From Pirellulales bacterium (GTDB lineage Bacteria > Planctomycetota > Planctomycetia > Pirellulales > DATAWG01), in the NCBI GenBank assembly GCA_035939775.1, contig DASZFO010000309.1, positions 1 to 64,000 on the forward strand: 64,000 nt of DNA. The letters run 5' to 3'. The notes below the pieces were generated by a model. It searched no databases. It was not told the origin of the DNA and saw only the letters and a list, made by a program, of their open reading frames with translations. The position numbers and the translations under genes are program-made. Positions 1 to 64,000 of the stretch are shown one piece after another (the first letter of the stretch is position 1; every line of letters begins with the position of its first letter).

Positions 1-188
1 AGGTCCAACTCCAATGCTTCGATCTGCTTAGCCATCGCACTGCCCTCAATTGAGAATAACGTTTCGGGGGCACCCCCCTTCTGCAACACTCCTTCCAACA
101 GAGCAGATTTTCCACCAACAATCGAGACGCTCACCCGTCCAAGTCCCAAATCAAATTCGGCGGCAATTGGCATCCTTTCGGTCCACAT
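1..188 (-). CDS. Partial unknown protein, 5' end only
   Basis: A reading frame on the minus strand stays open from an ATG at 188 (or a second ATG at 173) to the left edge, giving about 62 codons. The visible part begins MWTERMPIAAEFDLGLG and continues with a Gly/Val-rich stretch. I recognise no family. It lies divergently from the pilM-like gene, which fits a real gene start, but the fragment is short and I see no strong ribosome binding site. It could be spurious. Confidence 0.35.
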   Translation of the reverse strand, partial: MWTERMPIAAEFDLGLGRVSVSIVGGKSALLEGVLQKGGAPETLFSIEGSAMAKQIEALELD

Positions 189-243
189 TTCGATGATAAC
201 CGATCGCCTACTTATTTTCATTATCCGTTCGGGTGGAATCTGT

Positions 244-273
244 TTGACAGCCGGTTTCCCGGCTCGCTAGATT
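244..273 (+). promoter_or_regulatory. Possible sigma70-type promoter of the pilM-like operon
   Basis: A perfect TTGACA at 244-249 is followed after 18 bases by TAGATT at 268-273, about 100 bases before the pilM-like ATG. A small inverted repeat (AGCCGG at 249-254, CCGGCT at 259-264) lies between the two boxes and could bind a regulator. Planctomycete promoter rules are poorly known, so this is a motif match only. Confidence 0.3.
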
Positions 274-376
274 ATAGGGAGCAAGGTCGGCGGTCCTGGC
301 TGATTCTTGGTCGACCCGTTCGTGGTTGCCAGGATGCAATGCGCCGACTGCTGGAACCGGGACGAGGACCATTCGC

Positions 377-2539
377 ATGGCGAAGAGCAATGCTATTTGG
401 GGTATCGACATTGGGCAGTGCGCGCTGAAAGCCCTGCGCTGTGTGCCGGGGGACGAGCCGGGCAAGATCACCGCCGATGCCTTCGATTTCATCGAGTATC
501 CCAAGATCTTGAGCCAGCCCGAGGCGGACCCGGTCGAGTTGGTGCGCGACGCCATCGCCCAGTTTCTTTCGCGCAACCAAGTGACGGAAGACCGGGTAGC
601 GATCTCCGTGCCCGGCCAATCGGGCCTGGCGCGGTTCATCAAGCTGCCGCCGGTCGATACGAAGAAAATTCCGGACATCGTGCGCTACGAGGCGCGGCAA
701 CAAATCCCGTTCGCGCTCGAAGATGTGGTCTTCGATTGGCAGCAGATGGCCGGCGGCACCGAGGAGGATGGTTTTTCGCTGGAGACAGAAGTCGGCTTGT
801 TCGCGATGAAGCGCGAGCAAGTGTTCCGCGCGCTGCGGCCGTTCACCGACGCGAATGTCGAGGTGGACATTATCCAGCTCACGCCGCTGGCGCTTTACAA
901 CTTTGTCGTGTTCGACCAAATGCAGGACCTTCCGGCGGTCGAAGATTTCGACGCCAAGGATCCGCCTCCCTCGACGATCGTCGTTTCGCTGGGCACCGAT
1001 ACGACCGACCTGGTGGTGACCAACGGCTACCGCGTCTGGCAACGCAACATCCCCCTTGGCGGGAATCATTTCACGAAGGCCCTGACTAAAGAACTCAAGC
1101 TGACGTTCGCCAAAGCGGAGCATCTGAAGCGCAACGCGCTCAAGGCCGAGGACCCCAAGGCGGTGTTCCTTGCGATGCGCCCCGTGTTCAACGACTTGGT
1201 GACCGAGGTGCAGCGCTCGATCAGCTTCTTCCAGAGCGTCGATCGCACCGCCAAGATCGGCCGCGTGATTCCGCTGGGCAACGCGATGAAGTTGCGCGGG
1301 CTGCAGAAGTACCTGGGCCAAAGCCTGGGATATGAAGTGGTCGAGTTGAAGGAGTATCGCGGTCTCGCGGGAGCGGGAGTCGTCGCCACTCCGGCGTTTA
1401 AGGACAATCTCTTGTCGTTCGGGGTTTGTTACGGTCTGGCCCTGCAAGGGCTCAAGCAAGCTCAGCTCGCCACGAATCTCATTCCGCCGGAGATCATCAA
1501 GGACCGCTTGATCCGAGCCAAGAAGCCCTGGGCCGTGGCGACCGTCGCGGCGCTCTTGTTGGGTTGCACGGCGGGTTTCTTCGGCGTCTGGCGCTCGTAC
1601 AATTCGGTCCGCGCGGATCAGGCGATGAAAGAGGCAATGGACAGGGCCGAGTCCGAGACAAAACGAGCCAACGAACTCAAGTCGGGCTACGACGACGCGA
1701 CGACGCAGTTCAATTCAGTCAAGGAAATTGCGAACCGGCTCAACAGCATCAATGAGCGGCGCTTGCTCTGGCCGGAAGTGCTCAAGGCAATCGGCGACTG
1801 CGTTCCCCAGGATCCGCCGGATTTCAAGCTGGTGGCCGACAACCCGCAGAATAAGAAGATCGAAGATCTCTTAGCGGAACTTGCCGTCAAGGTCCATTCG
1901 AGCAAGCGAATATACATCGATTCGCTGGAATGCCAACACGAGTCGAATTTGCACGATTGGTTCGCGGGAGTGCAGCCGAAGTGGACGGCACAGCAATCAG
2001 AGGTCTCGGCAGCGGTAGAGAAAAGTGCGACTGCGCCGGCCCCGGACAATACCGGACAGAGCCCTAATTCCACGGATGCTACCTCAAGCAGCATCGGACC
2101 GAGCGGCGAGGGATGGATTATTGAGATCGTCGGTCACCATTATCACAATCAGTCGTCACCTATCGGCGCTAAATACGTCGTTGAGACGCTAATCAAGAAT
2201 CTGGAGACCAAAGAAATATCCCTACCCTCGTTCAACGGCAAGCCACCCGGCAAGGTGCTTATTAAGGATCTGGGGATCGGCTATCCGGTCCTTTTGACCG
2301 GCGGAAACCCCGAACCAGACGAGATTCCGTTGCCTGGGTATGGCGGCGAAGGCGGGAATCCGCGCCGCGGTAGTGGGGATGAAGGTCAGCCGATTGTCAA
2401 AGCTTTCCGGTTTGATTTCACGGTTGATCTTTGCTGGAAGGAAACGCCGTTGAGCGCGCGTCTTGAGACGGCAAAACCACCCACGACGGATAAACCGGCG
2501 ACCGCCTCTGCCGGTCCCGGGCAACGAAACCCATTGTGA
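377..2539 (+). CDS. pilM: PilM-like actin-fold protein with a fused transmembrane PilN/GspL-like tail
   Basis: Inner-membrane assembly-platform component of a type IV pilus or type II secretion-like machine. Residues 1 to about 350 form a PilM/GspL actin-like ATPase domain, with the phosphate-1 motif WGIDIGQCALKAL at residues 7-19 and a phosphate-2 motif VSLGTDTTDLVV near 203-214. A single membrane helix follows at about 384-405, then a coiled-coil stretch (about 408-460) and a periplasmic region up to residue 720. PilM is normally about 350 residues and soluble, so this is a PilM+PilN-like fusion, the architecture of GspL in type II secretion. The ATG at 377 is chosen because GAGGA lies 8 bases upstream and the family's N-terminus starts here; an in-frame upstream extension has no family similarity. 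It is the first of four co-directional genes ending in a secretin. Confidence 0.85.
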   Translation: MAKSNAIWGIDIGQCALKALRCVPGDEPGKITADAFDFIEYPKILSQPEADPVELVRDAIAQFLSRNQVTEDRVAISVPGQSGLARFIKLPPVDTKKIPDIVRYEARQQIPFALEDVVFDWQQMAGGTEEDGFSLETEVGLFAMKREQVFRALRPFTDANVEVDIIQLTPLALYNFVVFDQMQDLPAVEDFDAKDPPPSTIVVSLGTDTTDLVVTNGYRVWQRNIPLGGNHFTKALTKELKLTFAKAEHLKRNALKAEDPKAVFLAMRPVFNDLVTEVQRSISFFQSVDRTAKIGRVIPLGNAMKLRGLQKYLGQSLGYEVVELKEYRGLAGAGVVATPAFKDNLLSFGVCYGLALQGLKQAQLATNLIPPEIIKDRLIRAKKPWAVATVAALLLGCTAGFFGVWRSYNSVRADQAMKEAMDRAESETKRANELKSGYDDATTQFNSVKEIANRLNSINERRLLWPEVLKAIGDCVPQDPPDFKLVADNPQNKKIEDLLAELAVKVHSSKRIYIDSLECQHESNLHDWFAGVQPKWTAQQSEVSAAVEKSATAPAPDNTGQSPNSTDATSSSIGPSGEGWIIEIVGHHYHNQSSPIGAKYVVETLIKNLETKEISLPSFNGKPPGKVLIKDLGIGYPVLLTGGNPEPDEIPLPGYGGEGGNPRRGSGDEGQPIVKAFRFDFTVDLCWKETPLSARLETAKPPTTDKPATASAGPGQRNPL

Positions 2540-2597
2540 GATCGTTCAGCCGCCAAATCCCCGGCGCAGTCCCGACTCCCTAGCCCATTTCCCTCCC

Positions 2598-4235
2598 ATG
2601 GATCAACTCAGATCATTTCTCGACTTCGTCAAGAAGCAGCACTTCTGGATTCTCTGCGGCCTGGCGATCCTTGTCGGAGTGGGGATCTTCCTTGGCGCCA
2701 AAAGTAAGCTATTGAAGGTCTACGACGAGCAAAAGTCGAGAATCAAGAGCCTCTCGGACGGCTTGACTCCGCTCACGGGCGGCTCCGCGAATCCTAACCG
2801 GAATTGGATCGACCTAGTCAGCGCAAAGACTAAAGAATCTCGCGAGAAAGCCTATGCTGCCTGGGATCAGCATTTTCAGCAGCAGAAGCAAGGAGTCTTT
2901 GTTTGGCCGCAGGGTTTGGGACCGGACTTCATCAAGGATTTTGAGGGGGAGCCGGGCAAGATTTCGACCTCGAAAATGGGAGATTATGGCCCGCTGTATC
3001 AAACCTATATCATTTCCACGATCTTGCCGGGGATGGCGAAGATTGTTGATGCCAAGTGGGAAGCACTTGAGGAAAGCGCTGCGGAAAGTGGCCGTTCTGG
3101 GGTTCGCCAGCGCGGCGCGGCTCCGTTAGCGGAGGGCGCGACCGAGGCCGATCAGCACGACTACAAGGTGATTTGGGACTCGGTCGATCAAACCCACATG
3201 AAGGACAACTATTCTTGGTCCGACCCGCCGACCGAGGCACAGGTGCGATGCGCCCAAGAGGAAATGTGGGTTTTGGAAGCGCTCTTCAAGTCGATTCAAC
3301 GGACAAACTCAGGCGCCAAGGGCTCATTTGACGCCGTCGTTCGGAAGATCGACGCGGTGAAGGTCGCTTATGACGCCACCAATCGCTACCCGCTTGGCGA
3401 AGGAGAAGGCCGCATTCAGGTAACTCGCGCGCCAACCGCGCCAGACGCTACTTCCAGCCTGGGCGGACCAGACGCCGGGGCGGCGTCGCCCAATTGGGAG
3501 CCGCATCGCCCTTACTCGAAGCAAGGGGGCGCGGATTCCGGCCGCGACTTTTCGTCGCCGCGCAGCGGAGGGAGACCGGGGCGTAGTGGCGGGCGCGGAG
3601 GGCGAGACATCGCCCCGCCGCCGATCCAGGAAGCTGCCCCGACAGACGCCGCTGCCGGCCCCGTCGATCCGCTCAACAACGGTCGCTACGTCAACGCCAA
3701 GGGACGACCGCTGACTGCGGCTGACTTGCAAAGCCCGGCTCTTCCGCCCGAATACCGATTGATGGCGTTCAAATTGCGACTCGTGGTGGATGAGTCGCAA
3801 TTACAGCGGGTGGTTGAGGAGTTGGCGAATTCCACCCTGCCGCTCGAGGTTCGCGAGGTGCGAATCAACGTCGCCGCCGACGTCACGGAACCTGGTGCCC
3901 AAAGGGGCCGTGGCAGTCGGCAAACGAACTCATTGGCGTCGGCGGCCGGCGGAGCGACGCACAATGCGACTCTGGATATCCGAGGGGTCGCCTACCTAAT
4001 CAATGCGCCCGATCGGGCCAAGCTGGGGTTGCCCGCGACGGTTGAATCGCCCGCGGGGAGCGTGCCTCCGGCGACCGGCAACTCGACGACGCAAACTCCG
4101 CCGGTGACCGCGCCGACCGGTGTAGCGGCCACGACTGGCGCGACCCTGCCTGCTCCCGCCCCAGCCGCGCCGGCACCCGCGGCGGCCGCCCCGCAGACGA
4201 ATGGAGCCGCTGACTCGACGCCACCGAGCAAGTGA
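2598..4235 (+). CDS. Single-pass membrane protein of the pilM-secretin block, possibly PilO/GspM-like
   Basis: A 545-residue protein with a short cytoplasmic N-terminus, one membrane helix at residues 15-34 and a long extracytoplasmic part. Its place after the PilM-like gene and its topology match PilN/PilO or GspM, but I cannot prove homology. A conserved-looking alpha/beta block (RLMAFKLRLVVDESQLQ, near residues 387-403) recalls the ferredoxin-like periplasmic domain of that group. Around residues 314-338 is an Arg/Gly-rich low-complexity linker, and the last 50 residues are Ala/Pro-rich. The ATG at 2598 is preferred over an upstream in-frame start because the helix then sits in the standard N-terminal position. 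It follows the pilM-like gene after 58 bases and is probably co-transcribed. Confidence 0.6.
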   Translation: MDQLRSFLDFVKKQHFWILCGLAILVGVGIFLGAKSKLLKVYDEQKSRIKSLSDGLTPLTGGSANPNRNWIDLVSAKTKESREKAYAAWDQHFQQQKQGVFVWPQGLGPDFIKDFEGEPGKISTSKMGDYGPLYQTYIISTILPGMAKIVDAKWEALEESAAESGRSGVRQRGAAPLAEGATEADQHDYKVIWDSVDQTHMKDNYSWSDPPTEAQVRCAQEEMWVLEALFKSIQRTNSGAKGSFDAVVRKIDAVKVAYDATNRYPLGEGEGRIQVTRAPTAPDATSSLGGPDAGAASPNWEPHRPYSKQGGADSGRDFSSPRSGGRPGRSGGRGGRDIAPPPIQEAAPTDAAAGPVDPLNNGRYVNAKGRPLTAADLQSPALPPEYRLMAFKLRLVVDESQLQRVVEELANSTLPLEVREVRINVAADVTEPGAQRGRGSRQTNSLASAAGGATHNATLDIRGVAYLINAPDRAKLGLPATVESPAGSVPPATGNSTTQTPPVTAPTGVAATTGATLPAPAPAAPAPAAAAPQTNGAADSTPPSK

Positions 4236-4319
4236 GGCTGCTTGGGGACGACGTTCGTGTGGCGTAGGCCAATCGACATTTTTTTCCGACCGGAACCGGG
4301 AAATTGAAGGAGGTGGAAG

Positions 4320-6554
4320 ATGAGGGCCAAGCTGAAATTCGACACTGCGATCATCAAGGACTTCTTCAAGGAGCACGGGGAGAAATTCGTGTTCGCCTTT
4401 GGAGTTCTTGTCATGCTCTATTTCGTCTATTTCATCTTCAAACAGGAGACCCTGCCTGCGGATCTTCAAGCGTCGGCACTGAAGTCCAAGAGTGATCAGG
4501 CCCAAATAAACGTTGATGGCTCGCAGCCTCCGGGCGAAGTCAGCGGCCTGAAGCCGATCGAGGTTCCTGGTAAAGTTACGGCAATTCAGCCGGAAGGATA
4601 CGACTCTCCGCCGTTCGTCCGGCCCGTGGGAGTCTTTGACGACGAGAAAAAGCGGACCGATCCGAATCTTTTGCCGGTGATCGGGCTGCAAGCGACCGGC
4701 GGGCGCGGCGCGATCGCATTGGTGGGCAGTGGTCCCGGCGGCGGTGGAATCGGCGCTGGCGCGGCCATGGCCCCCGCGGTCCCGGCGACACGGGGTCCGG
4801 CAGTGGAACCGCCGCGCCCATTGGCACGAGAGCCTGCGCCCGGTGCCGGTGGTCTTCTTGGCGGCCGGACAACCCCAGCAGGGCGACAGCCGGCAACGAG
4901 AGGTGGCGCGACCCCACCGCCTGCGGTGCGCGGCGGGGCGGCGGCTCCCGGCTCCGTCCCAGGCGCGGCGGCAGCGGCCGACGAACCGGTAAACAAGCCG
5001 ATTCCGCCAGGATTTGAGTTGCCCGGCTTTCCGGGCAACGGCAACGCGGAGGCTCGCTATTTCGTGATCGTCACGGGCGCGATCCCGATCGAGCAGCAGG
5101 AGAAGGAATACGCGATGCGCTTCGCCCACGCTCAGCACGCGACGGAAGATCCGAACAAAGGTGGCCGCGGTGGTCCGGCGGGCCGCGATTCCGCGGCGGA
5201 TCACGACACGCCGCGCTACGTCTGGTGGGTACTCGAGCGAACCGATTTGACCAACAAAGGTGATCCGACGGTCATCGGGTTTGGCCAGTTGGAGCAAATC
5301 AAGGCGGACATCAAGAATGGTGCGGATGGAAATCTGGCGAAGAAAGCCTGCAAAGGCGCGGCGGACTACAACAAAATTCTGGAAGGATACCTGGCATGGC
5401 AGGGAAGCGGCGGCGAGGTGGTTCCGGAGGATTACAAGAGCGATCTCTGGCTCACCTGGCCCTTGCCGCCAATTTTGCTCCGCGACTGGGGCCGTGAGGC
5501 CACCAATCCGAAAATCCCGCTGGTCGCGGCACAACCACAAGACGACGCGGCGCCCGCTGCGGCGGTTCCCGACGCGACTCCTGCTGCCAAGCCCGCGGAC
5601 GACCTGTTCGGCAAGGATTCCGGCGCCGCGCTGGCAGCGGGCGGCCAAGCCCCATCGCAGCCCATGCAAAACCGCATCGATCCTTACGCGCGTCGCGGCG
5701 CGGTAGGCCGCGATCCTTATTCCCGTGGTGGCGTTCCCGATCGCTCCGGCAGAGGCGGCAATCCGCGCTGGATTGCCCCCGCGAACGGCCGCGATATGGC
5801 CGCGAATCCCGCGAACGCCGCGGTGGCGGTTCCCTATAAACTGTTCCGCTTCGTCGATTTCGACGTCGAACCGGGGCACTCATATCAATATCGCGTTCAG
5901 CTTGTGCTGCAGAATCCGAACTTCGGAATGCCTCCTGAAGTGCTCATGAAGCCCGAACCCAAGCCCGAGCCGTACCGTGCGACGGACTGGAGCGAACCCT
6001 CTCTCCCGGCGACGGTGCCGCTCGATGCAAAGGTCGTCGGCGAGGGGGTCGATCGTCCAAGGCGCGGCGACGTCAAGGGAAAGACCGGCATCTTGGTCTG
6101 GGACACGAAGGACGCGGTCGAGTTGCTCGCTAAGGTCGATCTGGATTTGGGCGCGGTGGCCAATTTCATGAAGAAAAAGGTGGACGACGTCGTCGATCCG
6201 ACAGCGCAGAATCGGCACGATTTCGTTGCCGATTTCAAGGCCGACGCGGCACTGATCGACACGCGCGGCGGGGACGAAAAGGCCGCGGAGAGCGGCGAGC
6301 CGGCAGAGTTGCTGTTTCTCGTCGCCGGCAAGGATGGCAAGCCCGACCAATTGGTCGTCGTCACTCCGGCGTCCGACAAACATACCATCGCGGATTGGGA
6401 AAAGACGCACAAAGTGCCGGCGGATTTGGACGCCGCCGCCGAAGCGACGGCGCCCGCTGCCGGAAGTCGGGGTCGTTCCGCTCCGTCGAACCTCCTGAAT
6501 CCCGGGCCCGGCCGAACCCCTGCCACCACAGCCACGCCGCGGGGCGGCCGATAG
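4320..6554 (+). CDS. Single-pass membrane protein of the pilM-secretin block, function unknown
   Basis: A 744-residue protein with one N-terminal membrane helix (residues 23-40, FVFAFGVLVMLYFVYFIF) and a large extracytoplasmic part. Residues about 130-240 and 400-500 are Ala/Gly/Pro-rich linkers. Two better-ordered segments lie around 245-390 (starting ARYFVIVTGAIPIEQQ) and around 505-640, the latter containing FRFVDFDVEPGHSYQYRVQL, which reads like a fibronectin-type beta-sandwich strand pattern. By position it could take the PilP/GspC role of linking the inner-membrane platform to the secretin, but no family signature proves this. AAGGAGGTGG at 4307-4316 is a near-perfect Shine-Dalgarno sequence and fixes the ATG at 4320. 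Confidence 0.6.
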   Translation: MRAKLKFDTAIIKDFFKEHGEKFVFAFGVLVMLYFVYFIFKQETLPADLQASALKSKSDQAQINVDGSQPPGEVSGLKPIEVPGKVTAIQPEGYDSPPFVRPVGVFDDEKKRTDPNLLPVIGLQATGGRGAIALVGSGPGGGGIGAGAAMAPAVPATRGPAVEPPRPLAREPAPGAGGLLGGRTTPAGRQPATRGGATPPPAVRGGAAAPGSVPGAAAAADEPVNKPIPPGFELPGFPGNGNAEARYFVIVTGAIPIEQQEKEYAMRFAHAQHATEDPNKGGRGGPAGRDSAADHDTPRYVWWVLERTDLTNKGDPTVIGFGQLEQIKADIKNGADGNLAKKACKGAADYNKILEGYLAWQGSGGEVVPEDYKSDLWLTWPLPPILLRDWGREATNPKIPLVAAQPQDDAAPAAAVPDATPAAKPADDLFGKDSGAALAAGGQAPSQPMQNRIDPYARRGAVGRDPYSRGGVPDRSGRGGNPRWIAPANGRDMAANPANAAVAVPYKLFRFVDFDVEPGHSYQYRVQLVLQNPNFGMPPEVLMKPEPKPEPYRATDWSEPSLPATVPLDAKVVGEGVDRPRRGDVKGKTGILVWDTKDAVELLAKVDLDLGAVANFMKKKVDDVVDPTAQNRHDFVADFKADAALIDTRGGDEKAAESGEPAELLFLVAGKDGKPDQLVVVTPASDKHTIADWEKTHKVPADLDAAAEATAPAAGSRGRSAPSNLLNPGPGRTPATTATPRGGR

Positions 6555-6961
6555 TGGCTGAGAGTCGTGGCCCGGAAGTTGCCGTGCCATTTTTGCCGTC
6601 CTGACTTGCTCACACCCTGCGTCTTGTAGCAGCTTGACGGATTGGCGAGCGATGGGGCGGAGCGTTTTTGAGAAATTCGCTCAATTCCCGGCAAGTGGTC
6701 TTGACCAGTCGAAGCCTTGCCGGTATCTATCCCACCCTCTTCTGCCAGTTCCCGACGGAACTCAGGGACGATTGTCGTGTTTGGCTTCGCGGACGGACCG
6801 CCGTCGAGCGAAGCGGTGACGAACGGATGTCGTGGCCGCCATTCTCATCTGGCCGCGCCATCGGATTCGCGCCGCGGCGCTTTGCAAAGCCAACGGACCG
6901 ATTCCGTCGGGGCAAGAATCCAATCCGCGGGAACGCTGCGCTTCTCAAAAGGAGAACCGGG
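6555..6961. other. 407-base spacer before the secretin gene
   Basis: No gene can be supported here. The secretin reading frame happens to stay open upstream to a TTG at 6668, but the peptide it would encode is Arg/Ser-rich with no secretion signal, and the true start is placed at 6962. I see no terminator with a T-run after the preceding gene and no convincing promoter boxes, so co-transcription with the upstream genes is undecided. Confidence 0.4.
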
Positions 6962-9900
6962 TTGAATACCTCGTCATCACGGCTCGTCGGCACGTTGACC
7001 CTCATCCTGGGCCTCGCGCCCGCAATTGCCAGGGCCATGCCTCAAGCGGGCTCGGTGCAAGTCTGGATTTTCGCCGCGGCCGTCGGCGATGACGGCCAAT
7101 CCGATCTCGCGCAGGCCGATGATCTGCTCCGCCAGGCCCGCAAAGCGATGGCCGAGGGGCATCTGCAATTGGCCGACTCGTGCGTCTCTCGGGCCGAAGC
7201 GCTCAACCCGAAATATAGCATTTTCCACATCGGCGACACCCCTACCAAATGCCGACAGGATTTGAACAAGCGGCTCGGGATCCGGACTGCGCCCGGCGAT
7301 CATTCGCCCGCTAGCGCCGCCGCGCCAACTGACAAGTCGTCCGAAAATACGCCCAAGGATCCCTTTCTGACTCGTCACGACGCCGATTCCTCGGCCGAGA
7401 CCACTTCGGCGGCCGGCACGAACGATCGCGTCCCGATGCGTTTGCCTCCGGTCGATTCTCTCGCTACCACCCCAGCGCCTTGGAACTCGCAAACTGCGGG
7501 CAACTATCCCTCGACCGGTGCCCCGCCGCTGAGGCTCGCTCCCCATGCGGCTGCGCCCACGACTCCGAAGGCTCAAAGCGACACACTCTTGCTCGGTGCC
7601 CGCAAGGCGCTGGCGGTTGGCGACGTGCAGCGCGCCATCTCGCTGACTGAGCAAGCCAAACGGCTGCAAGTCAACTACGGGGCGACGGACGACAGCCCGG
7701 CTCGAGTTGAAACGCTGGTGCGCAAGTGCTCCGATCTCGCCTCGCCGAGCAATCGCGTCGATTCCGACGCTTACCGTCATCAATACGCCGGCCTGTTGAT
7801 GGAAGAATCCGAAGGGCTGCTGCGCTGGCGCGAGTTCGACGAAGCCGAGCGACTCGCGATGGAGGCCAAGAAATTGCCGGTCCAATACAACCCGATCGAA
7901 ACCCGCCCCGATTCCTTGCTCGAGCGGATCGCCAGCGATCGTCGTCAAGGAGGGCCATCGAGAGGCCCAGACGAAAGCCGCCTTGACGTAGCAACCGTCG
8001 GCGCCGCGGCGAGCAATTCGCTCGTCGGCAGGGCCGGCCCATCGACTGCAAACAAACGGCAAGCCCAGGATATGACTCGACAGGCCCGCGCGGCCTTGGC
8101 GCAGGGTGACGTCGCCCGAGCCGAGCAACTTGCCCGCCAGGCGGATGGCCTCGCCCCGGACACAGCGTTTTCAGGACAGGAAGATCGCCCCTCGCTGCTA
8201 TTGCTCGATATTCAGCGCGCTCGACTGCATGGGGATTCGAGCGTCACAACCGCCGGAGGTGAATTCGCTGTCGACGCGGCCGGCCGGCATTACGCCAACC
8301 AGTCGATTTACGACCCAAACAACGATCCGACCCACGTTGTCACCGCCGGCACCGAAGAGCCAATCGTGCGGCCGCTGCCGTTGCCGCCGACAAGTGGAGA
8401 CGTGCGGGATCCGGCGGCAGTCGATTCCTCGGGCGACAGCGCTCCGCCGGCCGTACAAGCGTTTCGACAGGGCGAGAAGGCGCTGGCCGATGGCAATCGC
8501 GATGAAGCCCTGCGGCTCTTCCGCCAGGCTTACGCCAACCCGGAGCAACTTGATCCAGGCACTCGCCAACGGCTCCAGGATCATCTGCAAATGATGAGCC
8601 CCGCGCAGCCGCCGCGCGGCTCGGGAGACGGTCTGCTCGATGCGGCCGCCGCTCGGCAGCAGTTGCTCGTTCGCCAAGTCTCCGCCGATGTTTCGCGGCT
8701 GCAAGAGACCGCGCGCAAGATGCAGGCCAAGGAGCCGAAAAAGGCCCTGGAGGTCTTGCAAAAGGCCCGAGCGATGGTCGAGGCGACGGCCGATCTGGAC
8801 TCGCAGGCCCGGCAGCAGCTTCTCCGTCGGGTGGACGAAAGCATTCGCGACATGCAGCAATACATCCAAGCGAATCTTGCTCAGATCGAGCTGGATGAAA
8901 AGAACCGCGCGGTACACGAGGAAGTCGATCAGCACCGCAAGATGAAGCTCGAGATCAGCGAGAAGCTCGCCGGCATGGTCGATGACTACAACAAGCTCGT
9001 CGAAGAGCGCCGTTATCCCGAGGCGGAGATCGTCGCCAAGCGGGCCGCCGAAATGGATCCCGACAACCCGGTCGTGATCCAAATGGTCACCGTGAGCAAG
9101 GCCTTGCGCCGGCAGGCGACCGATCTTTCAATCAAGGATGAGAAAGAAGAAGCGGTCGTCAAGGCCTTTGAAGACGTCGATCGAGCGGGAGTGCCCTTTA
9201 ACGATGATATCCGCTTCATAAACAAGCCCGACTGGGAACGCCTCACCAAGACGCGCATGCAGTTGGCCGATGACAAACAGCGCCGCAGCGCCGGCGATTT
9301 GGAAATCGAGCAGAAGCTGACCACCCCCGTATCGCTCAAGTTCCATCAGGCGGCGTTGGGCGAGGTCCTCGCCTATCTGCAAAAGGTCACTCAGGTCAAT
9401 ATGCACATCGATCAGCAGGGGTTGCAGGCGGAGGGCGTGACCACGGATCAGCCAATATCGATCGATTTGACGCGCGACATCCAGCTTAAAAGCGCCTTGG
9501 CGTTGATCCTTGAGCCGCTCCACTTGAGCTACGTCATCAAGAACGAGGTGCTCGATATCACCAGCGAGGACAAGCGTCACGGCCAGGTGATTACCAAGAG
9601 TTATCCAGTGGCCGACCTGGTGATCCCGATTCCGAATTTCGGCCCGAACGGCCGCGAAGGGATCAACGGAGCGCTGTGGGAAGCGTACAATCGCCTAGGT
9701 TGGGGCGAAGGAAATAACGGCGCTTTCGCCGGGGCGCCCCCGGTAATGGCGGTGGCCAGCGACACCGGCGCGAAGACGAACGCGATGCTCAATCCGGCCG
9801 TGGCCGCGCAAATGCGCACGCTCGGCATCCCCGGCACCGGGCAAATCCAGACCGGTCAACCGCAGCCGAACCAATTCGGCCCCGGCGGACTCAAGGGAGG

Positions 9901-11089
9901 CAACCAGGCCGATTTCGATTCGCTGATCGAGCTGATTACCTCGACTATCTCCCCAACGAGCTGGACCGACTCCGGCGGCACGGGTTCGATTGCTCCCTTC
10001 GAGACGAACCTCACGCTCGTCGTCAGCCAAACCCAGGAGGTCCACGAGCAGATTGCCGACCTGTTGCAGCAATTGCGCCGCCTGCAAGATTTGCAGGTGA
10101 CGATCGAAGTGCGATTCATCACGCTCAGCGACAACTTCTTCGAGCAAATCGGCGTGAACTTCAACTTCAATATTCCGAGTTCGACCAGCGGCGTCAGCTC
10201 GATCGGCAGCAAGCACATCCCCAGCCAGGTCGTCGGTTACGGCGACACGGCGGGCAATCCCACGGCGCCGCAGGCGATCGGGTTCGGGCAGAATCCGGCT
10301 CTCCCGATTCAATTCAACAACGGAAGCACATTCCCGGTCGCTCCGCCGGATCTCGCGTCGTTCTCGAACACTACGCCGGGAACGTTCGGGTTTGCGATCC
10401 TAAGCGACATCGAGGCCTTCTTCCTTGTCCAGGCTTTGCAGGGCGATGATCGAACGAACGTTTTGCAGGCGCCCAAAGTCACGCTGTTCAATGGCCAGCA
10501 GGCGTTTGTTTCCGACACCTCGCAACGGCCGTTCGTGACGAGCGTGATCCCCGTCGTCGGCGATTTCGCGGCGGCTCAGCAGCCGGTGATCACGGTGCTG
10601 TCCGAGGGAACGTCGCTTACCGTTCAGGCAGTGGTCTCGCCCGATCGGCGGTTCGTCCGCTTGACGGTCGTGCCATTCTTCAGCCAGATCGGAGACGTTC
10701 AAGAATTTACATTCACCGGGTCGAAGACGACCACCACCAACAGCGCCAACTCGACCGGCGGCACGGACAACACCACGAGCAACTCGGCGGGATCGACCGT
10801 GACCACCGAAGGTACGACGGTCCAATTGCCGACGTTCAATTTCGTCTCGGTGACGACGACCGTCAGCGTGCCGGACGGCGGCACCGTTCTTTTAGGCGGC
10901 ATCAAGCGGTTGACCGAGGGGCGGAGCGAACGCGGGGTTCCCGTGCTCAGCAAAATTCCCTATCTCAGTCGGCTCTTCAAGAATGTCGGGATTGACCGGC
11001 GGACGCAGAGCCTGATGATGATGGTCACGCCGCGGATCATCATCCAAGAAGAGGAAGAGCAGAAGCTCCTCGGCGGGACGCCTCCGTAG
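6962..11089 (+). CDS. Giant secretin (PilQ/GspD family) with TPR-like N-terminal repeats
   Basis: Outer-membrane secretin, 1375 residues, about twice the usual 600-700. TTG at 6962 is chosen as start because AGGAG (6950-6954) sits 7 bases upstream and the product then begins with a clean signal peptide (MNTSSSRLVGTLTLILGLAP, cleavage after AIARA). Degenerate helical repeats follow near residues 47, 205, 273, 365 and 498, each with a core like ARKALAVGDVQRA, then a coiled-coil stretch (about 560-715). A secretin N0/STN-like domain lies at about 782-890, a module GGNQADFDSLIELITSTISP at 978, and the beta-barrel secretin domain from about 1035. The C-terminal signature VPDGGTVLLGGIKR lies near 1302, followed by VPVLSKIPYLSRLFK. 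It probably forms the outer-membrane channel for the machine encoded upstream. Confidence 0.88.
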   Translation: MNTSSSRLVGTLTLILGLAPAIARAMPQAGSVQVWIFAAAVGDDGQSDLAQADDLLRQARKAMAEGHLQLADSCVSRAEALNPKYSIFHIGDTPTKCRQDLNKRLGIRTAPGDHSPASAAAPTDKSSENTPKDPFLTRHDADSSAETTSAAGTNDRVPMRLPPVDSLATTPAPWNSQTAGNYPSTGAPPLRLAPHAAAPTTPKAQSDTLLLGARKALAVGDVQRAISLTEQAKRLQVNYGATDDSPARVETLVRKCSDLASPSNRVDSDAYRHQYAGLLMEESEGLLRWREFDEAERLAMEAKKLPVQYNPIETRPDSLLERIASDRRQGGPSRGPDESRLDVATVGAAASNSLVGRAGPSTANKRQAQDMTRQARAALAQGDVARAEQLARQADGLAPDTAFSGQEDRPSLLLLDIQRARLHGDSSVTTAGGEFAVDAAGRHYANQSIYDPNNDPTHVVTAGTEEPIVRPLPLPPTSGDVRDPAAVDSSGDSAPPAVQAFRQGEKALADGNRDEALRLFRQAYANPEQLDPGTRQRLQDHLQMMSPAQPPRGSGDGLLDAAAARQQLLVRQVSADVSRLQETARKMQAKEPKKALEVLQKARAMVEATADLDSQARQQLLRRVDESIRDMQQYIQANLAQIELDEKNRAVHEEVDQHRKMKLEISEKLAGMVDDYNKLVEERRYPEAEIVAKRAAEMDPDNPVVIQMVTVSKALRRQATDLSIKDEKEEAVVKAFEDVDRAGVPFNDDIRFINKPDWERLTKTRMQLADDKQRRSAGDLEIEQKLTTPVSLKFHQAALGEVLAYLQKVTQVNMHIDQQGLQAEGVTTDQPISIDLTRDIQLKSALALILEPLHLSYVIKNEVLDITSEDKRHGQVITKSYPVADLVIPIPNFGPNGREGINGALWEAYNRLGWGEGNNGAFAGAPPVMAVASDTGAKTNAMLNPAVAAQMRTLGIPGTGQIQTGQPQPNQFGPGGLKGGNQADFDSLIELITSTISPTSWTDSGGTGSIAPFETNLTLVVSQTQEVHEQIADLLQQLRRLQDLQVTIEVRFITLSDNFFEQIGVNFNFNIPSSTSGVSSIGSKHIPSQVVGYGDTAGNPTAPQAIGFGQNPALPIQFNNGSTFPVAPPDLASFSNTTPGTFGFAILSDIEAFFLVQALQGDDRTNVLQAPKVTLFNGQQAFVSDTSQRPFVTSVIPVVGDFAAAQQPVITVLSEGTSLTVQAVVSPDRRFVRLTVVPFFSQIGDVQEFTFTGSKTTTTNSANSTGGTDNTTSNSAGSTVTTEGTTVQLPTFNFVSVTTTVSVPDGGTVLLGGIKRLTEGRSERGVPVLSKIPYLSRLFKNVGIDRRTQSLMMMVTPRIIIQEEEEQKLLGGTPP

Positions 11090-11137
11090 TCGCCGGCTTG
11101 TTCTCAGACGAGCCCCTGTATAACCTATCGATGCGTT

Positions 11138-11180
11138 GCCGCCGCGGCTGTCTTCCCCAGCCGACGGCGGCTTTGCTTTG
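11138..11180 (+). terminator. Probable intrinsic terminator after the secretin gene
   Basis: GCCGCC at 11138-11143 plus GGCTG at 11146-11150 can pair with CAGCC at 11158-11162 plus GGCGGC at 11166-11171. This gives an 11-pair hairpin with a small internal loop and a 7-base apical loop. It is followed by TTTGCTTTG. The T-tract is interrupted, so efficiency is uncertain. Confidence 0.45.
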
Positions 11181-11237
11181 GCCAGCGGTTCGGCGAGAAT
11201 AGCGTTGGGATCGGCAGTCGCGAGCAAGGAGCATATC

Positions 11238-11651
11238 GTGGGAACTCGCGGTTGGTTCGTAGTTGGCGCGCTGATGGCGGGATTGGCCGTTGCCGTGAGC
11301 GCCTATGGAGCGCATGGAATCAAGCCGAAGGTGGACAAGGGACAGATCGATGCTCAACGGCTTGAGGATTTCGAGATCGCGGCGCGCAATCACATGATTC
11401 ATGCAATCGCTCTGGTGCTGGCGGGACTTGTGGGGCGAGTCGGGAATTCGACTTGGTCAATCCATGTCGCCGGCGCGGCATTTCTCTTGGGAATTCTATT
11501 GTTTTGTGGTGGATTGTATGGCTACGCGCTGTCCGACAACCGGGACTATCTCAGCGCCGCGCCGGCCGGCGGGATTTCGTTCATGGTCGGCTGGGCAGCG
11601 CTGGCGGTCGCCGGTTGGAAATCGTTCGCGGCGCGTCAAGTGTCGTCATAA
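11238..11651 (+). CDS. DUF423 (YgdD-type) small membrane protein
   Basis: A 137-residue integral membrane protein with four hydrophobic helices. It matches DUF423 in length, in the N-terminal pattern GALMAGLAVAVSAYGAHGI and in the histidine-rich segment after helix one (ARNHMIHAIALVLAG). The family's biochemical function is unknown. GTG at 11238 is chosen as start because AAGGAG (11226-11231) lies 6 bases upstream; a longer frame starting at 11136 runs through the preceding terminator hairpin and is not plausible. It stands alone between the secretin and the convergent gene pair that follows. Confidence 0.8.
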   Translation: MGTRGWFVVGALMAGLAVAVSAYGAHGIKPKVDKGQIDAQRLEDFEIAARNHMIHAIALVLAGLVGRVGNSTWSIHVAGAAFLLGILLFCGGLYGYALSDNRDYLSAAPAGGISFMVGWAALAVAGWKSFAARQVSS

Positions 11652-11701
11652 CGCCCCGCGTGATGGGCACTCCTCTCGCGGAACGAGAGGAACCGGCCGG
11701 G

Positions 11702-12595
11702 TCAGCGGCGCACCGCATCGCGCAACAGCCACCAGGCAATTCTCGGGTTGCGCTTCATTTGAGCGAGACAGTAAGGGAGATACGCCGCGCCGTAGGGCAC
11801 ATACGTGCGCACGGCGACGCCCAATTCCCGTGCCAGCTCAATCTGTCGGCGCGAGGGGAGCCCGTAGAGCAATTCCAGTGTCGTCGGAGTCTCGGCCATC
11901 AAGAGAATCTCGATTGCCCGCCGCGCCGTGGTTAGATCGTGGCTGGCGACCGCAACGCGCCGGGCCCGCCCGGCCAGGCGGCGGACCACTTCGAGATAGC
12001 CGGCTCGCGGATCGAGATCGGGCGCAGCCGGATCGGGCCACTGTCCCTTGACGACGCGGACCGCCAACCCCCGGTCGATGGCCCATTCGGCGTCGGCGGG
12101 GCTGCGCCGCCATCGACCCGGAAGCGTGCAACCAAAGTGATCGCCGTTCGGCAAAACGTCGGCGAGCGCGGCCCAGGTTCGATCCACCGTTTCCGGTCCC
12201 AGCGCGTCGAAATGCAATCCCACGCCGACTTCGGTCGCCCGGTCTGCCAGGTTGGCGAGCATCTCGCGCGAATAATCGAGCGACGGCAGTTTGATTGAGA
12301 TATAATCGCCGAATTGCGCCGCGGCGAGCCCTGCGATCCCATCTTGGTACGCCGCAAACACGGTGTTCGGATGGTCTCCCGGCGAATCCCAGAACCCGAC
12401 CGTCGCCGACAGTCCTCGCTCGGCCAAACCGCGAACGACGGCCATCGCGTCGTCGAGCTTGTCGCCGGCAATATACGAGCGGGCCGCGATTCGCGCCAAA
12501 GCATGCAGCGGCCCCTTCGCCCGGCCACCAATCCACCGCGCAAATTCACGGACTCGATGCCGCTGACCGATCGCCGAGTAGCCAGAACCGTTCAT
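11702..12595 (-). CDS. Proline dehydrogenase-like TIM-barrel protein, substrate uncertain
   Basis: A 297-residue protein with the FAD-dependent proline dehydrogenase (PutA/PRODH) barrel. Visible landmarks are DYISIKLPSL (the KLS-type strand), GLHFDALG, LAVRVVKGQW, VAVASHD, LELLYGL and the C-terminal VRTYVPYGAAYLPY. In true PRODH that last motif is followed by an Arg-Arg pair that holds the proline carboxylate; here the corresponding segment reads CLAQMKRNP, so the pair appears to be missing. The substrate may therefore not be proline. The ATG at 12595 overlaps the TGA of the upstream acetyltransferase (ATGA), so translation is coupled. Known: PRODH oxidises proline to pyrroline-5-carboxylate. 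Inferred: a related oxidation of a modified amino acid. Confidence 0.7.
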   Translation of the reverse strand: MNGSGYSAIGQRHRVREFARWIGGRAKGPLHALARIAARSYIAGDKLDDAMAVVRGLAERGLSATVGFWDSPGDHPNTVFAAYQDGIAGLAAAQFGDYISIKLPSLDYSREMLANLADRATEVGVGLHFDALGPETVDRTWAALADVLPNGDHFGCTLPGRWRRSPADAEWAIDRGLAVRVVKGQWPDPAAPDLDPRAGYLEVVRRLAGRARRVAVASHDLTTARRAIEILLMAETPTTLELLYGLPSRRQIELARELGVAVRTYVPYGAAYLPYCLAQMKRNPRIAWWLLRDAVRR

Positions 12596-13743
12596 GCGTC
12601 GTGCTCGGAGGGTTGGGTGGGCCGTTTCGCTCGCTTTCCCCACATCCGCCGGGCGCAAACTTCGAACGACTCAGCCAATAGCCCGAGCGCCCCGCGATGG
12701 TTAAATGGGTAGTACCGGAGCGAAACACATTGGCGCTCCTGATCTGTCCAGACCCGCGTCCACGGTTCGACCGTGCCCAGGAATTCGAGCGAAGTCAGTC
12801 CCTTTGCGGTGGCAAATCGCAAGCTCTCGGCCAGCAACAGATTTCCTGGCGAGCAATTGGCAAACGCCGGATCGAAACCGATTTTCAGGAGCCAAAGGGC
12901 GCCGTTATGTTCAGCGGCAATCTGCATTGCAGCGCATGCCTCACCGATCCGCAACAGGCCGATTCGCAGAATTCCGGTTTGGCTCGACCAGCGGGCGAAC
13001 TCGCGAATGAACGTCCCGCGAATGGCGTCGCAGGCTAGCGCCGTTCCGGCAGCTCCTTTCCACGAGCGGGCCTCGACCGCAAATGCGAGGTCGAGCAGCT
13101 TGTCGATGTCATCGGGTCCAGGAACAAGAATCTCGGCCCGCACGTTCCCGATTTGTTCCGCGCGGCGAAAAGCGCGGCGATAATCCGAGCGGCGCCGCGA
13201 GCTGAGGTGACTTTCCGGCACGCCCCAAGTGCTATCGATTGGAATGAAAGGGCAACTCGCTTGCGGACGGACGACGACCAAGCCATGTCCGCGGGCCGCA
13301 AGCCTGAACAATTCGATCGTCGGCGATTCGGCCGGCATTCGGCCCAGCAATATGGGGCGGCCCAACCGAATCGCTCGCCGCACGACCGCGGCCAGCGAGT
13401 CGCGGTCGGCACAAGCGAAATCCGCCGGTTCGTTGAGCAGGCCCATTCCCACGATCTCCATCCGGTCGGCGAGCCAACTTCGGCAGCGAGCGAGCTGGGC
13501 GACCGCAGAGACCGCTCCGTCTCGCTCCGCCACCACCAGCGCCGGCCGCTGCCGGCCCTTCACGGACGCCGCAGCCGCCATCGCCCAGCCGTAAGTCTCC
13601 ATCGGACTAGGCAAAAGTCCCCCGAGCGCTTCCCATTCCGATTGCAGTGCAGCGAGTCGCGAGCTTTCGTCAACGATTCGAGTTGAGATCCCGCCTGGCG
13701 GCGCGACCCAACTGGGCAAATCAAGAACGTCGGTTGACGTCAT
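12592..13743 (-). CDS. CelD/BcsL-type GNAT acyltransferase (FemAB-like fold)
   Basis: A 383-residue protein of the GNAT_6/CelD group. The N-terminal half ends in RRRSDYRRAFRRAEQIG (near residue 185), typical of this family. The C-terminal acyl-CoA-binding half contains FDPAFANCSPGNLLLAESLR and LEFLGTVEPW. Such enzymes transfer acyl or aminoacyl groups to sugars, lipids or peptides; the substrate here is unknown. The ATG at 13743 is preferred because the 97 residues encoded by the longer frame (to 14034) are basic, low in pattern and match no family. It is the first gene of a two-gene operon, and its stop overlaps the start of the PRODH-like gene, so the two products probably act on the same compound. 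Confidence 0.72.
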   Translation of the reverse strand: MTSTDVLDLPSWVAPPGGISTRIVDESSRLAALQSEWEALGGLLPSPMETYGWAMAAAASVKGRQRPALVVAERDGAVSAVAQLARCRSWLADRMEIVGMGLLNEPADFACADRDSLAAVVRRAIRLGRPILLGRMPAESPTIELFRLAARGHGLVVVRPQASCPFIPIDSTWGVPESHLSSRRRSDYRRAFRRAEQIGNVRAEILVPGPDDIDKLLDLAFAVEARSWKGAAGTALACDAIRGTFIREFARWSSQTGILRIGLLRIGEACAAMQIAAEHNGALWLLKIGFDPAFANCSPGNLLLAESLRFATAKGLTSLEFLGTVEPWTRVWTDQERQCVSLRYYPFNHRGALGLLAESFEVCARRMWGKRAKRPTQPSEHDA

Positions 13744-14089
13744 TGCTGAAGATCCGAAGATGCGGCGAAACTGATCCAGGGCGGTTGGGCAGTTCAATCT
13801 TACGTCACGCCGAACGAGCCGCCGGATGGTCTTTGCCGATTTCGCAGGCAGTGATAACCGGTCAAGAAAAAAATGAAGGGCCCTGTTGATCGACCCGCTG
13901 CTTGCCGGGAGCTTTTGCGGCCGGTATAGTGAAACGTCGCGCCCCGAGGGTGGCGCTGTCTTTATGCGCTTGATCGGACTGTTTGTGCCGCCGAGAAAAA
14001 AATCTGCATATCTCTCGACGGCGGTGTCGGCCATAACGATGCGTCATCCGGCCGAAAGTGTTTAACTTGTCCGGCGTTAGGTTCGAAGA
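13744..14089. other. Divergent intergenic region between the acyltransferase and Sua5-YwlE genes
   Basis: It must hold promoters for both directions. An imperfect inverted repeat (CCGCCGAGA near 13990 and TCTCGACGGCGG near 14013) flanks an A-rich tract. I see no other gene, RNA or repeat. The acyltransferase frame stays open through most of it, which can mislead start prediction. Confidence 0.4.
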
Positions 14090-15214
14090 ATGCCTCCCAC
14101 TGTCCTTGATATCCGCAATGCCGACGACGTGCGCGATGTCGTGCATCGGGCAGTTCAGGCCCTGGCCGAGGGAAAACTGGTGGCGTTTCCGACGGAAACC
14201 GTCTACGCCGTTGCGGCCAGCGCTCTCGACCCCGCCGCGACCGCCAGGCTGCTTGCGGCGAAGCGGCGCAAGGCCGGCCAGCAACCACTGACTCTCGCCG
14301 TGAAGAGCGCCGACGACGCCCTCGATTATGTGCCCCGTATGGGCGAGCTGGCCCAGCGTCTAGCGCGGCGTTGCTGGCCGGGACCGATCACGCTGGTCTG
14401 CCACGACGATCATCCAGAAAGCGCGCTCACGCAGCTTCCTCCGCCGGTGCGCGAGGCCGTTGTGCCGTCCGGAACAGTCGGGCTGCGCGTTCCTGGCCAT
14501 CCCGTCTTTCTCGACGTGATGCGGATGCTTTCTGGGCCGATCGTGGTCTCCAGCGCAAACCGATCCGCCGCGGCGGATTCGCAGACAGCGGCTGACGTGG
14601 TGCGGGCGCTCGGAGACGACGTGCAGTTGGTGCTAGACGATGGGCAGAGCCGGTTCGGCGTGCCTTCGACCGTCGTCAAGGTCAATGGCAAAGAGATGGA
14701 GCTGTTGCGGGTCGGAGTTGTTTCGGAGCAGACGCTGCGGCGCTTGGCGAGCCTAGTGATTCTGTTCGTTTGCACGGGGAACACATGCCGCAGCCCGATG
14801 GCCGAAACGATCGCTCGCAAGCTGATCGCCGATAGGCTCGGCTGCCGCGTCGATCAATTGGAAGATCGGGGCGTGATCGTGCAATCGGCTGGGCTGTCGG
14901 CGATGTCCGGTGGTGGCGCGGCAACCGAAGCGATTGAAGCCCTTTCCGCGATGGGTCTGGATTTGGCCGCGCATGAAAGTCAGCCATTGACGGGCCAAAT
15001 GGTCCGCTATGCCGATAAGGTTCTAACGATGACCCGGTCACATCGCCAGACGATCGTTTCGCAATGGCCGGACGCGGCCTCGCGGACCGAATTGCTCGCC
15101 GTCGATCAGACCGATATAGCTGATCCAATCGGCGGCCCTCCCGACGTATATCGGCGTTGCGCCGTGCAATTGCGGACGGAATTAGAAGCTCGCGTGGCCA
15201 AGCTGGATTTGTGA
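14090..15214 (+). CDS. Fusion of Sua5/YrdC threonylcarbamoyl-AMP synthase and YwlE-type arginine phosphatase
   Basis: Residues 1 to about 215 are a Sua5/YrdC/YwlC domain that makes threonylcarbamoyl-AMP for tRNA t6A. Visible motifs are AFPTETVYAV, KRRKAGQQPLTL, the SANRSA loop and GVPSTVVKV. Residues about 222-374 are a low-molecular-weight phosphatase domain starting FVCTGNTCRSPMAE, with the late Asp of ADPIGG as likely general acid. The Thr in the CTGNTCRS loop is the feature that distinguishes B. subtilis YwlE, a protein-arginine phosphatase, from tyrosine phosphatases with a bulky residue there. In Bacillus, ywlC, ywlE and rpiB/ywlF are neighbours; here the first two are one protein and rpiB follows after 19 bases. 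The ATG at 14090 begins the Sua5 fold directly. No strong ribosome binding site is visible. Confidence 0.87.
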   Translation: MPPTVLDIRNADDVRDVVHRAVQALAEGKLVAFPTETVYAVAASALDPAATARLLAAKRRKAGQQPLTLAVKSADDALDYVPRMGELAQRLARRCWPGPITLVCHDDHPESALTQLPPPVREAVVPSGTVGLRVPGHPVFLDVMRMLSGPIVVSSANRSAAADSQTAADVVRALGDDVQLVLDDGQSRFGVPSTVVKVNGKEMELLRVGVVSEQTLRRLASLVILFVCTGNTCRSPMAETIARKLIADRLGCRVDQLEDRGVIVQSAGLSAMSGGGAATEAIEALSAMGLDLAAHESQPLTGQMVRYADKVLTMTRSHRQTIVSQWPDAASRTELLAVDQTDIADPIGGPPDVYRRCAVQLRTELEARVAKLDL

Positions 15215-15233
15215 CGCAGAAACGTGGTGCAAA

Positions 15234-15680
15234 ATGCGAGTCGCCGTCGGCAGCGATCATCGTGGATTTGGCGTCAAGGCCAAGTTGGTCGAACTCGTCG
15301 TCAAGCTAGGGCACGAGGTCGAGGACGTTGGAAGTTACAGCGCCGATAGCGTCGACTATCCCGACGTCGCGGCAATCGTCGGTGAGAAAATCAGCGCGGG
15401 CCAGGTTGACCGGGGGATTCTGATCTGCGGCACGGGGATTGGCATGTGCATCGCCGCCAACAAGTTTTCCGGGGTGCGCGCGGCGCCCTGTCACGACGAT
15501 CTGACGGCCGAACTGAGTCGCCGTCATAACGATCTCAATGTGCTCTGCCTATCGGCCGACATGCTCGGCGAAAAACTGATCGATCGGATGGTCGAAATCT
15601 GGCTCAACACGCCGTTCGAAGCGGGGCGCCACGCCCGGCGAATCGAGAAAATCGCCAATTTGGAAAAACCTGGCGGCTAG
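15234..15680 (+). CDS. rpiB: Ribose-5-phosphate isomerase B
   Basis: A 148-residue RpiB/LacAB-family isomerase interconverting ribose 5-phosphate and ribulose 5-phosphate. It begins [20 protein letters not shown], typical of RpiB. The active-site loop [16 protein letters not shown] carries the catalytic Cys and the phosphate-binding Gly turn, and [11 protein letters not shown] closes the protein. It directly follows the Sua5-YwlE fusion, probably in one operon. Its TAG stop lies in CTAG at 15677-15680, which also provides the stop of the convergent aldolase gene, so the two genes overlap by two bases. Confidence 0.93.
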
Positions 15681-16471
15681 TAGCGCGCTAAGTCCTTGGC
15701 GACCGCCAGACCCAAAGCCTGAATTGTTTGTTGGGCCTTTTCGGTCATCATCCGCAGTTCGCTTGCCACGGCGATGAACTGCATCCCCTGAGCGGCGCGC
15801 TGCAAGGCCGCCTCCGGGCTCATCACGTGCATGCCCGTAGGAGTACCCGTCTTCTTTCCGGCGGCCACGACACGCTCGAGCATCCTTTCAAAAGCGGCAT
15901 CGTCGGCTTCGCCGCCGTCCGGCGTGCGCATGTTGGCCCGCAAATCGACCGGGCCGACGAAGATCGCATCGACGCCCGGCAGCCCATAGATCGCCTCGGC
16001 ATTGTCAACGCCGGTGGGGCTCTCCGTTTGCAGCACGACGAGAATCTCGTCGTTCGCTCGCCGGTGATATTCCCCCAAGCTTGCGCCGAAATTGAGCGAG
16101 TGCATCCCTCCGCCAACGCTCCGATTGCCGACCGGCGGATACTTGGCGGCGGCAATCGCTCGGCGGGCCTGCTCCACCGTGTCGACCATCGGCACGACGA
16201 TCCCCCAGGCTCCCGCATCCAACACGCGTTTGATGAGCACGTGGCTTCCTTCAGGAACGCGAGCGAGCGGCACGCAACCGGAATCGCTGATCGCGGCGAA
16301 GATCGTCGCCGCCTGCGACCAATCGATGGCTTGATGCTCGATATCGAGCGTCAGCCAATCGAATCCCATTCGGGCCAACACGCGGGTCGCGAATAAATCC
16401 CCCAACGATAGCCAGGTGCCAAACGACGGCCGACCCTCACGAAGCTTTGCCTTGACGGGATTACTTTTCAT
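15677..16471 (-). CDS. HpcH/HpaI-family aldolase (class II 2-keto-3-deoxy acid type)
   Basis: A 264-residue metal-dependent aldolase of the HpcH/HpaI/GarL/RhmA group, which splits 2-keto-3-deoxy acids to pyruvate and an aldehyde. Landmarks in order: [28 protein letters not shown] (catalytic His), PLARVPEG (Arg of the active site), [40 protein letters not shown] (metal-binding Glu) and [11 protein letters not shown] (metal-binding Asp). The exact substrate cannot be read from sequence. The ATG at 16471 ([13 protein letters not shown]) is chosen because it starts the family alignment; a longer frame to 16540 adds 23 non-conserved residues. It converges on rpiB with overlapping stop codons. Confidence 0.85.
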
Positions 16472-16552
16472 ATAAAGTAGGGTACGCCGTGCGCGCCGAA
16501 TCTCCGATTGATTATGGCTTGTTTTGTCTTGAATGGGCACACTTTGCGCGCC

Positions 16553-18385
16553 CTACAATTTGGGTTTCGCCAGCGCGGCAAACGCTGCTTGCAACTGCTT
16601 CAGACGGTCGCCAACTTGCGATTTTGTCTCCTCGAGATCGGCGATTATTTCCGGCGGCTCGAAGGCGAACAGATACAGCTTGATCTTCGGCTCAGTGCCC
16701 GAGGGGCGAATAGCGACGCAATTCCCCTCAGTTTCGAGATCGAGAATTACCATGTCCCCTTTGGGCCCGACAAGCGGCTGCGCCGGTCCGCCCGGCGCGC
16801 GCGACGTGAGTGATTGATAATCGCGCGATTGAACCACGCGTGTTCCGGCAAGCCAGGCGGGCGGATCGCGTCGGATTCGAGCCATCACGGCTTGCATATC
16901 TTTCATTCCTTGTGAGCCTGGCATGGCGAACGAAACTTGTTGCTCAGCATGATAGCCGAACTGCCAATAGAGTGCATCGAGCTTTGTATGCAGCGTTTGC
17001 CCGCGCTGCTTTACGCTCGCCGCCAGCTCAGCTAAGAGCATCGCAGCGACGGCGGCATCCTTGTCGCGAACATGATCACCGACGATATAGCCGTGCGATT
17101 CCTCGCAGCCAAGAACGAATCGCTCCGTCCCCACCTCGTCCATCGTCTGGGCGATCCATTTACATCCGACCTGCAAATTGCCGAGCGTCCGCACTCCGTA
17201 AGAGTCCGCGATCCGGCGGATCATCTCGGTCGTGACCAACGTTTTGACGACATAATGCTCCGGCGACAGCTTGCCCCCGCGCTGGCGAGCCTCCAGCAGA
17301 TAATCCGCCAGCAGCGCGGCGATTTGATTGCCGGTGAAGGTCGCCCAGGGACTTCCGGGCGCTGTCGTCCGCGGGGCAGCGCAGCCGAGCCGATCCGAAT
17401 CGGGATCGCTCGCCAAAATCAAATCCGCGCCGATCTCCTTTCCGCGCGCGATGATGGAATCGAAAACGGCTGGATTCTCGGGGTTGGCGACGTGCCCCGG
17501 CACGTTCGGAAAGTCGCCGTCCGGCGTCGAATGGGGGCCGAACACCTCGATATCGGTGAATCCATCGGCCTCGAGCGCCGGCACCACCGCCGAGCAGCCG
17601 ACACCGTGCAGCGGTGAATACAGAATCTTCAGCGTTCGCGGACCGGGGAGCGATTGCTTATGAACGGCGCGAATGAATGCGCCGTCCACCTCCCGCTGGC
17701 AATACTCGATCTTTCCCGCGGCCAGCGCCTCGGCAAATGGCAGGCGGTGAATCTCGCCGCAGTTCATCACGCGATCGATGATCCCCGCATCGTGGGGCGG
17801 AAGGACCTGACCGCCATTGGACCAATAGACCTTCACCGCATTGTCGCTGGGGGGATTGTGGCTGGCGGTGACCATGATGCCGCAGGCGCAGTGCTTATAT
17901 CGAACGGTGAAGGAGAGTTCCGGCGTGCTGCGATATCCGTCGAGAAACCAGACCTTCAAACCCGCGGCAGCCATGATCTCGCTGCACAACTCGGCGAAAT
18001 GGCGCGATTGATGCCGAGTGTCGTATGCGATCGCGCAGGACAGATTCGCGTCGTTCGGGAATTGTGAATGAATGTAGTCGGCCAGTCCCTGAGCGCTCTC
18101 GCCGATCGTTCGATCGTTGATTGCGTTGGAGCCGATCGGGTACATCTTCCCGCGCCGACCACCCGTGCCGAAGGGGATGACCGTCCAGAACACGTCGTCG
18201 AGTTGCTTCCATAGTCCGGCCGCAATTTGCCGAGCGACTTCGGGGGCGTATTCGGCGTAACGCGACTCGGTAAGCCACTCGCGCATCGACCGAGCGGCGT
18301 CCGTAGTGACCTTTCCCGCCGCCGCAGCCGCGTCTAGATCGCGGAGGGCGACGTCGAGATCGAACGACATTGTCGACGAAGACAT
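16553..18385 (-). CDS. Alpha-D-phosphohexomutase, PGM2-like phosphoglucomutase/phosphomannomutase
   Basis: A 610-residue alpha-phosphohexomutase that moves a phosphate between C1 and C6 of a hexose (or C1 and C5 of a pentose). The four hallmark sites are visible: the phosphoserine loop GIMVTASHNPPSDN, the Mg-binding loop LASDPDSDRLG, the sugar-specificity loop LGCEESHGY, and a C-terminal phosphate site RPSGTEPKIK. Length and the VIPFGTGGRRGKMYPIG N-terminal motif resemble the PGM2/PGM2L1 branch. The start is uncertain: ATG 18385 and ATG 18370 are both possible, and an upstream alternative start at 18424 is less likely. It is divergently transcribed from the second phosphohexomutase. Confidence 0.88.
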   Translation of the reverse strand: MSSSTMSFDLDVALRDLDAAAAAGKVTTDAARSMREWLTESRYAEYAPEVARQIAAGLWKQLDDVFWTVIPFGTGGRRGKMYPIGSNAINDRTIGESAQGLADYIHSQFPNDANLSCAIAYDTRHQSRHFAELCSEIMAAAGLKVWFLDGYRSTPELSFTVRYKHCACGIMVTASHNPPSDNAVKVYWSNGGQVLPPHDAGIIDRVMNCGEIHRLPFAEALAAGKIEYCQREVDGAFIRAVHKQSLPGPRTLKILYSPLHGVGCSAVVPALEADGFTDIEVFGPHSTPDGDFPNVPGHVANPENPAVFDSIIARGKEIGADLILASDPDSDRLGCAAPRTTAPGSPWATFTGNQIAALLADYLLEARQRGGKLSPEHYVVKTLVTTEMIRRIADSYGVRTLGNLQVGCKWIAQTMDEVGTERFVLGCEESHGYIVGDHVRDKDAAVAAMLLAELAASVKQRGQTLHTKLDALYWQFGYHAEQQVSFAMPGSQGMKDMQAVMARIRRDPPAWLAGTRVVQSRDYQSLTSRAPGGPAQPLVGPKGDMVILDLETEGNCVAIRPSGTEPKIKLYLFAFEPPEIIADLEETKSQVGDRLKQLQAAFAALAKPKL

Positions 18386-18570
18386 GGCTTTGGCGCTTTC
18401 TGAGACCGCGCAAACGAGAATCACCCACGGCCAATTGTGCCGTAAGTTCCTGACGGCGGAAAGGGGGTCGGCGCCCCTTGCCAGCCCTCCCTAAGAATCG
18501 TCAATCGACTTATACTACATCGTGCAGCCATGATCTTGCTGACCTCAAGAGTCCGAACCTAGTAGACTTC

Positions 18571-18594
18571 GGTTCGCTAGCGAACCGGCTAACG
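18571..18594. repeat. Short palindrome, family-2 repeat (single copy)
   Basis: GGTTCGCTAGCGAACCGG, extended by CTAACG, lies in the spacer between the two divergent phosphohexomutase genes (18386-18670). The same core recurs as a pair of inverted arms at 26991-27081. The rest of this 285-base spacer holds no other gene or signal that I can see. Confidence 0.6.
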
Positions 18595-18670
18595 ATTGAC
18601 CATCGCTCTTCAACGTCCATCGCCGGATTTTCGTCGTTCGAACTCCGAGGTCCGAACTCCAACTTCTGCC

Positions 18671-20020
18671 TTGCCAAGCCAACCGATCATCAGCGTCTCG
18701 GGCCTGCGCGGCATTGTGGGCGAGAGTCTCACGCCGGAAATTGCGATCCGTTACGCGTGTGCGTTTGCCGCCGGTTTGCCCGCCGGACCGATCGTCATCA
18801 CGCGCGACGGCCGGACGACCGGGCCGATGCTGGCCGCCTGCTTGACCGGAGGGCTGACCGCGATTGGCCGGAACGTCGTTAACGGCGGCGTTGCGGCTAC
18901 CCCGACGGCAGGAGTGCTCGTTCGCAGCGTTGAAGCCGCCGGGGGCATTCAGATCTCTGCCAGTCACAATCCGCCCGAGTACAACGGATTCAAGCTATTC
19001 TCGGCCGAAGGGCGCGTCATTCCGAGTGACGCAGGAGTGCGCGTGATCGAGCGCTATCGCCACTCGCCGCCGGCATGGGTACAGCATCAAGATGTAGGAC
19101 AATTTGGCCCATGCAGCGGCTCGATCGAACCGCATTGGTCGCTGTTGAGCAAGATCGTCGATATCGACCGCATCAAGCAACGGCAATTCAAAGTTCTCCT
19201 CGATTCCAATCATGGGGCCGGCAGCGCCGTGGCACGAATCATGTTCGAGCGACTCGGATGTCGAGCGACGATCGTCGGCGATACTCCCGACGGCCGATTC
19301 GAGCATGTGCCCGAGCCCACGGCCGAGAACCTCAAAGGCATTCTGCCACTTGTCAAGCAAACCGGGGCCGACATCGGTTTTTGCCAGGACCCTGACGCCG
19401 ATCGGTTGGCCGTTATCGATGAAACGGGGCGCTATCTCGGCGAGGAATACACGTTGGCGATGTGCGTCGATCACGTGCTGCGGAGCCAGAAAGGCCCGAT
19501 CGTGACGAATTGCTCGACGAGTCGGATGTCGGCGGATTTAGCGGCAAAGTACGGGGTGCCGTTCTATCGCAGCGCGGTTGGCGAGGCCAACGTGGTCGAT
19601 CTGATGCTCCGGCACTCGGCCATTCTCGGCGGCGAGGGGAACGGCGGCGTTATCGATCCGCGTGTCGGTCTGGTGCGAGACAGCTTCGTTGGAATGGCGC
19701 TCTTACTCGATTCGATGGCGGCCCGGCAGCTCCCGATTAGTCAACTGGCAGACGAGCTTCCTCATTACGAAATTCGCAAGGACAAAATCGTCCTTCCGCC
19801 AGAAGGATTGTCGGCCGCGCTCGATGCGATCGAAAGCCATTTTACCGAAGCTCGCGCCGATCGGCTGGACGGCCTGCGGCTCGATTGGCCCGATGCGTGG
19901 CTTATGGTCCGCCCGAGCAATACGGAGTCGATCGTGCGAGTTTTCGCCGAAGCGCCGACCGCCGATCGGTCCGAGCGACTTTGCGCAGAGGCCGCGAAGG
20001 TGGTCGCTCGCCACGCATGA
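18671..20020 (+). CDS. Phosphoglucosamine mutase-like (GlmM/ManB family) phosphohexomutase
   Basis: A protein of about 449 residues in the alpha-phosphohexomutase superfamily, GlmM/phosphomannomutase branch. Motifs: SVSGLRGIVGESL at the N-terminus, phosphoserine loop GIQISASHNPPEYNG, Mg loop FCQDPDADRLAV, sugar loop LGGEGNGGV (GEGNGG is typical of GlmM/archaeal-type enzymes) and phosphate site RPSNTESIVR. The likely role is glucosamine-6-phosphate to glucosamine-1-phosphate conversion for peptidoglycan or LPS, but mannose or glucose phosphates cannot be excluded. The start is uncertain: TTG at 18671 (then PSQPIISVSGLRG) is preferred, because the longer frame to 18596 encodes low-pattern sequence next to a palindrome. 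It is divergent from the PGM2-like gene. Confidence 0.85.
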   Translation: MPSQPIISVSGLRGIVGESLTPEIAIRYACAFAAGLPAGPIVITRDGRTTGPMLAACLTGGLTAIGRNVVNGGVAATPTAGVLVRSVEAAGGIQISASHNPPEYNGFKLFSAEGRVIPSDAGVRVIERYRHSPPAWVQHQDVGQFGPCSGSIEPHWSLLSKIVDIDRIKQRQFKVLLDSNHGAGSAVARIMFERLGCRATIVGDTPDGRFEHVPEPTAENLKGILPLVKQTGADIGFCQDPDADRLAVIDETGRYLGEEYTLAMCVDHVLRSQKGPIVTNCSTSRMSADLAAKYGVPFYRSAVGEANVVDLMLRHSAILGGEGNGGVIDPRVGLVRDSFVGMALLLDSMAARQLPISQLADELPHYEIRKDKIVLPPEGLSAALDAIESHFTEARADRLDGLRLDWPDAWLMVRPSNTESIVRVFAEAPTADRSERLCAEAAKVVARHA

Positions 20021-20274
20021 ACTAAAAAGAAATCGCGTCGCGGCCCCGATCGTCTCAGAATGATATTTCTCGCGTCGCGATTTGACGCCGAGCCCAGATA
20101 GAGTAAGGTTTCCTTGGTCAAGCTGCTGCCTCTTGTTTGGGCAACACAACTTCGATGGCACACGCGGCCCTGCTCATCTCGTCCCGCGTGAAGCAATAAC
20201 GTCCCTGTTTCATCAAGTTGTCTTTCGTGGCGTCTTATGCTGCGCGTGGGTTTCGGCCCGCGATTGATTTCGAA

Positions 20275-20369
20275 CCCCTCACAAAACCGCCATCGACGGT
20301 CCCCATCTTCGCGGTTCCGCGGAGCACAACGGGAGACCGTCCCCACCTCCCAGGCGGTTTTGTGAGGGG
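20275..20369. repeat. Large palindromic element, REP-like (family 4)
   Basis: A perfect 17-base inverted repeat (arms 20275-20291 and 20353-20369, CCCCTCACAAAACCGCC and its complement) encloses 61 bases with inner GACGGTCCCC and GACCGTCCCC segments. The same architecture (AACCGCC ... GGCGGTT with inner GTCCCC) recurs at 58878-58966. It lies in the 414-base gene-free region 20021-20434 before the first flp gene. I see no other feature in that region. Confidence 0.7.
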
Positions 20370-20434
20370 ATCTAAGGCGATCAACCGCGTGTCGAAACCT
20401 GCTCGCAACCGGATGCGGAGCAAAGGTGATCGAC

Positions 20435-20614
20435 ATGAAGACTCTCTTGCAGCAAATTCGTCGGCTTGTCGTATCGGAAGACGGCCCAACCGCAGTCGAA
20501 TATGCCGTCATGCTGGCGCTAATCATATCGGTGTGCCTGGTAGCGATCACATCCGTCGGGAGCCAAGCCAGCACGACGTTCAGCAACGTCGCCGCTTCGC
20601 TCGGTGGTAGCTAA
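20435..20614 (+). CDS. flp: Flp/Fap-type pilin, isolated copy
   Basis: A 59-residue type IVb (Tad) prepilin. The leader MKTLLQQIRRLVVSEDG ends in the Gly before the TadV cleavage site. The mature part starts PTAVEYAVMLALI, with the Glu-5/Tyr-6 of Flp pilins and a 20-residue hydrophobic helix, then a short Ser/Gly tail. The ATG at 20435 follows AAAGG (20422-20426) by 8 bases; a GTG three codons upstream is less likely. It stands alone, 19 kb from the Tad machinery and converging on serS. It closely resembles the Tad-locus pilin at 39350, so it is probably processed and assembled by the same apparatus. Confidence 0.92.
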   Translation: MKTLLQQIRRLVVSEDGPTAVEYAVMLALIISVCLVAITSVGSQASTTFSNVAASLGGS

Positions 20615-20730
20615 CCGCTTCACTTGGCGCATTTGGCGTCCGTTGCTTGCGGTGAGAAACTGAGTCCCGATCCCGGCAACACAATTCGCGGAGCGCGGCA
20701 TCCACGCTCTGCGAGATGCAAACGCCGAAA

Positions 20731-22011
20731 TTACCTGGCACCGATCCAGTCCTTTCCGACCCAGGCTCGCAGCGCCTCCGGCACCAAGATTGAGCCGTCG
20801 GGTTGCTGATGATTTTCCAAGATGGCGATCAAGCCTCGGCTAATCGCGACCGCGGTGCCGTTGAGCGTGTGGACGAACTGAGTTCCTTTTTCCCCTTTGC
20901 GCCGATAGCGGATTCCGAGCCGGCGCGCCTGATAATCGGTGCAATTCGAGGTGCTGGTCACTTCGCCGAATTCCCCGGCTTCGCCGCGGCCGGGCATCCA
21001 GGCCTCCAGGTCGAATTTGCGATACGCCGGGCCCCCTAAATCTCCCGTGGCCGTATCGACAACTCGATACGGAATTCCGAGGCCGTCGAACAGCCGGCAT
21101 TCCAATTCGCAGAAGGTATCGAGCATGCGATCGCTCGCGTCGGGAAGTGTGAAGGCGAACATCTCGACCTTAGTGAACTGATGCACGCGGTAGAGGCCGC
21201 GAGTCGCGCGGCCGTGCGCGCCGGCTTCGGTGCGATAGCAATGGCTGATCCCGCAGAGCTTCAACGGCAACTTCTCTTCTTCCAGAATCTCCTCGGCCAG
21301 CATGCCGCCCAGCGTGATCTCGGCCGTCGCCACCAGGCTCAAATCCGTGTCCGCCACGCTGTAAATCTGCGTTTCCGGTCCACGCGGGGTGAAGCCGATC
21401 CCCTGGAGAATCTCGTTGCGGGCCAGATCGGGCGTGATCGTCGGCGTAAAACCCTCTTTGAGCAAAAGGTCAAGCGCGTAGCGTTGCAGGGCCAATTCAA
21501 GCAGCACGGCTTCGTTCTTGAGGAAATAGAAACCATGCCCCGCGACCTTGGCCCCGGCCTCAAAATCAAACAACCCGAGCTTTTCACCTAGTTGCACGTG
21601 GTCGAGCGGCTTGAAGCTGAATTGCGGCAGCGGCGTTTTTCCGCGGCGCAGTTCCTTGCTGGCCGCCTCGCCGCCGATCGGGGCCTGTGGATGCGACAGA
21701 TTTGGGATCGCTCGCAGGATTGCGTCCGCCTCTTCAACGACCCATTTCAACTGTGTTTCGATGGTGGTGGCCATCTCGCGGAGCCGGCGGCCTTCGGTCT
21801 TGCGAGCCTCGCGCTCAGCCGGGTCTTTTGCCTTACCAATTGATTTGCTGACGTCGTTCGCCTGGCGGTTCAATTCGTCCAACTCCGTCTGCTTGGCCTT
21901 GCGGTCGGCCTCCAGCCCGACAAACTTGTCGACATCCGCCTTGGAGCCGCGTTTGGCGCAGTTCTGCTTCACCAATTCGGCATTTTCGACGATGAATCTG
22001 CGATCAAGCAT
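20731..22011 (-). CDS. serS: Seryl-tRNA synthetase
   Basis: A 426-residue class II aminoacyl-tRNA synthetase charging tRNA-Ser in the cytoplasm. Residues 1 to about 110 form the long antiparallel coiled-coil arm (MLDRRFIVENAELVKQN onward, rich in Lys/Glu). The catalytic domain shows motif 2 as GISHCYRTEAGAHGRATRG and motif 3 as NGTAVAISRGLIAILENHQ. The serine-site Thr-x-Glu reads VATAEI. The length is typical. The ATG at 22011 is the standard start. It is convergent with the isolated flp gene. Confidence 0.97.
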   Translation of the reverse strand: MLDRRFIVENAELVKQNCAKRGSKADVDKFVGLEADRKAKQTELDELNRQANDVSKSIGKAKDPAEREARKTEGRRLREMATTIETQLKWVVEEADAILRAIPNLSHPQAPIGGEAASKELRRGKTPLPQFSFKPLDHVQLGEKLGLFDFEAGAKVAGHGFYFLKNEAVLLELALQRYALDLLLKEGFTPTITPDLARNEILQGIGFTPRGPETQIYSVADTDLSLVATAEITLGGMLAEEILEEEKLPLKLCGISHCYRTEAGAHGRATRGLYRVHQFTKVEMFAFTLPDASDRMLDTFCELECRLFDGLGIPYRVVDTATGDLGGPAYRKFDLEAWMPGRGEAGEFGEVTSTSNCTDYQARRLGIRYRRKGEKGTQFVHTLNGTAVAISRGLIAILENHQQPDGSILVPEALRAWVGKDWIGAR

Positions 22012-22122
22012 CGATCAATCAATTACGAAGTGCGAAGGACAAAGTATGAAATGTCATTGCCGCATCAGAGACGTTTAGCCGCGACCGGCCAGGCGAGCGA
22101 GGCGCCAACCGCACGTCAACCG

Positions 22123-23496
22123 TTATTGCCTCTTCACTGCGCCAAGTTCCGCCCACAGGTAAGCGCTGGCTTGGATGCCGCGATGGAAATCGGCGAGGTT
22201 GAATTTTTCGTTTGGGCTGTGGGCGTTGTCGTCATCCAGGCCCCAACCCAAGAGCAGCGTATCGACTCCAAGTTGTTCGTGGAAGGTGGTCACGATCGGA
22301 ATCGATCCCCCTTCCCGCATGAAGACAGGCTTCCGCCCGAACGAGCGCTCGATGGCCCGAATCGCCGCCGCTATATATGGGCTGTCGAGCGGCACAACAA
22401 CACCCGGCGCCCCATGAAAATCGATCAATTCCATCTTGATGCCCGGCGGAAGAAGGCCTCGCAGCATTCGCTCGAGTGAGGTGGAAATCTTCTTCGGATC
22501 TTGATTCGGCACGAGACGAAAGCTGAACTTCGCCGAAGCTCGTGCTGGAAGCACGGTCTTCGCCCCCTGCCCTTGGTAGCCGCTCGTCAGTCCGTTCACG
22601 TCGCAGGTAGGGCGAGCCCAGCGCCGCTCGAGCGTCGAGTATCCAGCCTCGCCCGAAAGTCCCTCGACGCCGATCTGCCGCATGAAGGCCGGCTCGTCGA
22701 ACGCCAACGAAATGAACTGCTGCCGCTCTTGGTCGGTGAGCGGGACAGCGTCGTCATAAAAACCCGGTACTTGAATTCGCCCCTCATTGTCGACGAGCGC
22801 GGCGATCATCCGACACAGCGCGCCGGCCGGATTGGTCACCGCCCCGCCGAACGTGCCCGAGTGCAAGTCTTGCTTCGGACCGTTCAGCCGCAGTTCGTAA
22901 TAGGCAATCCCTCGCAATCCATACGTGATCGCCGGCCGGCCGGGAGCGAATTGGCTCGAATCGCTGATGACGGCCACGTCGCAAGCCAGTTTCTCACGGT
23001 GCTGCTCTATAAATGGAAACAGATTCGTGCTGCTGACCTCTTCCTCCCCTTCAATGATGTACTTGAGGTTGACGGGGAGCCGCCCCTCGGTTTTCAGCCA
23101 AGCCTCGGCGCTCTTGATATGCGTGAACATCTGCCCTTTATCGTCGGTCGCACCGCGGGCGACGAGATTGTCGCCCCGGCGGGTCGGCTCGAAAGGAGGT
23201 GAATTCCATTCGTCCAGCGGATCGACCGGCTGCACGTCGTAATGGCCGTAAACCAATACAGTCGGCGTACCCGGCGCCGCTAGCGATTCCGCGAAGACAA
23301 GCGGATGGCCCGGCGTCGGAATCTTCTCTGCCCGAAATCCGAGCAATTGGAATTGACTGAGCACCCAATCGGCTGCCCGCTCGATGTCGCGGCGATGCTC
23401 GCCGATCGCGCTAATGCTCGGAATCCGCAGCAACTCGCACAATTCGTTCTCGAAACGGCCGCCCTGACTGGCGAGATACTCTTCAAGGTTTGGCAT
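22123..23496 (-). CDS. M20/M28-family metallodipeptidase
   Basis: A 457-residue zinc peptidase of the M20 (ArgE/DapE/CPG2, CNDP-like) group. Visible sites: LVYGHYDVQPV (metal His and catalytic Asp), ARGATDDKGQ (bridging Asp), IIEGEEEVSS (catalytic Glu and metal Glu), VISDSSQFA (metal Asp) and the late GWGLDDDNAHSPNEKF (metal His). The dimerisation lid lies between about residues 200 and 330. It is likely a cytoplasmic dipeptidase or aminoacylase. The ATG at 23496 (MPNLEEYLASQGG) is chosen; the longer frame to 23781 runs back through a palindromic repeat at 23514-23577. It runs in the same direction as serS, about 110 bases before it. Confidence 0.9.
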   Translation of the reverse strand: MPNLEEYLASQGGRFENELCELLRIPSISAIGEHRRDIERAADWVLSQFQLLGFRAEKIPTPGHPLVFAESLAAPGTPTVLVYGHYDVQPVDPLDEWNSPPFEPTRRGDNLVARGATDDKGQMFTHIKSAEAWLKTEGRLPVNLKYIIEGEEEVSSTNLFPFIEQHREKLACDVAVISDSSQFAPGRPAITYGLRGIAYYELRLNGPKQDLHSGTFGGAVTNPAGALCRMIAALVDNEGRIQVPGFYDDAVPLTDQERQQFISLAFDEPAFMRQIGVEGLSGEAGYSTLERRWARPTCDVNGLTSGYQGQGAKTVLPARASAKFSFRLVPNQDPKKISTSLERMLRGLLPPGIKMELIDFHGAPGVVVPLDSPYIAAAIRAIERSFGRKPVFMREGGSIPIVTTFHEQLGVDTLLLGWGLDDDNAHSPNEKFNLADFHRGIQASAYLWAELGAVKRQ

Positions 23497-23513
23497 AATT
23501 GTCGCTAGCGTGG

Positions 23514-23577
23514 AGCTAAACTCACGAGAATTTAGACGCTCGGAGGCGTCGCGCCGGAATTCTTGCGAATTCCGCTG
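23514..23577. repeat. Family-1 palindromic element, copy A
   Basis: Left arm AGCTAAACTCACGAGAATTT, right arm GGAATTCTTGCGAATTCCGC, with about 20 bases between. It is a diverged copy of the element found at 31459, 33750, 50724 and 60796. It starts 18 bases upstream of the M20 peptidase start codon and may fold in that mRNA leader. Confidence 0.65.
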
Positions 23578-23686
23578 CGCCGCCACTCGGTAGGGCGCGG
23601 TTTCCAGTCGCCGGATTCGTCCCTTATAATAGCGTTGGCCGCAGCGTGCGACCATCGTCAACCGTGAAAAACTCTGAGGAGTAGCC

Positions 23687-24061
23687 GTGACGGACGACCA
23701 AGCAGTCGAAGTGGCGGAGCCGGAGGTGGTGCAGCCGGTCGTCGATACCGTGCGCCGCAAGCAGGAAAAGAAACGGTCCAAGCCGAAGCGGCAACCGCCC
23801 TACAACGTCGTTCTCCTCGACGATAACGACCATAGCTACGCTTATGTAGTCCACATGCTGCAAAAGCTATTTGGTCATCCTGCCGAAAAGGGCTACGAGT
23901 TGGCGAAGGAAGTGGATACCCGCGGCCGCGCCATCGTCCTCACGACGACGCGCGAACATGCGGAGCTGAAACGCGATCAGATCCACGCCTTTGGCAAAGA
24001 TGACCTCATCGACGGCTGCAAAGGCTCGATGTCGGCTACCATCGAGCCGATCGAAGGCTAA
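23687..24061 (+). CDS. clpS: ClpS-family adaptor, divergent binding pocket
   Basis: A 124-residue ClpS adaptor that in other bacteria delivers N-degron substrates to ClpA/ClpC. The charged N-terminal tail (about 37 residues, KKRSKPKR) precedes the fold PPYNVVLLDDNDHSYAYVV, MLQKLFGH, then KEVDTRGRAIVLTTTREHAE. Compared from memory with E. coli ClpS (NDDYTPMEFV, AVHYQG), the two Asp are kept. The Asn before them, the Thr-Pro-Met segment and the pocket His appear replaced (L, HSY and D). Specificity may therefore differ. GTG at 23687 is chosen: GAGGAG (23676-23681) is 5 bases upstream. It is followed after two bases by mtaB, so the two are probably one operon. Confidence 0.88.
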   Translation: MTDDQAVEVAEPEVVQPVVDTVRRKQEKKRSKPKRQPPYNVVLLDDNDHSYAYVVHMLQKLFGHPAEKGYELAKEVDTRGRAIVLTTTREHAELKRDQIHAFGKDDLIDGCKGSMSATIEPIEG

Positions 24062-24063
24062 GC

Positions 24064-25377
24064 ATGGCTACCCTTCGAACTGTAACTCTCGGCTGCAAGG
24101 TCAACCAGTACGAGACAGAGTACGTGCGGCAGGGGCTGCTCCAGGCCGGTTATCGCGATGCCGCGGCGGACGAGCCGGCCGATCTGTGCGTAGTCAACAC
24201 GTGCACGGTGACGACTGAAGGGGATGCCAAGAGCCGGCAAATCGTCCGCCAACTCGCCAAGCGCAATCCGGACTCGCGAATCGTCGTGATGGGCTGCTAC
24301 GCCACGCGGGCCCCGGCCGAAGTCGCCAGGTTGCCGAGCGTGAGCGAAGTCGTGACCGACAAGCGCGAGCTGCCCGACCTCCTGGCCCGATTCGGGGTGG
24401 TCGATATTCCCACCGGCATTTCGACGTTCGCGAATCGTCAGCGCGCTTATGTCAAAGTGCAGGATGGCTGCATGTTGAACTGCAGCTTCTGCATCATCCC
24501 GCATGTTCGCCCGGTGCTGGCCAGTCGTCCGCCCTTGGAGATTCTCGATGAAATCGGCCGCTTGGTGGAAAATGGCTATCGCGAGCTGATCCTGACCGGA
24601 ATTCATCTCGGACATTACGGCGTGGAATGGAATCGCGGCCGGCCGAAGCGCGAATGGCTGCGGCTGTCGCATTTGCTCGATCGGATCGCTGCGATGCAGG
24701 GCGATTTTCGCGTGCGTTTGTCGAGCATTGAGGCCACCGAGGTGACGCGCGAATTGCTGGCGACGATGGCCGCCAGTCCAGAGCGCGTTTGCCCTCATCT
24801 GCATATTTCCATGCAAAGCGGCTCGGATGCAGTGCTGCGGCGAATGCGGCGGCGCTGGGGAGCGCAGCGATTTCTCGACCGCTGCCGACTCGCGAAAGCA
24901 ATGCTCGACCGGCCGGCGCTAACGACCGACATTATCGTCGGATTTCCCGGCGAGATGGAAGATGATTTCGCGGCGACATGCGAAATGGCCCGCGAGGTCG
25001 GCTTCTCGAAGATTCACATCTTCCCGTTCAGCCCGCGCCCCGGCACACCGGCAGCAAGGATGGACGGGCAAAATCCCCCCGATGTGAAGGCCGATCGCTG
25101 CCAGCGATTGGCCAATTTGGAGTCTGATCTGCGCGATCGGTATTTCCGCGGACTCGTGGGGCGGCAATTGCGCGTGTTGGTTGAATCGCCAGTTGCCAAT
25201 CGACCCGGTCGAATGGTTGGCACCTCGTGTCGCTATGCGCCAGTGGAGTTGGACGGCACGATTGAGATTCGCAAGCGGTTCGTCGAAGTGACGGCCGGTA
25301 GCGTCGATGGCGGACGAATTCTAGGCGAACCGCCATTGCGTACTCCGCGTGACGAATCGTCGCCATCCGCGAAGTGA
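24064..25377 (+). CDS. mtaB: MtaB-type tRNA methylthiotransferase (radical SAM)
   Basis: A 437-residue radical-SAM methylthiotransferase. It carries an N-terminal UPF0004 domain starting RTVTLGCKVNQYETEY, the signature that marks MtaB (t6A37 to ms2t6A37 in tRNA). Further cluster-ligand Cys lie in NTCTVT and VMGCYATRAP. The radical-SAM motif CMLNCSFC follows near residue 138. A C-terminal TRAM-like part follows. Its substrate t6A depends on threonylcarbamoyl-AMP, which the Sua5 domain at 14.1 kb would supply. The ATG at 24064 starts two bases after the clpS stop. Confidence 0.92.
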   Translation: MATLRTVTLGCKVNQYETEYVRQGLLQAGYRDAAADEPADLCVVNTCTVTTEGDAKSRQIVRQLAKRNPDSRIVVMGCYATRAPAEVARLPSVSEVVTDKRELPDLLARFGVVDIPTGISTFANRQRAYVKVQDGCMLNCSFCIIPHVRPVLASRPPLEILDEIGRLVENGYRELILTGIHLGHYGVEWNRGRPKREWLRLSHLLDRIAAMQGDFRVRLSSIEATEVTRELLATMAASPERVCPHLHISMQSGSDAVLRRMRRRWGAQRFLDRCRLAKAMLDRPALTTDIIVGFPGEMEDDFAATCEMAREVGFSKIHIFPFSPRPGTPAARMDGQNPPDVKADRCQRLANLESDLRDRYFRGLVGRQLRVLVESPVANRPGRMVGTSCRYAPVELDGTIEIRKRFVEVTAGSVDGGRILGEPPLRTPRDESSPSAK

Positions 25378-25430
25378 TGAAGGCCCTGCTCCTGCCAAAG
25401 GTGGCGAGATTCTGTTATTCTTGGGTCCGT

Positions 25431-25503
25431 CGTTTAACCCGGTGCCGACGGCGACGGCGAGTGGCTGCGCAAACCATCGTCCCCGTCGACTCCGGGTTAA
25501 ACG
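25431..25503. repeat. Family-3 palindromic element, copy 1
   Basis: CGTTTAACCCGG (25431-25442) and CCGGGTTAAACG (25492-25503) form the outer arms, with GCCGACGGCGACGG and CCCCGTCGAC as inner arms. It lies between mtaB and the PGK-like gene. A related element is complete at 36038-36114, with a half copy near 35001-35030 and a diverged copy near 44901-44973. Confidence 0.7.
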
Positions 25504-25551
25504 ATTTGAACGGGCTAATAATTCGTGGTTGCCGATTCCGGAGGTTGAGTC

Positions 25552-26955
25552 ATGTCCGTTTCCGAACAGAAGGTGCTCGCTTGGTGCCGCACGTTGCTGG
25601 GCGTAAATCCCACCGCGCCGCAAATGACGCTTGAGCAATATTTGGCCGTAATTCCTCGGCTGCAATCTCTTTCCGACATTCCGCGGGGCACTTCCGTGCT
25701 GATTCGCGGCGATGTCGACGCCAAGCCCGGCGCCAAGATCGGCGACGGAGACGAGCGGCTGCGGTCGATGGTCGAGACGCTGCAATTTGGAATCGAGCGC
25801 GGCTGGAAGCAGATTATCTTCGGCCACATTGGTCGCAAGCCCGACGGATCTCTCAAAGCAGTGGCCGCGAGAATCGGCGAGCTTTTGGGACAAAAAGTGC
25901 CGCTGATGACCGATTGGCTCGACGAGGCGACGACTACGATTCGCGCTGAGGCTGCCGCAGCCATCCGCGACATGCAGCCAGGGAGCATTTTGGTGCTCGA
26001 CAACACACGCCGTTATGCGATCGAGCGCGTCTTATGGGATGCCAAGCCAGACGAACTGCCAGAAACTGTCCCGCAGCTTGCGCGACTGGCCAACGAATTT
26101 GCCGAGAAGGTTGCCAAGGTCTACGTCAATGAGGCGCTCTCGGCAGGGAGCCTCGACAGCTCATCGACGATTGTCCCTGCGGCGATGGACCGCGTCGCGC
26201 TCGGGGCCTATGTCGCCGGCGAATTCGACGGCCCTATGCGCCGCTGCCTGAAAACGCAATTGGTCATATTCAGCGGCTTGAAGATCGACAAGCTCGACGA
26301 TCTGCAAGCGATGATCGACCGCGGGACGATTCGCTGGGTGTTCGCCGCCGGATCGCTGGCAATGGCCCTTAAGAAAGGGGCAGGGGAATTGGATGGCGCC
26401 GAAGTGGGCCTCGGTCTCGCGGAAGACCCATCGCAGAGCGACAAGCCCTTCTATATCGGCCGCGAACGGATCGAGCAGGCCCAGCGGATGATTGCCGCCG
26501 GCCGCCAAAAAGGGATTGAATTCGTGCTGCCGGTCGATTTTGTTTTGCAAGATGGCCGCGCCTCGGACACGATCGGCCAGGGGGACCAGCAATTCGACAT
26601 TGGCCCGAAGACATCCGAGCTATTCGAACGGAAAGTCGGCGAGTTTATCGCGTCATCCAAGCCGCGGATCGCCGCCGGTCAGCCGCCAGTCGTCTTCCAT
26701 AATGGAGTGTTCGGCATGTTCGAGGATCCGCGATTCGAAGAAGGGACCCGGCGGTTCGTCGCTCAACTCAAGCGGATGAAGGACGCGGGGGTTGAGGTCT
26801 ATGTCGGTGGCGGCGAAGGTGGTAAAGCGCTCGAGAAATACGGCCAGCCGGATTGCGTGACGCACTCGTTCACCGCCGGCGGCACAGTGCTCAACGCGCT
26901 GGGAAGCGAGCCGGTGCCATATCTACAGGCCCTTCAGATGGCTGTGCAACGTTAA
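25552..26955 (+). CDS. Divergent phosphoglycerate kinase-like protein
   Basis: A 467-residue protein with the two-domain PGK architecture but altered signatures. It has VLIRGDVDAKPG where PGK has RVDFNVP, FGHIGRKPDG for SHLGRP.G, LDNTRRY for LENVRF, VNEALSAGSLDSSST for NDAFGTAHRAHAS, DIGPKT for DIGPKT, FHNGVFGMFE for WNGPMGVFE, and VGGGEGGKALEKYG for the GGGD(S/T) loop. The hinge and nucleotide Gly loops survive, while several substrate-binding residues of the N-domain differ. It may be a weak or repurposed PGK paralogue. I do not assign pgk because a canonical copy could exist elsewhere. The ATG at 25552 starts cleanly after the repeat. Confidence 0.78.
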   Translation: MSVSEQKVLAWCRTLLGVNPTAPQMTLEQYLAVIPRLQSLSDIPRGTSVLIRGDVDAKPGAKIGDGDERLRSMVETLQFGIERGWKQIIFGHIGRKPDGSLKAVAARIGELLGQKVPLMTDWLDEATTTIRAEAAAAIRDMQPGSILVLDNTRRYAIERVLWDAKPDELPETVPQLARLANEFAEKVAKVYVNEALSAGSLDSSSTIVPAAMDRVALGAYVAGEFDGPMRRCLKTQLVIFSGLKIDKLDDLQAMIDRGTIRWVFAAGSLAMALKKGAGELDGAEVGLGLAEDPSQSDKPFYIGRERIEQAQRMIAAGRQKGIEFVLPVDFVLQDGRASDTIGQGDQQFDIGPKTSELFERKVGEFIASSKPRIAAGQPPVVFHNGVFGMFEDPRFEEGTRRFVAQLKRMKDAGVEVYVGGGEGGKALEKYGQPDCVTHSFTAGGTVLNALGSEPVPYLQALQMAVQR

Positions 26956-26990
26956 CGGCCGCAGTTGATGCGGCACCGCCGATACGGCCG

Positions 26991-27081
26991 CGTTAGCCGG
27001 TTCGCTTGCGAACCGATCGGCGCCGCAATCGTTGCCGCGGTCTGGCCGCGGATCATCGGTTCGCAAGCGAACCGGCTAACG
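26991..27081. repeat. Family-2 palindromic element
   Basis: CGTTAGCCGGTTCGCTTGCG (from 26991) and CGCAAGCGAACCGGCTAACG (to 27081) form 20-base or longer inverted arms around a GC-rich centre. Each arm also contains its own small palindrome (GGTTCGC..GCGAACC). It lies in the 424-base gene-free stretch 26956-27379; the rest of that stretch holds the leader of the Cys-rich gene and no other recognisable signal. Confidence 0.7.
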
Positions 27082-27379
27082 AATCCCGCTGGCCGCGCAG
27101 CTAAATATTGCCCAATCGGCGCGACCCTCACGCGCGACCTTTCCGATCCCGAAGGAATAAACGGTCGCGGGATGCATTTCGGCAACGGCGAATGGGAAAT
27201 CTGGCTAAGGGAGCGATACAGGGGAACCGATACCACCACATAGATTCAGCCAATGGTTCTTAAGCGAGCCTGGATCGCCACGTCGGCCCTTGTCGGACTG
27301 CCGCGGTCGGTCGGCAGCGTTAGGGCCGCGAGACCACTTGGCCGTCCAGTATTGTTCCCCGTTTGTAAGGAGTCTCCCC

Positions 27380-27994
27380 ATGAACCGTCGTCTTGTTGTT
27401 GCGTTGGCCTTCGGGGCTGCAATGGTTCTGGCCGGTGCGTCCCGTGTCCAGGCCTTCAGCTTCTTCGATGGTGGCTGCGGCTGTGCCGCTGAGGCGAGCT
27501 GCGCCGCCGCCCCGTCGTGCGGTTGTGCGGCGCCGTCTTGCGGCTGCGAAAGCTGCTGCCACGAGCGTTGCCATCGTTGTCATCGTTGTTGCAAGTCCTG
27601 CTGCGAATCGAGCTGCGGTTGTGCCGCTCCGACTTGCGGCTGTGCGGCGCCGACCTGCGGCTGCGAAAGCTGCTGCCACGAGCGTTGCCACAAATGCCAT
27701 CACCGCTGCTGCAAGCCCTGCTGCTGCGAATCGAGCTGCGGTTGCGCCGCTCCTTCGTGCGGTTGCGCTGCTGCGGCCCCTGCCGCTCCGTCTTGCGGAT
27801 GTGCCGCACCGAGCTGCGGATGTGCTGCTCCGAGCTGTGGTTGTGGCTGCGGCTGCTGCCACCACGCCCTCCACGATTGGCTCCACGCCTGCTGCCAGAA
27901 GACCTGCTGCGCGAAGAAGTGCTGTGGTTGCGGTTGCGGTTGCGAAGCGAGCTGTGGATGTGCCGCCGCCCCGAGCTGCGGTTGCGCCAAGTAA
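27380..27994 (+). CDS. Secreted cysteine-rich repeat protein, function unknown
   Basis: A 204-residue preprotein with a clear signal peptide (MNRRLVVALAFGAAMVLAGA, cleavage after VQA). The mature part of about 180 residues contains roughly 56 Cys, about 31 percent. They are arranged as CGCAAPS repeats and CC/HERCH/HRC clusters, with many His in the clusters. A block of about 40 residues (CGCESCCHERCH to ESSCGC) is repeated twice almost unchanged. There are almost no other hydrophobic residues. The composition suggests metal binding or a heavily disulfide-linked envelope or matrix protein; neither is proven. The ATG at 27380 follows AAGGAG (27367-27372). A perfect intrinsic terminator follows, so this is a monocistronic, probably well-expressed gene. 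Confidence 0.85.
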   Translation: MNRRLVVALAFGAAMVLAGASRVQAFSFFDGGCGCAAEASCAAAPSCGCAAPSCGCESCCHERCHRCHRCCKSCCESSCGCAAPTCGCAAPTCGCESCCHERCHKCHHRCCKPCCCESSCGCAAPSCGCAAAAPAAPSCGCAAPSCGCAAPSCGCGCGCCHHALHDWLHACCQKTCCAKKCCGCGCGCEASCGCAAAPSCGCAK

Positions 27995-28049
27995 GCTTGT
28001 GTGATCGAGAGCCGACCCCTCCCGTCGGTCTCTTGAGCCTGACAATTGA

Positions 28050-28089
28050 AACGGCCTGCTGGGGTGCAACCTGGCAGGCCGTTTTTTTT
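28050..28089 (+). terminator. Strong intrinsic terminator of the Cys-rich gene
   Basis: AACGGCCTGC (28050-28059) pairs perfectly with GCAGGCCGTT (28074-28083) around a 14-base loop. The 3' arm continues into eight T's. Textbook rho-independent structure. Confidence 0.9.
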
Positions 28090-28247
28090 GTTTTGGCGGC
28101 TGCGACATGAGGGCCACGGAATAAAGTCTCCGCCGCCGGCCGAACTGGTCTATCGAGCAGTCTGCTTGACATTGGTCGCCCCGATATGCGAGGCTGATTT
28201 GCGCCGGGCCGCTCGTATCTTGGGCCGAACTTTCCGGGAGGTGGCTT

Positions 28248-30149
28248 ATGTTCCCGTCGATCATCGGACGTGGTCTTTTTCAGATTCCAATCGCAGTTGC
28301 GGGTGCCATGCCGACGCGAACGCCAATTGACTGCGTTCAACCAACACGCCGTGCCGCTCGCGTGGGCATGTTTTCCGGTCCACCAAGTCCGAAACATTCC
28401 AACGCAGGGCATTGGGCATGGCACGTGCCGCTCATTCCAGTGGTCGTCCTGATTTGCCAGTTGTCGCTGGTGCCGGCGGTGACACACGCGGCCGAAGCTG
28501 CGGACCGAACGTCGATCAAAGCCCAACTTGATGCCGGAGAGTTCTCCGCGGCGGTCAGCGCGGCCCAGTCGGCGCCCGCCGGTCCCGAACGCGATGCGAT
28601 TCTCGCGCAAATCGCGGTCGCTCAGAATCAGGCCGGCGCTCGCGGCGCCGCGATCTCGACGACGTTCGGCATGTCGAGCGATCAATCTCGTGCCGACTCA
28701 TTGAGCAAGCTGGTTCCCTCATCCGGCCTGGAATCGAGCGGCAAGGGTGGCTTTGGCGGCAATCAGGCCGATTTCGATTCGCTGATCGACTTAATCACTT
28801 CGACGATCGCCCCGACAAGTTGGAGCGATGCCGGCGGGACCGGCTCGATCGCGCCGTTTCCGACAGGAGTTTACGTCGACGCACAGGGCGTCTTGCGGAC
28901 GTTGTGCGAGGATCGGTCGGGCGGCCTCGACGCACTGCGCCGCTCCGCGGCCACCGCCGTGCAAAGCGGCAACGCCCGGCAAACCTCCAAGATTCGAAAG
29001 ATTTCGCTCACGCGACTGGAGCGCGAAGTTCAGCGATTGGTAGCACTGGGCCGGCAGCCGACCGAAGAGATGCGCATGCTCGCCGGCTTGCAGCGAATCA
29101 AATACGTGCTGGTCTATCCGGAATCGCACGATCTAGTCATCGCTGGGCCGGCGGGCGACTGGCAATTCGATGCCGACGGCCGAATCGTCGGGAAAGAGAC
29201 GGGACGGCCAGTCGTGCAGCTCGACGATCTGGTGGTCGTCATGCGTCACATGCTGAACGCTCGCGACGCCAAATTCGGCTGCGCGATCACGCCAACACAA
29301 GAAGCCCTGGCCCGCACCAAGGAGTTCGTCGCCGAATCGAATCGGGCTCCGCTCAGGCCGGGGACGGAGGAGCGCGATCGCTGGCTGGCAAAGCTCCGCG
29401 ATCAAATGGGCCGGCAGAATATCGAGGTCTACGGGCTAAATCCGGGCACTCGGGCCGCCCGCGTGCTGGTCGAAGCCGATTATCGAATGAAGCTGGTGGG
29501 CGTGGGTTTGGAGAACGGCGTGCTCGGCGTGCCGAGCTATCTCAGCATGATTCAAGTGCCGAATGGGCAATCCGCCCCGCCGATGGACGTGCTCCGCTGG
29601 TGGTTCACGATCAATTACGATGCCCTGCAGGCCACGCATGATCACGACGGCTTCGAGTTCCGCGGGCAGGGTGTGAAAGTGCTGAGCGAAAACGAATTGC
29701 TCACGGCGACCGGCCAGCGCGTCCACACCGGCGCCTCCGATGTGCTCAACTCGGAATTCGCCCGCAACTTCACGAAGCACTTTTCCGAACTTGCGGTCAA
29801 GTATCCGATTTATGCCGATTTGCAGAATATCTTCGATTTGGCGCTGCTCGGCGCATTGATGCGCTCGGAGCGGCTGGCCGATCGAGCGGATTGGCACCTA
29901 ACCTTTTTCGGCGATCAGAAACGATATCGCGTGGAGGTTTCCGATTCGCCGAAAACCATCGAGACGGTGATCAACCATCGGGTCGTGAACCAATCGTTGA
30001 TCCTGGTCGGTGTGAGCGGCGGCGTTTCGTGCGATCCCACTAAATTGGTCGAGCCGACCGCCTTGCAAGCCGACTACGGCACTCTCCGCGACCAACGCGC
30101 CGCCGCCAAGCCGCAGGCCAATTTGCCGAATGTTTGGTGGTGGGATTGA
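28248..30149 (+). CDS. DUF1598-like planctomycete secreted/membrane-anchored protein
   Basis: A 633-residue protein with a basic N-terminal leader, a hydrophobic segment at about 58-80 (HVPLIPVVVLICQLSLVPAV) ending in an AxA-type site, and a large exported part. The C-terminal two thirds (RIKYVLVYPESHDLVIAGPA, VVVMRHMLNARDAKFGCAIT, YRMKLVGVGLE) resemble, from memory, the planctomycete-restricted DUF1598 family; function unknown. At about residues 168-205 it carries a module, GGNQADFDSLIDLITSTIAP followed by TSWSDAGGTGSI, that is nearly identical to one in the secretin at 6962. GGGAGG (28237-28242) supports the ATG at 28248; an internal ATG at 28368 is an alternative that gives a more usual signal peptide. 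Confidence 0.7.
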   Translation: MFPSIIGRGLFQIPIAVAGAMPTRTPIDCVQPTRRAARVGMFSGPPSPKHSNAGHWAWHVPLIPVVVLICQLSLVPAVTHAAEAADRTSIKAQLDAGEFSAAVSAAQSAPAGPERDAILAQIAVAQNQAGARGAAISTTFGMSSDQSRADSLSKLVPSSGLESSGKGGFGGNQADFDSLIDLITSTIAPTSWSDAGGTGSIAPFPTGVYVDAQGVLRTLCEDRSGGLDALRRSAATAVQSGNARQTSKIRKISLTRLEREVQRLVALGRQPTEEMRMLAGLQRIKYVLVYPESHDLVIAGPAGDWQFDADGRIVGKETGRPVVQLDDLVVVMRHMLNARDAKFGCAITPTQEALARTKEFVAESNRAPLRPGTEERDRWLAKLRDQMGRQNIEVYGLNPGTRAARVLVEADYRMKLVGVGLENGVLGVPSYLSMIQVPNGQSAPPMDVLRWWFTINYDALQATHDHDGFEFRGQGVKVLSENELLTATGQRVHTGASDVLNSEFARNFTKHFSELAVKYPIYADLQNIFDLALLGALMRSERLADRADWHLTFFGDQKRYRVEVSDSPKTIETVINHRVVNQSLILVGVSGGVSCDPTKLVEPTALQADYGTLRDQRAAAKPQANLPNVWWWD

Positions 30150-30246
30150 GAGAGACCGACGAACGGAACGCAGAAGACGCTTTGAGCGCGGAAATGCGAA
30201 GAGAGACTCGCTGTCTCCACTATTTTCTTGATGCCTTCTGCGCTTT

Positions 30247-31407
30247 CTAGTTTGTTACAGCATTGGCACGATCGATCAGAGTCGGCTCGCATTGAGAATC
30301 CGTGGTCGTCCTGAGCAATTCGGCCGTTTGAGCTAGCAATTGGTCGAATTCACCCGATGATTCGGAGACGGCATCATCATCCGTCGAGTTCGACACGGGT
30401 TGCTTTTTCGCTTCGGCCGCGGCGATGTTCACCGTTCGCTCAATGAGATAAAGCGGTCTGGCGCGGACTTGATCGTAGATTCGCAGGACGTATTCGCCGA
30501 GCATGCTGATCCCCAGGGCATTGAGCGCTCCGAAGAAGCTTGCACTCAGGATGTACGAGGTCCAGCCGGGGATGGCCAGATTTGTGAAAAGGCGGCAATA
30601 GAGCGAATAGCCGGCCAGCCCGAGGAAGATGAGCAGCGCCGAGTAGCCGATCAGGTAGAAGATCGTCAGCGGCAGCGAGGAGAACGAGAAAATGGCCGTC
30701 TTGGCTAGCCGCCACAGTCCGCGGAGCGAAACGCGCGGGTGATCGTCGTAGCGGGCCAAGCGCTCGACCACGACGCCCGTCTGTCGAAAGCCGACCCACG
30801 AGCGCAATCCCGGCAGATAGCGATCGCGCTCGGAAAGAGCTACAATTTCACGAACCACGCGGGCGTCGATTAGGCTGAAGTTCCCGGCATCGGGCGGGAT
30901 CGGCGTCGTGGCGACGGCCGCCAGAGTGCGGTGAAACGCGGCGAACAACAGCCGCTTCCAGACCCGCTCTTTCCGCTTCGCCCGCAACGCGTAGACCACG
31001 TCATAGCCCTCACGCCAAGCATCTAGGAGTCGGCCAATCGCTTCGGGCGCGTCTTGCAGATCGGAATCCATCAGCACGACGGCGTCGCCTTGGGCATGAC
31101 GCAAGCCGGCTTGCACCGCCGCTTGATGGCCGAAATTGCGCGAGAAATGAATCACTCGCACCTCGGGGCAGCGGGCCGCGATCTGATCCAAGAGCGGTCC
31201 GCTGCCGTCGGTCGAGCCGTCGTCGACGAAGATGATTTCCGAGCACACGCCCAGCACGGCGAGCGCCTGACGCACTCGGCCGAGCAACGTCGGCAGGACT
31301 TCGACTTCGTTGTAGACCGGCAGCACCACGCTAACGAAAGTTTTCGATAGCGATGGGCGCGTCGGAGCCAATTGGAGTTGGTCGGCCGGGGGCATATACC
31401 GATTCAT
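30247..31407 (-). CDS. Family 2 glycosyltransferase, polyprenyl-phosphate sugar synthase (GtrB/DPM1-like)
   Basis: A 386-residue GT2 enzyme. The N-terminal GT-A domain shows VVLPVYNEVEVLP, IIFVDDGSTDGS, the DxD-type VLMDSDLQDAPE and a catalytic region ending RSWVGFRQ. Two membrane helices follow (about 235-260 and 270-300, LPLTIFYLIGYSALLIFLGL). A cytoplasmic tail of about 80 residues is unusually long and acidic. Such enzymes load glucose, mannose or aminoarabinose on undecaprenyl phosphate for transfer by GT-C enzymes outside the membrane. It is the last gene of a four-gene minus-strand cluster with a YfhO-type GT-C protein directly upstream, which fits this donor role. Confidence 0.87.
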   Translation of the reverse strand: MNRYMPPADQLQLAPTRPSLSKTFVSVVLPVYNEVEVLPTLLGRVRQALAVLGVCSEIIFVDDGSTDGSGPLLDQIAARCPEVRVIHFSRNFGHQAAVQAGLRHAQGDAVVLMDSDLQDAPEAIGRLLDAWREGYDVVYALRAKRKERVWKRLLFAAFHRTLAAVATTPIPPDAGNFSLIDARVVREIVALSERDRYLPGLRSWVGFRQTGVVVERLARYDDHPRVSLRGLWRLAKTAIFSFSSLPLTIFYLIGYSALLIFLGLAGYSLYCRLFTNLAIPGWTSYILSASFFGALNALGISMLGEYVLRIYDQVRARPLYLIERTVNIAAAEAKKQPVSNSTDDDAVSESSGEFDQLLAQTAELLRTTTDSQCEPTLIDRANAVTN

Positions 31408-31458
31408 AAATCAGTCGAGGTCAATTCGATTGCTAGAACGATACACGCACGAGGCGCC

Positions 31459-31528
31459 GTAGCTGAATTCGCCAGAATTCAGATGTCCCGTAAAGGGCTC
31501 GGCTCGGGACTTTGGCGAATTCCGCTGC
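31459..31528. repeat. Family-1 palindromic element, copy B
   Basis: Left arm GTAGCTGAATTCGCCAGAAT (from 31459), right arm TTTGGCGAATTCCGCTGC (to 31528). The left arm contains the TGA stop of the YfhO gene (31479-31481 on the complement), and the right part encodes its last residues. Confidence 0.75.
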
Positions 31529-33860
31529 GGATCGACGACAGCACCGCCACCGCAATGAAGCCTAGCCCAAGGATGCTCAGCCATTCGCCGTATCGCAGGC
31601 TCGCGGGCCGAAAGCGAAAATGGATTTCGCTCTTTCCCGGCTCGACGAGGCACCCCATAAAATCCCCGTTGACCCGCATAATCGCGCGCGGCTCGTCGCC
31701 CGACGTCGCTTGCCAGCCGGAATGATAACTTTCCGCGAGCACAAGCAACTGGCGGGTGGGCGAATCGACGGCAACGCGGATCTCCCCTGGCCGGTCGGCG
31801 ACGATTATGGCGGTGCCGGCTGGGCCGGCTGGAAGATCAACCGGCTCTCCGACGAGCGCCGTCGATTCGAGCGGGATTTTTCTTATCTCACGCGCAGGAT
31901 CGGCCGTGACGAGCGTCCGCGTGATCAGCCGAGCGCGCGGCAGCGGATTCTCGAATCGGAGCCAATCAGGCAATATGGGCTCGATAGACGCGCGGTCAGC
32001 CACATCTGCCCCCGCCGCGACCCAGACGACGCCGGCCAACCGCAGCGCTGCAATTTGCCGATAATCGAGTTGCCGCGCCGGTTCCAGGCCGGCGTAGCCA
32101 TCGACGCGTTCCCAGCCGCGTAATAAAGATTGATTGCCGGCATGCAAGCCGCTACGGTTCGTCGGCACCAGATCGAGCGCGATGCGCCCGCTCGCTGGTC
32201 CGAGTGGAAGTGAGATCGAAGCGACATACCGATCGAACTCCGCAGTTTGCGGAAAGACGGCATAACTCATTCCGTAAATCGCAAGATCGATCGTCGAGAA
32301 CGCCACTAGGCCGGCGCGCGCCCAAGCGGCTCCCCGTCGCGACCGGTTTAACAGCACCGCGGCGACCGCTAATAGGATCGGGCCGGTCCAAACGAGCGCC
32401 GCCGACGCCACATACTCTGGCCACCAAACAGGTCCGGCGGCGGCAAGCGCGACGCTAAGCCCCACGAGCAGCCCAACTGCCTTCATGCCGCTCGACGCAC
32501 CGCGACTGGAACCGTTTGGCTCGGTTCGAGATTGCCGCAGCGACGTCAATCCGATTGCCGCCAAAACTGCCAGCCCGAAATGCACCAGCACAATCGCTCG
32601 GCACGGGAATCGAAATCGGTCGACGAGCGGAATTCGCGCAACAAACCAGCCGAACGGTCCTCGGTCGCCAAACGCCAGCAGCAATCCGAGCAGGACGAGC
32701 AGGATCGCCCCGTGAGCCAGCAAACGGATTCGGCCGGCCGCCGGGCGATGGAACACGCACCAGACGGCGAGCAACAGCGTCACGGAACCGGCATAGAGAC
32801 CTAATTCGTGCGTGTTTTGGCCGACGACTCGGCTCTTGAATAAATACGGGGCGACAAGCTGGATGAGGTTGAGCGGGTCGAGTGAGCCCCAGCCGCCGAA
32901 TGAACTTTCGGCAACTTGCCGCGATGAATGTAGCAGGGCATCGAGGGTTGGGAGCAGTTGAATACTGCCGAGCATGACACCGAGGGTTTTCCAAAGCACT
33001 AGCGTTCCAATGGCTCGAATGCCGATGCTGGCAGCGGCGGCTACGGCCTTCCCATCGTCCCATGCACCTCGCCCGGTTCGACCGAGTTCACCGACATCCT
33101 CGCTCCGTAGCAGCAACGCCACGTAACCGATCTCCGCAACCATCGAGAGCCAAACGTATTGCGGGTAACCCAACAGCAATTGCGAGCCGGTCAACAGGGC
33201 AATGGCAATGCCGCCGAGGCGCCGTCGATTCCGATCGGCGCCGCGGATCGCCGCATGGATCGCCAGTAATAGCCACGGTATATGCGCCACGACGGCCACG
33301 CCATTGACGTGAACGAAATGGAGCAGGCAAAAGCCTGAGAACGTGAATGTCAGGCCGCCCAATAGGGCCGCGTCGCGCCGAATGTTCCAGCGGCGCAGCA
33401 GCAAGTACATTCCCAAGAGCATCAACGGATAATTGACCAGGCATTCGAGATCGAACGCAATCCCGAGCGGCAACGAGCGATAGAGCAGCAGGTGGAGCGG
33501 ATGGTAGGCGCCAACTTGCCCTTCGCCAGTCAGATAGAACCCGCAAAACATCTGCGGCGACCAATCAAACGCATGACCGTGGGCTAAACAATCGGCATAG
33601 AACGCCCGCATCGGTAGATGGAATGCGCCCAAGTCATCCGCCGTGTAGATTTGTCCGGCAAGAAATGGAGTCGCCAGGGCGAGCAGCATTGCGAATGAAA
33701 GTAGCGCCGTCCAACCGAATTGGAATCGCTCGGTCCGCGATGGATTGCGGTAGCTGAATTCGCCAGAATTCAGTTTCCGTGAGTCCCACGGCGTCTCGGA
33801 ATTCTGGCGAATTCCGCTACCGAGGGCCGTCGCCAATGGCTCCGAGTTCAACAGCTTCAT
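31479..33860 (-). CDS. YfhO-family multi-pass membrane glycosyltransferase (GT-C type)
   Basis: A 793-residue polytopic membrane protein of the YfhO group, which in Bacillus and Listeria glycosylates teichoic acids using lipid-linked sugar. About a dozen helices span residues 50-540, with the catalytic-type acidic loop after helix one (GQIYTADDLGAFHLPMRAFY) and FSGFCLLHFVHVNG in a later loop. The C-terminal about 230 residues are extracytoplasmic, ending in one more helix. The N-terminal 45 residues and the last about 15 residues are encoded by family-1 palindromic repeats (SGIRQNSETP and SGIRQSPEPS), so both ends are atypical. The ATG at 33860 is used, but initiation nearer the first helix is possible. 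It lies downstream of DUF362 and upstream of the GT2 donor enzyme. Confidence 0.78.
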   Translation of the reverse strand: MKLLNSEPLATALGSGIRQNSETPWDSRKLNSGEFSYRNPSRTERFQFGWTALLSFAMLLALATPFLAGQIYTADDLGAFHLPMRAFYADCLAHGHAFDWSPQMFCGFYLTGEGQVGAYHPLHLLLYRSLPLGIAFDLECLVNYPLMLLGMYLLLRRWNIRRDAALLGGLTFTFSGFCLLHFVHVNGVAVVAHIPWLLLAIHAAIRGADRNRRRLGGIAIALLTGSQLLLGYPQYVWLSMVAEIGYVALLLRSEDVGELGRTGRGAWDDGKAVAAAASIGIRAIGTLVLWKTLGVMLGSIQLLPTLDALLHSSRQVAESSFGGWGSLDPLNLIQLVAPYLFKSRVVGQNTHELGLYAGSVTLLLAVWCVFHRPAAGRIRLLAHGAILLVLLGLLLAFGDRGPFGWFVARIPLVDRFRFPCRAIVLVHFGLAVLAAIGLTSLRQSRTEPNGSSRGASSGMKAVGLLVGLSVALAAAGPVWWPEYVASAALVWTGPILLAVAAVLLNRSRRGAAWARAGLVAFSTIDLAIYGMSYAVFPQTAEFDRYVASISLPLGPASGRIALDLVPTNRSGLHAGNQSLLRGWERVDGYAGLEPARQLDYRQIAALRLAGVVWVAAGADVADRASIEPILPDWLRFENPLPRARLITRTLVTADPAREIRKIPLESTALVGEPVDLPAGPAGTAIIVADRPGEIRVAVDSPTRQLLVLAESYHSGWQATSGDEPRAIMRVNGDFMGCLVEPGKSEIHFRFRPASLRYGEWLSILGLGFIAVAVLSSIRSGIRQSPEPSPLRDI
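33750..33820. repeat. Family-1 palindromic element, copy C
   Basis: Left arm starts GTAGCTGAATTCGCCAGAAT at 33750; right arm GAATTCTGGCGAATTCCGCT ends at 33820. The 22-base arms differ at one position and enclose 27 bases. It lies inside the 5' end of the YfhO reading frame. Confidence 0.8.
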
Positions 33861-33869
33861 GGGACGCCG

Positions 33870-33891
33870 GGATTCTGGCGAGTTCCGCTAC
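33870..33891. repeat. Family-1 half element, copy D
   Basis: GGATTCTGGCGAGTTCCGCTAC matches only the right arm of family 1. It lies between the DUF362 stop and the YfhO start, about 50 bases from copy C. Confidence 0.55.
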
Positions 33892-34943
33892 GATATCTTG
33901 ATCCCATCAGTCTGAAGGGCGCGGAGATGTGGCCTGTCGATAATTTTGAACGGGGTGGCCACGTCGCGCCACGCTTCGCCGCGCTGTGTGATCAAGCGAT
34001 CGTCGATCGGACCGAGCCGATTGTCGGCCAGTTGCAAGTACGGGACTCGCTCCGGCTCAAGTCCCATGAGCCGCGCGACCGTCGCATCGACGGCCGTCGG
34101 ATTGGTTCCGACGATTACCAGCCCGAGCGATTTCGGGCTCCCCATGATCGGCCCATCCCCTTCCATGCAGACGATGCCATCGACGATCGAAATCGATTTG
34201 GCGAGCGAGGCGTTGATGTCGAACACGGTTTCGGGAATCCCGGCGTGATGGAGCACGTTTTTCGGCCAGCCATATTTGATCCCCGGAATCGTGCCGTACA
34301 GGTTCTTCATCGAGGCGGTGAAGCCGACCCAATGGTGCGTTTTCATCTTGGGCATCGAGACGATCAAGTCTGCCTCGATGACGGACTTGGGAAACCAAAA
34401 GCCTGGCAGCTTGCTCGCGCGGCCGGCGTTGGCGATCCAGGCCACCTCTTCGTAGTTCAGATCGGCGAACTGCAAACGCGCGGTATCGAGCGCGTCTTGC
34501 ATGCCAGATTCGTCGAGGGCCAATTCCGTGTCGCGGACGTGCCCCGGTCCTTCACCGACGACGACGTTCGCTCCCCAGCGCTGAAACACGGCCGCGGCGG
34601 CGAGCACCATCGCGGGGTGGGTGGTCATCTGTGGCGATTTTCGCATCGGCTCGACAAGATTCGGCTTGAGCAGCACCCGCTTACCGGCGATCGGCTCCGG
34701 GTCGAAACCGGTTGCGAGCAGGCCGTCGCGAATCGTTTGTTCAAGCGGGCCATCATAGCGTTGCCCGCGGGCGATGAAGGCCGCTTCCTTTTTCGCCAGC
34801 GCGCGCCGCAAGAAAGGAATTCCGATCAGGCCGGCAATCGCCGCCCCGCCGCCAAGCAGGAGCGCGCGGCGGCCGAACGCCGGGGGAACCGAGTTGCCAT
34901 TGGCAACTCGTGGATCGCGCTTCGACTCGGTAGGAGTAGTCAT
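33888..34943 (-). CDS. DUF362 protein with Tat-like signal
   Basis: A 351-residue DUF362-family protein. It carries LLKPNLVEPMRKSPQMTTHP, VVGEGPGH, ADLIVSMPKMKTHHWVGFT, SMKNLYGTIPG and IVDGIVCMEGDGP, all typical of DUF362. The N-terminus contains a twin Arg before a hydrophobic stretch (FGRRALLLGGGAAIAGLIG), suggesting Tat export or anchoring. I see no added ferredoxin-type Cys cluster. The biochemical role of the family is not established. The stop lies 27 bases before the YfhO start; the start is 22 bases after the stop of the squalene-cyclase-like gene. The four genes 35904 to 30247 therefore look like one operon. Confidence 0.85.
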   Translation of the reverse strand: MTTPTESKRDPRVANGNSVPPAFGRRALLLGGGAAIAGLIGIPFLRRALAKKEAAFIARGQRYDGPLEQTIRDGLLATGFDPEPIAGKRVLLKPNLVEPMRKSPQMTTHPAMVLAAAAVFQRWGANVVVGEGPGHVRDTELALDESGMQDALDTARLQFADLNYEEVAWIANAGRASKLPGFWFPKSVIEADLIVSMPKMKTHHWVGFTASMKNLYGTIPGIKYGWPKNVLHHAGIPETVFDINASLAKSISIVDGIVCMEGDGPIMGSPKSLGLVIVGTNPTAVDATVARLMGLEPERVPYLQLADNRLGPIDDRLITQRGEAWRDVATPFKIIDRPHLRALQTDGIKIS

Positions 34944-34965
34944 TTTTGCCTACAAGTTCGCATTC

Positions 34966-35904
34966 TTATCCCAGGGCCAGCGGCGATGTTGCGAGGGCTG
35001 GCACGGTCGCCGTTGGGTCCGGGTTTAACGATGCCTTTCGGGGCAGGGTGATCAACGGGGTCTCCGGCCCGAGGGCCGCGAGCGCCAGCAACGCCAAACG
35101 GTATGGTGCGCCATCGCGGTCGATCGTCCGCCGATAGGCGATTTCGAGCCATGATTGTGAATTGCGCGGCAAACGGCCATGTGCCGCAAGTCCTAAGATT
35201 CCATAGGAAAGCGATGCCGCCGGCGTGCGCGGCGATAGTTCGCTGTTCAGATAATCGAGCGATTTGTTGACGCGGCCGTCGGCGTCGGACTCTCCCGCGA
35301 GGGCCATCATCGTCAACCCGGTCGGCTGAAGATGCGGGCGAAGGACTTGCCCCATCACGAACGTGTTGCCATAGTTGCAGCCGCCATCCGGCAACAGCCG
35401 ATCGACGAGCAATCGAACGGCTTCGCGCGCGCGTGGATGGTCGCCATGGCTCGCCGCCTTTAGCGCGAGCACGTGCATCGCGGTCGGCTCGATCCAGGAA
35501 TGCGTGCCTTCAACCCAGGGCCAACCGACCAACGTCGAGTCGTGACCCAATTCGGGAGTCCGAGGCAACGTCTCGCCGCGCGTTTGCAGGATCCACGCCA
35601 CGGCGCGGTCGATATCGAACGGCTGCTTGGCCGTGAAACAGTGTTGCGCGCAGATTGCGGCGAGAACCGCCAGGCCTGTCGGCCATCCGGGGGTGGCCTG
35701 CTGGGTCGTTGGCCCGATGCTCCCGTCGGCCGCCTGTAAGCAGGCCAACCATTCCATCGCCGAGATGGCTGCAGATCGTCGCGGCGCGACGGCAAGCGCC
35801 ATTGCCGCCAGTGCCGTCGGCTCGGCGCTCGCTGGCCCCGCGGAGTGATAGCCGCAGGGGATCTTCGCGGCCAGGCGATTCAGAAGCTCGTCTTTCCAGT
35901 CCAT
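34966..35904 (-). CDS. Prenyltransferase/squalene-cyclase-type repeat protein, small
   Basis: A 312-residue all-alpha protein with several QW-like repeats of the terpenoid cyclase/prenyltransferase alpha-alpha toroid: MEWLACLQAADGSIGP, VAWILQTRGE, WIEPTAMHVLALKA, LVDRLLPDGGCNYGN, LQPTGLTMMALAGE. There is no signal peptide and no DXDD acid motif of a working cyclase, so I would not call it an enzyme. The final about 20 residues (ASLNPDPTATVPAL...) are encoded by a family-3 half repeat. It is the first gene of the DUF362-YfhO-GT2 cluster; its role there is unknown. Confidence 0.7.
   Translation of the reverse strand: MDWKDELLNRLAAKIPCGYHSAGPASAEPTALAAMALAVAPRRSAAISAMEWLACLQAADGSIGPTTQQATPGWPTGLAVLAAICAQHCFTAKQPFDIDRAVAWILQTRGETLPRTPELGHDSTLVGWPWVEGTHSWIEPTAMHVLALKAASHGDHPRAREAVRLLVDRLLPDGGCNYGNTFVMGQVLRPHLQPTGLTMMALAGESDADGRVNKSLDYLNSELSPRTPAASLSYGILGLAAHGRLPRNSQSWLEIAYRRTIDRDGAPYRLALLALAALGPETPLITLPRKASLNPDPTATVPALATSPLALG
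35001..35030. repeat. Family-3 half element
   Basis: GCACGGTCGCCGTTGGGTCC followed by GGGTTTAACG is one arm of the family-3 palindrome. It lies inside the 3' end of the squalene-cyclase-like gene and encodes part of its C-terminus. Confidence 0.55.
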
Positions 35905-36037
35905 GGCGATGGGGGTTTGAAAGTGTGCAGGGCGTAATGAGAGGCCCGTATGTTCGCGTCGATCCAGTGAAAGATAGCTTTGCGAGCGGAGCTAGAGACT
36001 CCAGAAACGACCAAAGCGCGAAACCGGCGCCTCCGAG

Positions 36038-36114
36038 CCGTTTAATCCGGAGCCAACGGCGGCGACGTTGTGGGTTCGAGGTGTACCGTCGCCCTTGGCC
36101 TCCGGGTTAAACGG
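36038..36114. repeat. Family-3 palindromic element, copy 2
   Basis: CCGTTTAATCCGGAGCCAAC (from 36038) and TTGGCCTCCGGGTTAAACGG (to 36114) form inverted arms. The TTAA of the right arm supplies the TAA stop of the PAP2 gene (36107-36109 on the complement). Confidence 0.75.
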
Positions 36115-37048
36115 CTGGCGCGGTTGCGACCGCCTGCTCGGTCGCGAGTGACGGTTCCGTGGCAACTCTGGCGGCGACGGTTTTCGGCGCCGGGCAGAGA
36201 TGCCGCGTCGCTACGATCACTATCGCGGTAACAATCAATCCGCCCAGCACATCCGCAAAATAGTGCATGCCCGTCGTCACACACGAAAGCAGCACGAGCG
36301 AATTGAGGATCGCAATCGGCCAAAATAGGCGCCGCCCGCGAAACGCTGCGACGAGCAGGACGGCCCAGATCGTGTGAAAGCTCGGAAACGTGACGATTCC
36401 TTGGGCATCTCGCCAGGACACGAAGGCGACCCCTCTGCGAAGTCGGGCCAGCTCGCTCAGCACATCGATGTAATTGCCAGGTGTCGGCAAATGGAAATAG
36501 ACGCAGCTTCCCTGGGCCGGGAGAAACGCGAAGATCGCCGAAGTCAGCAGCCCGCCCAGCATGAACCGGATCAAGAACACGTCCAATCGGCGATCCGACG
36601 TGAAGCCGAGCACCACGACAACGGCAATGATCTGGTAAAAGACCGAGCTGTAGGCGAGCCGCATCAGCAGATCGAACCACGGGTGCTGGCCTGTCCAAAT
36701 CACCAGCGCGCCCGCCGAAAGCCCAAACGCCGCGTCAATCGCGGCTAACTGTTCGTCGATCCAGGGCCAGCGAGTCGTCGCCACAGCGTAGGTCAACGGG
36801 CCGAATACAGCGGTTGTGCCGACTAGGATCGCCAGGGCCTTGAGGCAAAGCATGAAGCACTCGACCCCTTTCCACCAGTAGTAAAAGGCGCCGAGGGCCA
36901 AGAGACCGCAAAACCCCAACGGCGGCCAAATATCGCCCCAGGGGATTTCGAGGCCCAAGACCAAGAGGATCCCAAAGGTCAGCGCGATGATCGTGCCCAC
37001 AATCAGGTATTGGCACCGCGTAATCGGCGCGAGCGAAATAGTTGGCAT
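36107..37048 (-). CDS. PAP2/AUR1-like membrane phosphatase or phosphotransferase
   Basis: A 313-residue polytopic protein with about six or seven helices and the split PAP2 signature: FPSFHTIWAVLLVAAFRGR (catalytic His) and later TGMHYFADVLGGL. The spacing and the PSFHT form resemble the inositolphosphotransferase/Aur1 branch (PAP2_3) more than undecaprenyl pyrophosphatases. It probably removes or transfers a phosphate-linked head group on a lipid at the outer face of the membrane. The final residues and stop come from a family-3 repeat. It is divergent from the GT39-like gene, with 51 bases between starts. Confidence 0.83.
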   Translation of the reverse strand: MPTISLAPITRCQYLIVGTIIALTFGILLVLGLEIPWGDIWPPLGFCGLLALGAFYYWWKGVECFMLCLKALAILVGTTAVFGPLTYAVATTRWPWIDEQLAAIDAAFGLSAGALVIWTGQHPWFDLLMRLAYSSVFYQIIAVVVVLGFTSDRRLDVFLIRFMLGGLLTSAIFAFLPAQGSCVYFHLPTPGNYIDVLSELARLRRGVAFVSWRDAQGIVTFPSFHTIWAVLLVAAFRGRRLFWPIAILNSLVLLSCVTTGMHYFADVLGGLIVTAIVIVATRHLCPAPKTVAARVATEPSLATEQAVATAPAV

Positions 37049-37099
37049 GATCGTGCGTGGAGAGTGGCTGAAGGTGGTTTTTCAAATCTAGGTTAGAAC

Positions 37100-38884
37100 A
37101 TGAAGATTGCGGCTTGGTTTGTTTACCTGAACATCGTCGGCCTGTTGGCCGTTGCGATCTGGTTTCGCTGCCGCGATTTGGCGAATATTCCGGGGGTCAA
37201 CGGCGATGAGGCATGGTACGGTGTACAGGCGGAACTTATCTTGCACGGCCGGCCGATCGCATGGCGGACGCCGACGGGCAATCTGCTGAACCCGTTGTTT
37301 TTTGGGCCGCAGTTGTTGCTTCACGCGCTGTGCGAGCCGTCGTTTGCACTTTTGAGGACGACCGCCGTTGCGAGTGGGCTGGCCGCGCTTGCGGTAAACT
37401 TCTGGCTCTGCCGGAGTGTTTTTGGCCGCCGAGTTGCCCTGATTTCGACGACGATTTTGGCAGTTCTGCCGATTAGCATCGTTTATAGCCGCTTGGCTTG
37501 GGACGCAAGCCAGTCGCTGTTGATCACGCTGCCAGCGATTTATCTGCCGTTGCGAGCGATCATCGATGCGCCGCGGAAAGTCCGTTGGAGCGCCTGCGGG
37601 TTGGCGGCGCTCACCGCGGCAATCATCGTGCATCCGACGAACTTGTTCGTCGCTCCGATCGTCGGAGTCTGCCTGGCACTGGCTTGGCGCGACGCGATGT
37701 CGACCATTTCGCGACGATTGCTCGGAAAACTTGGGTTTTCGATCGCTGCGATCGGGTTCGTGGCGGCTGGGGCGGCGGCCGGATCGTACTCGCCTGCCGT
37801 ATTAGGGCGGTTCACGAATCCCACCGAATACGCGGCTTTCGGCGTCAATTTGGGCCGACTGTTCTCCGGCGCGACCGTCTACGATTACGTTTCCGGCGCG
37901 GTCGCTCCCGCGAAGGACGGAATGTTCCCATCGGAAGTTATTCTCTATGACCTGCCGACAAGCATCGCTTTCTGTTCGCTCGCATGGGGTATCTATCGAC
38001 TGCTCCGTCGTGGATCGGGTTTTCGAGATGGAAGCGCCGACAACGCTGAGCACCTAGTGAACTCTCACGATTGGATCAATCGTCGGAAAATCGCGGTAAC
38101 TGGTCTCACGGTCGGGTGGGGCTTGAGTTTGGCGGCGTTCTTCCTTGTTGCCGGACCGGCTGCGATCGCGCCGCACTTCGAGCGGTATGGGATTTGTTTG
38201 ATCGGAGCGGGCGCGATCCTGGCGGCGTTGTCCGTTGACTGGTGGCTCGATCGTCCGGCGGGTGGCCGCGTAGCCGCAACGACAATTGCGGTTGCGACGG
38301 GTTGGCTATTGCTCGCCGTCTGCCACGCAAGCTTCTTTAACTTCATGGAAACGTCAGGGGGCAGGTCGCATCCCACATTTCGCACGGCGGCGATCGAGCC
38401 GAAGGAAGCGGCTTTCGACTTTATCGTCGGTCATAGCAAAAAGCCTGGCAGCGATGTCCGAGTCTTGACAAGCGAATGGTGGAACTATTGGCCGTTGCGC
38501 TATCTGAGCTTCGGCGAGCAGCGTGCCCCGGAATCGCCAAAGATCGTTGTCGAGCAATACACCGAGCTGCCAAACTTCATCTCGTCGGACTCATATCGCG
38601 GAAATCGAACATGGATCGTCGAGTTCGCTGAGAGCCCAGCTTGCGAAGCGGTCCGCAGATGGGGCCGCACTTGCCCCGCTCAGATCGAAGTGACCACGAT
38701 ACTTGATTTCTCCGGCCAGCCCTTGCTCTGCATCTTCCGCGTCGGCGCAACCGTCGAAGCGGATCAATCGTTCAACGCGGAGCCATCGGCGACGGCGATC
38801 ACCCGGCGCGCCGTCGCCGACGGCTTCGGGCTAAAGGGCGGAGATCGGCCGTGGACCGCGATGCAAAAACTTCAAAAAAATTAA
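37100..38884 (+). CDS. GT39/ArnT-like membrane glycosyltransferase (GT-C)
   Basis: A 594-residue polytopic protein. After the first helix comes the GT-C acidic motif NIPGVNGDEAWYGVQA, in the position of the catalytic Asp-Glu of PMT/ArnT enzymes. About ten helices follow to residue 420, including LISTTILAVLPISIVYSRLA, a typical second PMT loop, then an extracytoplasmic C-terminal domain. It probably moves a sugar from a lipid-phosphate donor to lipid, protein or polysaccharide. Together with the neighbouring GT2, YfhO and PAP2 genes it suggests an envelope-glycan function. The ATG at 37100 has only a weak Shine-Dalgarno. Confidence 0.82.
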   Translation: MKIAAWFVYLNIVGLLAVAIWFRCRDLANIPGVNGDEAWYGVQAELILHGRPIAWRTPTGNLLNPLFFGPQLLLHALCEPSFALLRTTAVASGLAALAVNFWLCRSVFGRRVALISTTILAVLPISIVYSRLAWDASQSLLITLPAIYLPLRAIIDAPRKVRWSACGLAALTAAIIVHPTNLFVAPIVGVCLALAWRDAMSTISRRLLGKLGFSIAAIGFVAAGAAAGSYSPAVLGRFTNPTEYAAFGVNLGRLFSGATVYDYVSGAVAPAKDGMFPSEVILYDLPTSIAFCSLAWGIYRLLRRGSGFRDGSADNAEHLVNSHDWINRRKIAVTGLTVGWGLSLAAFFLVAGPAAIAPHFERYGICLIGAGAILAALSVDWWLDRPAGGRVAATTIAVATGWLLLAVCHASFFNFMETSGGRSHPTFRTAAIEPKEAAFDFIVGHSKKPGSDVRVLTSEWWNYWPLRYLSFGEQRAPESPKIVVEQYTELPNFISSDSYRGNRTWIVEFAESPACEAVRRWGRTCPAQIEVTTILDFSGQPLLCIFRVGATVEADQSFNAEPSATAITRRAVADGFGLKGGDRPWTAMQKLQKN

Positions 38885-38962
38885 AGTTGCCGATTTGACA
38901 AGCCGCGTAGTTGACATAGGTTTTTGGTAAGCCGACGGCGATTACGTGATCGCCAGAGGAAA

Positions 38963-38980
38963 CACGGCCTTCGGGCCGTG
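38963..38980 (+). promoter_or_regulatory. UUCG-tetraloop hairpin in the flp leader
   Basis: CACGGCC, TTCG, GGCCGTG form a perfect seven-pair hairpin with an extra-stable tetraloop. It lies upstream of the riboswitch in the gene-free stretch 38885-39349. No T-run follows, so it is more likely an RNA 5'-end or processing structure than a terminator. Two TTGACA boxes (38895-38900, 38911-38916) just upstream may belong to the flp promoter. Confidence 0.45.
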
Positions 38981-39069
38981 GTAAAGCGCGGATTGGATGT
39001 GGACCAAGAATCTCATCGCAGTTCGGTCCCCAACGATCGGCGCAACAGGCCTGCCCGGCCTCTGCGTTC

Positions 39070-39155
39070 TCGATAAAGGCAAACCGGTCGGAAGGCCGGG
39101 GCGCAAAGCCAAGGGCCGCGACGGATGCACATCCGCGCGGCAGCCAGGTTGCCGA
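39070..39155 (+). ncRNA. GEMM-I cyclic-di-GMP riboswitch upstream of flp
   Basis: It matches the GEMM-I consensus in sequence and fold. P1: GGCAAACC (39078-39085) pairs with GGTTGCC (39147-39153). P2: CCGGTC, GGAA tetraloop, GGCCGG (39084-39099), the loop being the GNRA partner of the receptor. Then the invariant GCGCAAAGCC core (39101-39110). P3: GCCGCG/CGCGGC with an inner GGAT/ATCC stem (39115-39141). The position corresponding, by my alignment from memory, to Vc2 G20 is G, which favours c-di-GMP over the cGAMP variant. About 195 bases separate it from the Flp pilin ATG. It likely couples pilus expression to c-di-GMP; ON or OFF cannot be read here. Confidence 0.88.
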
Positions 39156-39349
39156 AGGAATGTTGCGGCAAGTTCGAGGAGACGAGGAGCCGGACCGTAG
39201 TTAAATCAGGGTCGAGTCGCGGCACCGCAGGCCATCGCCGGTTTGCAAGAGCAGGCGCCGTACGCGACGAAACCCGACCTATCTTGTCTCATCGGCGCGT
39301 TTCCGTCCGGCTAGTAGCCGCCGGGGGCCGCCGTAATTGGAGGATTCCC

Positions 39350-39532
39350 ATGAAGAACTTGGCTCTTTCGGTCCGACGTTTCCTCGTTTCGGAAGATGGC
39401 CCCACCGCGGTCGAATACGCCGTGATGCTGGCGCTGATCATCATCGTCTGCTTGACGGCGATTACGTCGATCGGCAGCAAGGCCTCGACCACGTTCAGCA
39501 ACGTCGCCGCTTCGATTGGCGGAGCGAGCTAG
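39350..39532 (+). CDS. flp: Flp/Fap-type pilin of the Tad locus
   Basis: A 60-residue type IVb prepilin and the likely major subunit of the Tad pilus. Leader MKNLALSVRRFLVSEDG, then mature PTAVEYAVMLALIIIVCLTA with Glu-5/Tyr-6 and the hydrophobic assembly helix, ending in SIGGAS. GGAGG (39339-39343) lies 6 bases before the ATG at 39350. An upstream in-frame extension to 39125 overlaps the riboswitch and is not coding. A strong terminator directly after the gene means flp can be made in large excess over the assembly genes. Near-identical core to the isolated pilin at 20435. Confidence 0.95.
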   Translation: MKNLALSVRRFLVSEDGPTAVEYAVMLALIIIVCLTAITSIGSKASTTFSNVAASIGGAS

Positions 39533-39598
39533 TTGCGCGTCGGTCGGCGAATGCGAGCCGATTTGCGGCCGCATCGCATCGACCACCACGTGTAGTCC

Positions 39599-39645
39599 GC
39601 CTCCTCGGCATCGGCAAAGGCCCGATGACCGGGGAGGCATTTTTG
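39599..39645 (+). terminator. Intrinsic terminator after flp
   Basis: GCCTCC (39599-39604) pairs with GGAGGC (39633-39638), and the inner CATCGG (39609-39614) pairs with CCGATG (39622-39627), followed by ATTTTTG. It separates the pilin transcript from the Tad machinery genes. Confidence 0.8.
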
Positions 39646-39761
39646 TTGGGAATATGAAATACAGAATGCAGACTGCTGAATAAAAAAGTAAAAGATATTA
39701 GGCGCGCACAACTTCGTTAGGCGTTTTTTATTCTGCAATCTGATTTCGACAGGACCGACTC

Positions 39762-40322
39762 ATGCTCAACCATCTCGGCGATTTCAATTTCACCGAACAC
39801 TGGCACGTGTGGCTGGTGACGGTCATTCTGGTCGTAGCGGCTGTGATCGACGGCTACAAGCTCAAGGTCCCCAACTGGATCACCTTTCCGATGATCTTGA
39901 GCGGCTGGGCTTTCAACGTGGCGACGGCGGGTTGGGCTGGACTGGGGTGGAGTTTGATGGGCACCGCAGTCGGATTAGGATTGCTGCTGCCGGCCTATGC
40001 GATCGGCGGGATGGGGGCCGGCGACGTGAAACTTTTGGCCGGCGTTGGCGCTTGGGTTTTCCCCGAAACCACGTTTTATGCGTTTTGCTGGTCGGCCATA
40101 ATCGGCGGCGTCATTGCCGTCGCGATGGTTATTGGCCGCCGCGCCTGGCGCAAGCACAAGGATCAATTCGTGATGATCTTTTCGGAGATCATGACGATCG
40201 GCAATCCGGCTGAACTATCAGCGATTGCCGCGGAGCGGAAGAGTTCGATGTTGCTGCTGCCGTACGGCATTCCACTGGCCATCGGCACGATCGCCTATTT
40301 TGCCTGGGCGGGGATGCTGTGA
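39762..40322 (+). CDS. cpaA: TadV/CpaA prepilin peptidase
   Basis: A 186-residue aspartic prepilin peptidase of the A24 family that cleaves the Flp leader at the inner membrane. The two catalytic Asp are visible in AVIDGYKLKVPNW (helix-one end) and in the GMGAGDVKLLAG motif (GxGD). About six membrane helices. It lacks the N-methyltransferase domain of PilD, as is usual for TadV/CpaA. The N-terminus before the first helix is short. Start ATG at 39762. First gene after the flp terminator. Confidence 0.92.
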   Translation: MLNHLGDFNFTEHWHVWLVTVILVVAAVIDGYKLKVPNWITFPMILSGWAFNVATAGWAGLGWSLMGTAVGLGLLLPAYAIGGMGAGDVKLLAGVGAWVFPETTFYAFCWSAIIGGVIAVAMVIGRRAWRKHKDQFVMIFSEIMTIGNPAELSAIAAERKSSMLLLPYGIPLAIGTIAYFAWAGML

Positions 40323-40594
40323 TTCAGCGAGATTGGAGAAAGTCTGCCGATTGTGCCGAAAGTATCGAAGGAGGGCTGGGCTGAGTCGTTTGAGCCTCCC
40401 AGATGGATTTCGTCCGTCGATCCCGGCCGAAAGGTCAAGCGAGGATTCAAACGACTTTGCGACGAGATAGCGCACTGTCGAGCGAGACTTGTGGAAGATG
40501 GCGGGGATGCCGGAAATGCCGGCTCTGCGGGTTTTGATCAAGTCGAGGGAGATGACACGCCAATCATCTATATTGAAACCGAGGCAATGAAATC
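40323..40594 (+). other. Gene-free spacer with a hairpin between cpaA and cpaB
   Basis: A 9-base inverted repeat, GTCGTTTGA (40385-40393) and TCAAACGAC (40447-40455), flanks inner complementary GCCTC/GAGG segments, giving a long imperfect hairpin. An 89-codon frame crosses the cpaB start but has no family features, no good ribosome binding site and reads as noise. A processing or promoter region is possible. Confidence 0.4.
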
Positions 40595-41698
40595 ATGCGA
40601 TCCAAAACCGTCATTCTACTAGCTCTTGCTCTCGGCTGCGGCCTGGTCGCGTCGATCGGCATCAGCCAGGTATTGCAGCGAAATCAAGATGCGGGTCCGG
40701 CTGAAGAGACCACTCCGATCTGGGTGGCGATGGCAGACATCAAGAGCGGCGATCTGCTCTCGCCGCAGAATCTGAAGCTCGAACAATGGCCAAAGGAAAA
40801 GGTCCCGCCGGGTGCGCTCGGCAAGCTGGAAGATATCGACGGAAAGCATTCCCGTTCCGCGATATTCCAGGGCGAGGCGGTGCTGGAGAAGAAACTGAGG
40901 GTCAGCGGCTCATCGGCGTCCGACACGATTCCGACGGGATTCCGAGCCTATACGGTGCAAGGCGACGCAATGAATTCGCACGGCGGGCTGCTGCATCCGG
41001 GAGATCGCGTTGATGTGCTGGTTTTTATCGATCAGAGCCGCGGGTCAATTGAGACCGGTACCAAGACGATCCTCCAAGACATCAAGGTATTTGCCGTCAA
41101 CGACCAGTTGACCGCTCCTGATGAAAAACTGCCGGAGGCAATGACAGCTAAAACCGTTACGCTGCTGTTGACTCCCAGCCAAGTGGAGAAGGCGACGCTG
41201 GCGGCGGAGATCGGCCATATCCGGCTAGTGATTCGTAGCCCCGACGACAAAGGAGAGGTGAATCCGGCCGGCACTCGACTCAGCGACCTCTTTACGACGG
41301 ACAAGACCGATCGTGATCAGGAGAATATGGACCCTCTGTTCGGCAGTAAGGCAAAGCCGTCCGGACTGGCCGCAATGCTGAACCAGATTCAACACGCCGC
41401 CACCCAAAACTCTGGACAGCCTCAACCGGCCGTCGAAAAGCCGCAGAGTTTCACCGTGCAGATCATCAAGGGAACCGAGATCACTCAATCGGAGTTTACT
41501 CGAAAGTTCGACAACGATTCGCGCTGGGAAAACGGGTCGGCAGGACCTCCTTCGAGAAGCGAACCCGCGGAGAACACCGCGCCCGCGACGACGGATCCTT
41601 CGAACAAGAGCGCCAAGGGCGCTTCGGCGACCAAAAAGGACGGAGCGAAATCGAGCGACGATAAGAATGACGCGGCCAGTGCCGCGGCTCGCGGCTGA
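40595..41698 (+). CDS. cpaB: CpaB/RcpC Tad pilus assembly protein
   Basis: A 367-residue periplasmic Tad component. N-terminal signal/anchor MRSKTVILLALALGCGLVAS, then an SAF domain (IWVAMADIKSGDLLSPQNLK, about residues 42-105) followed by the RcpC/CpaB domain containing FRAYTVQGDAMNSHGGLLHPGD (split over residues 118-140) and VTLLLTPSQVEKATLAAEIG. The C-terminal 80 residues are Ser/Lys-rich and low in complexity. CpaB is thought to stabilise or gate the CpaC secretin and bind peptidoglycan. ATG at 40595. Confidence 0.92.
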   Translation: MRSKTVILLALALGCGLVASIGISQVLQRNQDAGPAEETTPIWVAMADIKSGDLLSPQNLKLEQWPKEKVPPGALGKLEDIDGKHSRSAIFQGEAVLEKKLRVSGSSASDTIPTGFRAYTVQGDAMNSHGGLLHPGDRVDVLVFIDQSRGSIETGTKTILQDIKVFAVNDQLTAPDEKLPEAMTAKTVTLLLTPSQVEKATLAAEIGHIRLVIRSPDDKGEVNPAGTRLSDLFTTDKTDRDQENMDPLFGSKAKPSGLAAMLNQIQHAATQNSGQPQPAVEKPQSFTVQIIKGTEITQSEFTRKFDNDSRWENGSAGPPSRSEPAENTAPATTDPSNKSAKGASATKKDGAKSSDDKNDAASAAARG

Positions 41699-41730
41699 AC
41701 GCTTTTAACTGCAAAATAGGAAGAACACGG

Positions 41731-43434
41731 ATGTTCACTCACGCTTTACGCCGTCGTTTGTCTCTGCACCTCTCGCTGATCGCGATTCTCGCCGGGATCA
41801 TTCCGCCGGCCGGCGCTCAAGACCTCCAGTCCCCGCCGATCGTATACAAGATTCAAGCTGCCAATCAGCGGCTGGAGATGACGGTCAACTCCAGCCGGCT
41901 GTTGACGCTCGACCTGAAGATTCCCCGCGCTCAAGTGAACAACAAGGACGTGGTCGATCTGACGGCCCTGTCGCCGAACTCCATTCAGATCTATGCCAAG
42001 AAGGCCGGCGTCACTCAGGTCAACCTGTGGGATGAAAAGAACCAGGTTCACTCGATCGACGTGGTCGTGTTCGGCGACGCGCGGGAATTGAGCCTGGTCC
42101 TCCAGCAACAGTTTCCGCATGCGACCGTCGCGGTCCGCCCATCGGCGAATAGCGTCATTCTGTCGGGATTCGTGCCGGAGCCGGATCAGGCCGCGCAAAT
42201 TCAGAAAATCGCCGAGGATTATTACCCCAAGGTGATTTCACTGCTCAAGGTGGGCGGCGTGCAACAGATCCTGCTGCACGTGAAAGTCATGGAGGTTTCG
42301 CGGACTAAGCTCCGCGAAATGGGTTTCGACTTCTGGACCAATAACAGCAGCTTTTTCTTGGCGTCAACTCCTTCGGGGCTGCTCAACGCCAACTCGGCCG
42401 CCGGGCAGACCGTCGGATCGTTCGGCGCTCCGGCGACAAGTGCGGCCGGGGATACAGTTCGGCTAGGGGTCGTTAGCGACAATTTTGCCTTCTTCGGATT
42501 CATCGATGCTTTGCAGCAATACCAGCTCGCAAAAGTGATGGCAGAGCCGACCTTGGTGACCGTGAGCGGCCGCCCAGCGTATTTCAATTCGGGCGGCGAG
42601 TTCCCGATTCTGATTCCGTCGGGACTGGGGACCGTTTCGGTTGATTTCAAGAAGTTTGGGACACAAGTGGATTTCGTGCCGATCGTGCTCGGTAACGGTA
42701 ATATTCGCTTGGAGGTCAAGCCGCGTGTGAGCTTCCTCGACAACACGCTGAGCGTGACAACGCAGGGAATTACCGTGCCGGGGTTGAACGTGCGCGAAGT
42801 TGACACAGGCGTCGAGATGAAATCCGGCCAAACGCTGGCGATCGCCGGATTGGTTCAGGATCGCAAGGAGTACTCGAAAACTGGCATTCCATATCTAGCC
42901 GATTTGCCCTACTTCGGCGCTTTGTTTCGCAAGGTCAAAGAGACGAACAACGAGATCGAACTAGTAGTGATGGTCACGCCGGAATTGGTCGATCCGCTGG
43001 ATCCCTGCGATGTACCTCCCTGCGGCCCAGGCATGGCCAGCCGCAGCCCGACCGATTGCGAAATGTATTGGAAGGGTTACAGCGAAGTCCCCTCGTGCGG
43101 GCCTTGCGCGACCGGAGATTGCCTGTGGGGTGGCGGGGGAGTCGGCGGACCGATCGGCGTCGGACCGGAATCGATTCCGACTCCGGCTCCCGCCTCGAAT
43201 GGCGCAGCGCCAACCGAACCGGGAGGCTCGAGCGGAAAGTCGGGCTACAATGGTCCGCGCTCATCTCCGGCGACCGGTTCCATTCCATTGGAACCCTCGC
43301 AACGGGTCATAGTTGGCCCGCCCAGCCAATACAATCGTTCCAAACCTCAAAGCTCGCGGCCGAATGCCGCTGCGTCTCGAGAAGCCGCGGAGCCGAATCT
43401 CATCGGGCCCGTCGGTTATGACGTAGTTAAATAG
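41731..43434 (+). CDS. cpaC: CpaC/RcpA Tad outer-membrane secretin
   Basis: A 567-residue secretin of the Tad class. Signal peptide ends PPAGAQ. An N-terminal T2SS/T3SS-like domain (residues about 45-120, with LTALSPNSIQIYAKKAGVTQ) is followed by a BON-like segment (VILSGFVPEPDQAAQIQKI) and the secretin domain (about 180-430). The C-terminal signature is MKSGQTLAIAGLVQDR with GIPYLADLPYFGALF. Beyond it runs a tail of about 130 residues, rich in Gly, Pro and Cys (DPCDVPPCGPGM, VPSCGPCATGDC), unusual for RcpA. It starts 32 bases after cpaB. Confidence 0.92.
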   Translation: MFTHALRRRLSLHLSLIAILAGIIPPAGAQDLQSPPIVYKIQAANQRLEMTVNSSRLLTLDLKIPRAQVNNKDVVDLTALSPNSIQIYAKKAGVTQVNLWDEKNQVHSIDVVVFGDARELSLVLQQQFPHATVAVRPSANSVILSGFVPEPDQAAQIQKIAEDYYPKVISLLKVGGVQQILLHVKVMEVSRTKLREMGFDFWTNNSSFFLASTPSGLLNANSAAGQTVGSFGAPATSAAGDTVRLGVVSDNFAFFGFIDALQQYQLAKVMAEPTLVTVSGRPAYFNSGGEFPILIPSGLGTVSVDFKKFGTQVDFVPIVLGNGNIRLEVKPRVSFLDNTLSVTTQGITVPGLNVREVDTGVEMKSGQTLAIAGLVQDRKEYSKTGIPYLADLPYFGALFRKVKETNNEIELVVMVTPELVDPLDPCDVPPCGPGMASRSPTDCEMYWKGYSEVPSCGPCATGDCLWGGGGVGGPIGVGPESIPTPAPASNGAAPTEPGGSSGKSGYNGPRSSPATGSIPLEPSQRVIVGPPSQYNRSKPQSSRPNAAASREAAEPNLIGPVGYDVVK

Positions 43435-43656
43435 GGGCGCGGAGTGGGCGTGGTGAGATAGCGCCGCGCTGACGTCGCGACGGTAGTCGGCCGCCCGCGT
43501 TGCGCGCTCCGTGGCGGAACCCTGCTTCGACCGCCGGATCCGATCCTACGGAGCCGCCGGTCCGTGCGACGGCTGAGCGCAACCTATATTTGCAGCGTGA
43601 AGGCAAGTTTGGTGGCCAGGTCACGATTGCCCGGCCGTGCAGTGAGCGACACAAAT

Positions 43657-44868
43657 ATGAGCAATGTCCTAAGGCTAGCGATCGTCGATCCAAGCGATTC
43701 CGCGCGCGATTCGCTCAAGACGATACTGCTTGGACTGGAGATGGTCTGGCTCGAGGCGGAATGTTCGCGCTACGAGTTCTTCTCCGACGTCGTCGCCCAA
43801 ACCCATCCCGACATCGGGATCGTGGCGCTCGATAAAGACCCCGAAAAAGCCTTGCAGCTCGTCGAGCAGCTCGGCCAAACTTCGCCGAATTGCAGCGTGC
43901 TGGTCATCAGCGGCTCGAGTGACGGCAACTTGATCTTGCGAGTGATGCGAGCTGGGGCAAAGGAATTTCTGCCGAAGCCCGTGCGGATCGAAGACCTGGT
44001 CGGCGCCTTGGAGCGAATCCGCGAGCGGCGCTTCGGGCGCGGCGAAACGAAATCTCGCGGCAGTTCGGTGATTGCCATCGCCGGCGCCACGGGCGGCGTC
44101 GGCACCACGAGCCTCGCAGTCAACCTCGGTTGCGTGCTGGCGAAGGACCCGAAAAACTCGGTCGTGCTGATCGATCTCGACTTGAGCCTTGGCGACGCCG
44201 ACGTGTTTCTCGATACGATCCCCGACTACACACTAGTCGACGTCGCGCAGAACGTTACGCGCCTCGACTTCTCGCTCTTGAAGCGGTCGCTCACAAAACA
44301 TTCCTCTGGGCTGTTCCTATTGCCGCGGCCGGTGCAATTGGAGGACGCGAAGCTTGTCACTCCCGAGGACTTGCAGCGCGTGATCGGATTGCTCAAAGCG
44401 ACGTTCAGCCACCTAATCGTCGATCTGTCGAAATCCTACAGCCCGCTCGACATGGTGGCGCTCGAGATGGCGAACCACGTGCTGCTGATCACGCAGCTCG
44501 ACCTGCCGTGTCTGCGCAATGTGGTGCGGTTGATGATGTCGCTCGGCGAAATGGAAGGGATGAAAGACAAGATCAAGATCGTTGTCAATCGCGCGGGACT
44601 CGATGCCGGCCAGATCAGCTTGAAAAAGGCCCAGGAAACGATCGGCCGCGATATCTTCTGGCAACTGCCCAATGAATACCGCACGATGGTCGAAGTCCGC
44701 AACAACGGGGTGCCGCTAATCGAGCAGGCCCCGAAGGCTCCAATCACACAGTCGATCCTTCAGCTCGCTGAAGCACTCTCCGGGGATGGGAAGGCTGCCG
44801 ATGAGGCTGACGGCGGCAAGCCCGGTAAATCCCGCTGGCTCGGCTTCCTCGGCAAATCAAAGGCCTAA
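43657..44868 (+). CDS. cpaE: TadZ/CpaE pilus localisation ATPase-like protein
   Basis: A 403-residue protein with an N-terminal receiver-like (pseudo-REC) domain (LRLAIVDPSDSARDSL to EFLPKPV) and a C-terminal MinD/ParA-type P-loop domain. The P-loop reads AGATGGVGTTSLAVNLG: neither the signature Lys of deviant Walker A (KGGxG) nor the GK(T/S) Lys is present, so ATP hydrolysis may be weak or lost. Walker A' DLDLSLGDADVFLD is kept. TadZ positions the Tad secretion ATPase at the pole or focus. The ATG at 43657 begins the REC fold; a GTG at 43642 is a possible alternative. Confidence 0.88.
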   Translation: MSNVLRLAIVDPSDSARDSLKTILLGLEMVWLEAECSRYEFFSDVVAQTHPDIGIVALDKDPEKALQLVEQLGQTSPNCSVLVISGSSDGNLILRVMRAGAKEFLPKPVRIEDLVGALERIRERRFGRGETKSRGSSVIAIAGATGGVGTTSLAVNLGCVLAKDPKNSVVLIDLDLSLGDADVFLDTIPDYTLVDVAQNVTRLDFSLLKRSLTKHSSGLFLLPRPVQLEDAKLVTPEDLQRVIGLLKATFSHLIVDLSKSYSPLDMVALEMANHVLLITQLDLPCLRNVVRLMMSLGEMEGMKDKIKIVVNRAGLDAGQISLKKAQETIGRDIFWQLPNEYRTMVEVRNNGVPLIEQAPKAPITQSILQLAEALSGDGKAADEADGGKPGKSRWLGFLGKSKA

Positions 44869-44900
44869 GGGCCGATTCTTCATCGTACCGCCGGCAACCA

Positions 44901-44973
44901 TGTTGAGTCTGGAGCCCACGGCGACGGTGGATTCCGCCCGGCCGAAGTTCCATCGCCGTTGGCGCTAGGATAA
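44901..44973. repeat. Diverged family-3 palindromic element
   Basis: GAGCCCACGGCGACGGTGGA and TCCATCGCCGTTGGCGCT form inverted arms with the inner sequence of family 3 (CCAACGGCGACGG). The outer TTTAACCC arms have decayed. It sits in the cpaE-cpaF spacer (44869-45156), which otherwise shows nothing. Confidence 0.5.
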
Positions 44974-45156
44974 GCGAAACACGGTGGACGCCGGCAACAT
45001 TCGGGGGGCTTTTCGCCATGCCCCGCGCGCAACCGTGAGCTATGGTTCCATTGGAAAACGATCGGCGCGGCCGCCTGAAATTGGCGACAGCGCCCTGAAT
45101 TCAACGACGACAGAAGCGTCCTCCTCGATAATCACCGCGCCAATTCGTGAGCTGTC

Positions 45157-46488
45157 ATGGCACCGACGAAGACCCCGCCGCTTCCGATGCGACCTGGCGA
45201 GAAAGCCCAGAGTTCCGATTTCGAGGCCCTGAAGCGCCGCATCCACACCAAGCTCGTCGATAAGCTCGATCTGACTCGAGTCGGCGAGTTGGAAGGGGAT
45301 GTGTTGCGGCGCGAAATCCGTCTGGTCGTCGAGCACCTTTGCGACACCGAAGATACGTTGCTCAACCGCGGCGAACGCGAGCGGCTGATCGAAGAAGTGC
45401 TGGACGAAACATTTGGTCTCGGACCGCTCGAATTCCTACTCAAGGATCCGACGATCAGCGACATTCTGATCAACGGCCCAAAGAACATCTACGTCGAACG
45501 TCGCGGCAAGTTGGAAAGGACAACCGTCCAGTTCCGCGACAACAACCACTTGATGCAGATCATCGATCGGATCGTCTCGAAAGTGGGACGGCGCGTGGAC
45601 GAAGTCTGCCCGATGGTCGATGCCCGCTTAACGGACGGTTCGCGTGTGAACGCGATCATTCCGCCCCTGGCGCTGGACGGGGCTTGCGTTTCGATACGCC
45701 GGTTCGGCTCCAATCCGCTCAAGTTGGAAGACCTGTTGAATTACAAGGCGTTTACGCCTGAGATGGTGATGCTCTTGGAAGGCGCGATCAAGGCCCGGTT
45801 GAATATCGTGATCTCCGGTGGCACAGGTTCCGGCAAGACGACGCTGCTGAATACCTTGTCGAGTTTCATTCCGAATACGGACCGAATCGTGACCATCGAA
45901 GACGCGGCCGAATTGCAATTGCAGCAAGACCACGTCGTGCGTCTCGAAACCCGTCCCCCGAACATCGAAGGCAAAGGGGCCATCAACGCGACCGATCTTG
46001 TGAGGAACGCACTGCGCATGCGACCCGAGCGCGTGATTATTGGCGAATGCCGCGGGGGAGAAACGCTCGACATGCTCCAGGCCATGAACACGGGCCATGC
46101 GGGCTCGATGACCACGCTCCACGCCAACACTCCGCGGGACGCGATTGCCCGTATCGAGACGATGATTACGATGTCTGGCTTCGAACTACCGCTCAGGGCA
46201 ATGCGGCAACAGATCGCCAGCGCCGTCGATTTGATCGTTCAGGCGAATCGCTTGCAAGGCGGTCCTCGTAAGATTACCCACATCACCGAAGTGGTTGGCA
46301 TGGAGCAAGACACGATCGTCATGCAAGACATTTACCACTACGCCGTGGAAGGGATCAACGAATCGGGCCGGGCGGTCGGGCGGTTTGAAGCAACGGGCGT
46401 TAGGCCCTCGTTCATGGATCGCCTTGAAGCCGCCGGCGTGCGTCTGCCCGCCAGCGCTTTCCGGCAACGCACCATGTTGGTGGATTAG
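45157..46488 (+). CDS. cpaF: TadA/CpaF secretion ATPase
   Basis: A 443-residue VirB11/GspE-family hexameric ATPase that powers Flp pilus extension (and, with TadBC, retraction). Walker A ISGGTGSGKTTLLNTLSSF near residue 215-230, Asp box IVTIEDAAELQL, His box TGHAGSMTTLHANTPRDAI and Walker B-like RPERVIIGECRGGE are all intact. The N-terminal domain (LLNRGERERLIEEVLDETFG onward) is standard for CpaF. ATG at 45157 (MAPTKTPPLPMRPG). Confidence 0.96.
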   Translation: MAPTKTPPLPMRPGEKAQSSDFEALKRRIHTKLVDKLDLTRVGELEGDVLRREIRLVVEHLCDTEDTLLNRGERERLIEEVLDETFGLGPLEFLLKDPTISDILINGPKNIYVERRGKLERTTVQFRDNNHLMQIIDRIVSKVGRRVDEVCPMVDARLTDGSRVNAIIPPLALDGACVSIRRFGSNPLKLEDLLNYKAFTPEMVMLLEGAIKARLNIVISGGTGSGKTTLLNTLSSFIPNTDRIVTIEDAAELQLQQDHVVRLETRPPNIEGKGAINATDLVRNALRMRPERVIIGECRGGETLDMLQAMNTGHAGSMTTLHANTPRDAIARIETMITMSGFELPLRAMRQQIASAVDLIVQANRLQGGPRKITHITEVVGMEQDTIVMQDIYHYAVEGINESGRAVGRFEATGVRPSFMDRLEAAGVRLPASAFRQRTMLVD

Positions 46489-46600
46489 TGTAAGTCGTTC
46501 CAATTCCGCTACCTGAATTGCAATACAAAACAGCCGACATCCGGCCGCTGCCGTATTCTTCGTTCTCCAATTTCCCAACCTCCGACTCCAGACCCTGAAC

Positions 46601-47572
46601 ATGAGTCCTTTGCTGATTTCTGTCGCGGTGTTCATGGCGGTGGCCGCCATGGTCGGCGTCGTGGCGTTTTTATTGCGCGGGGGGGCGGAAACGCGAGTTG
46701 AAGACCGGTTGGCCCAATTGACGGGCGCGAAGGTCTCCTCCGCCGCCAGGGACAACCTGCTTAAGGACAGCGGGGTCTTGGTGCAGCCGCTCGATGCCAC
46801 GCAGGGAATCGTCGCCGTATTCTTGGCTCAATTCCGCGGCCTGAGTTTGTGGTTTCAACAGGCCGACACGACGATCGCTCCCTCGCGATTCTTCGCAATA
46901 TGCGGCGTGCTGGCCGTGGCCGCGATGGCGGCGGGCATTGCCACCGCAATACACGTCGCGCTTGTGCCGCTGGTCGGGTTGTTCGCCGGCATGCTGCCCA
47001 TCCTTTGGCTTATGTTCCGACGCAAGCGGCGCTTCAAGCGGTTTGCCAAGCAATTGCCCGACGCGCTGGAGCTGATTTCGCGTGCTTTGCGGGCGGGGCA
47101 CAGTCTAGCCTCCGGTTTCAATCTGGTGGCCGAGGAAATGGATGCCCCCATCGGCACCGAATTTCGCAAGGCGTTTGAAGAACAAAACCTCGGCATTCCG
47201 CTCGACGAAGCCCTCGACGGCATGACCGAACGAATGCCGAACCTCGATTTGAGATTCTTCGCCACGGCTGTCATTTTGCAGCGGCAAACTGGCGGCGATC
47301 TGGCGGAAATCCTCGACAAGATCGGCCATTTGGTCCGGGAGCGATTTCAGATTTGGGGCCAGGTCCAGGCACTCACCGGCGAAGGCCGGCTGTCGGGAGT
47401 CGTGCTCTTGGCTTTGCCGCCCGTGCTGTTCGTCGCGGTGTGGCGGTTGAATCCGGATTACGTCCTCCCGCTGTTCACCGATCCTTTAGGCAAGAAGATG
47501 CTCATCGCCGCGGTCGTGATGCAGATTCTCGGCGCGCTAGTGATTCGCAAAATCGTCAACATCAGGGTCTAA
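46601..47572 (+). CDS. tadB: TadB inner-membrane platform protein
   Basis: A 323-residue GspF/T2SSF-domain protein. One N-terminal helix (LLISVAVFMAVAAMVGVVAF), two central helices (about 95-140), the F domain (PDALELISRALRAGHSLASG, EEQNLGIPLDEALDGMTERM) and two C-terminal helices. TadB forms the inner-membrane platform with TadC beside the TadA ATPase. It starts 112 bases after cpaF and is separated from tadC by three bases. Confidence 0.93.
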   Translation: MSPLLISVAVFMAVAAMVGVVAFLLRGGAETRVEDRLAQLTGAKVSSAARDNLLKDSGVLVQPLDATQGIVAVFLAQFRGLSLWFQQADTTIAPSRFFAICGVLAVAAMAAGIATAIHVALVPLVGLFAGMLPILWLMFRRKRRFKRFAKQLPDALELISRALRAGHSLASGFNLVAEEMDAPIGTEFRKAFEEQNLGIPLDEALDGMTERMPNLDLRFFATAVILQRQTGGDLAEILDKIGHLVRERFQIWGQVQALTGEGRLSGVVLLALPPVLFVAVWRLNPDYVLPLFTDPLGKKMLIAAVVMQILGALVIRKIVNIRV

Positions 47573-47575
47573 GCC

Positions 47576-48553
47576 GTGTCTTCCACATCGGTCGATTTTT
47601 TCAGCTTCGCCAGGCTGATGCCGCTGGCCATTTTCGGCGTCGTCGCGCTAGCGGCTTGGGTCGCGCTCGAAATGTTCGGCGGGCGGAAGTCCCGCGCGAC
47701 CGAGCGCCTCGACGAGCTGCGCAATCCCAACGCCCGCCGCCGCGAAGAAGCTGCCAAGGGTACGAAGGGAGACGCGATGGCCAAGGTTTTCGAGAGGGCC
47801 ACGCCCGCCTTCGCAAAACCGCTTCAGCCCAAGAATGAATTCGAGGCGAACAAGCTGAAGGCCAAGCTCTCGGCGGCGGGCTTCCGCGGCAATTCCGCCT
47901 CAAGCGTCTTCCTGGGATTCAAGTTCATCGGCCTGATCGTCGGCTTGACCGTCGTCGGACCCACGATGTTGGCCGTGTCGGGCGCTACTCAGAAATCGCT
48001 GATTTACACGATCTTCGGCGCGGCGCTGATGTTCTATCTGCCCGACATTGTCGTCGGATTCATCGCCAGCAATCGAAAGAAGAGTATTTTCTTTTCGCTA
48101 CCCGACGTCCTCGATCTGATGGTCGTCTGCGTGGAGGCTGGACTGGGCCTCGATCAAGCGATGCGCAAATGCAGCGAGGAGATGAAGAAGACGGCCCGCA
48201 TCATCTCGGAAGAATTCGGCCTCTCGAATTTTCAGTTGCAGATGGGCCGCCAGCGTTCCGAGGTGCTCCAAGAGTTGGGGGTTCGCACCGGCGTGGACGA
48301 TCTGCGCAGCCTGGCGGCCATTTTGATCCAAGCCGACAAGTTTGGCTCGAGCGTTGCCCAAGCGTTGCGCGTGCAGAGCGATTCGATGCGGACCCGCCGC
48401 CGCCAGCTTGCCGAGGAAAAGGCCGCCAAAACGGCCGTCAAGCTGATCTTTCCACTTGTGATTTTCATTTTCCCGGGGATTTTCGTCGTGCTTGTCGGGC
48501 CGGCCGCCATCACGATGATCAACCAGATGTTCCCGGCGATGGGCGGCCATTAG
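47576..48553 (+). CDS. tadC: TadC inner-membrane platform protein
   Basis: A 325-residue GspF-domain paralogue of TadB. N-terminal helix (LMPLAIFGVVALAAWVALEM), linker, two helices near 105-165, F domain (LPDVLDLMVVCVEAGLGLDQ, AAILIQADKFGSSVAQALRV) and C-terminal helices (VKLIFPLVIFIFPGIFVVLV). GTG at 47576 lies three bases after the tadB stop, indicating coupled translation. Confidence 0.93.
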   Translation: MSSTSVDFFSFARLMPLAIFGVVALAAWVALEMFGGRKSRATERLDELRNPNARRREEAAKGTKGDAMAKVFERATPAFAKPLQPKNEFEANKLKAKLSAAGFRGNSASSVFLGFKFIGLIVGLTVVGPTMLAVSGATQKSLIYTIFGAALMFYLPDIVVGFIASNRKKSIFFSLPDVLDLMVVCVEAGLGLDQAMRKCSEEMKKTARIISEEFGLSNFQLQMGRQRSEVLQELGVRTGVDDLRSLAAILIQADKFGSSVAQALRVQSDSMRTRRRQLAEEKAAKTAVKLIFPLVIFIFPGIFVVLVGPAAITMINQMFPAMGGH

Positions 48554-48728
48554 ACGCCATCCGTGTCGGTTTTACCAGTTGCGCCGTTCGCAACAATCCG
48601 GCCCCAAGTGATGCGGCCATACGTGCCGATAGAGATAAAGACACTGCTGCGCGCCCCCGCTGCTAGCGGGTCGTCGAACGGACGCGGCTCGGCAATCGTT
48701 AGAGGCCGGAAAGTAAAGGAGTATCGGG

Positions 48729-49334
48729 ATGCTCAAATCTGCCAGCAGCATCGGGCTTTTGCTCGCCGCAGTTTGCTTCGTTTCTCCCCTCAGGGGGCAG
48801 GACGCGTGGCACGACTTTTGGAATGAGGTTCACGTTGGCTGGCATCGCAACAACGAATGGCCGGCGCCGTTTTCCATGGCGGACAGACAAGCGGCCATGG
48901 CTCCGTTCTGCGGAATGATCGCCAACGGCTGGCAGCGGCAGAATCTGATCGGCGAAAACTATTTCGACGGCGGCTCGAAGAGCCTCAATAACGCCGGGAT
49001 CGAGCGGATCCGCGTCATTCTCCGACAGTCACCGGTGGAGCATCGCATCATATATGTCGAGCGCGATCTTGACGACGACGTGACGAACTTGCGCATCGAC
49101 GCGGTGCAGCAAGCGGTCGCGGCGCTGCAGCCCAAGGGACCCATGCCCGAGGTGGCCGTATCCAACATGGTCCCTGAAGGTCGCTCGGCCGAAATGGTAG
49201 CCGCGGAATACAAGGGATATACGAGTTCCGCTCCAACGCCGCGCCTTACCGCCCATAGCGCCGGCGGCAGCGGCGGAGGGGGCGGTGCTAGTACATCGGG
49301 ATCAAGCGGCTCGGCTGGGGGCGGCACGAATTAA
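48729..49334 (+). CDS. Small exported protein of the Tad locus, unknown
   Basis: A 201-residue protein with a signal peptide (MLKSASSIGLLLAAVCFVSP, cleavage after LRGQ). The core, about 130 residues, contains AFCGMIANGWQRQNLIGENY-like sequence and a pattern RIRVILRQSPVEHRIIYVER that resembles an OmpA-like or anchor-type alpha/beta unit, but I recognise no family. The last 35 residues are Gly/Ser-only. AAAGGAG lies just upstream of the ATG at 48729. Its place between tadC and tadD suggests a periplasmic accessory or minor structural part of this Tad system, taking the position where other loci carry tadE/tadF/tadG-type genes. Confidence 0.65.
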   Translation: MLKSASSIGLLLAAVCFVSPLRGQDAWHDFWNEVHVGWHRNNEWPAPFSMADRQAAMAPFCGMIANGWQRQNLIGENYFDGGSKSLNNAGIERIRVILRQSPVEHRIIYVERDLDDDVTNLRIDAVQQAVAALQPKGPMPEVAVSNMVPEGRSAEMVAAEYKGYTSSAPTPRLTAHSAGGSGGGGGASTSGSSGSAGGGTN

Positions 49335-49600
49335 GCGGGCAATTGCGCGCATCCGGGGAAAACGCGAGTTGCGGCGCGCCCGAATTCGCTGCGTCATCCA
49401 CATCGACATGGCACCGTTTAATTGCCCGCAGAGTCAGTGACTTTTCCCCATTTCCTCAATTCGGGTTTCAGTGAAAGAAGTGGTCGCGCCGATCAATAAG
49501 GCGACAGAGTCTTTGCATTCTTTAGATAAGATGGGCTAAATCGAGAATCGGCGAAGAGCAAGGAAGCATAAGTCTAGGAGCGACGGCAAGGAGGTGGCGG

Positions 49601-50707
49601 GTGCGCAAAGTTTCACGTTGGCTTAGTTCGCTTGCTGCGTCCGCTGCGTTGACCGCGGCTGGCTGCGCGAGTTCGACGACCGGCAACGGCGTGTCCAGCG
49701 CGACGGCGTGGCACTGGCCTTGGAGCAGCCCCGTCGCCGCGTCCGGGGCGCCAGCATTCGCTTCGGCGAGCGATCCGACCTCGCTGGCTAGCAAGCCGCC
49801 GAAGCCTGGTCCGGATTTGTACGTCGCCACGGCCCGAATCTATGAAAAATCGGGCGACCAAAATGGCGCTGCCAAACAGTATCAAAAGGCCCTGCAAATC
49901 GAGCCGGGTCATTTGCCGGCCCTCTTGGGCTATGCGCAGCTTCACGATAGCCAACGGGAGTATTCCGACGCCGATAAGCTCTACCAAGAGGCGATCCGTC
50001 GCCATCCAAAGGAAGCAGCCGCCTACAACGATCTGGGCCTCTCGTACGAGCGTCGCGGCAAGCTCGACGAATCGGCCCAGTCGATCGCGAAAGCGATCCA
50101 ACTCCAGCCAGATAAGCCGCTTTATCGAAACAACATCGCGGCCATCCTGGTCGAAATGCATCGCAATGACGAGGCCCTCGCTCAATTGACACGCGCGCAC
50201 GGACCGGCGGGCGCGCATTACAATCTGGCAATACTCTTGCATCGCAGCGGAAACGACCGCGATGCGCAATTTCACTTTGCCCAAGCGGCACAAATCGATC
50301 CCTCTCTGTCGGCCGCCCGCGAATGGGCGCGCCGTCTCTCGCCGGCTTCGACGAGTCCTACGCAGGTGGCTAGCGACGAACGGAATCCGACGCTCCGGCA
50401 GCCTTCCGAAAACCTGGTCGTAGCCGCGCGACGACCGGTTATCGTCAATGCCCCGATCCAAGAGATGCCGACCATCCCCAATTATAATTGCCGGCCAACG
50501 GAAGCGACTGCGGGCATAGCGCCCCAACCGACTCTAGCGCCTCCGGAGCCGAGGCTGGCATTGCAACAACCTGTCAGTGGCATGCGTTATCCGCAGTATG
50601 CCCCCGTGGCCGCGCCAAGCAATGGCGCGCTCCCGCCTTCGCCGGATGGCTTGAGCGAATTCCCCCCAGCGAGAGAAGGCTTGCGTGCATTGCCGCCGGT
50701 CGACTGA
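49601..50707 (+). CDS. tadD: TadD-like TPR lipoprotein
   Basis: A 368-residue lipoprotein with lipobox LTAAGC (Cys at about residue 22) and at least four TPR units between residues 65 and 240 (DLYVATARIYEKSGDQNGAA, LPALLGYAQLHDSQREYSDA, AAAYNDLGLSYERRGKLDES, PLYRNNIAAILVEMHRNDEA). It then has a Pro-rich tail. TadD is proposed as the pilotin that helps the RcpA/CpaC secretin insert. GTG at 49601 is supported by AAGGAGG (49588-49594). The preceding 266-base spacer holds no visible gene. Last gene of the Tad locus. Confidence 0.88.
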   Translation: MRKVSRWLSSLAASAALTAAGCASSTTGNGVSSATAWHWPWSSPVAASGAPAFASASDPTSLASKPPKPGPDLYVATARIYEKSGDQNGAAKQYQKALQIEPGHLPALLGYAQLHDSQREYSDADKLYQEAIRRHPKEAAAYNDLGLSYERRGKLDESAQSIAKAIQLQPDKPLYRNNIAAILVEMHRNDEALAQLTRAHGPAGAHYNLAILLHRSGNDRDAQFHFAQAAQIDPSLSAAREWARRLSPASTSPTQVASDERNPTLRQPSENLVVAARRPVIVNAPIQEMPTIPNYNCRPTEATAGIAPQPTLAPPEPRLALQQPVSGMRYPQYAPVAAPSNGALPPSPDGLSEFPPAREGLRALPPVD

Positions 50708-50723
50708 CGGCACAGCGCAAAGT

Positions 50724-50812
50724 GTAGCGGAATTCGCCAGAACTCCCTGCCTTCACGGCCGCGCATCTCCGAATTCTGGCGAATTCGGCTAGGATCCGCC
50801 AGAATTCGCTCG
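50724..50812. repeat. Family-1 palindromic element, copy E, with an extra arm
   Basis: GTAGCGGAATTCGCCAGAAC (from 50724) and GAATTCTGGCGAATTCGGCT (50771-50790) form the palindrome; a second left-arm fragment GATCCGCCAGAATTCGCTCG follows to 50812. It sits between the convergent ends of tadD and the 1043-residue protein gene and could act as a two-way transcription barrier. Confidence 0.7.
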
Positions 50813-50849
50813 CCGTGCTCATGCCAGCGGGCGGCACCTGGCGTGCTTG

Positions 50850-53800
50850 CTACGGCGCGCCTCGGATGGCCTCCAACTGGGCCTTGATTGCGGCGAATCG
50901 CTTGGGCGTCGCCTCGCCGCCGTCCAGCTTCGGATGAAACTGCAGCACCGAGTTGAGCACCTTCTCTCCCGTCTGCGCTTTGGCGATTGCAGCCGCTCTG
51001 TCGGCCGCTTGTAGACGCTTGGCCTGCGACAGCAAGCAGAACACCGTATTGTAGACTGCGTCGTAATAGCTCTGCTGCAAGCTCCGTTGGCGGTCGCTGA
51101 GCGTGCGTCCGCTCGGATCGGCGGGCGGCACGTAACGCTCGAGCCGGCGGCGAATCTCCGTCCAACTACCGATCGCGTCGTCGAACTTTGACGGGTCCTT
51201 CGCGGCCCAGTCCTGATAGATTTTCGCCCGTTCGACGAGCGGCTCGAGCGCGTCGGGGAATTCGGCGACGAGCTTATCCGCGACCTCCTTGGCCTCCTGA
51301 TACTTTTCACGCTTGCGGAGCAAGCCGATCTCTTTGGCGCGCACCGCATTCAGGAGCAAAGCGTTCTGCTTGTCCTTCATGAAGTCCGGATCGGCATTGG
51401 CCTTTTCTAAAACATTGCGATACTGTTGCTCGGCCTCGTTGGTCATTTCGATGTCGCCGAACAGATTGCCGATATAGACCATCGTCTGCGGCGTAAGCTG
51501 CTGCCGCCCGGCCAGTTTCGTCAACAAATCGCCGAGCATGTTCTTGACAGAACTGAATTTGGCGCGAATCTTCTCGGCCTCCGCGGGCGGGGTCGAGTCG
51601 GGCAGATTGTTGAGCGTATCTTGAATCGTGCGGCGCTCGCCGTCGAGCCGCTGCACGAAGCTCACGAGCGCCGCGTTGATATCGGTCTTGTCTGGGCCGA
51701 TGTCGATCAAGACGGCGCCGGCCTGTCCCGCCTTCTTGAAATCATTCAACCCCAGGTCGGCCCGCAGGGCGACGCTGAACATTTCGAGCATCGTCTTGTC
51801 GAGTTCCATCGGCTTGGCGGCACTGATCGTTGCCACGAATGGATCGACCACATCACTGGCTTCTTTGAATTCCTTGGCGTCGAGATGTATTTGCGCAAGC
51901 ACCAGTTGAGTCTTCAACAGTCCGTCGGGATATGGATCGCCTGGTCTCAGGTTTTTCTTGGCCGCAGCGACGCTCTCGGTGAAATCGCGCACGGCCTTTT
52001 GACGGTGCTCTTCCATCGCCTTGGTGTTGCGGTCGGCTTCTTTCTTGTTTCGTTCAAGCAGATACAGGGTGTCGTGGATTCGGCCCCGCATGTCGAGCGC
52101 CTCGGCGTATTTGTCGGACGTTGGTTCGATCGATTCGTAGACCTGAAGCGCTTCAACGTATTTGCCGTCCATCGCATTGATTCGCGCCAAGGACATGCGG
52201 GCTTTATCCGCTTCACCTGTGCCGGGATAGGTAGTGAGCGTGTAATCAACCGCGTCTTTTAGCCGCTTGAGCGCGGCTTCGCGGTCAGCGGCAGCGACCT
52301 TCTCGGCCGCTTTGTCTCTGGCGGCGGCGGCGGATTTCTCCTGTTCCACCGTCAGCCGATGGAGCTGCGCCGCGCAATCGAGCGCAAACTCCATCGCCCT
52401 CTCGGCCGTAAGTGTTTTCTTGTAATCGCGGGCCACCTTTTCGGCGCCGTCAATCCAAGCCGTCCATTGCTGCTTGGTGATGTTTCCCTTTTCGCTTGCG
52501 GCTCTGTATTTCTCCGAGATCGGCTGCATGGCGCAACTGGCAAGCGCCTCTCGGATTCGCGACAATTGGCTCGCGTCTTTTTTCGCGCCTTGCTGCTCTT
52601 CGATTTCCTGAGCTTTATTGAGCCACTTGGTGGCTTCGTCCCATTGCTTCTTTTCCATCGCGCGGCCGGCTTCGTCCATCGCCTCGAAGACCGATTGCGG
52701 ACTGTCCGCCGCGCCGGGCCGGAGGCGATTGCGCAGATCGATGAATTCGCGCTGGAACTCACTGGGGATGCCCGCCATCTCGCCGGCGATCTTGAGCGCC
52801 TCGCGGGTCAGCTTGTCTTTCTCCGACGGCGTGCTTTCCCTTTCGGCGGCGGCGGCGACGTGCTCGGCCAAGTCGAGCGCCGCGGCCTGGTATCCCCATT
52901 CCGTCTTCAAGTTCTTCTTGTATTCCTCGTTCTCGATGAATTCGCGGGATTGAGCCAGATACTCCTTTACCCGTCTTGGATTTCTAGCCAAGAGCAGCAG
53001 GGAAAAATGCTTGGTGCGAGCGAGGATGTCGTCGATCTCGGTCTTGACGTATATCTTGCTGTCTCTACCGGTTTCATTCGGAAAAATGGATTTGGCTTCC
53101 CTGCTGAGATCTTGGAAGTTTTCCAGGACCTCGTCGTAGATCGCTTTGGCGTCATCGAGTCCGTCCAATTCTTCATCCACCTTTCCGTTCCACGAATGAA
53201 CGTAGAGCGCAAGCTGTCCTTCCGGGGAATTGGGGTCTTTGTCGCGATATTGTTGGAAAATGTCGTCGAGCGCTTTGGCCGCCGCATTGAGCGAGTTTCT
53301 CCGTTTGCCATCCTCCGCCTTCGCCGTGTACGTCTGGGCAATGTCGTAGTCGATGAGCGATAGCGGCGCCCGCGCTTGAACCAGATTGGTTTCGAGCCGC
53401 CGACGGGCGTCTAATAGATCGCGCTGCTTTTTTGTCAGGTTTGCGCCCCGCGGCGGCGGTCCCATTTGGGTCAAGCGGTCGCTCCAGTTCTTGACAACGG
53501 ATTCCAAGAGCGGACGCGCTTGCTCATACGTCTTGCGCGCCGCGGCAAGCGCAGCGCTCTTTTCGGCGCCGTCCTTCATTCTGCGCCCGGCCACAAGCGC
53601 CTCGTTCGCCTGATCGACAACCATGGTGGCGCTGATCAACTGCGCCTGCAGCGCCCCCGGGTGATTGGGTTTGTCTTTAGCGAACTGGTTGAGATGCCTT
53701 TGCGCCTCGTCGATCATCCGGGCGCGCTCGGCAATGTCGCCGATAGACCGTGCCTCATCAAGCAGGCTCTTCGCCAATTCGAGATCCCAAACATCGACGA

Positions 53801-53981
53801 CCGCAGCCGGTGCGTCGGGGCTCGTTCGCAGCGTTTTGAGATAGTCGACGGCCGTGTCGCCGTAGTGACGTTCTTGCAGTGCATGGAGGAAGGCCAGGTC
53901 GCGATCTTCGGCAAGACCGCGGCTCGGCATCGCAATCGCCAGGAAAACGACAAACCACCACGAGCAGCGATTGACGAGCAT
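50850..53981 (-). CDS. Large exported TPR/coiled-coil protein of the ExbBD operon
   Basis: A 1043-residue protein with a signal peptide (MLVNRCSWWFVVFLAIAMPS, cleavage near GLA). Almost the whole mature part is predicted alpha-helical by composition, with many TPR-like units such as YLKTLRTSPDAPAAVV, LDDIFQQYRDKDPNSPEGQL, YVEALQVYESIEPTSDKYAE and YQEAKEVADKLVAEFPDALE, and a Lys/Glu-rich coiled-coil stretch around residues 500-640. There is no enzyme motif. The ATG at 53981 lies just after the upstream gene's TAG (seven bases between). It is the last gene of the six-gene operon, probably a periplasmic scaffold or substrate-binding partner for the TonB-like protein before it. Confidence 0.7.
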   Translation of the reverse strand: MLVNRCSWWFVVFLAIAMPSRGLAEDRDLAFLHALQERHYGDTAVDYLKTLRTSPDAPAAVVDVWDLELAKSLLDEARSIGDIAERARMIDEAQRHLNQFAKDKPNHPGALQAQLISATMVVDQANEALVAGRRMKDGAEKSAALAAARKTYEQARPLLESVVKNWSDRLTQMGPPPRGANLTKKQRDLLDARRRLETNLVQARAPLSLIDYDIAQTYTAKAEDGKRRNSLNAAAKALDDIFQQYRDKDPNSPEGQLALYVHSWNGKVDEELDGLDDAKAIYDEVLENFQDLSREAKSIFPNETGRDSKIYVKTEIDDILARTKHFSLLLLARNPRRVKEYLAQSREFIENEEYKKNLKTEWGYQAAALDLAEHVAAAAERESTPSEKDKLTREALKIAGEMAGIPSEFQREFIDLRNRLRPGAADSPQSVFEAMDEAGRAMEKKQWDEATKWLNKAQEIEEQQGAKKDASQLSRIREALASCAMQPISEKYRAASEKGNITKQQWTAWIDGAEKVARDYKKTLTAERAMEFALDCAAQLHRLTVEQEKSAAAARDKAAEKVAAADREAALKRLKDAVDYTLTTYPGTGEADKARMSLARINAMDGKYVEALQVYESIEPTSDKYAEALDMRGRIHDTLYLLERNKKEADRNTKAMEEHRQKAVRDFTESVAAAKKNLRPGDPYPDGLLKTQLVLAQIHLDAKEFKEASDVVDPFVATISAAKPMELDKTMLEMFSVALRADLGLNDFKKAGQAGAVLIDIGPDKTDINAALVSFVQRLDGERRTIQDTLNNLPDSTPPAEAEKIRAKFSSVKNMLGDLLTKLAGRQQLTPQTMVYIGNLFGDIEMTNEAEQQYRNVLEKANADPDFMKDKQNALLLNAVRAKEIGLLRKREKYQEAKEVADKLVAEFPDALEPLVERAKIYQDWAAKDPSKFDDAIGSWTEIRRRLERYVPPADPSGRTLSDRQRSLQQSYYDAVYNTVFCLLSQAKRLQAADRAAAIAKAQTGEKVLNSVLQFHPKLDGGEATPKRFAAIKAQLEAIRGAP

Positions 53982-53988
53982 AAACCTA

Positions 53989-55743
53989 CTAATTGGGGTC
54001 CGACGCCTTTCCTTCCGCCTTCTTTTTCTTTTCGACGTCACCCTTCGCCCCAGCTCCCTTCATCGCTCCGTCCCCCTTCGTGCCCATCTCGATTGGACCG
54101 GCGGGCTTGATTTCTTCCGGCTTGTCGAGCTTGTAGAGGGGCAGGTAGCGATAGTAGACCTCGAGCGTCAGGCAGGCCAGGCTGGTCATCATGATTCGCC
54201 CTCCGACGGGGCCCCAGGCGTCGCGAACCGGTTTGTTCGGGTCCCAGCTACCGGTGGCGCAGCCTTCGCGGGCCTGGCTCGTGACCAGGATCGTCCGCAT
54301 TTTACGGTTCCAGGCGTCCCAGTCCTTGTCGGCCATATTGTGCATGACTTGAGTGGCATAGTACCAGTAATAAATGTTTCGGGCGCCTTGGTCATCCGGT
54401 TGGTTGGCCATCAGATACTGAACACCCCCCACGATCACCGGGTCCTGCCGGCCGGCGTGGAGATATTGGCTGCACAATAGGCCGACGGACGTCATCGACG
54501 GAATCGGCTCTGAGTCGGGCTGATAGGAGAACTCTCCGCCTTTGGCTCCCTTGGTTCCTCCGGCCGCCCCCTTGCTCACCGACATCAGCCAGCGCTTGGT
54601 GCCGTCGAGGACTGCCGGATTGACGTTCAAACCCGACATTTGAGCGCTCTTCAGCGCCATAAGCTGCCAACCGACGACCGAGGTGTCGCCGTCGTCGCCC
54701 GGATGATAGCGCCAGCCGCCGGTCCTAGAGTTTTGGGCCGCTTGAATAAAATTGATCGCCAACTGGGCCGCCCGACCGACGCTCTTGTCGTGGCTCATTC
54801 CGTAATCTTCGCAGAGCGCGATTGCCGCCAACCCGTGCGAATACATCTGCTGCTCGGCTCCGGCCGAAAGATCGCCGTCCGGCTTCTGATGCTGAACCAG
54901 CCAATAGACGCCGAGCGAAATGGTCTTTTGGAACGGACCAGCGCTCATGTGCGTTTGGCCGGCGGCCAGGAAGGGAAGGAGACCCATCGCCGTGGCGCCG
55001 CTGAGCGATTCTTGTTCGCCTGGACCGGTGCAGGTTTTGTCCTTGCACAACTTGGGATATTCTTTGAGGCTCCAATTCCCTTGGGGCATTTGATGATGGG
55101 CGAGCCAATAGAGAGCGGCCGCCACCGCGCGCTCGGTGTCCTTGGTGCCGCCATAGCGGCCCAGCAATGCTTTCCGAGATCCGCTGCCGCGGCCGCCGAA
55201 ACCGCTCCCCTCGCCGCCACTGCCAGATATGCTGCCGACGCCGCTGCCGGGGCCGATCCCAGTCAAGCCGTTGATTTTAGCGCCAGAGCCAGGTGCCTTC
55301 ACTTCAAAACCGCCAGTGCTGCCGAGATCGGGGGCCGCCGTGTCGGTCTTGACGCCGCCGCCGCGTTTTTCGAACGTCGCGCTATCATCATTGTATTCGG
55401 CCGTCTGAGCCGGCGTGCTCGGCTCCATCTGCATCAGCGTATCGGTGCTGAGCGTCTTGGGATCAACTTGCGGTTCGCCCAGTTCGTATGGCTTGAGCGG
55501 CGCATCGACCATCGCCGTCTGCTCGGCTTCCTCGAAGGTCGGGATTTCGTCGTTCGGTTTCTGCCCGGCGAATTTGCCGAGCAACAACAGCGACGCCAGC
55601 GCGACCATGTGCACCGTGAAGCTCACGGCCCACCAGGGCGCCTGCGTGCGAATCCATTCCGAGAGCATTCCGAGCACGGAATCGGAATCGTCGTGAAAGA
55701 CCTCATCGGTGGTCTCGACGGCGCGTGCGTCCTCGCCTGCCAT
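53989..55743 (-). CDS. TonB-like anchor fused to a squalene-cyclase/prenyltransferase repeat domain
   Basis: 584 residues. A short cytoplasmic N-terminus is followed by one membrane helix with WWAVSFTVHMVALASLLLLG (about residues 37-56). Inside it S-x3-H-x6-L matches the TonB/TolA Ser-His-Leu contact face for ExbB/ExbD (S16, H20, L27 in E. coli TonB); the fourth position is Gly instead of Ser. Then comes a Pro/Gly-rich periplasmic linker (to about 190). After it lies an alpha-alpha toroid repeat domain (AALYWLAHHQMPQGNWSL, GVYWLVQHQKPDGDL, AINFIQAAQNSRTGGWRYHP, VGWQLMALKSAQMSG), without a cyclase DXDD motif, and a Lys-rich tail. ATG at 55743 is preferred over 55860. Inferred: an energy-coupled protein driven by the ExbB/ExbD pair in the same operon. 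Confidence 0.75.
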   Translation of the reverse strand: MAGEDARAVETTDEVFHDDSDSVLGMLSEWIRTQAPWWAVSFTVHMVALASLLLLGKFAGQKPNDEIPTFEEAEQTAMVDAPLKPYELGEPQVDPKTLSTDTLMQMEPSTPAQTAEYNDDSATFEKRGGGVKTDTAAPDLGSTGGFEVKAPGSGAKINGLTGIGPGSGVGSISGSGGEGSGFGGRGSGSRKALLGRYGGTKDTERAVAAALYWLAHHQMPQGNWSLKEYPKLCKDKTCTGPGEQESLSGATAMGLLPFLAAGQTHMSAGPFQKTISLGVYWLVQHQKPDGDLSAGAEQQMYSHGLAAIALCEDYGMSHDKSVGRAAQLAINFIQAAQNSRTGGWRYHPGDDGDTSVVGWQLMALKSAQMSGLNVNPAVLDGTKRWLMSVSKGAAGGTKGAKGGEFSYQPDSEPIPSMTSVGLLCSQYLHAGRQDPVIVGGVQYLMANQPDDQGARNIYYWYYATQVMHNMADKDWDAWNRKMRTILVTSQAREGCATGSWDPNKPVRDAWGPVGGRIMMTSLACLTLEVYYRYLPLYKLDKPEEIKPAGPIEMGTKGDGAMKGAGAKGDVEKKKKAEGKASDPN

Positions 55744-55856
55744 TTCGCTGCTCCAAGTTCCCGACGAGCGGAAAAAGATGTTCCAGTCGCCAGAATAACG
55801 ACTTTTGAGAGTGGGCCTCGCCTCAATCGCATTATCCGTTGCAGGGCCATGCGCGG

Positions 55857-56939
55857 TCAAGCATTATTGGGCCCTCCGACTTCATCGAGCCATTCCTCGA
55901 CCGAAGTGCCGGGCGGCGGGGGCAAATCGGTTGCCAACTCTGCCACGCTACGTCGGCGCTTCCCGAGGAATATGAATCCCAGCCAACTGACCAGGATCGC
56001 CGCCGCACCGCCGCCAAACAATATCAGCCACGGCAATTCGGACTCTTCCACCACGACTCCCGGCCGCGGGGCCTCCCAAGCGACTCGGCCGATGAACGAC
56101 GGAGCGAGCTGCACTCGCGAATCGGGGGGCGCTTTGGCCGGAATGTAGCCTTGGTTGCGAAAGAAATATCCGACGAATCGCACGTCCTCGCGAACGTTCG
56201 GCCCGATCGGCAAGCCCGCCGGCGGATCGTAAACGACGAAGTGTAGGAACCGCCCCCGGGATTCGTCAGTCGTTCCCCAGACCTCGTAAAGCGTCGCCGG
56301 CGGACGCGGCGCGTCGTCGTCCTCGTCGCGAAACGCCAGCTTCACGTCGAACTTGATGACCTCGCGAACGTGCACGTCAAAGGCGAAGATTTCGCCCGGC
56401 TGCCGGAATTCCTGCGGGGACGTGACAAATTGACCATAAGTCGGATTGCGCTCTGCCGCGCGGGCTGAAAGCCGCTGGTACGGCTGATCGATGACCCAGC
56501 GCACGAGACGGCGGTACGCCGACATTTCCTCCGGCTGGATCTGCACCGAACCGTCGGCAACGAAGTCGAAATCCTCCGCAGCGCCGCTGAGTTCCGCTTC
56601 GTCCTCGTCGGTCGGGCCGGTGGCAATGGGAATCTTTTTCGGCTGCGGCTCGCCTTCGGTCGTCTTCGCGGGCCTATTTTCTGCTCGGCCATCGACGGGA
56701 ATGGATGGAGTTGGCGTGACGGGCATTTGATCTGGCCGCGATTTGTCGCTGCCGCCTTCTTGGCCGACGACCTGATTTGCTTGCCCCGGTTTGCTCACGA
56801 GCCATTGCCATGTGCCCGGGTTGCTCGCCGTCTTGATCATCATGCCGAGCACGACCAGCATGCAGATCATGGTCATGAGCCGGCCGAATTCCGCCCCGCG
56901 GAAGAGCCGCCTGGGGCGCTGGCGCTCGATGCGTGGCAC
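55857..56939 (-). CDS. Two-helix membrane protein of the ExbBD operon, unknown
   Basis: 360 residues: an N-terminal helix (FGRLMTMICMLVVLGMMI, about residues 18-36), an acidic/Pro-rich linker, a folded extracytoplasmic region (about 130-300, EEMSAYRRLVRWVIDQPYQR, IFAFDVHVREVIKFDVKLAF, FLHFVVYDPPAGLPIGP) and a second helix near 305-330 (WLILFGGGAAAILVSWLGFI) with a short cytoplasmic tail. I recognise no family. Its start lies one base after the stop of the second exbD (56941/56939), so translation is coupled. Role presumably in the same envelope complex. Confidence 0.65.
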   Translation of the reverse strand: MPRIERQRPRRLFRGAEFGRLMTMICMLVVLGMMIKTASNPGTWQWLVSKPGQANQVVGQEGGSDKSRPDQMPVTPTPSIPVDGRAENRPAKTTEGEPQPKKIPIATGPTDEDEAELSGAAEDFDFVADGSVQIQPEEMSAYRRLVRWVIDQPYQRLSARAAERNPTYGQFVTSPQEFRQPGEIFAFDVHVREVIKFDVKLAFRDEDDDAPRPPATLYEVWGTTDESRGRFLHFVVYDPPAGLPIGPNVREDVRFVGYFFRNQGYIPAKAPPDSRVQLAPSFIGRVAWEAPRPGVVVEESELPWLILFGGGAAAILVSWLGFIFLGKRRRSVAELATDLPPPPGTSVEEWLDEVGGPNNA

Positions 56940-56940
56940 G

Positions 56941-57450
56941 CTAGGGATTTCCTTCCTCGACGAGGCTCAGCTTCGAGAGTTTGTTTTTCGGATCGCCGCC
57001 GACCGATTGATGCGTGCAGACCCCCAGGACTCGCATCAGCTCCTCGTACTTCAGCTTGGGGTCGACTCCGATGATCACTTGATCGAACGGGCTAGTCGGA
57101 CTCCCGAGTTTGCTCTTCAGTTCGGCATCGAGCATGGCCAGACTAGGATCGACCGTCACATTCTGCTGCACGACAGTGATCTGCCCCAGCATTCCATTCT
57201 CGGTGGCGGTCAAGTGGATCGGGAGCGTGTTGAATCCGGCCACGGGATTCTTGTCGTTCGGGTTCTCGCCCGCCACCTGTTTGGCGGCTTCGGTGGCCAG
57301 CGGCTGGGGCGGCGGCATGCGGAGCTGGATTTGCCCTTCAACCGGCGCCGGCTTGAACGTCAAGATGAAGAACGTCAGGATCTGAAACGCCATATCGAGC
57401 ATGGCGGCCAGATTGAGTTCGACTCCTTCGGGCGATTTGCGTCTTGCCAT
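56941..57450 (-). CDS. exbD: ExbD/TolR-family protein, second copy
   Basis: 169 residues with one N-terminal helix LNLAAMLDMAFQILTFFILT, containing the proton-channel Asp of ExbD/TolR, then a periplasmic domain of about 130 residues (QVIIGVDPKLKYEELMRVLG). It forms the dimeric part of the ExbB5-ExbD2 proton motor. Two different ExbD genes in one operon suggest a heterodimer or alternative partners. Starts three bases after the preceding exbD. Confidence 0.88.
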   Translation of the reverse strand: MARRKSPEGVELNLAAMLDMAFQILTFFILTFKPAPVEGQIQLRMPPPQPLATEAAKQVAGENPNDKNPVAGFNTLPIHLTATENGMLGQITVVQQNVTVDPSLAMLDAELKSKLGSPTSPFDQVIIGVDPKLKYEELMRVLGVCTHQSVGGDPKNKLSKLSLVEEGNP

Positions 57451-57453
57451 TGC

Positions 57454-57930
57454 TCAAGTTCCCTTGGCCTTGTTCATCGCGCGAAAAGCGAAACTGCGAA
57501 AGCCATTATCCTGGCAGGCTTTGATCACCCGATTCACCTTGCTAAACGGCGTGGATCGGTCGGCCCGGATGATGACCGTCGTCGGCAACTCATCCTTTTC
57601 GGGATCGAAATCGGAGTGCGCCCGCCGCTCGGCGAGTTTGTATATTTCGGCCTGGGTCGAGATATAACCGGGAATGCTCTCGTCGGCATAAGGATGACCG
57701 TAGACCGTGAATTGTCCCTTGTTGTTCAGGTTCAACATGAAGAACGACCGCTTGTCGTCTTTGTCGATCGGCCGGGCCGAGCCGACGATCGGCAAATCCA
57801 TCGCCTTATCCATCAGATTGGCCTTGAAGTTGATCACGAGCATGAAAAACGTGATCAACTGGAAGACCATGTCCAGGATCGGCGTCAGATTCGGTTCGGC
57901 CCTGGCCTTATTCGATAGCGATGCGGTCAT
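57454..57930 (-). CDS. exbD: ExbD/TolR-family protein, first copy
   Basis: 158 residues. N-terminal helix PNLTPILDMVFQLITFFMLV carries the conserved Asp, followed by a periplasmic domain with TTVIIRADRSTPFSKVNRVI, typical of the ExbD C-terminal fold. ATG at 57930 lies nine bases after the exbB stop. Confidence 0.9.
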   Translation of the reverse strand: MTASLSNKARAEPNLTPILDMVFQLITFFMLVINFKANLMDKAMDLPIVGSARPIDKDDKRSFFMLNLNNKGQFTVYGHPYADESIPGYISTQAEIYKLAERRAHSDFDPEKDELPTTVIIRADRSTPFSKVNRVIKACQDNGFRSFAFRAMNKAKGT

Positions 57931-57939
57931 GTCGCCCTC

Positions 57940-58854
57940 TCAAGGCCGGGCGGCCTTCGCAGCGGCCACTTGGGGCGCGGGACCCGAACCGGCCCCCTTG
58001 CCGCGAGCCGCATGGGCAAAGTGGCGCAGGAATTGATCCGCGCGCACCATCGTGGTCACGGAAATCGTCGACACCCGATTGCGGAACAACGCATAAAAGT
58101 AAATCGCCGGCACCGAAAGGAACACGCCCTCGAAGGTGATTACCAAGGCCTGTGAAATGCCTTTGGCCACCAGCGTCGGATCGAGCGAATCGCCGCCGCG
58201 GGCAATCGCGCCGAAGCTTGAAATCATCCCCATCAACGTTCCCAACAGCCCGATCATCGGCCCCAGCGTTCCCAGCACGGCCAACATGCTGATCTTCTTC
58301 TCCATCTCCGTGGTCACGGATTCGCCGACCTTTTCCATCGCCTCGCGCGCCTCGGCCAAGCCGTTGGGCAGCTCGCCGATGCCGGTCGCTAGCGCGGTGC
58401 TGAAAAACGAGTTATCTTCTTTCACCACGCCGAAGATGCTCTTGAAATCGCGCTGGTCGAGTAGCGCCTCGCAACGGGCGATGATCTCGGGAGGCATCGC
58501 GATGATCGGCCGCATTTCCAGGAACAACCGGCTGACCGTGGCGACGAAATAAATCGAGAGGCCCAAAATGAATAAGCCGATCCACCCCGAAGATTCAACA
58601 ATCCACGAAATCTTCGATTGCTGGTCCTGTTTCGGCTTGGCGGCTTCCTTGGCCGCGTCGGGAGCGGGCGCCGCGGCGGCGTCAGGCGCGGCCTTTGCGC
58701 CGGCTTTGTCGTCCTTGGCCTCCTGGGCATACGTGCAGCGCGGCGCGGAGACCGCCAGGGCCAGAATAGTCCCCGCCAGAAGCAGTATCCGCGACCAAGC
58801 CTTACCGTCGCCGCGCCTCGTACCGGCCACGCTGTGCCGTTCTCGATTCGACAT
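57940..58854 (-). CDS. exbB: ExbB/TolQ/MotA-type proton channel with cleavable N-terminus
   Basis: 304 residues. N-terminal signal-like segment (ILLLAGTILALAVSAP, then AxA) and an Ala/Pro/Lys-rich linker precede the three ExbB helices: SGWIGLFILGLSIYFVATVS, ISMLAVLGTLGPMIGLLGTL and KGISQALVITFEGVFLSVPA. The pore Thr of helices two and three (GLLGT, ALVIT) are present. The Glu that in E. coli ExbB precedes ALVAT (E176) reads Gln, with a Glu seven residues later. First gene of the six-gene operon ending at 50850. Confidence 0.9.
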   Translation of the reverse strand: MSNRERHSVAGTRRGDGKAWSRILLLAGTILALAVSAPRCTYAQEAKDDKAGAKAAPDAAAAPAPDAAKEAAKPKQDQQSKISWIVESSGWIGLFILGLSIYFVATVSRLFLEMRPIIAMPPEIIARCEALLDQRDFKSIFGVVKEDNSFFSTALATGIGELPNGLAEAREAMEKVGESVTTEMEKKISMLAVLGTLGPMIGLLGTLMGMISSFGAIARGGDSLDPTLVAKGISQALVITFEGVFLSVPAIYFYALFRNRVSTISVTTMVRADQFLRHFAHAARGKGAGSGPAPQVAAAKAARP

Positions 58855-58877
58855 TTCGCCTTCCTCTGGTTAGTTCC

Positions 58878-58966
58878 TATCCGAAAACCGCCGGGGACTG
58901 TCCCCTTTTGTGGAGTCTTCGCAACAAAAGGGGACTGTCCCCTTCTCCTCAGGCGGTTTTCGGATA
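58878..58966. repeat. REP-like palindromic element (family 4)
   Basis: Outer arms TATCCGAAAACCGCC (58878-58892) and its complement (58952-58966), with inner GGGGACTGTCCCCTTTTGT (58893-58911) and ACAAAAGGGGACTGTCCCC (58924-58942). It is the main content of the 361-base divergent spacer 58855-59215 between exbB and the DUF1080 gene. The rest shows no gene. Related to 20275-20369. Confidence 0.75.
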
Positions 58967-59215
58967 AGTTCTCGGTTCCCCGCCACGAACGCATTTTTCG
59001 GGCGTAATTGCATCCTGTTCCCGTCTGGAATCGTTGTCAAGAGATTAACGGCGATTTGCGAAGGCCGCGACTCCGCGATGGGCAGCGCATTCCGTTTCTT
59101 CCGCCCGCAGAGCCAAACTTATTCCCGAAATGTTGAAATCCATGGGCTCGCATGTTAAAAGTGCAGGCTGCCTCGCTATTTCCCGCCCGATTTCCCTCCC
59201 CTTGGAGAACTACTC

Positions 59216-59974
59216 ATGTCGCCAGCCCGTCGCTTGCTGTTCCCGCTGCTGTCCATCGCCCTGAGCGTCGCTCTGGTCGCCCATATCGTGGCGAGCGAAT
59301 ACAAGAGCGGCAAGAAATGGGCCGAGCCGAAAGTCGTGACTCCCGGCGACAACGGCAGCCCTCCATCGGACGCGATCGTGCTCTTCGACGGCAGCGATCT
59401 CTCCAAGTGGGAAGACGCCGGCGGCAAGGGCGAACCGAAATGGACCGTCAACGATGGCGTGGCAACCGATCGTGGCGGCGACATCCGCACGAAAGATTCC
59501 TTCGGCGATTATCAATTGCACGTCGAATGGGCCGAACCGGATAAGGTGGTCGGGGATAGCCAAGGACGCGGCAATAGCGGCGTCTTTCTAGCCGATCATT
59601 ACGAGATTCAAGTGCTCGACAACTATAACAACGCCACTTATTGGGACGGCGCTTGCGGCGGAGTTTACAAGCAATGGCCCCCGATGGTAAACGCCTGCCG
59701 CAAGCCCGGCGAGTGGCAGACGTACGACATCCTTTTCGAGGCCCCGCGTTTCGACGACCAGGGCAAGGTGCTCAAGCCGGGTTACGTCACCGTGCTGCAA
59801 AACGGCATCGTCGTGCAAAACCATTCCGAGATTCTCGGTTCGACATCCTGGGACCACCCGCCAGCCTACGAGCCGCACCCGCTCCGTCAACCGATTCGCT
59901 TGCAGTACCACGGTAATCCGGTCCGATTTCGAAACATCTGGCTCCGCGAGATGAAACCGGCGGTCGAAGGATAG
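59216..59974 (+). CDS. DUF1080 (3-keto-disaccharide hydrolase-like) secreted protein
   Basis: 252 residues: signal peptide (MSPARRLLFPLLSIALSVAL, cleavage near VAS) and one DUF1080 jelly-roll (concanavalin-like) domain with the family hallmarks IVLFDGSDLSKWE, DYQLHVEWAEP, GRGNSGVFLADHYEIQVLDN and IRLQYHGNPVRFRNIWLRE. Members are abundant in planctomycetes and act on or bind 3-keto-sugars and polysaccharides. GGAG (59204-59207) supports the ATG at 59216. Confidence 0.9.
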   Translation: MSPARRLLFPLLSIALSVALVAHIVASEYKSGKKWAEPKVVTPGDNGSPPSDAIVLFDGSDLSKWEDAGGKGEPKWTVNDGVATDRGGDIRTKDSFGDYQLHVEWAEPDKVVGDSQGRGNSGVFLADHYEIQVLDNYNNATYWDGACGGVYKQWPPMVNACRKPGEWQTYDILFEAPRFDDQGKVLKPGYVTVLQNGIVVQNHSEILGSTSWDHPPAYEPHPLRQPIRLQYHGNPVRFRNIWLREMKPAVEG

Positions 59975-59993
59975 GGAACGCGGTTGCGGCAGC

Positions 59994-60096
59994 GGTAGGG
60001 TGCGTCGAGGCTCGGCGCTGACGCACCGCGGAGCACGATGAATCGGACCGCTGTGGAAGGTTCCGGTGCGTCCGCGCGGACTTGACGCACCCTGCG
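59994..60096. repeat. GGTGCGTC palindromic element (family 5)
   Basis: GGTAGGGTGCGTC, GACGCACC, GGTGCGTCC and GACGCACCCTGC alternate in inverted order, giving two nested hairpins. It lies between the convergent DUF1080 and CPBP genes. Looks like a short interspersed palindromic repeat rather than a terminator, as no T-run is present. Confidence 0.6.
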
Positions 60097-60097
60097 G

Positions 60098-60685
60098 CTA
60101 CGCTTGGCTGCCTCGCGTACCGCGGCGCGTGAGATACGCCAGGGCCGCGAAATCGTAGACCGCATGCGCGACGATCGGGGCAATTAGATTGCCGGTCGCC
60201 ATCCATAGGCAGCCGAAATAAATGCCGATCATCGTTGCCAGCGCAGCGTAGGCCGGTGTGATGATGTGCGCTAATCCAAATAACATGCTCGCCAGCGCGA
60301 TCCCGGCCGCGACGCCGAGCCACTTCGAAAGCGCTGCCTGAATCAATCCGCGGAAGAGCAACTCTTCGCCCAATCCGCCCACTAGCGAAATAAAGGCAAA
60401 ATCGAGCAGCGTGCAGCCGGCGAAGAGGGGCACGACGAATTCATCCACGACGCGGTTGAGTCGCCCCAGCGGCCCGATCCGCAATTGCCGCAGCGCGAGC
60501 ATGGCCGCCAAAAGCGGCGCGCACGCGGCCAATCCCCAGCCGGCTCCCGGCCAGGTCCACCGAATCTGCGCCCAGGGCTGCGTCGGCAAAAGCCGGCCCA
60601 ACGCGATCGCCACCAGCGCAAGCGATCCTTCGAATAGAATCGCGTTGCGGACGAAATGGCTGGGCGACTGAGCGGGGATCGACAT
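60098..60685 (-). CDS. CPBP-family intramembrane metalloprotease
   Basis: 195 residues, about six helices, with the three CPBP (Abi/CaaX protease-like) motifs: EELLFRGLI (EExxxR), ASMLFGLAH (FxxxH) and VAHAVYDF (HxxxN/D type). Such proteins cleave membrane substrates or process peptides; the target here is unknown. The ATG at 60685 is used; the longer frame to 60811 runs toward the family-1 repeat and lacks conservation. Confidence 0.85.
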   Translation of the reverse strand: MSIPAQSPSHFVRNAILFEGSLALVAIALGRLLPTQPWAQIRWTWPGAGWGLAACAPLLAAMLALRQLRIGPLGRLNRVVDEFVVPLFAGCTLLDFAFISLVGGLGEELLFRGLIQAALSKWLGVAAGIALASMLFGLAHIITPAYAALATMIGIYFGCLWMATGNLIAPIVAHAVYDFAALAYLTRRGTRGSQA

Positions 60686-60795
60686 CGGGAAGTCGGGAGA
60701 TGGCAGGAGGCATTCGGCAGTCCGCGCGGGAATCGACACGGCGCGTTCAACGTAGCAGCCTGGACCATTGCCGCACAATTGCGATTGAAGTATGC

Positions 60796-60867
60796 GTAGC
60801 GGAATTCGCAAGAATTCCGATTCGTCGAAACGCGAACCTCCGACTGAATTCTGGCGAATTCAGCTAC
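60796..60867. repeat. Family-1 palindromic element, copy F
   Basis: GTAGCGGAATTCGCAAGAAT (from 60796) and GAATTCTGGCGAATTCAGCT (to about 60865, then AC) are inverted arms around 25 bases. It sits between the divergent CPBP and uvrA genes. Confidence 0.75.
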
Positions 60868-60976
60868 GGCCAAAGCCAAACTTTCATAACAGGTTTCCTT
60901 GTCCAGCGCTGATGGCGATGATAGGCTAAAAAGTTTGGCGTAACTCGATCCGCCACGCCAGGGTGATTTGCAAGCC

Positions 60977-63877
60977 ATGAGCGTCGAGGCAGTCTCCAAT
61001 CCGATTCCGTCGCCAGCCTCCGCTGCCGCGCCGCCCGTTCCGGACACAAACGGCGTGGCGGGGGCGGAAATGATCCGCGTGCGCGGCGCGCGGGTCCATA
61101 ATCTTCAGAATATCGACATCGACATCCCGCGCGACCAGCTCGTCACCATCACCGGCCCGAGCGGCTCCGGCAAGAGTTCGCTGGCTTTCGACACGCTTTT
61201 CGCCGAAGGGCAGCGGCAATACATCGAGAGCCTGTCGGCCCATGCCCGGCAGTTCGTACACCAGCTCGAGCGCCCGGACGTCGACCTGATCGAAGGCTTG
61301 CAGCCAACGATCTCGATCGACCAACGGGCCGGCAGCCAGAACCCGCGGAGCACGGTCGCCACGGTCACCGAGATCTACGATCACTTGCGGCTGCTCGTTG
61401 CTCGGCTGGGCACCCCGCACTGCTTTCAATGCGGCGCCCCGATCCGGCAGCAATCGCCCGAGGAGATTCTCGAGGAATTGTTGCAGCTTCCCGCCGGCAC
61501 GAAAGCGATGCTGCTGGCGCCGATCGTTCGCGGGCGGAAGGGGCAGCATCGCGAGGTCTTCGCCACGATTCGCAAGGCCGGCTTCATCCGCGCCCGAGTC
61601 GATGGCGAGCTTGCCGACGTCGACAATCCGCCGGAGTTGAACGCTCGCAAATCGCATCAGATCGAGGCCGTGATCGATCGGATCGTGATCCGCGAGGGGA
61701 TCAACGACCGCCTGGCGGAGTCGATTCAAATGGGCGTGTCGCAGGGCGAGGGCACGCTGCTGGTGAGCTATTTCGAGCGGGCGAGCGACGAAAGCAGCGA
61801 TGGCACTTGGCACGACTTGCTCTATAGCACGCTGTATGCGTGCCCAAATTGCAAGATCAGCTACGAGGAACTCGAGCCGCGCACCTTCAGCTTCAACAGC
61901 CCCTACGGCGCCTGCCCGACATGCGAAGGGCTCGGCACGCGGATCGAATTCGACCCCGATTTGATCCTACCGGACTTGAAACTTTCGCTCGGCGAGCGGG
62001 CGATCGCTCCCTGGAAGAACGACACGGACACGGCCGAGCGGCAGCACAAAAAGCTGCTCGCGCCGTTTCTCGATTCTCACTCGGTCCGCTGGAACACGCC
62101 GCTGTCGGAATGGAAGCCGGCGGCGATGCAGCAATTCCTGCGCGGCGATGGCAAGGATTTTCTCGGCCTGTTGATCTTGCTCGAAAAGGAATTCGCCACG
62201 GCGACGCGCTCGGCCACGCGCGAACGGCTCGAAAGCTTCCGCGGAGAAGTTGTATGCCCGGCTTGCCAGGGCGCTCGGCTGCGGCCCGAGGCGCGGAGCG
62301 TGCGCTTCGGCGGGCGGGCGATTCACGAAATCGCGGCGCTCAGCGTCGATCGGGCCGCCGAATTCTTCGCCGGCGTCGAGGTCCATCCCGACGATTTGCC
62401 GATCTACGAGCCGATCGCCGGCGAAATCCGCAACCGCCTGGCGTTTCTGTCGAAGGTCGGGCTGGATTATATCACGCTCAGTCGCCCGGCCGACACGCTC
62501 AGCGGCGGCGAATTGCAACGCGTCCGCCTAACCACTGGCATCGGCTCGGGGCTGGTCGGCGTCTGCTACGTGCTCGACGAGCCTTCGATCGGCCTGCACC
62601 CGCGCGACAATCAACGGCTCATCGAAGCGATCCGCCAACTGCAACAGCAAGGGAATACGGTCCTGGTCGTCGAGCACGATCAGGAGATGATGCGCCAGGC
62701 CGATCGGCTCATCGACATGGGACCCGGCGCGGGGTTGCACGGCGGGCGAATCGTCGCCCAGGGAACGCCGAACGAGGTTGCCGCCGATCCGGCATCGCTC
62801 ACCGGAAAGTATCTCTCGGGGAAGCTGCGAATTCCGCTCCCCGACGCCCGCCGGCGCGTCGCCAAGACCCGCTCGATCACGATCGAGGACGTCACGACCA
62901 ACAACCTCAAGGACGCCAGCGCCATGTTTCCGCTCGGCGTGTTTGTTTGCGTCACCGGGGTGAGCGGCTCGGGCAAAAGTTCGCTGTTGAACGAGACGTT
63001 GGCCCGAGCGATCACGCGGCGGTTGACCGGCATCGGGCCAAAGCCGGGGCCGCACGGCAGCCTCCGCGGCGTGAACCAGATCGATAAGCTGGTCGAGATC
63101 GACCAATCGCCGATCGGCCGCACGCCGCGGAGCAACCCGGCCACATACACCGGAATGTTCGACGAGATTCGCCGCGTGTTTGTCGAGACGCGCGAGTCCC
63201 GGCAGCGCGGCTACCGCTCGGGGCGATTCAGCTTCAACACGAAGGGGGGCCGCTGCGAGGAGTGCCAGGGGCAGGGAGTGCGGAAGTTGGAGATGAATTT
63301 CCTGCCGGATTTATACGTCGCATGCCCGGTCTGCGAGGGAAAGCGGTTCAATCGGCAGACGCTCGAAATCCTTTATCGGGGCCGCTCGATTGCCGACGTG
63401 CTCGAAATGCGGATCGAGGAAGCGAGCGGATTTTTCGAGAACTTTCCGGTGATCCACCGGCTGCTCAAGAGCCTCGAAGAGGTCGGCCTCGGCTATCTGC
63501 AACTCGGCCAGCCCTCGACCACGCTTTCTGGCGGCGAGGCCCAGCGGATCAAGCTGGCCACCGAACTCGGCCGCGTCGATACGGGCAAGACGCTCTATCT
63601 CTTGGACGAGCCGACGACGGGCCTGCACTTCGACGACATCAAGCGGCTCTTGCAGGTGCTCCAGCGGCTCGTGGATCGCGGCAACACTGTGATCGTCATC
63701 GAGCACAATCTGGACGTGATCAAGACGGCCGACTGGATCATCGACCTCGGCCCGGAAGGAGGCGACGGCGGCGGCCAAATCGTCGCCACCGGCACCCCCG
63801 AGCAAATCGCGGCGCTCGATGACAACCACACCGGCCGCCACCTGCGGCCGCTATTGAACGGATTGGTCGCGAAGTGA
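60977..63877 (+). CDS. uvrA: Excinuclease ABC subunit A
   Basis: 966 residues, full length. DNA-damage recognition ATPase of nucleotide excision repair. ATP-binding half one: Walker A TGPSGSGKSSLAFDTLFAEG, signature LSGGELQRVRL, Walker B VCYVLDEPSIGLHPRDN. Half two: Walker A TGVSGSGKSSLLNETL, signature LSGGEAQRIKL, Walker B LYLLDEPTTGLHFDD. Zinc-type Cys pairs are seen in CPNCK/CPTCEG and in CEECQGQG/CPVCEG. ATG at 60977 (MSVEAV) is preferred over the TTG at 60968. Confidence 0.97.
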   Translation: MSVEAVSNPIPSPASAAAPPVPDTNGVAGAEMIRVRGARVHNLQNIDIDIPRDQLVTITGPSGSGKSSLAFDTLFAEGQRQYIESLSAHARQFVHQLERPDVDLIEGLQPTISIDQRAGSQNPRSTVATVTEIYDHLRLLVARLGTPHCFQCGAPIRQQSPEEILEELLQLPAGTKAMLLAPIVRGRKGQHREVFATIRKAGFIRARVDGELADVDNPPELNARKSHQIEAVIDRIVIREGINDRLAESIQMGVSQGEGTLLVSYFERASDESSDGTWHDLLYSTLYACPNCKISYEELEPRTFSFNSPYGACPTCEGLGTRIEFDPDLILPDLKLSLGERAIAPWKNDTDTAERQHKKLLAPFLDSHSVRWNTPLSEWKPAAMQQFLRGDGKDFLGLLILLEKEFATATRSATRERLESFRGEVVCPACQGARLRPEARSVRFGGRAIHEIAALSVDRAAEFFAGVEVHPDDLPIYEPIAGEIRNRLAFLSKVGLDYITLSRPADTLSGGELQRVRLTTGIGSGLVGVCYVLDEPSIGLHPRDNQRLIEAIRQLQQQGNTVLVVEHDQEMMRQADRLIDMGPGAGLHGGRIVAQGTPNEVAADPASLTGKYLSGKLRIPLPDARRRVAKTRSITIEDVTTNNLKDASAMFPLGVFVCVTGVSGSGKSSLLNETLARAITRRLTGIGPKPGPHGSLRGVNQIDKLVEIDQSPIGRTPRSNPATYTGMFDEIRRVFVETRESRQRGYRSGRFSFNTKGGRCEECQGQGVRKLEMNFLPDLYVACPVCEGKRFNRQTLEILYRGRSIADVLEMRIEEASGFFENFPVIHRLLKSLEEVGLGYLQLGQPSTTLSGGEAQRIKLATELGRVDTGKTLYLLDEPTTGLHFDDIKRLLQVLQRLVDRGNTVIVIEHNLDVIKTADWIIDLGPEGGDGGGQIVATGTPEQIAALDDNHTGRHLRPLLNGLVAK

Positions 63878-63961
63878 GAGCGGCGCAATCCAGCGAGGGG
63901 TGGCCAGCGCAGTCGGCCAGTGCTCTCTCGACGCGACCGCTCCGCTACGATCTCGCGCCCT

Positions 63962-64000
63962 ATGAAATCACAAGGAAATCTGAATAGCGCACTGGCATCG
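63962..64000 (+). CDS. Possible start of a downstream gene (13 codons visible)
   Basis: An ATG at 63962 opens MKSQGNLNSALAS and runs off the right edge. No clear ribosome binding site precedes it. Too short to judge. The rest of the stretch after uvrA (63878-63961) shows nothing. Confidence 0.15.
   Translation, partial: MKSQGNLNSALAS

Follow-up and report, generated by a model that had tools for sequence, protein, structure and literature searches.

A planctomycete ExbB-ExbD-ExbD operon encodes a putative TonB-like force transducer with an alpha-alpha toroid head

The window analysed here is a 64,000-nucleotide stretch of a Pirellulales bacterium contig (DASZFO010000309.1). At positions 50850–58854, its minus strand carries a six-gene operon in the order exbB, exbD, exbD, a gene for an OB-fold protein with two transmembrane (TM) helices, a toroid gene and a TPR gene (Table 1). 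Pfam searches and open reading frames recovered all six genes of the preliminary description in the order it had given. The spacing, which it had called tight, is indeed so for the gaps of 9, 3 and 1 nt from exbB to the OB-fold gene and for the 7 nt between the toroid gene and the TPR ATG, but not for the gap of about 113 nt between the OB-fold and toroid genes. Given this gap, the toroid gene, whose ATG at 55743 is preceded by a GGAG box, may have its own promoter. The length of 1043 residues assigned earlier to the TPR protein holds if translation starts at the ATG at 53981; counted from an alternative GTG at 54041, the protein would have 1063 aa.

Related loci were retrieved with an alignment query, while a single-protein query retrieved none. 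All or most of the operon order was repeated in 17 loci besides the window, and the order was conserved across families, in 12 loci (among them the window, L052, L058, L061, L063, L064 and L069–L072) and in L185. TPR homologs lay directly downstream of the toroid gene in related operons. The phylogenetic tree was built by a quick method, and statements on clades are tentative.

Table 1. Genes and protein regions of the toroid operon, with window coordinates and supporting evidence.
Feature	Position	Strand	Description	Evidence
exbB/tolQ-like gene	57940..58854	-	304 aa	Pfam MotA_ExbB 1.9e-25; alignment columns
exbD/tolR-like gene 1	57454..57930	-	158 aa, membrane Asp20	Pfam ExbD 5.8e-18; alignment
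exbD/tolR-like gene 2	56941..57450	-	169 aa, membrane Asp19, distinct paralog	Pfam ExbD 8.7e-11; alignment
Two-TM protein with predicted periplasmic OB-like barrel	55857..56939	-	360 aa, GTG start	AF2; weak Foldseek
Toroid transducer gene (putative)	53989..55743	-	584 aa, ATG start	Pfam SQHop_cyclase_C 3.1e-8; AF2; conservation
Toroid protein, membrane helix	55567..55677	-	residues 23–59	AF2 helix; conservation
Toroid protein, disordered linker	55210..55563	-	residues 61–178	pLDDT <50; Gly-rich second half
Toroid protein, alpha-alpha toroid head	54139..55209	-	residues 179–535, QW-type repeats	pLDDT mostly >90; Foldseek; hmmsearch
Exported TPR protein	50850..53981	-	1043 aa from ATG	Pfam TPR_14 2e-5 (ORF 50850–54041)

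The motor genes retain the residues expected of an ExbBD/TolQR 5:2 motor. In the alignment, the membrane Asp is kept in both ExbDs of the window, and its ExbB, which has a signal-peptide-like N terminus plus an Ala/Lys-rich extension, keeps the TM1 Ser, both pore Thr residues and the TM3 Pro. Among 29 planctomycete ExbBs, the TM1 Ser was kept in 27, the TM3 Pro in 26 and the two pore Thr residues in 28 and 27. In E. coli, the TM1 Ser (Ser34) is touched by S16 and H20 of TonB (PMC12215075); the planctomycete position matching Trp38, a contact of TonB His20, is V, L or I. The genome of the window contains four ExbD genes, all within three ExbB/ExbD loci, and each of these loci adjoins a toroid gene. 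Neither the TonB C-terminal domain (PF03544) nor the TonB-dependent receptor (PF00593) was matched in this genome, which is 96% complete.

The toroid protein has a single N-terminal membrane helix, in which the Ser, His (+4) and Leu (+11) pointed out in the preliminary description correspond to S41 (55621–55623), H45 (55609–55611) and L52 (55588–55590). These are three of the four SHLS residues by which TonB and TolA make contact; the fourth, a Ser at +15, is Gly56 here. This last Ser is also less conserved in TonB (PMC12215075). We gathered 112 planctomycete toroid proteins that have a membrane helix, irrespective of its motif, and found S-x3-H inside the helix in 95 of them (85%), as against 30 of 599 further membrane proteins encoded in those loci (5%; Fisher p = 1e-72, uncorrected for relatedness). 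The motif was kept about equally often by orphan toroids outside exbBD operons (69/81) and by operon toroids (26/31), an outcome in favor of the preliminary description, which had named loss of the pattern outside such operons as a refutation. A relaxed pattern, [SA]-x3-[HN], covered all 31 motor-linked proteins, 76 of the 81 orphans and 165 of the 599 background proteins; the operon toroids of L108 and L114 have Asn for His, and that of L185 has Ala for Ser. In an alignment of 67 proteins (A2), Ser was present in 67 and His in 62, figures that are partly circular since the rows were picked with an S-x3-[HN] filter. Short toroids with no TM helix (L229–L231) lacked the motif. A strand resembling a D-box after the helix, sought as a hydrophobic/hydrophilic alternation pattern, occurred in 25 of 67 proteins, with 28 expected from shuffled sequences.

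These data bear on the idea that the resemblance is due to chance, the helix being a plain anchor or a cleaved signal peptide, with no relation between toroid protein and motor. Most toroid genes do lie away from exbBD, as this idea would have it, but the motif rate of 85% versus 5% and the conserved operon largely contradict it, and we consider it highly improbable. With its acidic N-terminal tail and the His and Ser within the helix, the segment hardly resembles a cleaved signal peptide.

In the AF2 model, the helix is followed by about 118 disordered residues and a confidently predicted toroid. Foldseek matched this head at E of about 1e-5 to short squalene-hopene cyclases, AprG and GH76, and hmmsearch of the toroid against 1gsz gave 1.6e-15. 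Together with the SQHop_cyclase_C match and the lack of a PF03544 match in the protein, these results bear out the earlier proposal of an alpha-alpha toroid in place of the TonB C-terminal domain. With an SHLS helix, a disordered linker and a globular, predicted periplasmic head, seen in the AF2 model and the alignment, the protein can be placed in the superclass of SHLS force transducers. We rejected a terpene cyclase identity, as the DxDD motif is present in only 8 of the 67 proteins of A2, at scattered positions, and hence is not conserved.

The toroid could nevertheless be a periplasmic enzyme of another kind, for example a glycan hydrolase or lyase, held on the SHLS-helix tether and positioned or gated by the motor, with no pulling on the outer membrane. 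The 67 toroid proteins share 33 invariant columns, many of them beyond the QW repeats; the top structural neighbors include the sugar-acting enzymes GH76, MmpH and AprG; some members give weak Pec_lyase matches, and soluble toroids without a TM helix exist. The helix and the linker length, however, fit force transducers, the class II cyclase motif is not conserved, and known enzymes match the family weakly, so that we regard an enzyme as unlikely.

The two-TM protein was described at first as an unknown two-helix protein, and it gave no match in the Pfam search. The AF2 model likewise has two TM helices (residues 15–39 and 302–336), and between them it places a five-stranded barrel (185–288), for which Foldseek gave weak matches among OB-fold proteins (SSB, MCM). 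A profile built from alignment A3 was used for this protein, and its gene was conserved beside exbBDD, also in loci with no adjacent toroid gene. Model, structural matches and gene neighborhood taken together, the protein looks like an OB-fold partner that travels with the motor cassette, toroid gene or not.

The phylum search covered a sample of 150 genomes, and toroids were found in 130/147 (about 88%). Toroid matches numbered 2–18 per genome. The majority of the toroid genes were not adjacent to exbBD, and genomes with an exbBDD-OB cassette lacking a neighboring toroid encoded S-x3-H toroids elsewhere. The toroid-headed inner-membrane proteins of planctomycetes form a large family that is apparently undescribed. 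A sister class has a different layout, in which TPR, ExbB and ExbD genes are followed by one polypeptide combining a PD40 propeller, an SxxxH helix and a toroid.

The sister-class layout recalls CpoB-TolQ-TolR-TolB/TolA, and, with toroids near-universal in the sample, it raises the possibility that toroid systems replace Tol-Pal and hold the outer membrane attached during division. This would be a special case of the envelope machine proposed below, with its ligand named. The window operon, however, contains neither a propeller gene nor a Pal/OmpA gene, and the genome's OmpA-domain proteins are encoded on other contigs, one of them adjoining MotA; we think such a replacement quite unlikely.

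In Myxococcus, the Agl/Glt machinery combines one TolQ-like and two TolR-like subunits with TPR and adhesion-like proteins. A similar trans-envelope motor for gliding or adhesion, with the toroid as a moving cargo adaptor, would account for the pairing of a single ExbB with two distinct ExbDs and for the long TPR partner. vWA proteins also flank a homologous TPR-ExbB-ExbD-ExbD set in L232–L236, and gliding has been proposed for the sibling vWA systems (PMC12204202). Other gliding genes were not seen in the window operon, however, and the numerous orphan toroids resemble a multitude of cargo-specific TonBs, which makes a gliding motor very unlikely. The vWA proteins of L232–L236 were themselves considered as members of the published SHLS-vWA class and rejected, as their helices lack S-x3-H and, in those of the loci that were read, a sigma-factor-like gene adjoins them.

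Overall, the locus is probably best explained by an envelope machine of the Ton/Tol type, driven by the proton motive force and bearing a new, toroid head. The proposed energy coupling of the toroid protein to the motor, as suggested by TonB and TolA structures, is strongly supported by sequence conservation: the S-x3-H helix is conserved, the helix-linker-head architecture is TonB-like, the proteins co-occur with ExbB-ExbD-ExbD, and the proton-path residues and TM1 Ser are retained. The inner-membrane motor would consist of ExbB, probably in five copies, and one of each ExbD paralog, probably as a heterodimer. By analogy with TonB and TolA, the toroid protein would dock on the outer face of ExbB through its S-x3-H-x6-L helix, its disordered linker would span the periplasm, and the toroid, in place of the small C-terminal domain of TonB and TolA, may grip a glycan or protein partner in the outer envelope. 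The OB-fold protein could serve as a motor accessory, the long TPR protein probably acts in the periplasm as a partner or scaffold, and orphan toroid proteins may use the motors in trans.

We give even chances to the wider proposition that, across most of Planctomycetota, ExbBD-type motors drive operon-linked, propeller-fused and orphan toroid-headed transducers, a distinct class replacing or accompanying TonB/TolA, with many heads and few motors per cell, as if each head had its own cargo. For a genome with ExbBD motors yet no TonB C-terminal domain or receptor found, the toroid family offers a concrete, testable candidate for the driven partner. Proteins whose toroid by itself would earn them a terpene cyclase name may likewise be envelope machines rather than lipid enzymes.

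Compared with known systems, the likeness to the AglRQS gliding motor rests on the layout of one TolQ-like and two TolR-like subunits, and no recognizable Glt proteins are encoded in the window operon. Squalene-hopene cyclases and other alpha-alpha toroid enzymes share the fold and the QW-type repeats; here, in contrast, DxDD is unconserved, and a single, predicted periplasmic toroid is tethered by a putative motor-docking helix. TolA and Tol-Pal have in common with the toroid system the SHLS helix, a TolQ/TolR-like motor and a TPR partner, to which the sister class adds the PD40 propeller within the same polypeptide, whereas the window operon lacks a TolA C-terminal domain, TolB and a Pal gene. 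TonB is matched in the S-x3-H-x6-L helix, the periplasm-spanning linker, the exbB/exbD operon and the multiple transducers per genome; the differences are the missing TonB C-terminal domain and receptor matches in the genome of the window, and the two ExbD paralogs and the OB-fold and TPR proteins of the operon.

Among published systems, the SHLS-vWA transducers come closest. They have an SHLS TM helix, a disordered linker and a globular periplasmic vWA head with no TonB/TolA C-terminal domain, and their genes adjoin TPR, tolQ-like and paired tolR-like genes in the PVC group (PMC12204202, 2025). That paper describes no toroid heads, and the word 'squalene' is absent from its text. Helix, linker and gene company are thus alike in the two families, the head being vWA there and an alpha-alpha toroid here, and in L063 we found a planctomycete example of a very similar helix fused to a vWA domain. 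This suggests that the TonB/TolA chassis of helix and linker is modular and carries unrelated heads of at least three kinds (the TonB/TolA C-terminal domain, vWA and the toroid), the toroid family adding a further head type for force transfer across the cell envelope.

The operon proposed in the preliminary description, an ExbB-ExbD-ExbD motor driving a TonB-like protein with an alpha-alpha toroid, is borne out at the gene level: exbB, both exbD genes, the toroid gene and the TPR gene are all present on the minus strand with Pfam support. Since the alignment places the membrane Asp in both ExbDs and both pore threonines in ExbB, the motor looks functional from its sequence. Genes resembling tadA, tadB and tadC of the Tad (type IVb) pilus were recognized by eye in the same window.

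Features of the window operon and of other loci
Feature	Location	Strand	Remark
exbB	57940-58854	-	Pfam; first in transcription order
exbD1	57454-57930	-	Pfam; second
exbD2	56941-57450	-	Pfam; third
Two-TM (OB) protein	55857-56939	-	no Pfam family; fourth
Toroid protein	53989-55743	-	Pfam squalene-cyclase-type toroid; ATG after GGAG; fifth
TPR protein	50850-53981	-	Pfam TPR; counted from ATG; last
C-x(2-4)-C pair	~55016-55047		toroid residues ~233-242
tadA/tadB/tadC-like genes	45157-48553		by eye
MotA/MotB pair	C104:909-2016		by sequence
MotA/ExbB-like protein	G000:C251 (L043:1108-2427)		439 aa
SHLS-vWA transducer	L063:15494-16558		
DUF4159 protein	L079:367-2967		867 aa

An AF2 model of the toroid protein comprises a helix (residues 23-59), a disordered linker (61-178) and a toroid (179-535) with pLDDT mostly above 90, and thus predicts the helix-linker-head plan of TonB/TolA with a different head. 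Foldseek against the PDB returned the alpha-alpha toroids AprG, short squalene-hopene cyclases, GH76 and MmpH (E ~1e-5 to 1e-4, TM-score on target ~0.6). A profile search matched squalene-hopene cyclase at 1.6e-15; a lipid-cyclase role is nevertheless unlikely, because the class II DxDD motif is not conserved among the aligned toroid proteins. Most toroids keep a C-x(2-4)-C pair, possibly a disulfide or metal site. A cleaved signal peptide, the reading that would undercut a TonB-like helix, is not likely either, judging by the sequence, as ~36 mostly polar, acidic residues precede the hydrophobic part, Ser and His lie within the helix, and no A-x-A site follows it.

The SHLS motif (S-x3-H-x6-L-x3-S) is common to TonB and TolA, and the E. 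coli structure shows TonB meeting Ser34 and Trp38 of ExbB TM1 through its Ser16 and His20 (PMC12215075). The Ser, His (+4) and Leu (+11) proposed for the window helix are all found, whereas Gly replaces the last Ser. In loci gathered by toroid similarity, independently of helix sequence, 112 toroid proteins had a predicted TM helix; it carried S-x3-H in 95/112, versus 30/599 other membrane proteins of the same loci, and S-x3-H-x6-[LIM] in 85/112 versus 7/599, relatedness being ignored in both comparisons. Toroids lacking S-x3-H mostly have A-x3-H or S-x3-N. The motif persists outside exbBD operons: orphan toroids, encoded far from exbBD, retain it as often (69/81) as motor-linked ones (26/31).

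The order exbB-exbD-exbD-OB-toroid recurs in genomes G001, G002, G030, G047 and G052, in named records (loci L069-L072, L108, L114) and in L185, mostly with a TPR homologue directly after the toroid; L058 has one extra exbD and L052 two. A quick tree placed 10/12 operon toroids in one group (support 94, not starred), which includes orphan duplicates from the same genomes. Five exbB-exbD-exbD-OB cassettes (L182, L184, L186, L187, L191) lack an adjoining toroid, and all four genomes concerned have S-x3-H toroids elsewhere (G149, L215; G335, L210/L220; G295, L207/L225; G339, L204/L224); the OB protein therefore goes with the motor, whereas the toroid can be exchanged. Its OB fold is predicted from a moderate-quality model (pTM 0.50, barrel pLDDT ~90) and from weak Foldseek matches to SSB and MCM OB folds; here 'its' refers to the two-TM protein.

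All four ExbD genes of the window genome (384 contigs, 6.4 Mb) lie in three loci, each with an S-x3-H toroid (the window and contigs C336 and C104), and none was Pfam-detectable outside them. The upstream half of the C104 locus (TPR gene and exbB start) appears to be on C362; C104 also carries a MotA/MotB pair. A MotA/ExbB-like protein on C251 has a long polar tail and, by eye, a ZorA-like layout. Neither a TonB_C domain nor a TonB-dependent receptor was found in this genome, both searches being positive in control genomes; as it is 96% complete, their absence is likely but not proven. The preliminary interpretation was largely right, and the family reaches further than it saw, over the phylum: toroid matches occurred in 58/58 genomes searched of the order (2-18 per genome) and in 130/147 sampled across the phylum (E <= 1e-50), including short toroids without TM that are not transducers. 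Among named records, those whose toroid genes are closest are almost all labelled Planctomycetota.

Sequence or prediction shows the motor genes, the motif of the helix, the linker and the head, as well as the conservation of gene order and the spread of the family. By analogy with TonB/TolA, the helix would dock on ExbB TM1 and be moved by proton flow through ExbB-ExbD; the toroid might then grip an outer-envelope partner, and the many copies might serve different partners. Of 29 aligned ExbBs, 27 keep the TM1 Ser and 26 the TM3 Pro, but the TM1 Trp is not conserved among them, and a sequence pattern test found no D-box signal in the toroid proteins; both points weaken the mechanism.

A second class adjoins TPR-ExbB-ExbD. 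These larger proteins have three TM helices and, towards the C terminus, a toroid; the third helix carries S-x3-H or a variant of it, and in many members a PD40 propeller separates TM1 from TM2. Nine loci (L065, L074, L080, L087, L102, L106, L119, L129, L144), mostly adjoining TPR-ExbB-ExbD, encode such ORFs, 1100-1590 aa long, which combine a TolB-like PD40 propeller with at least three TM helices; S-x3-H lies in the helix that immediately precedes the toroid. Since a single chain unites a propeller with a TolA-like helix, and the neighbouring proteins are TolQ-, TolR- and TPR-like, the class recalls Tol-Pal by analogy, although we do not assign it as a member; it is possibly a Tol-like system of the phylum.

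A full-text search, which covered a minority of subscription papers and no preprints, found no description of squalene or prenyltransferase with ExbD in planctomycetes. A 2025 paper described transducers in which a linker connects an SHLS helix to a vWA head; in the PVC group they often lie next to TPR, tolQ-like and two tolR-like genes (PMC12204202). One such vWA protein, in L063, is encoded ~5.5 kb from the toroid gene of that locus, and its helix, PAWLISIVVHVGLLVTLGF, closely resembles those of toroid proteins, for example PAWLISLVFHLILLTLLALF in L100; the neighbouring ORF has TPR matches. In L232-L236 a vWA protein without S-x3-H is followed by a homologue of the window TPR protein, another TPR protein, ExbB and two ExbDs; a sigma-factor-like gene adjoins the vWA gene, and several of these loci have divergent OB two-TM genes. 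The DUF4159 protein of L079 has an N-terminal toroid-like region, and a toroid gene with S-x3-H lies within a few kb of it. Compared with the SHLS-vWA class, the toroid family is a sister case in which a toroid head replaces vWA.
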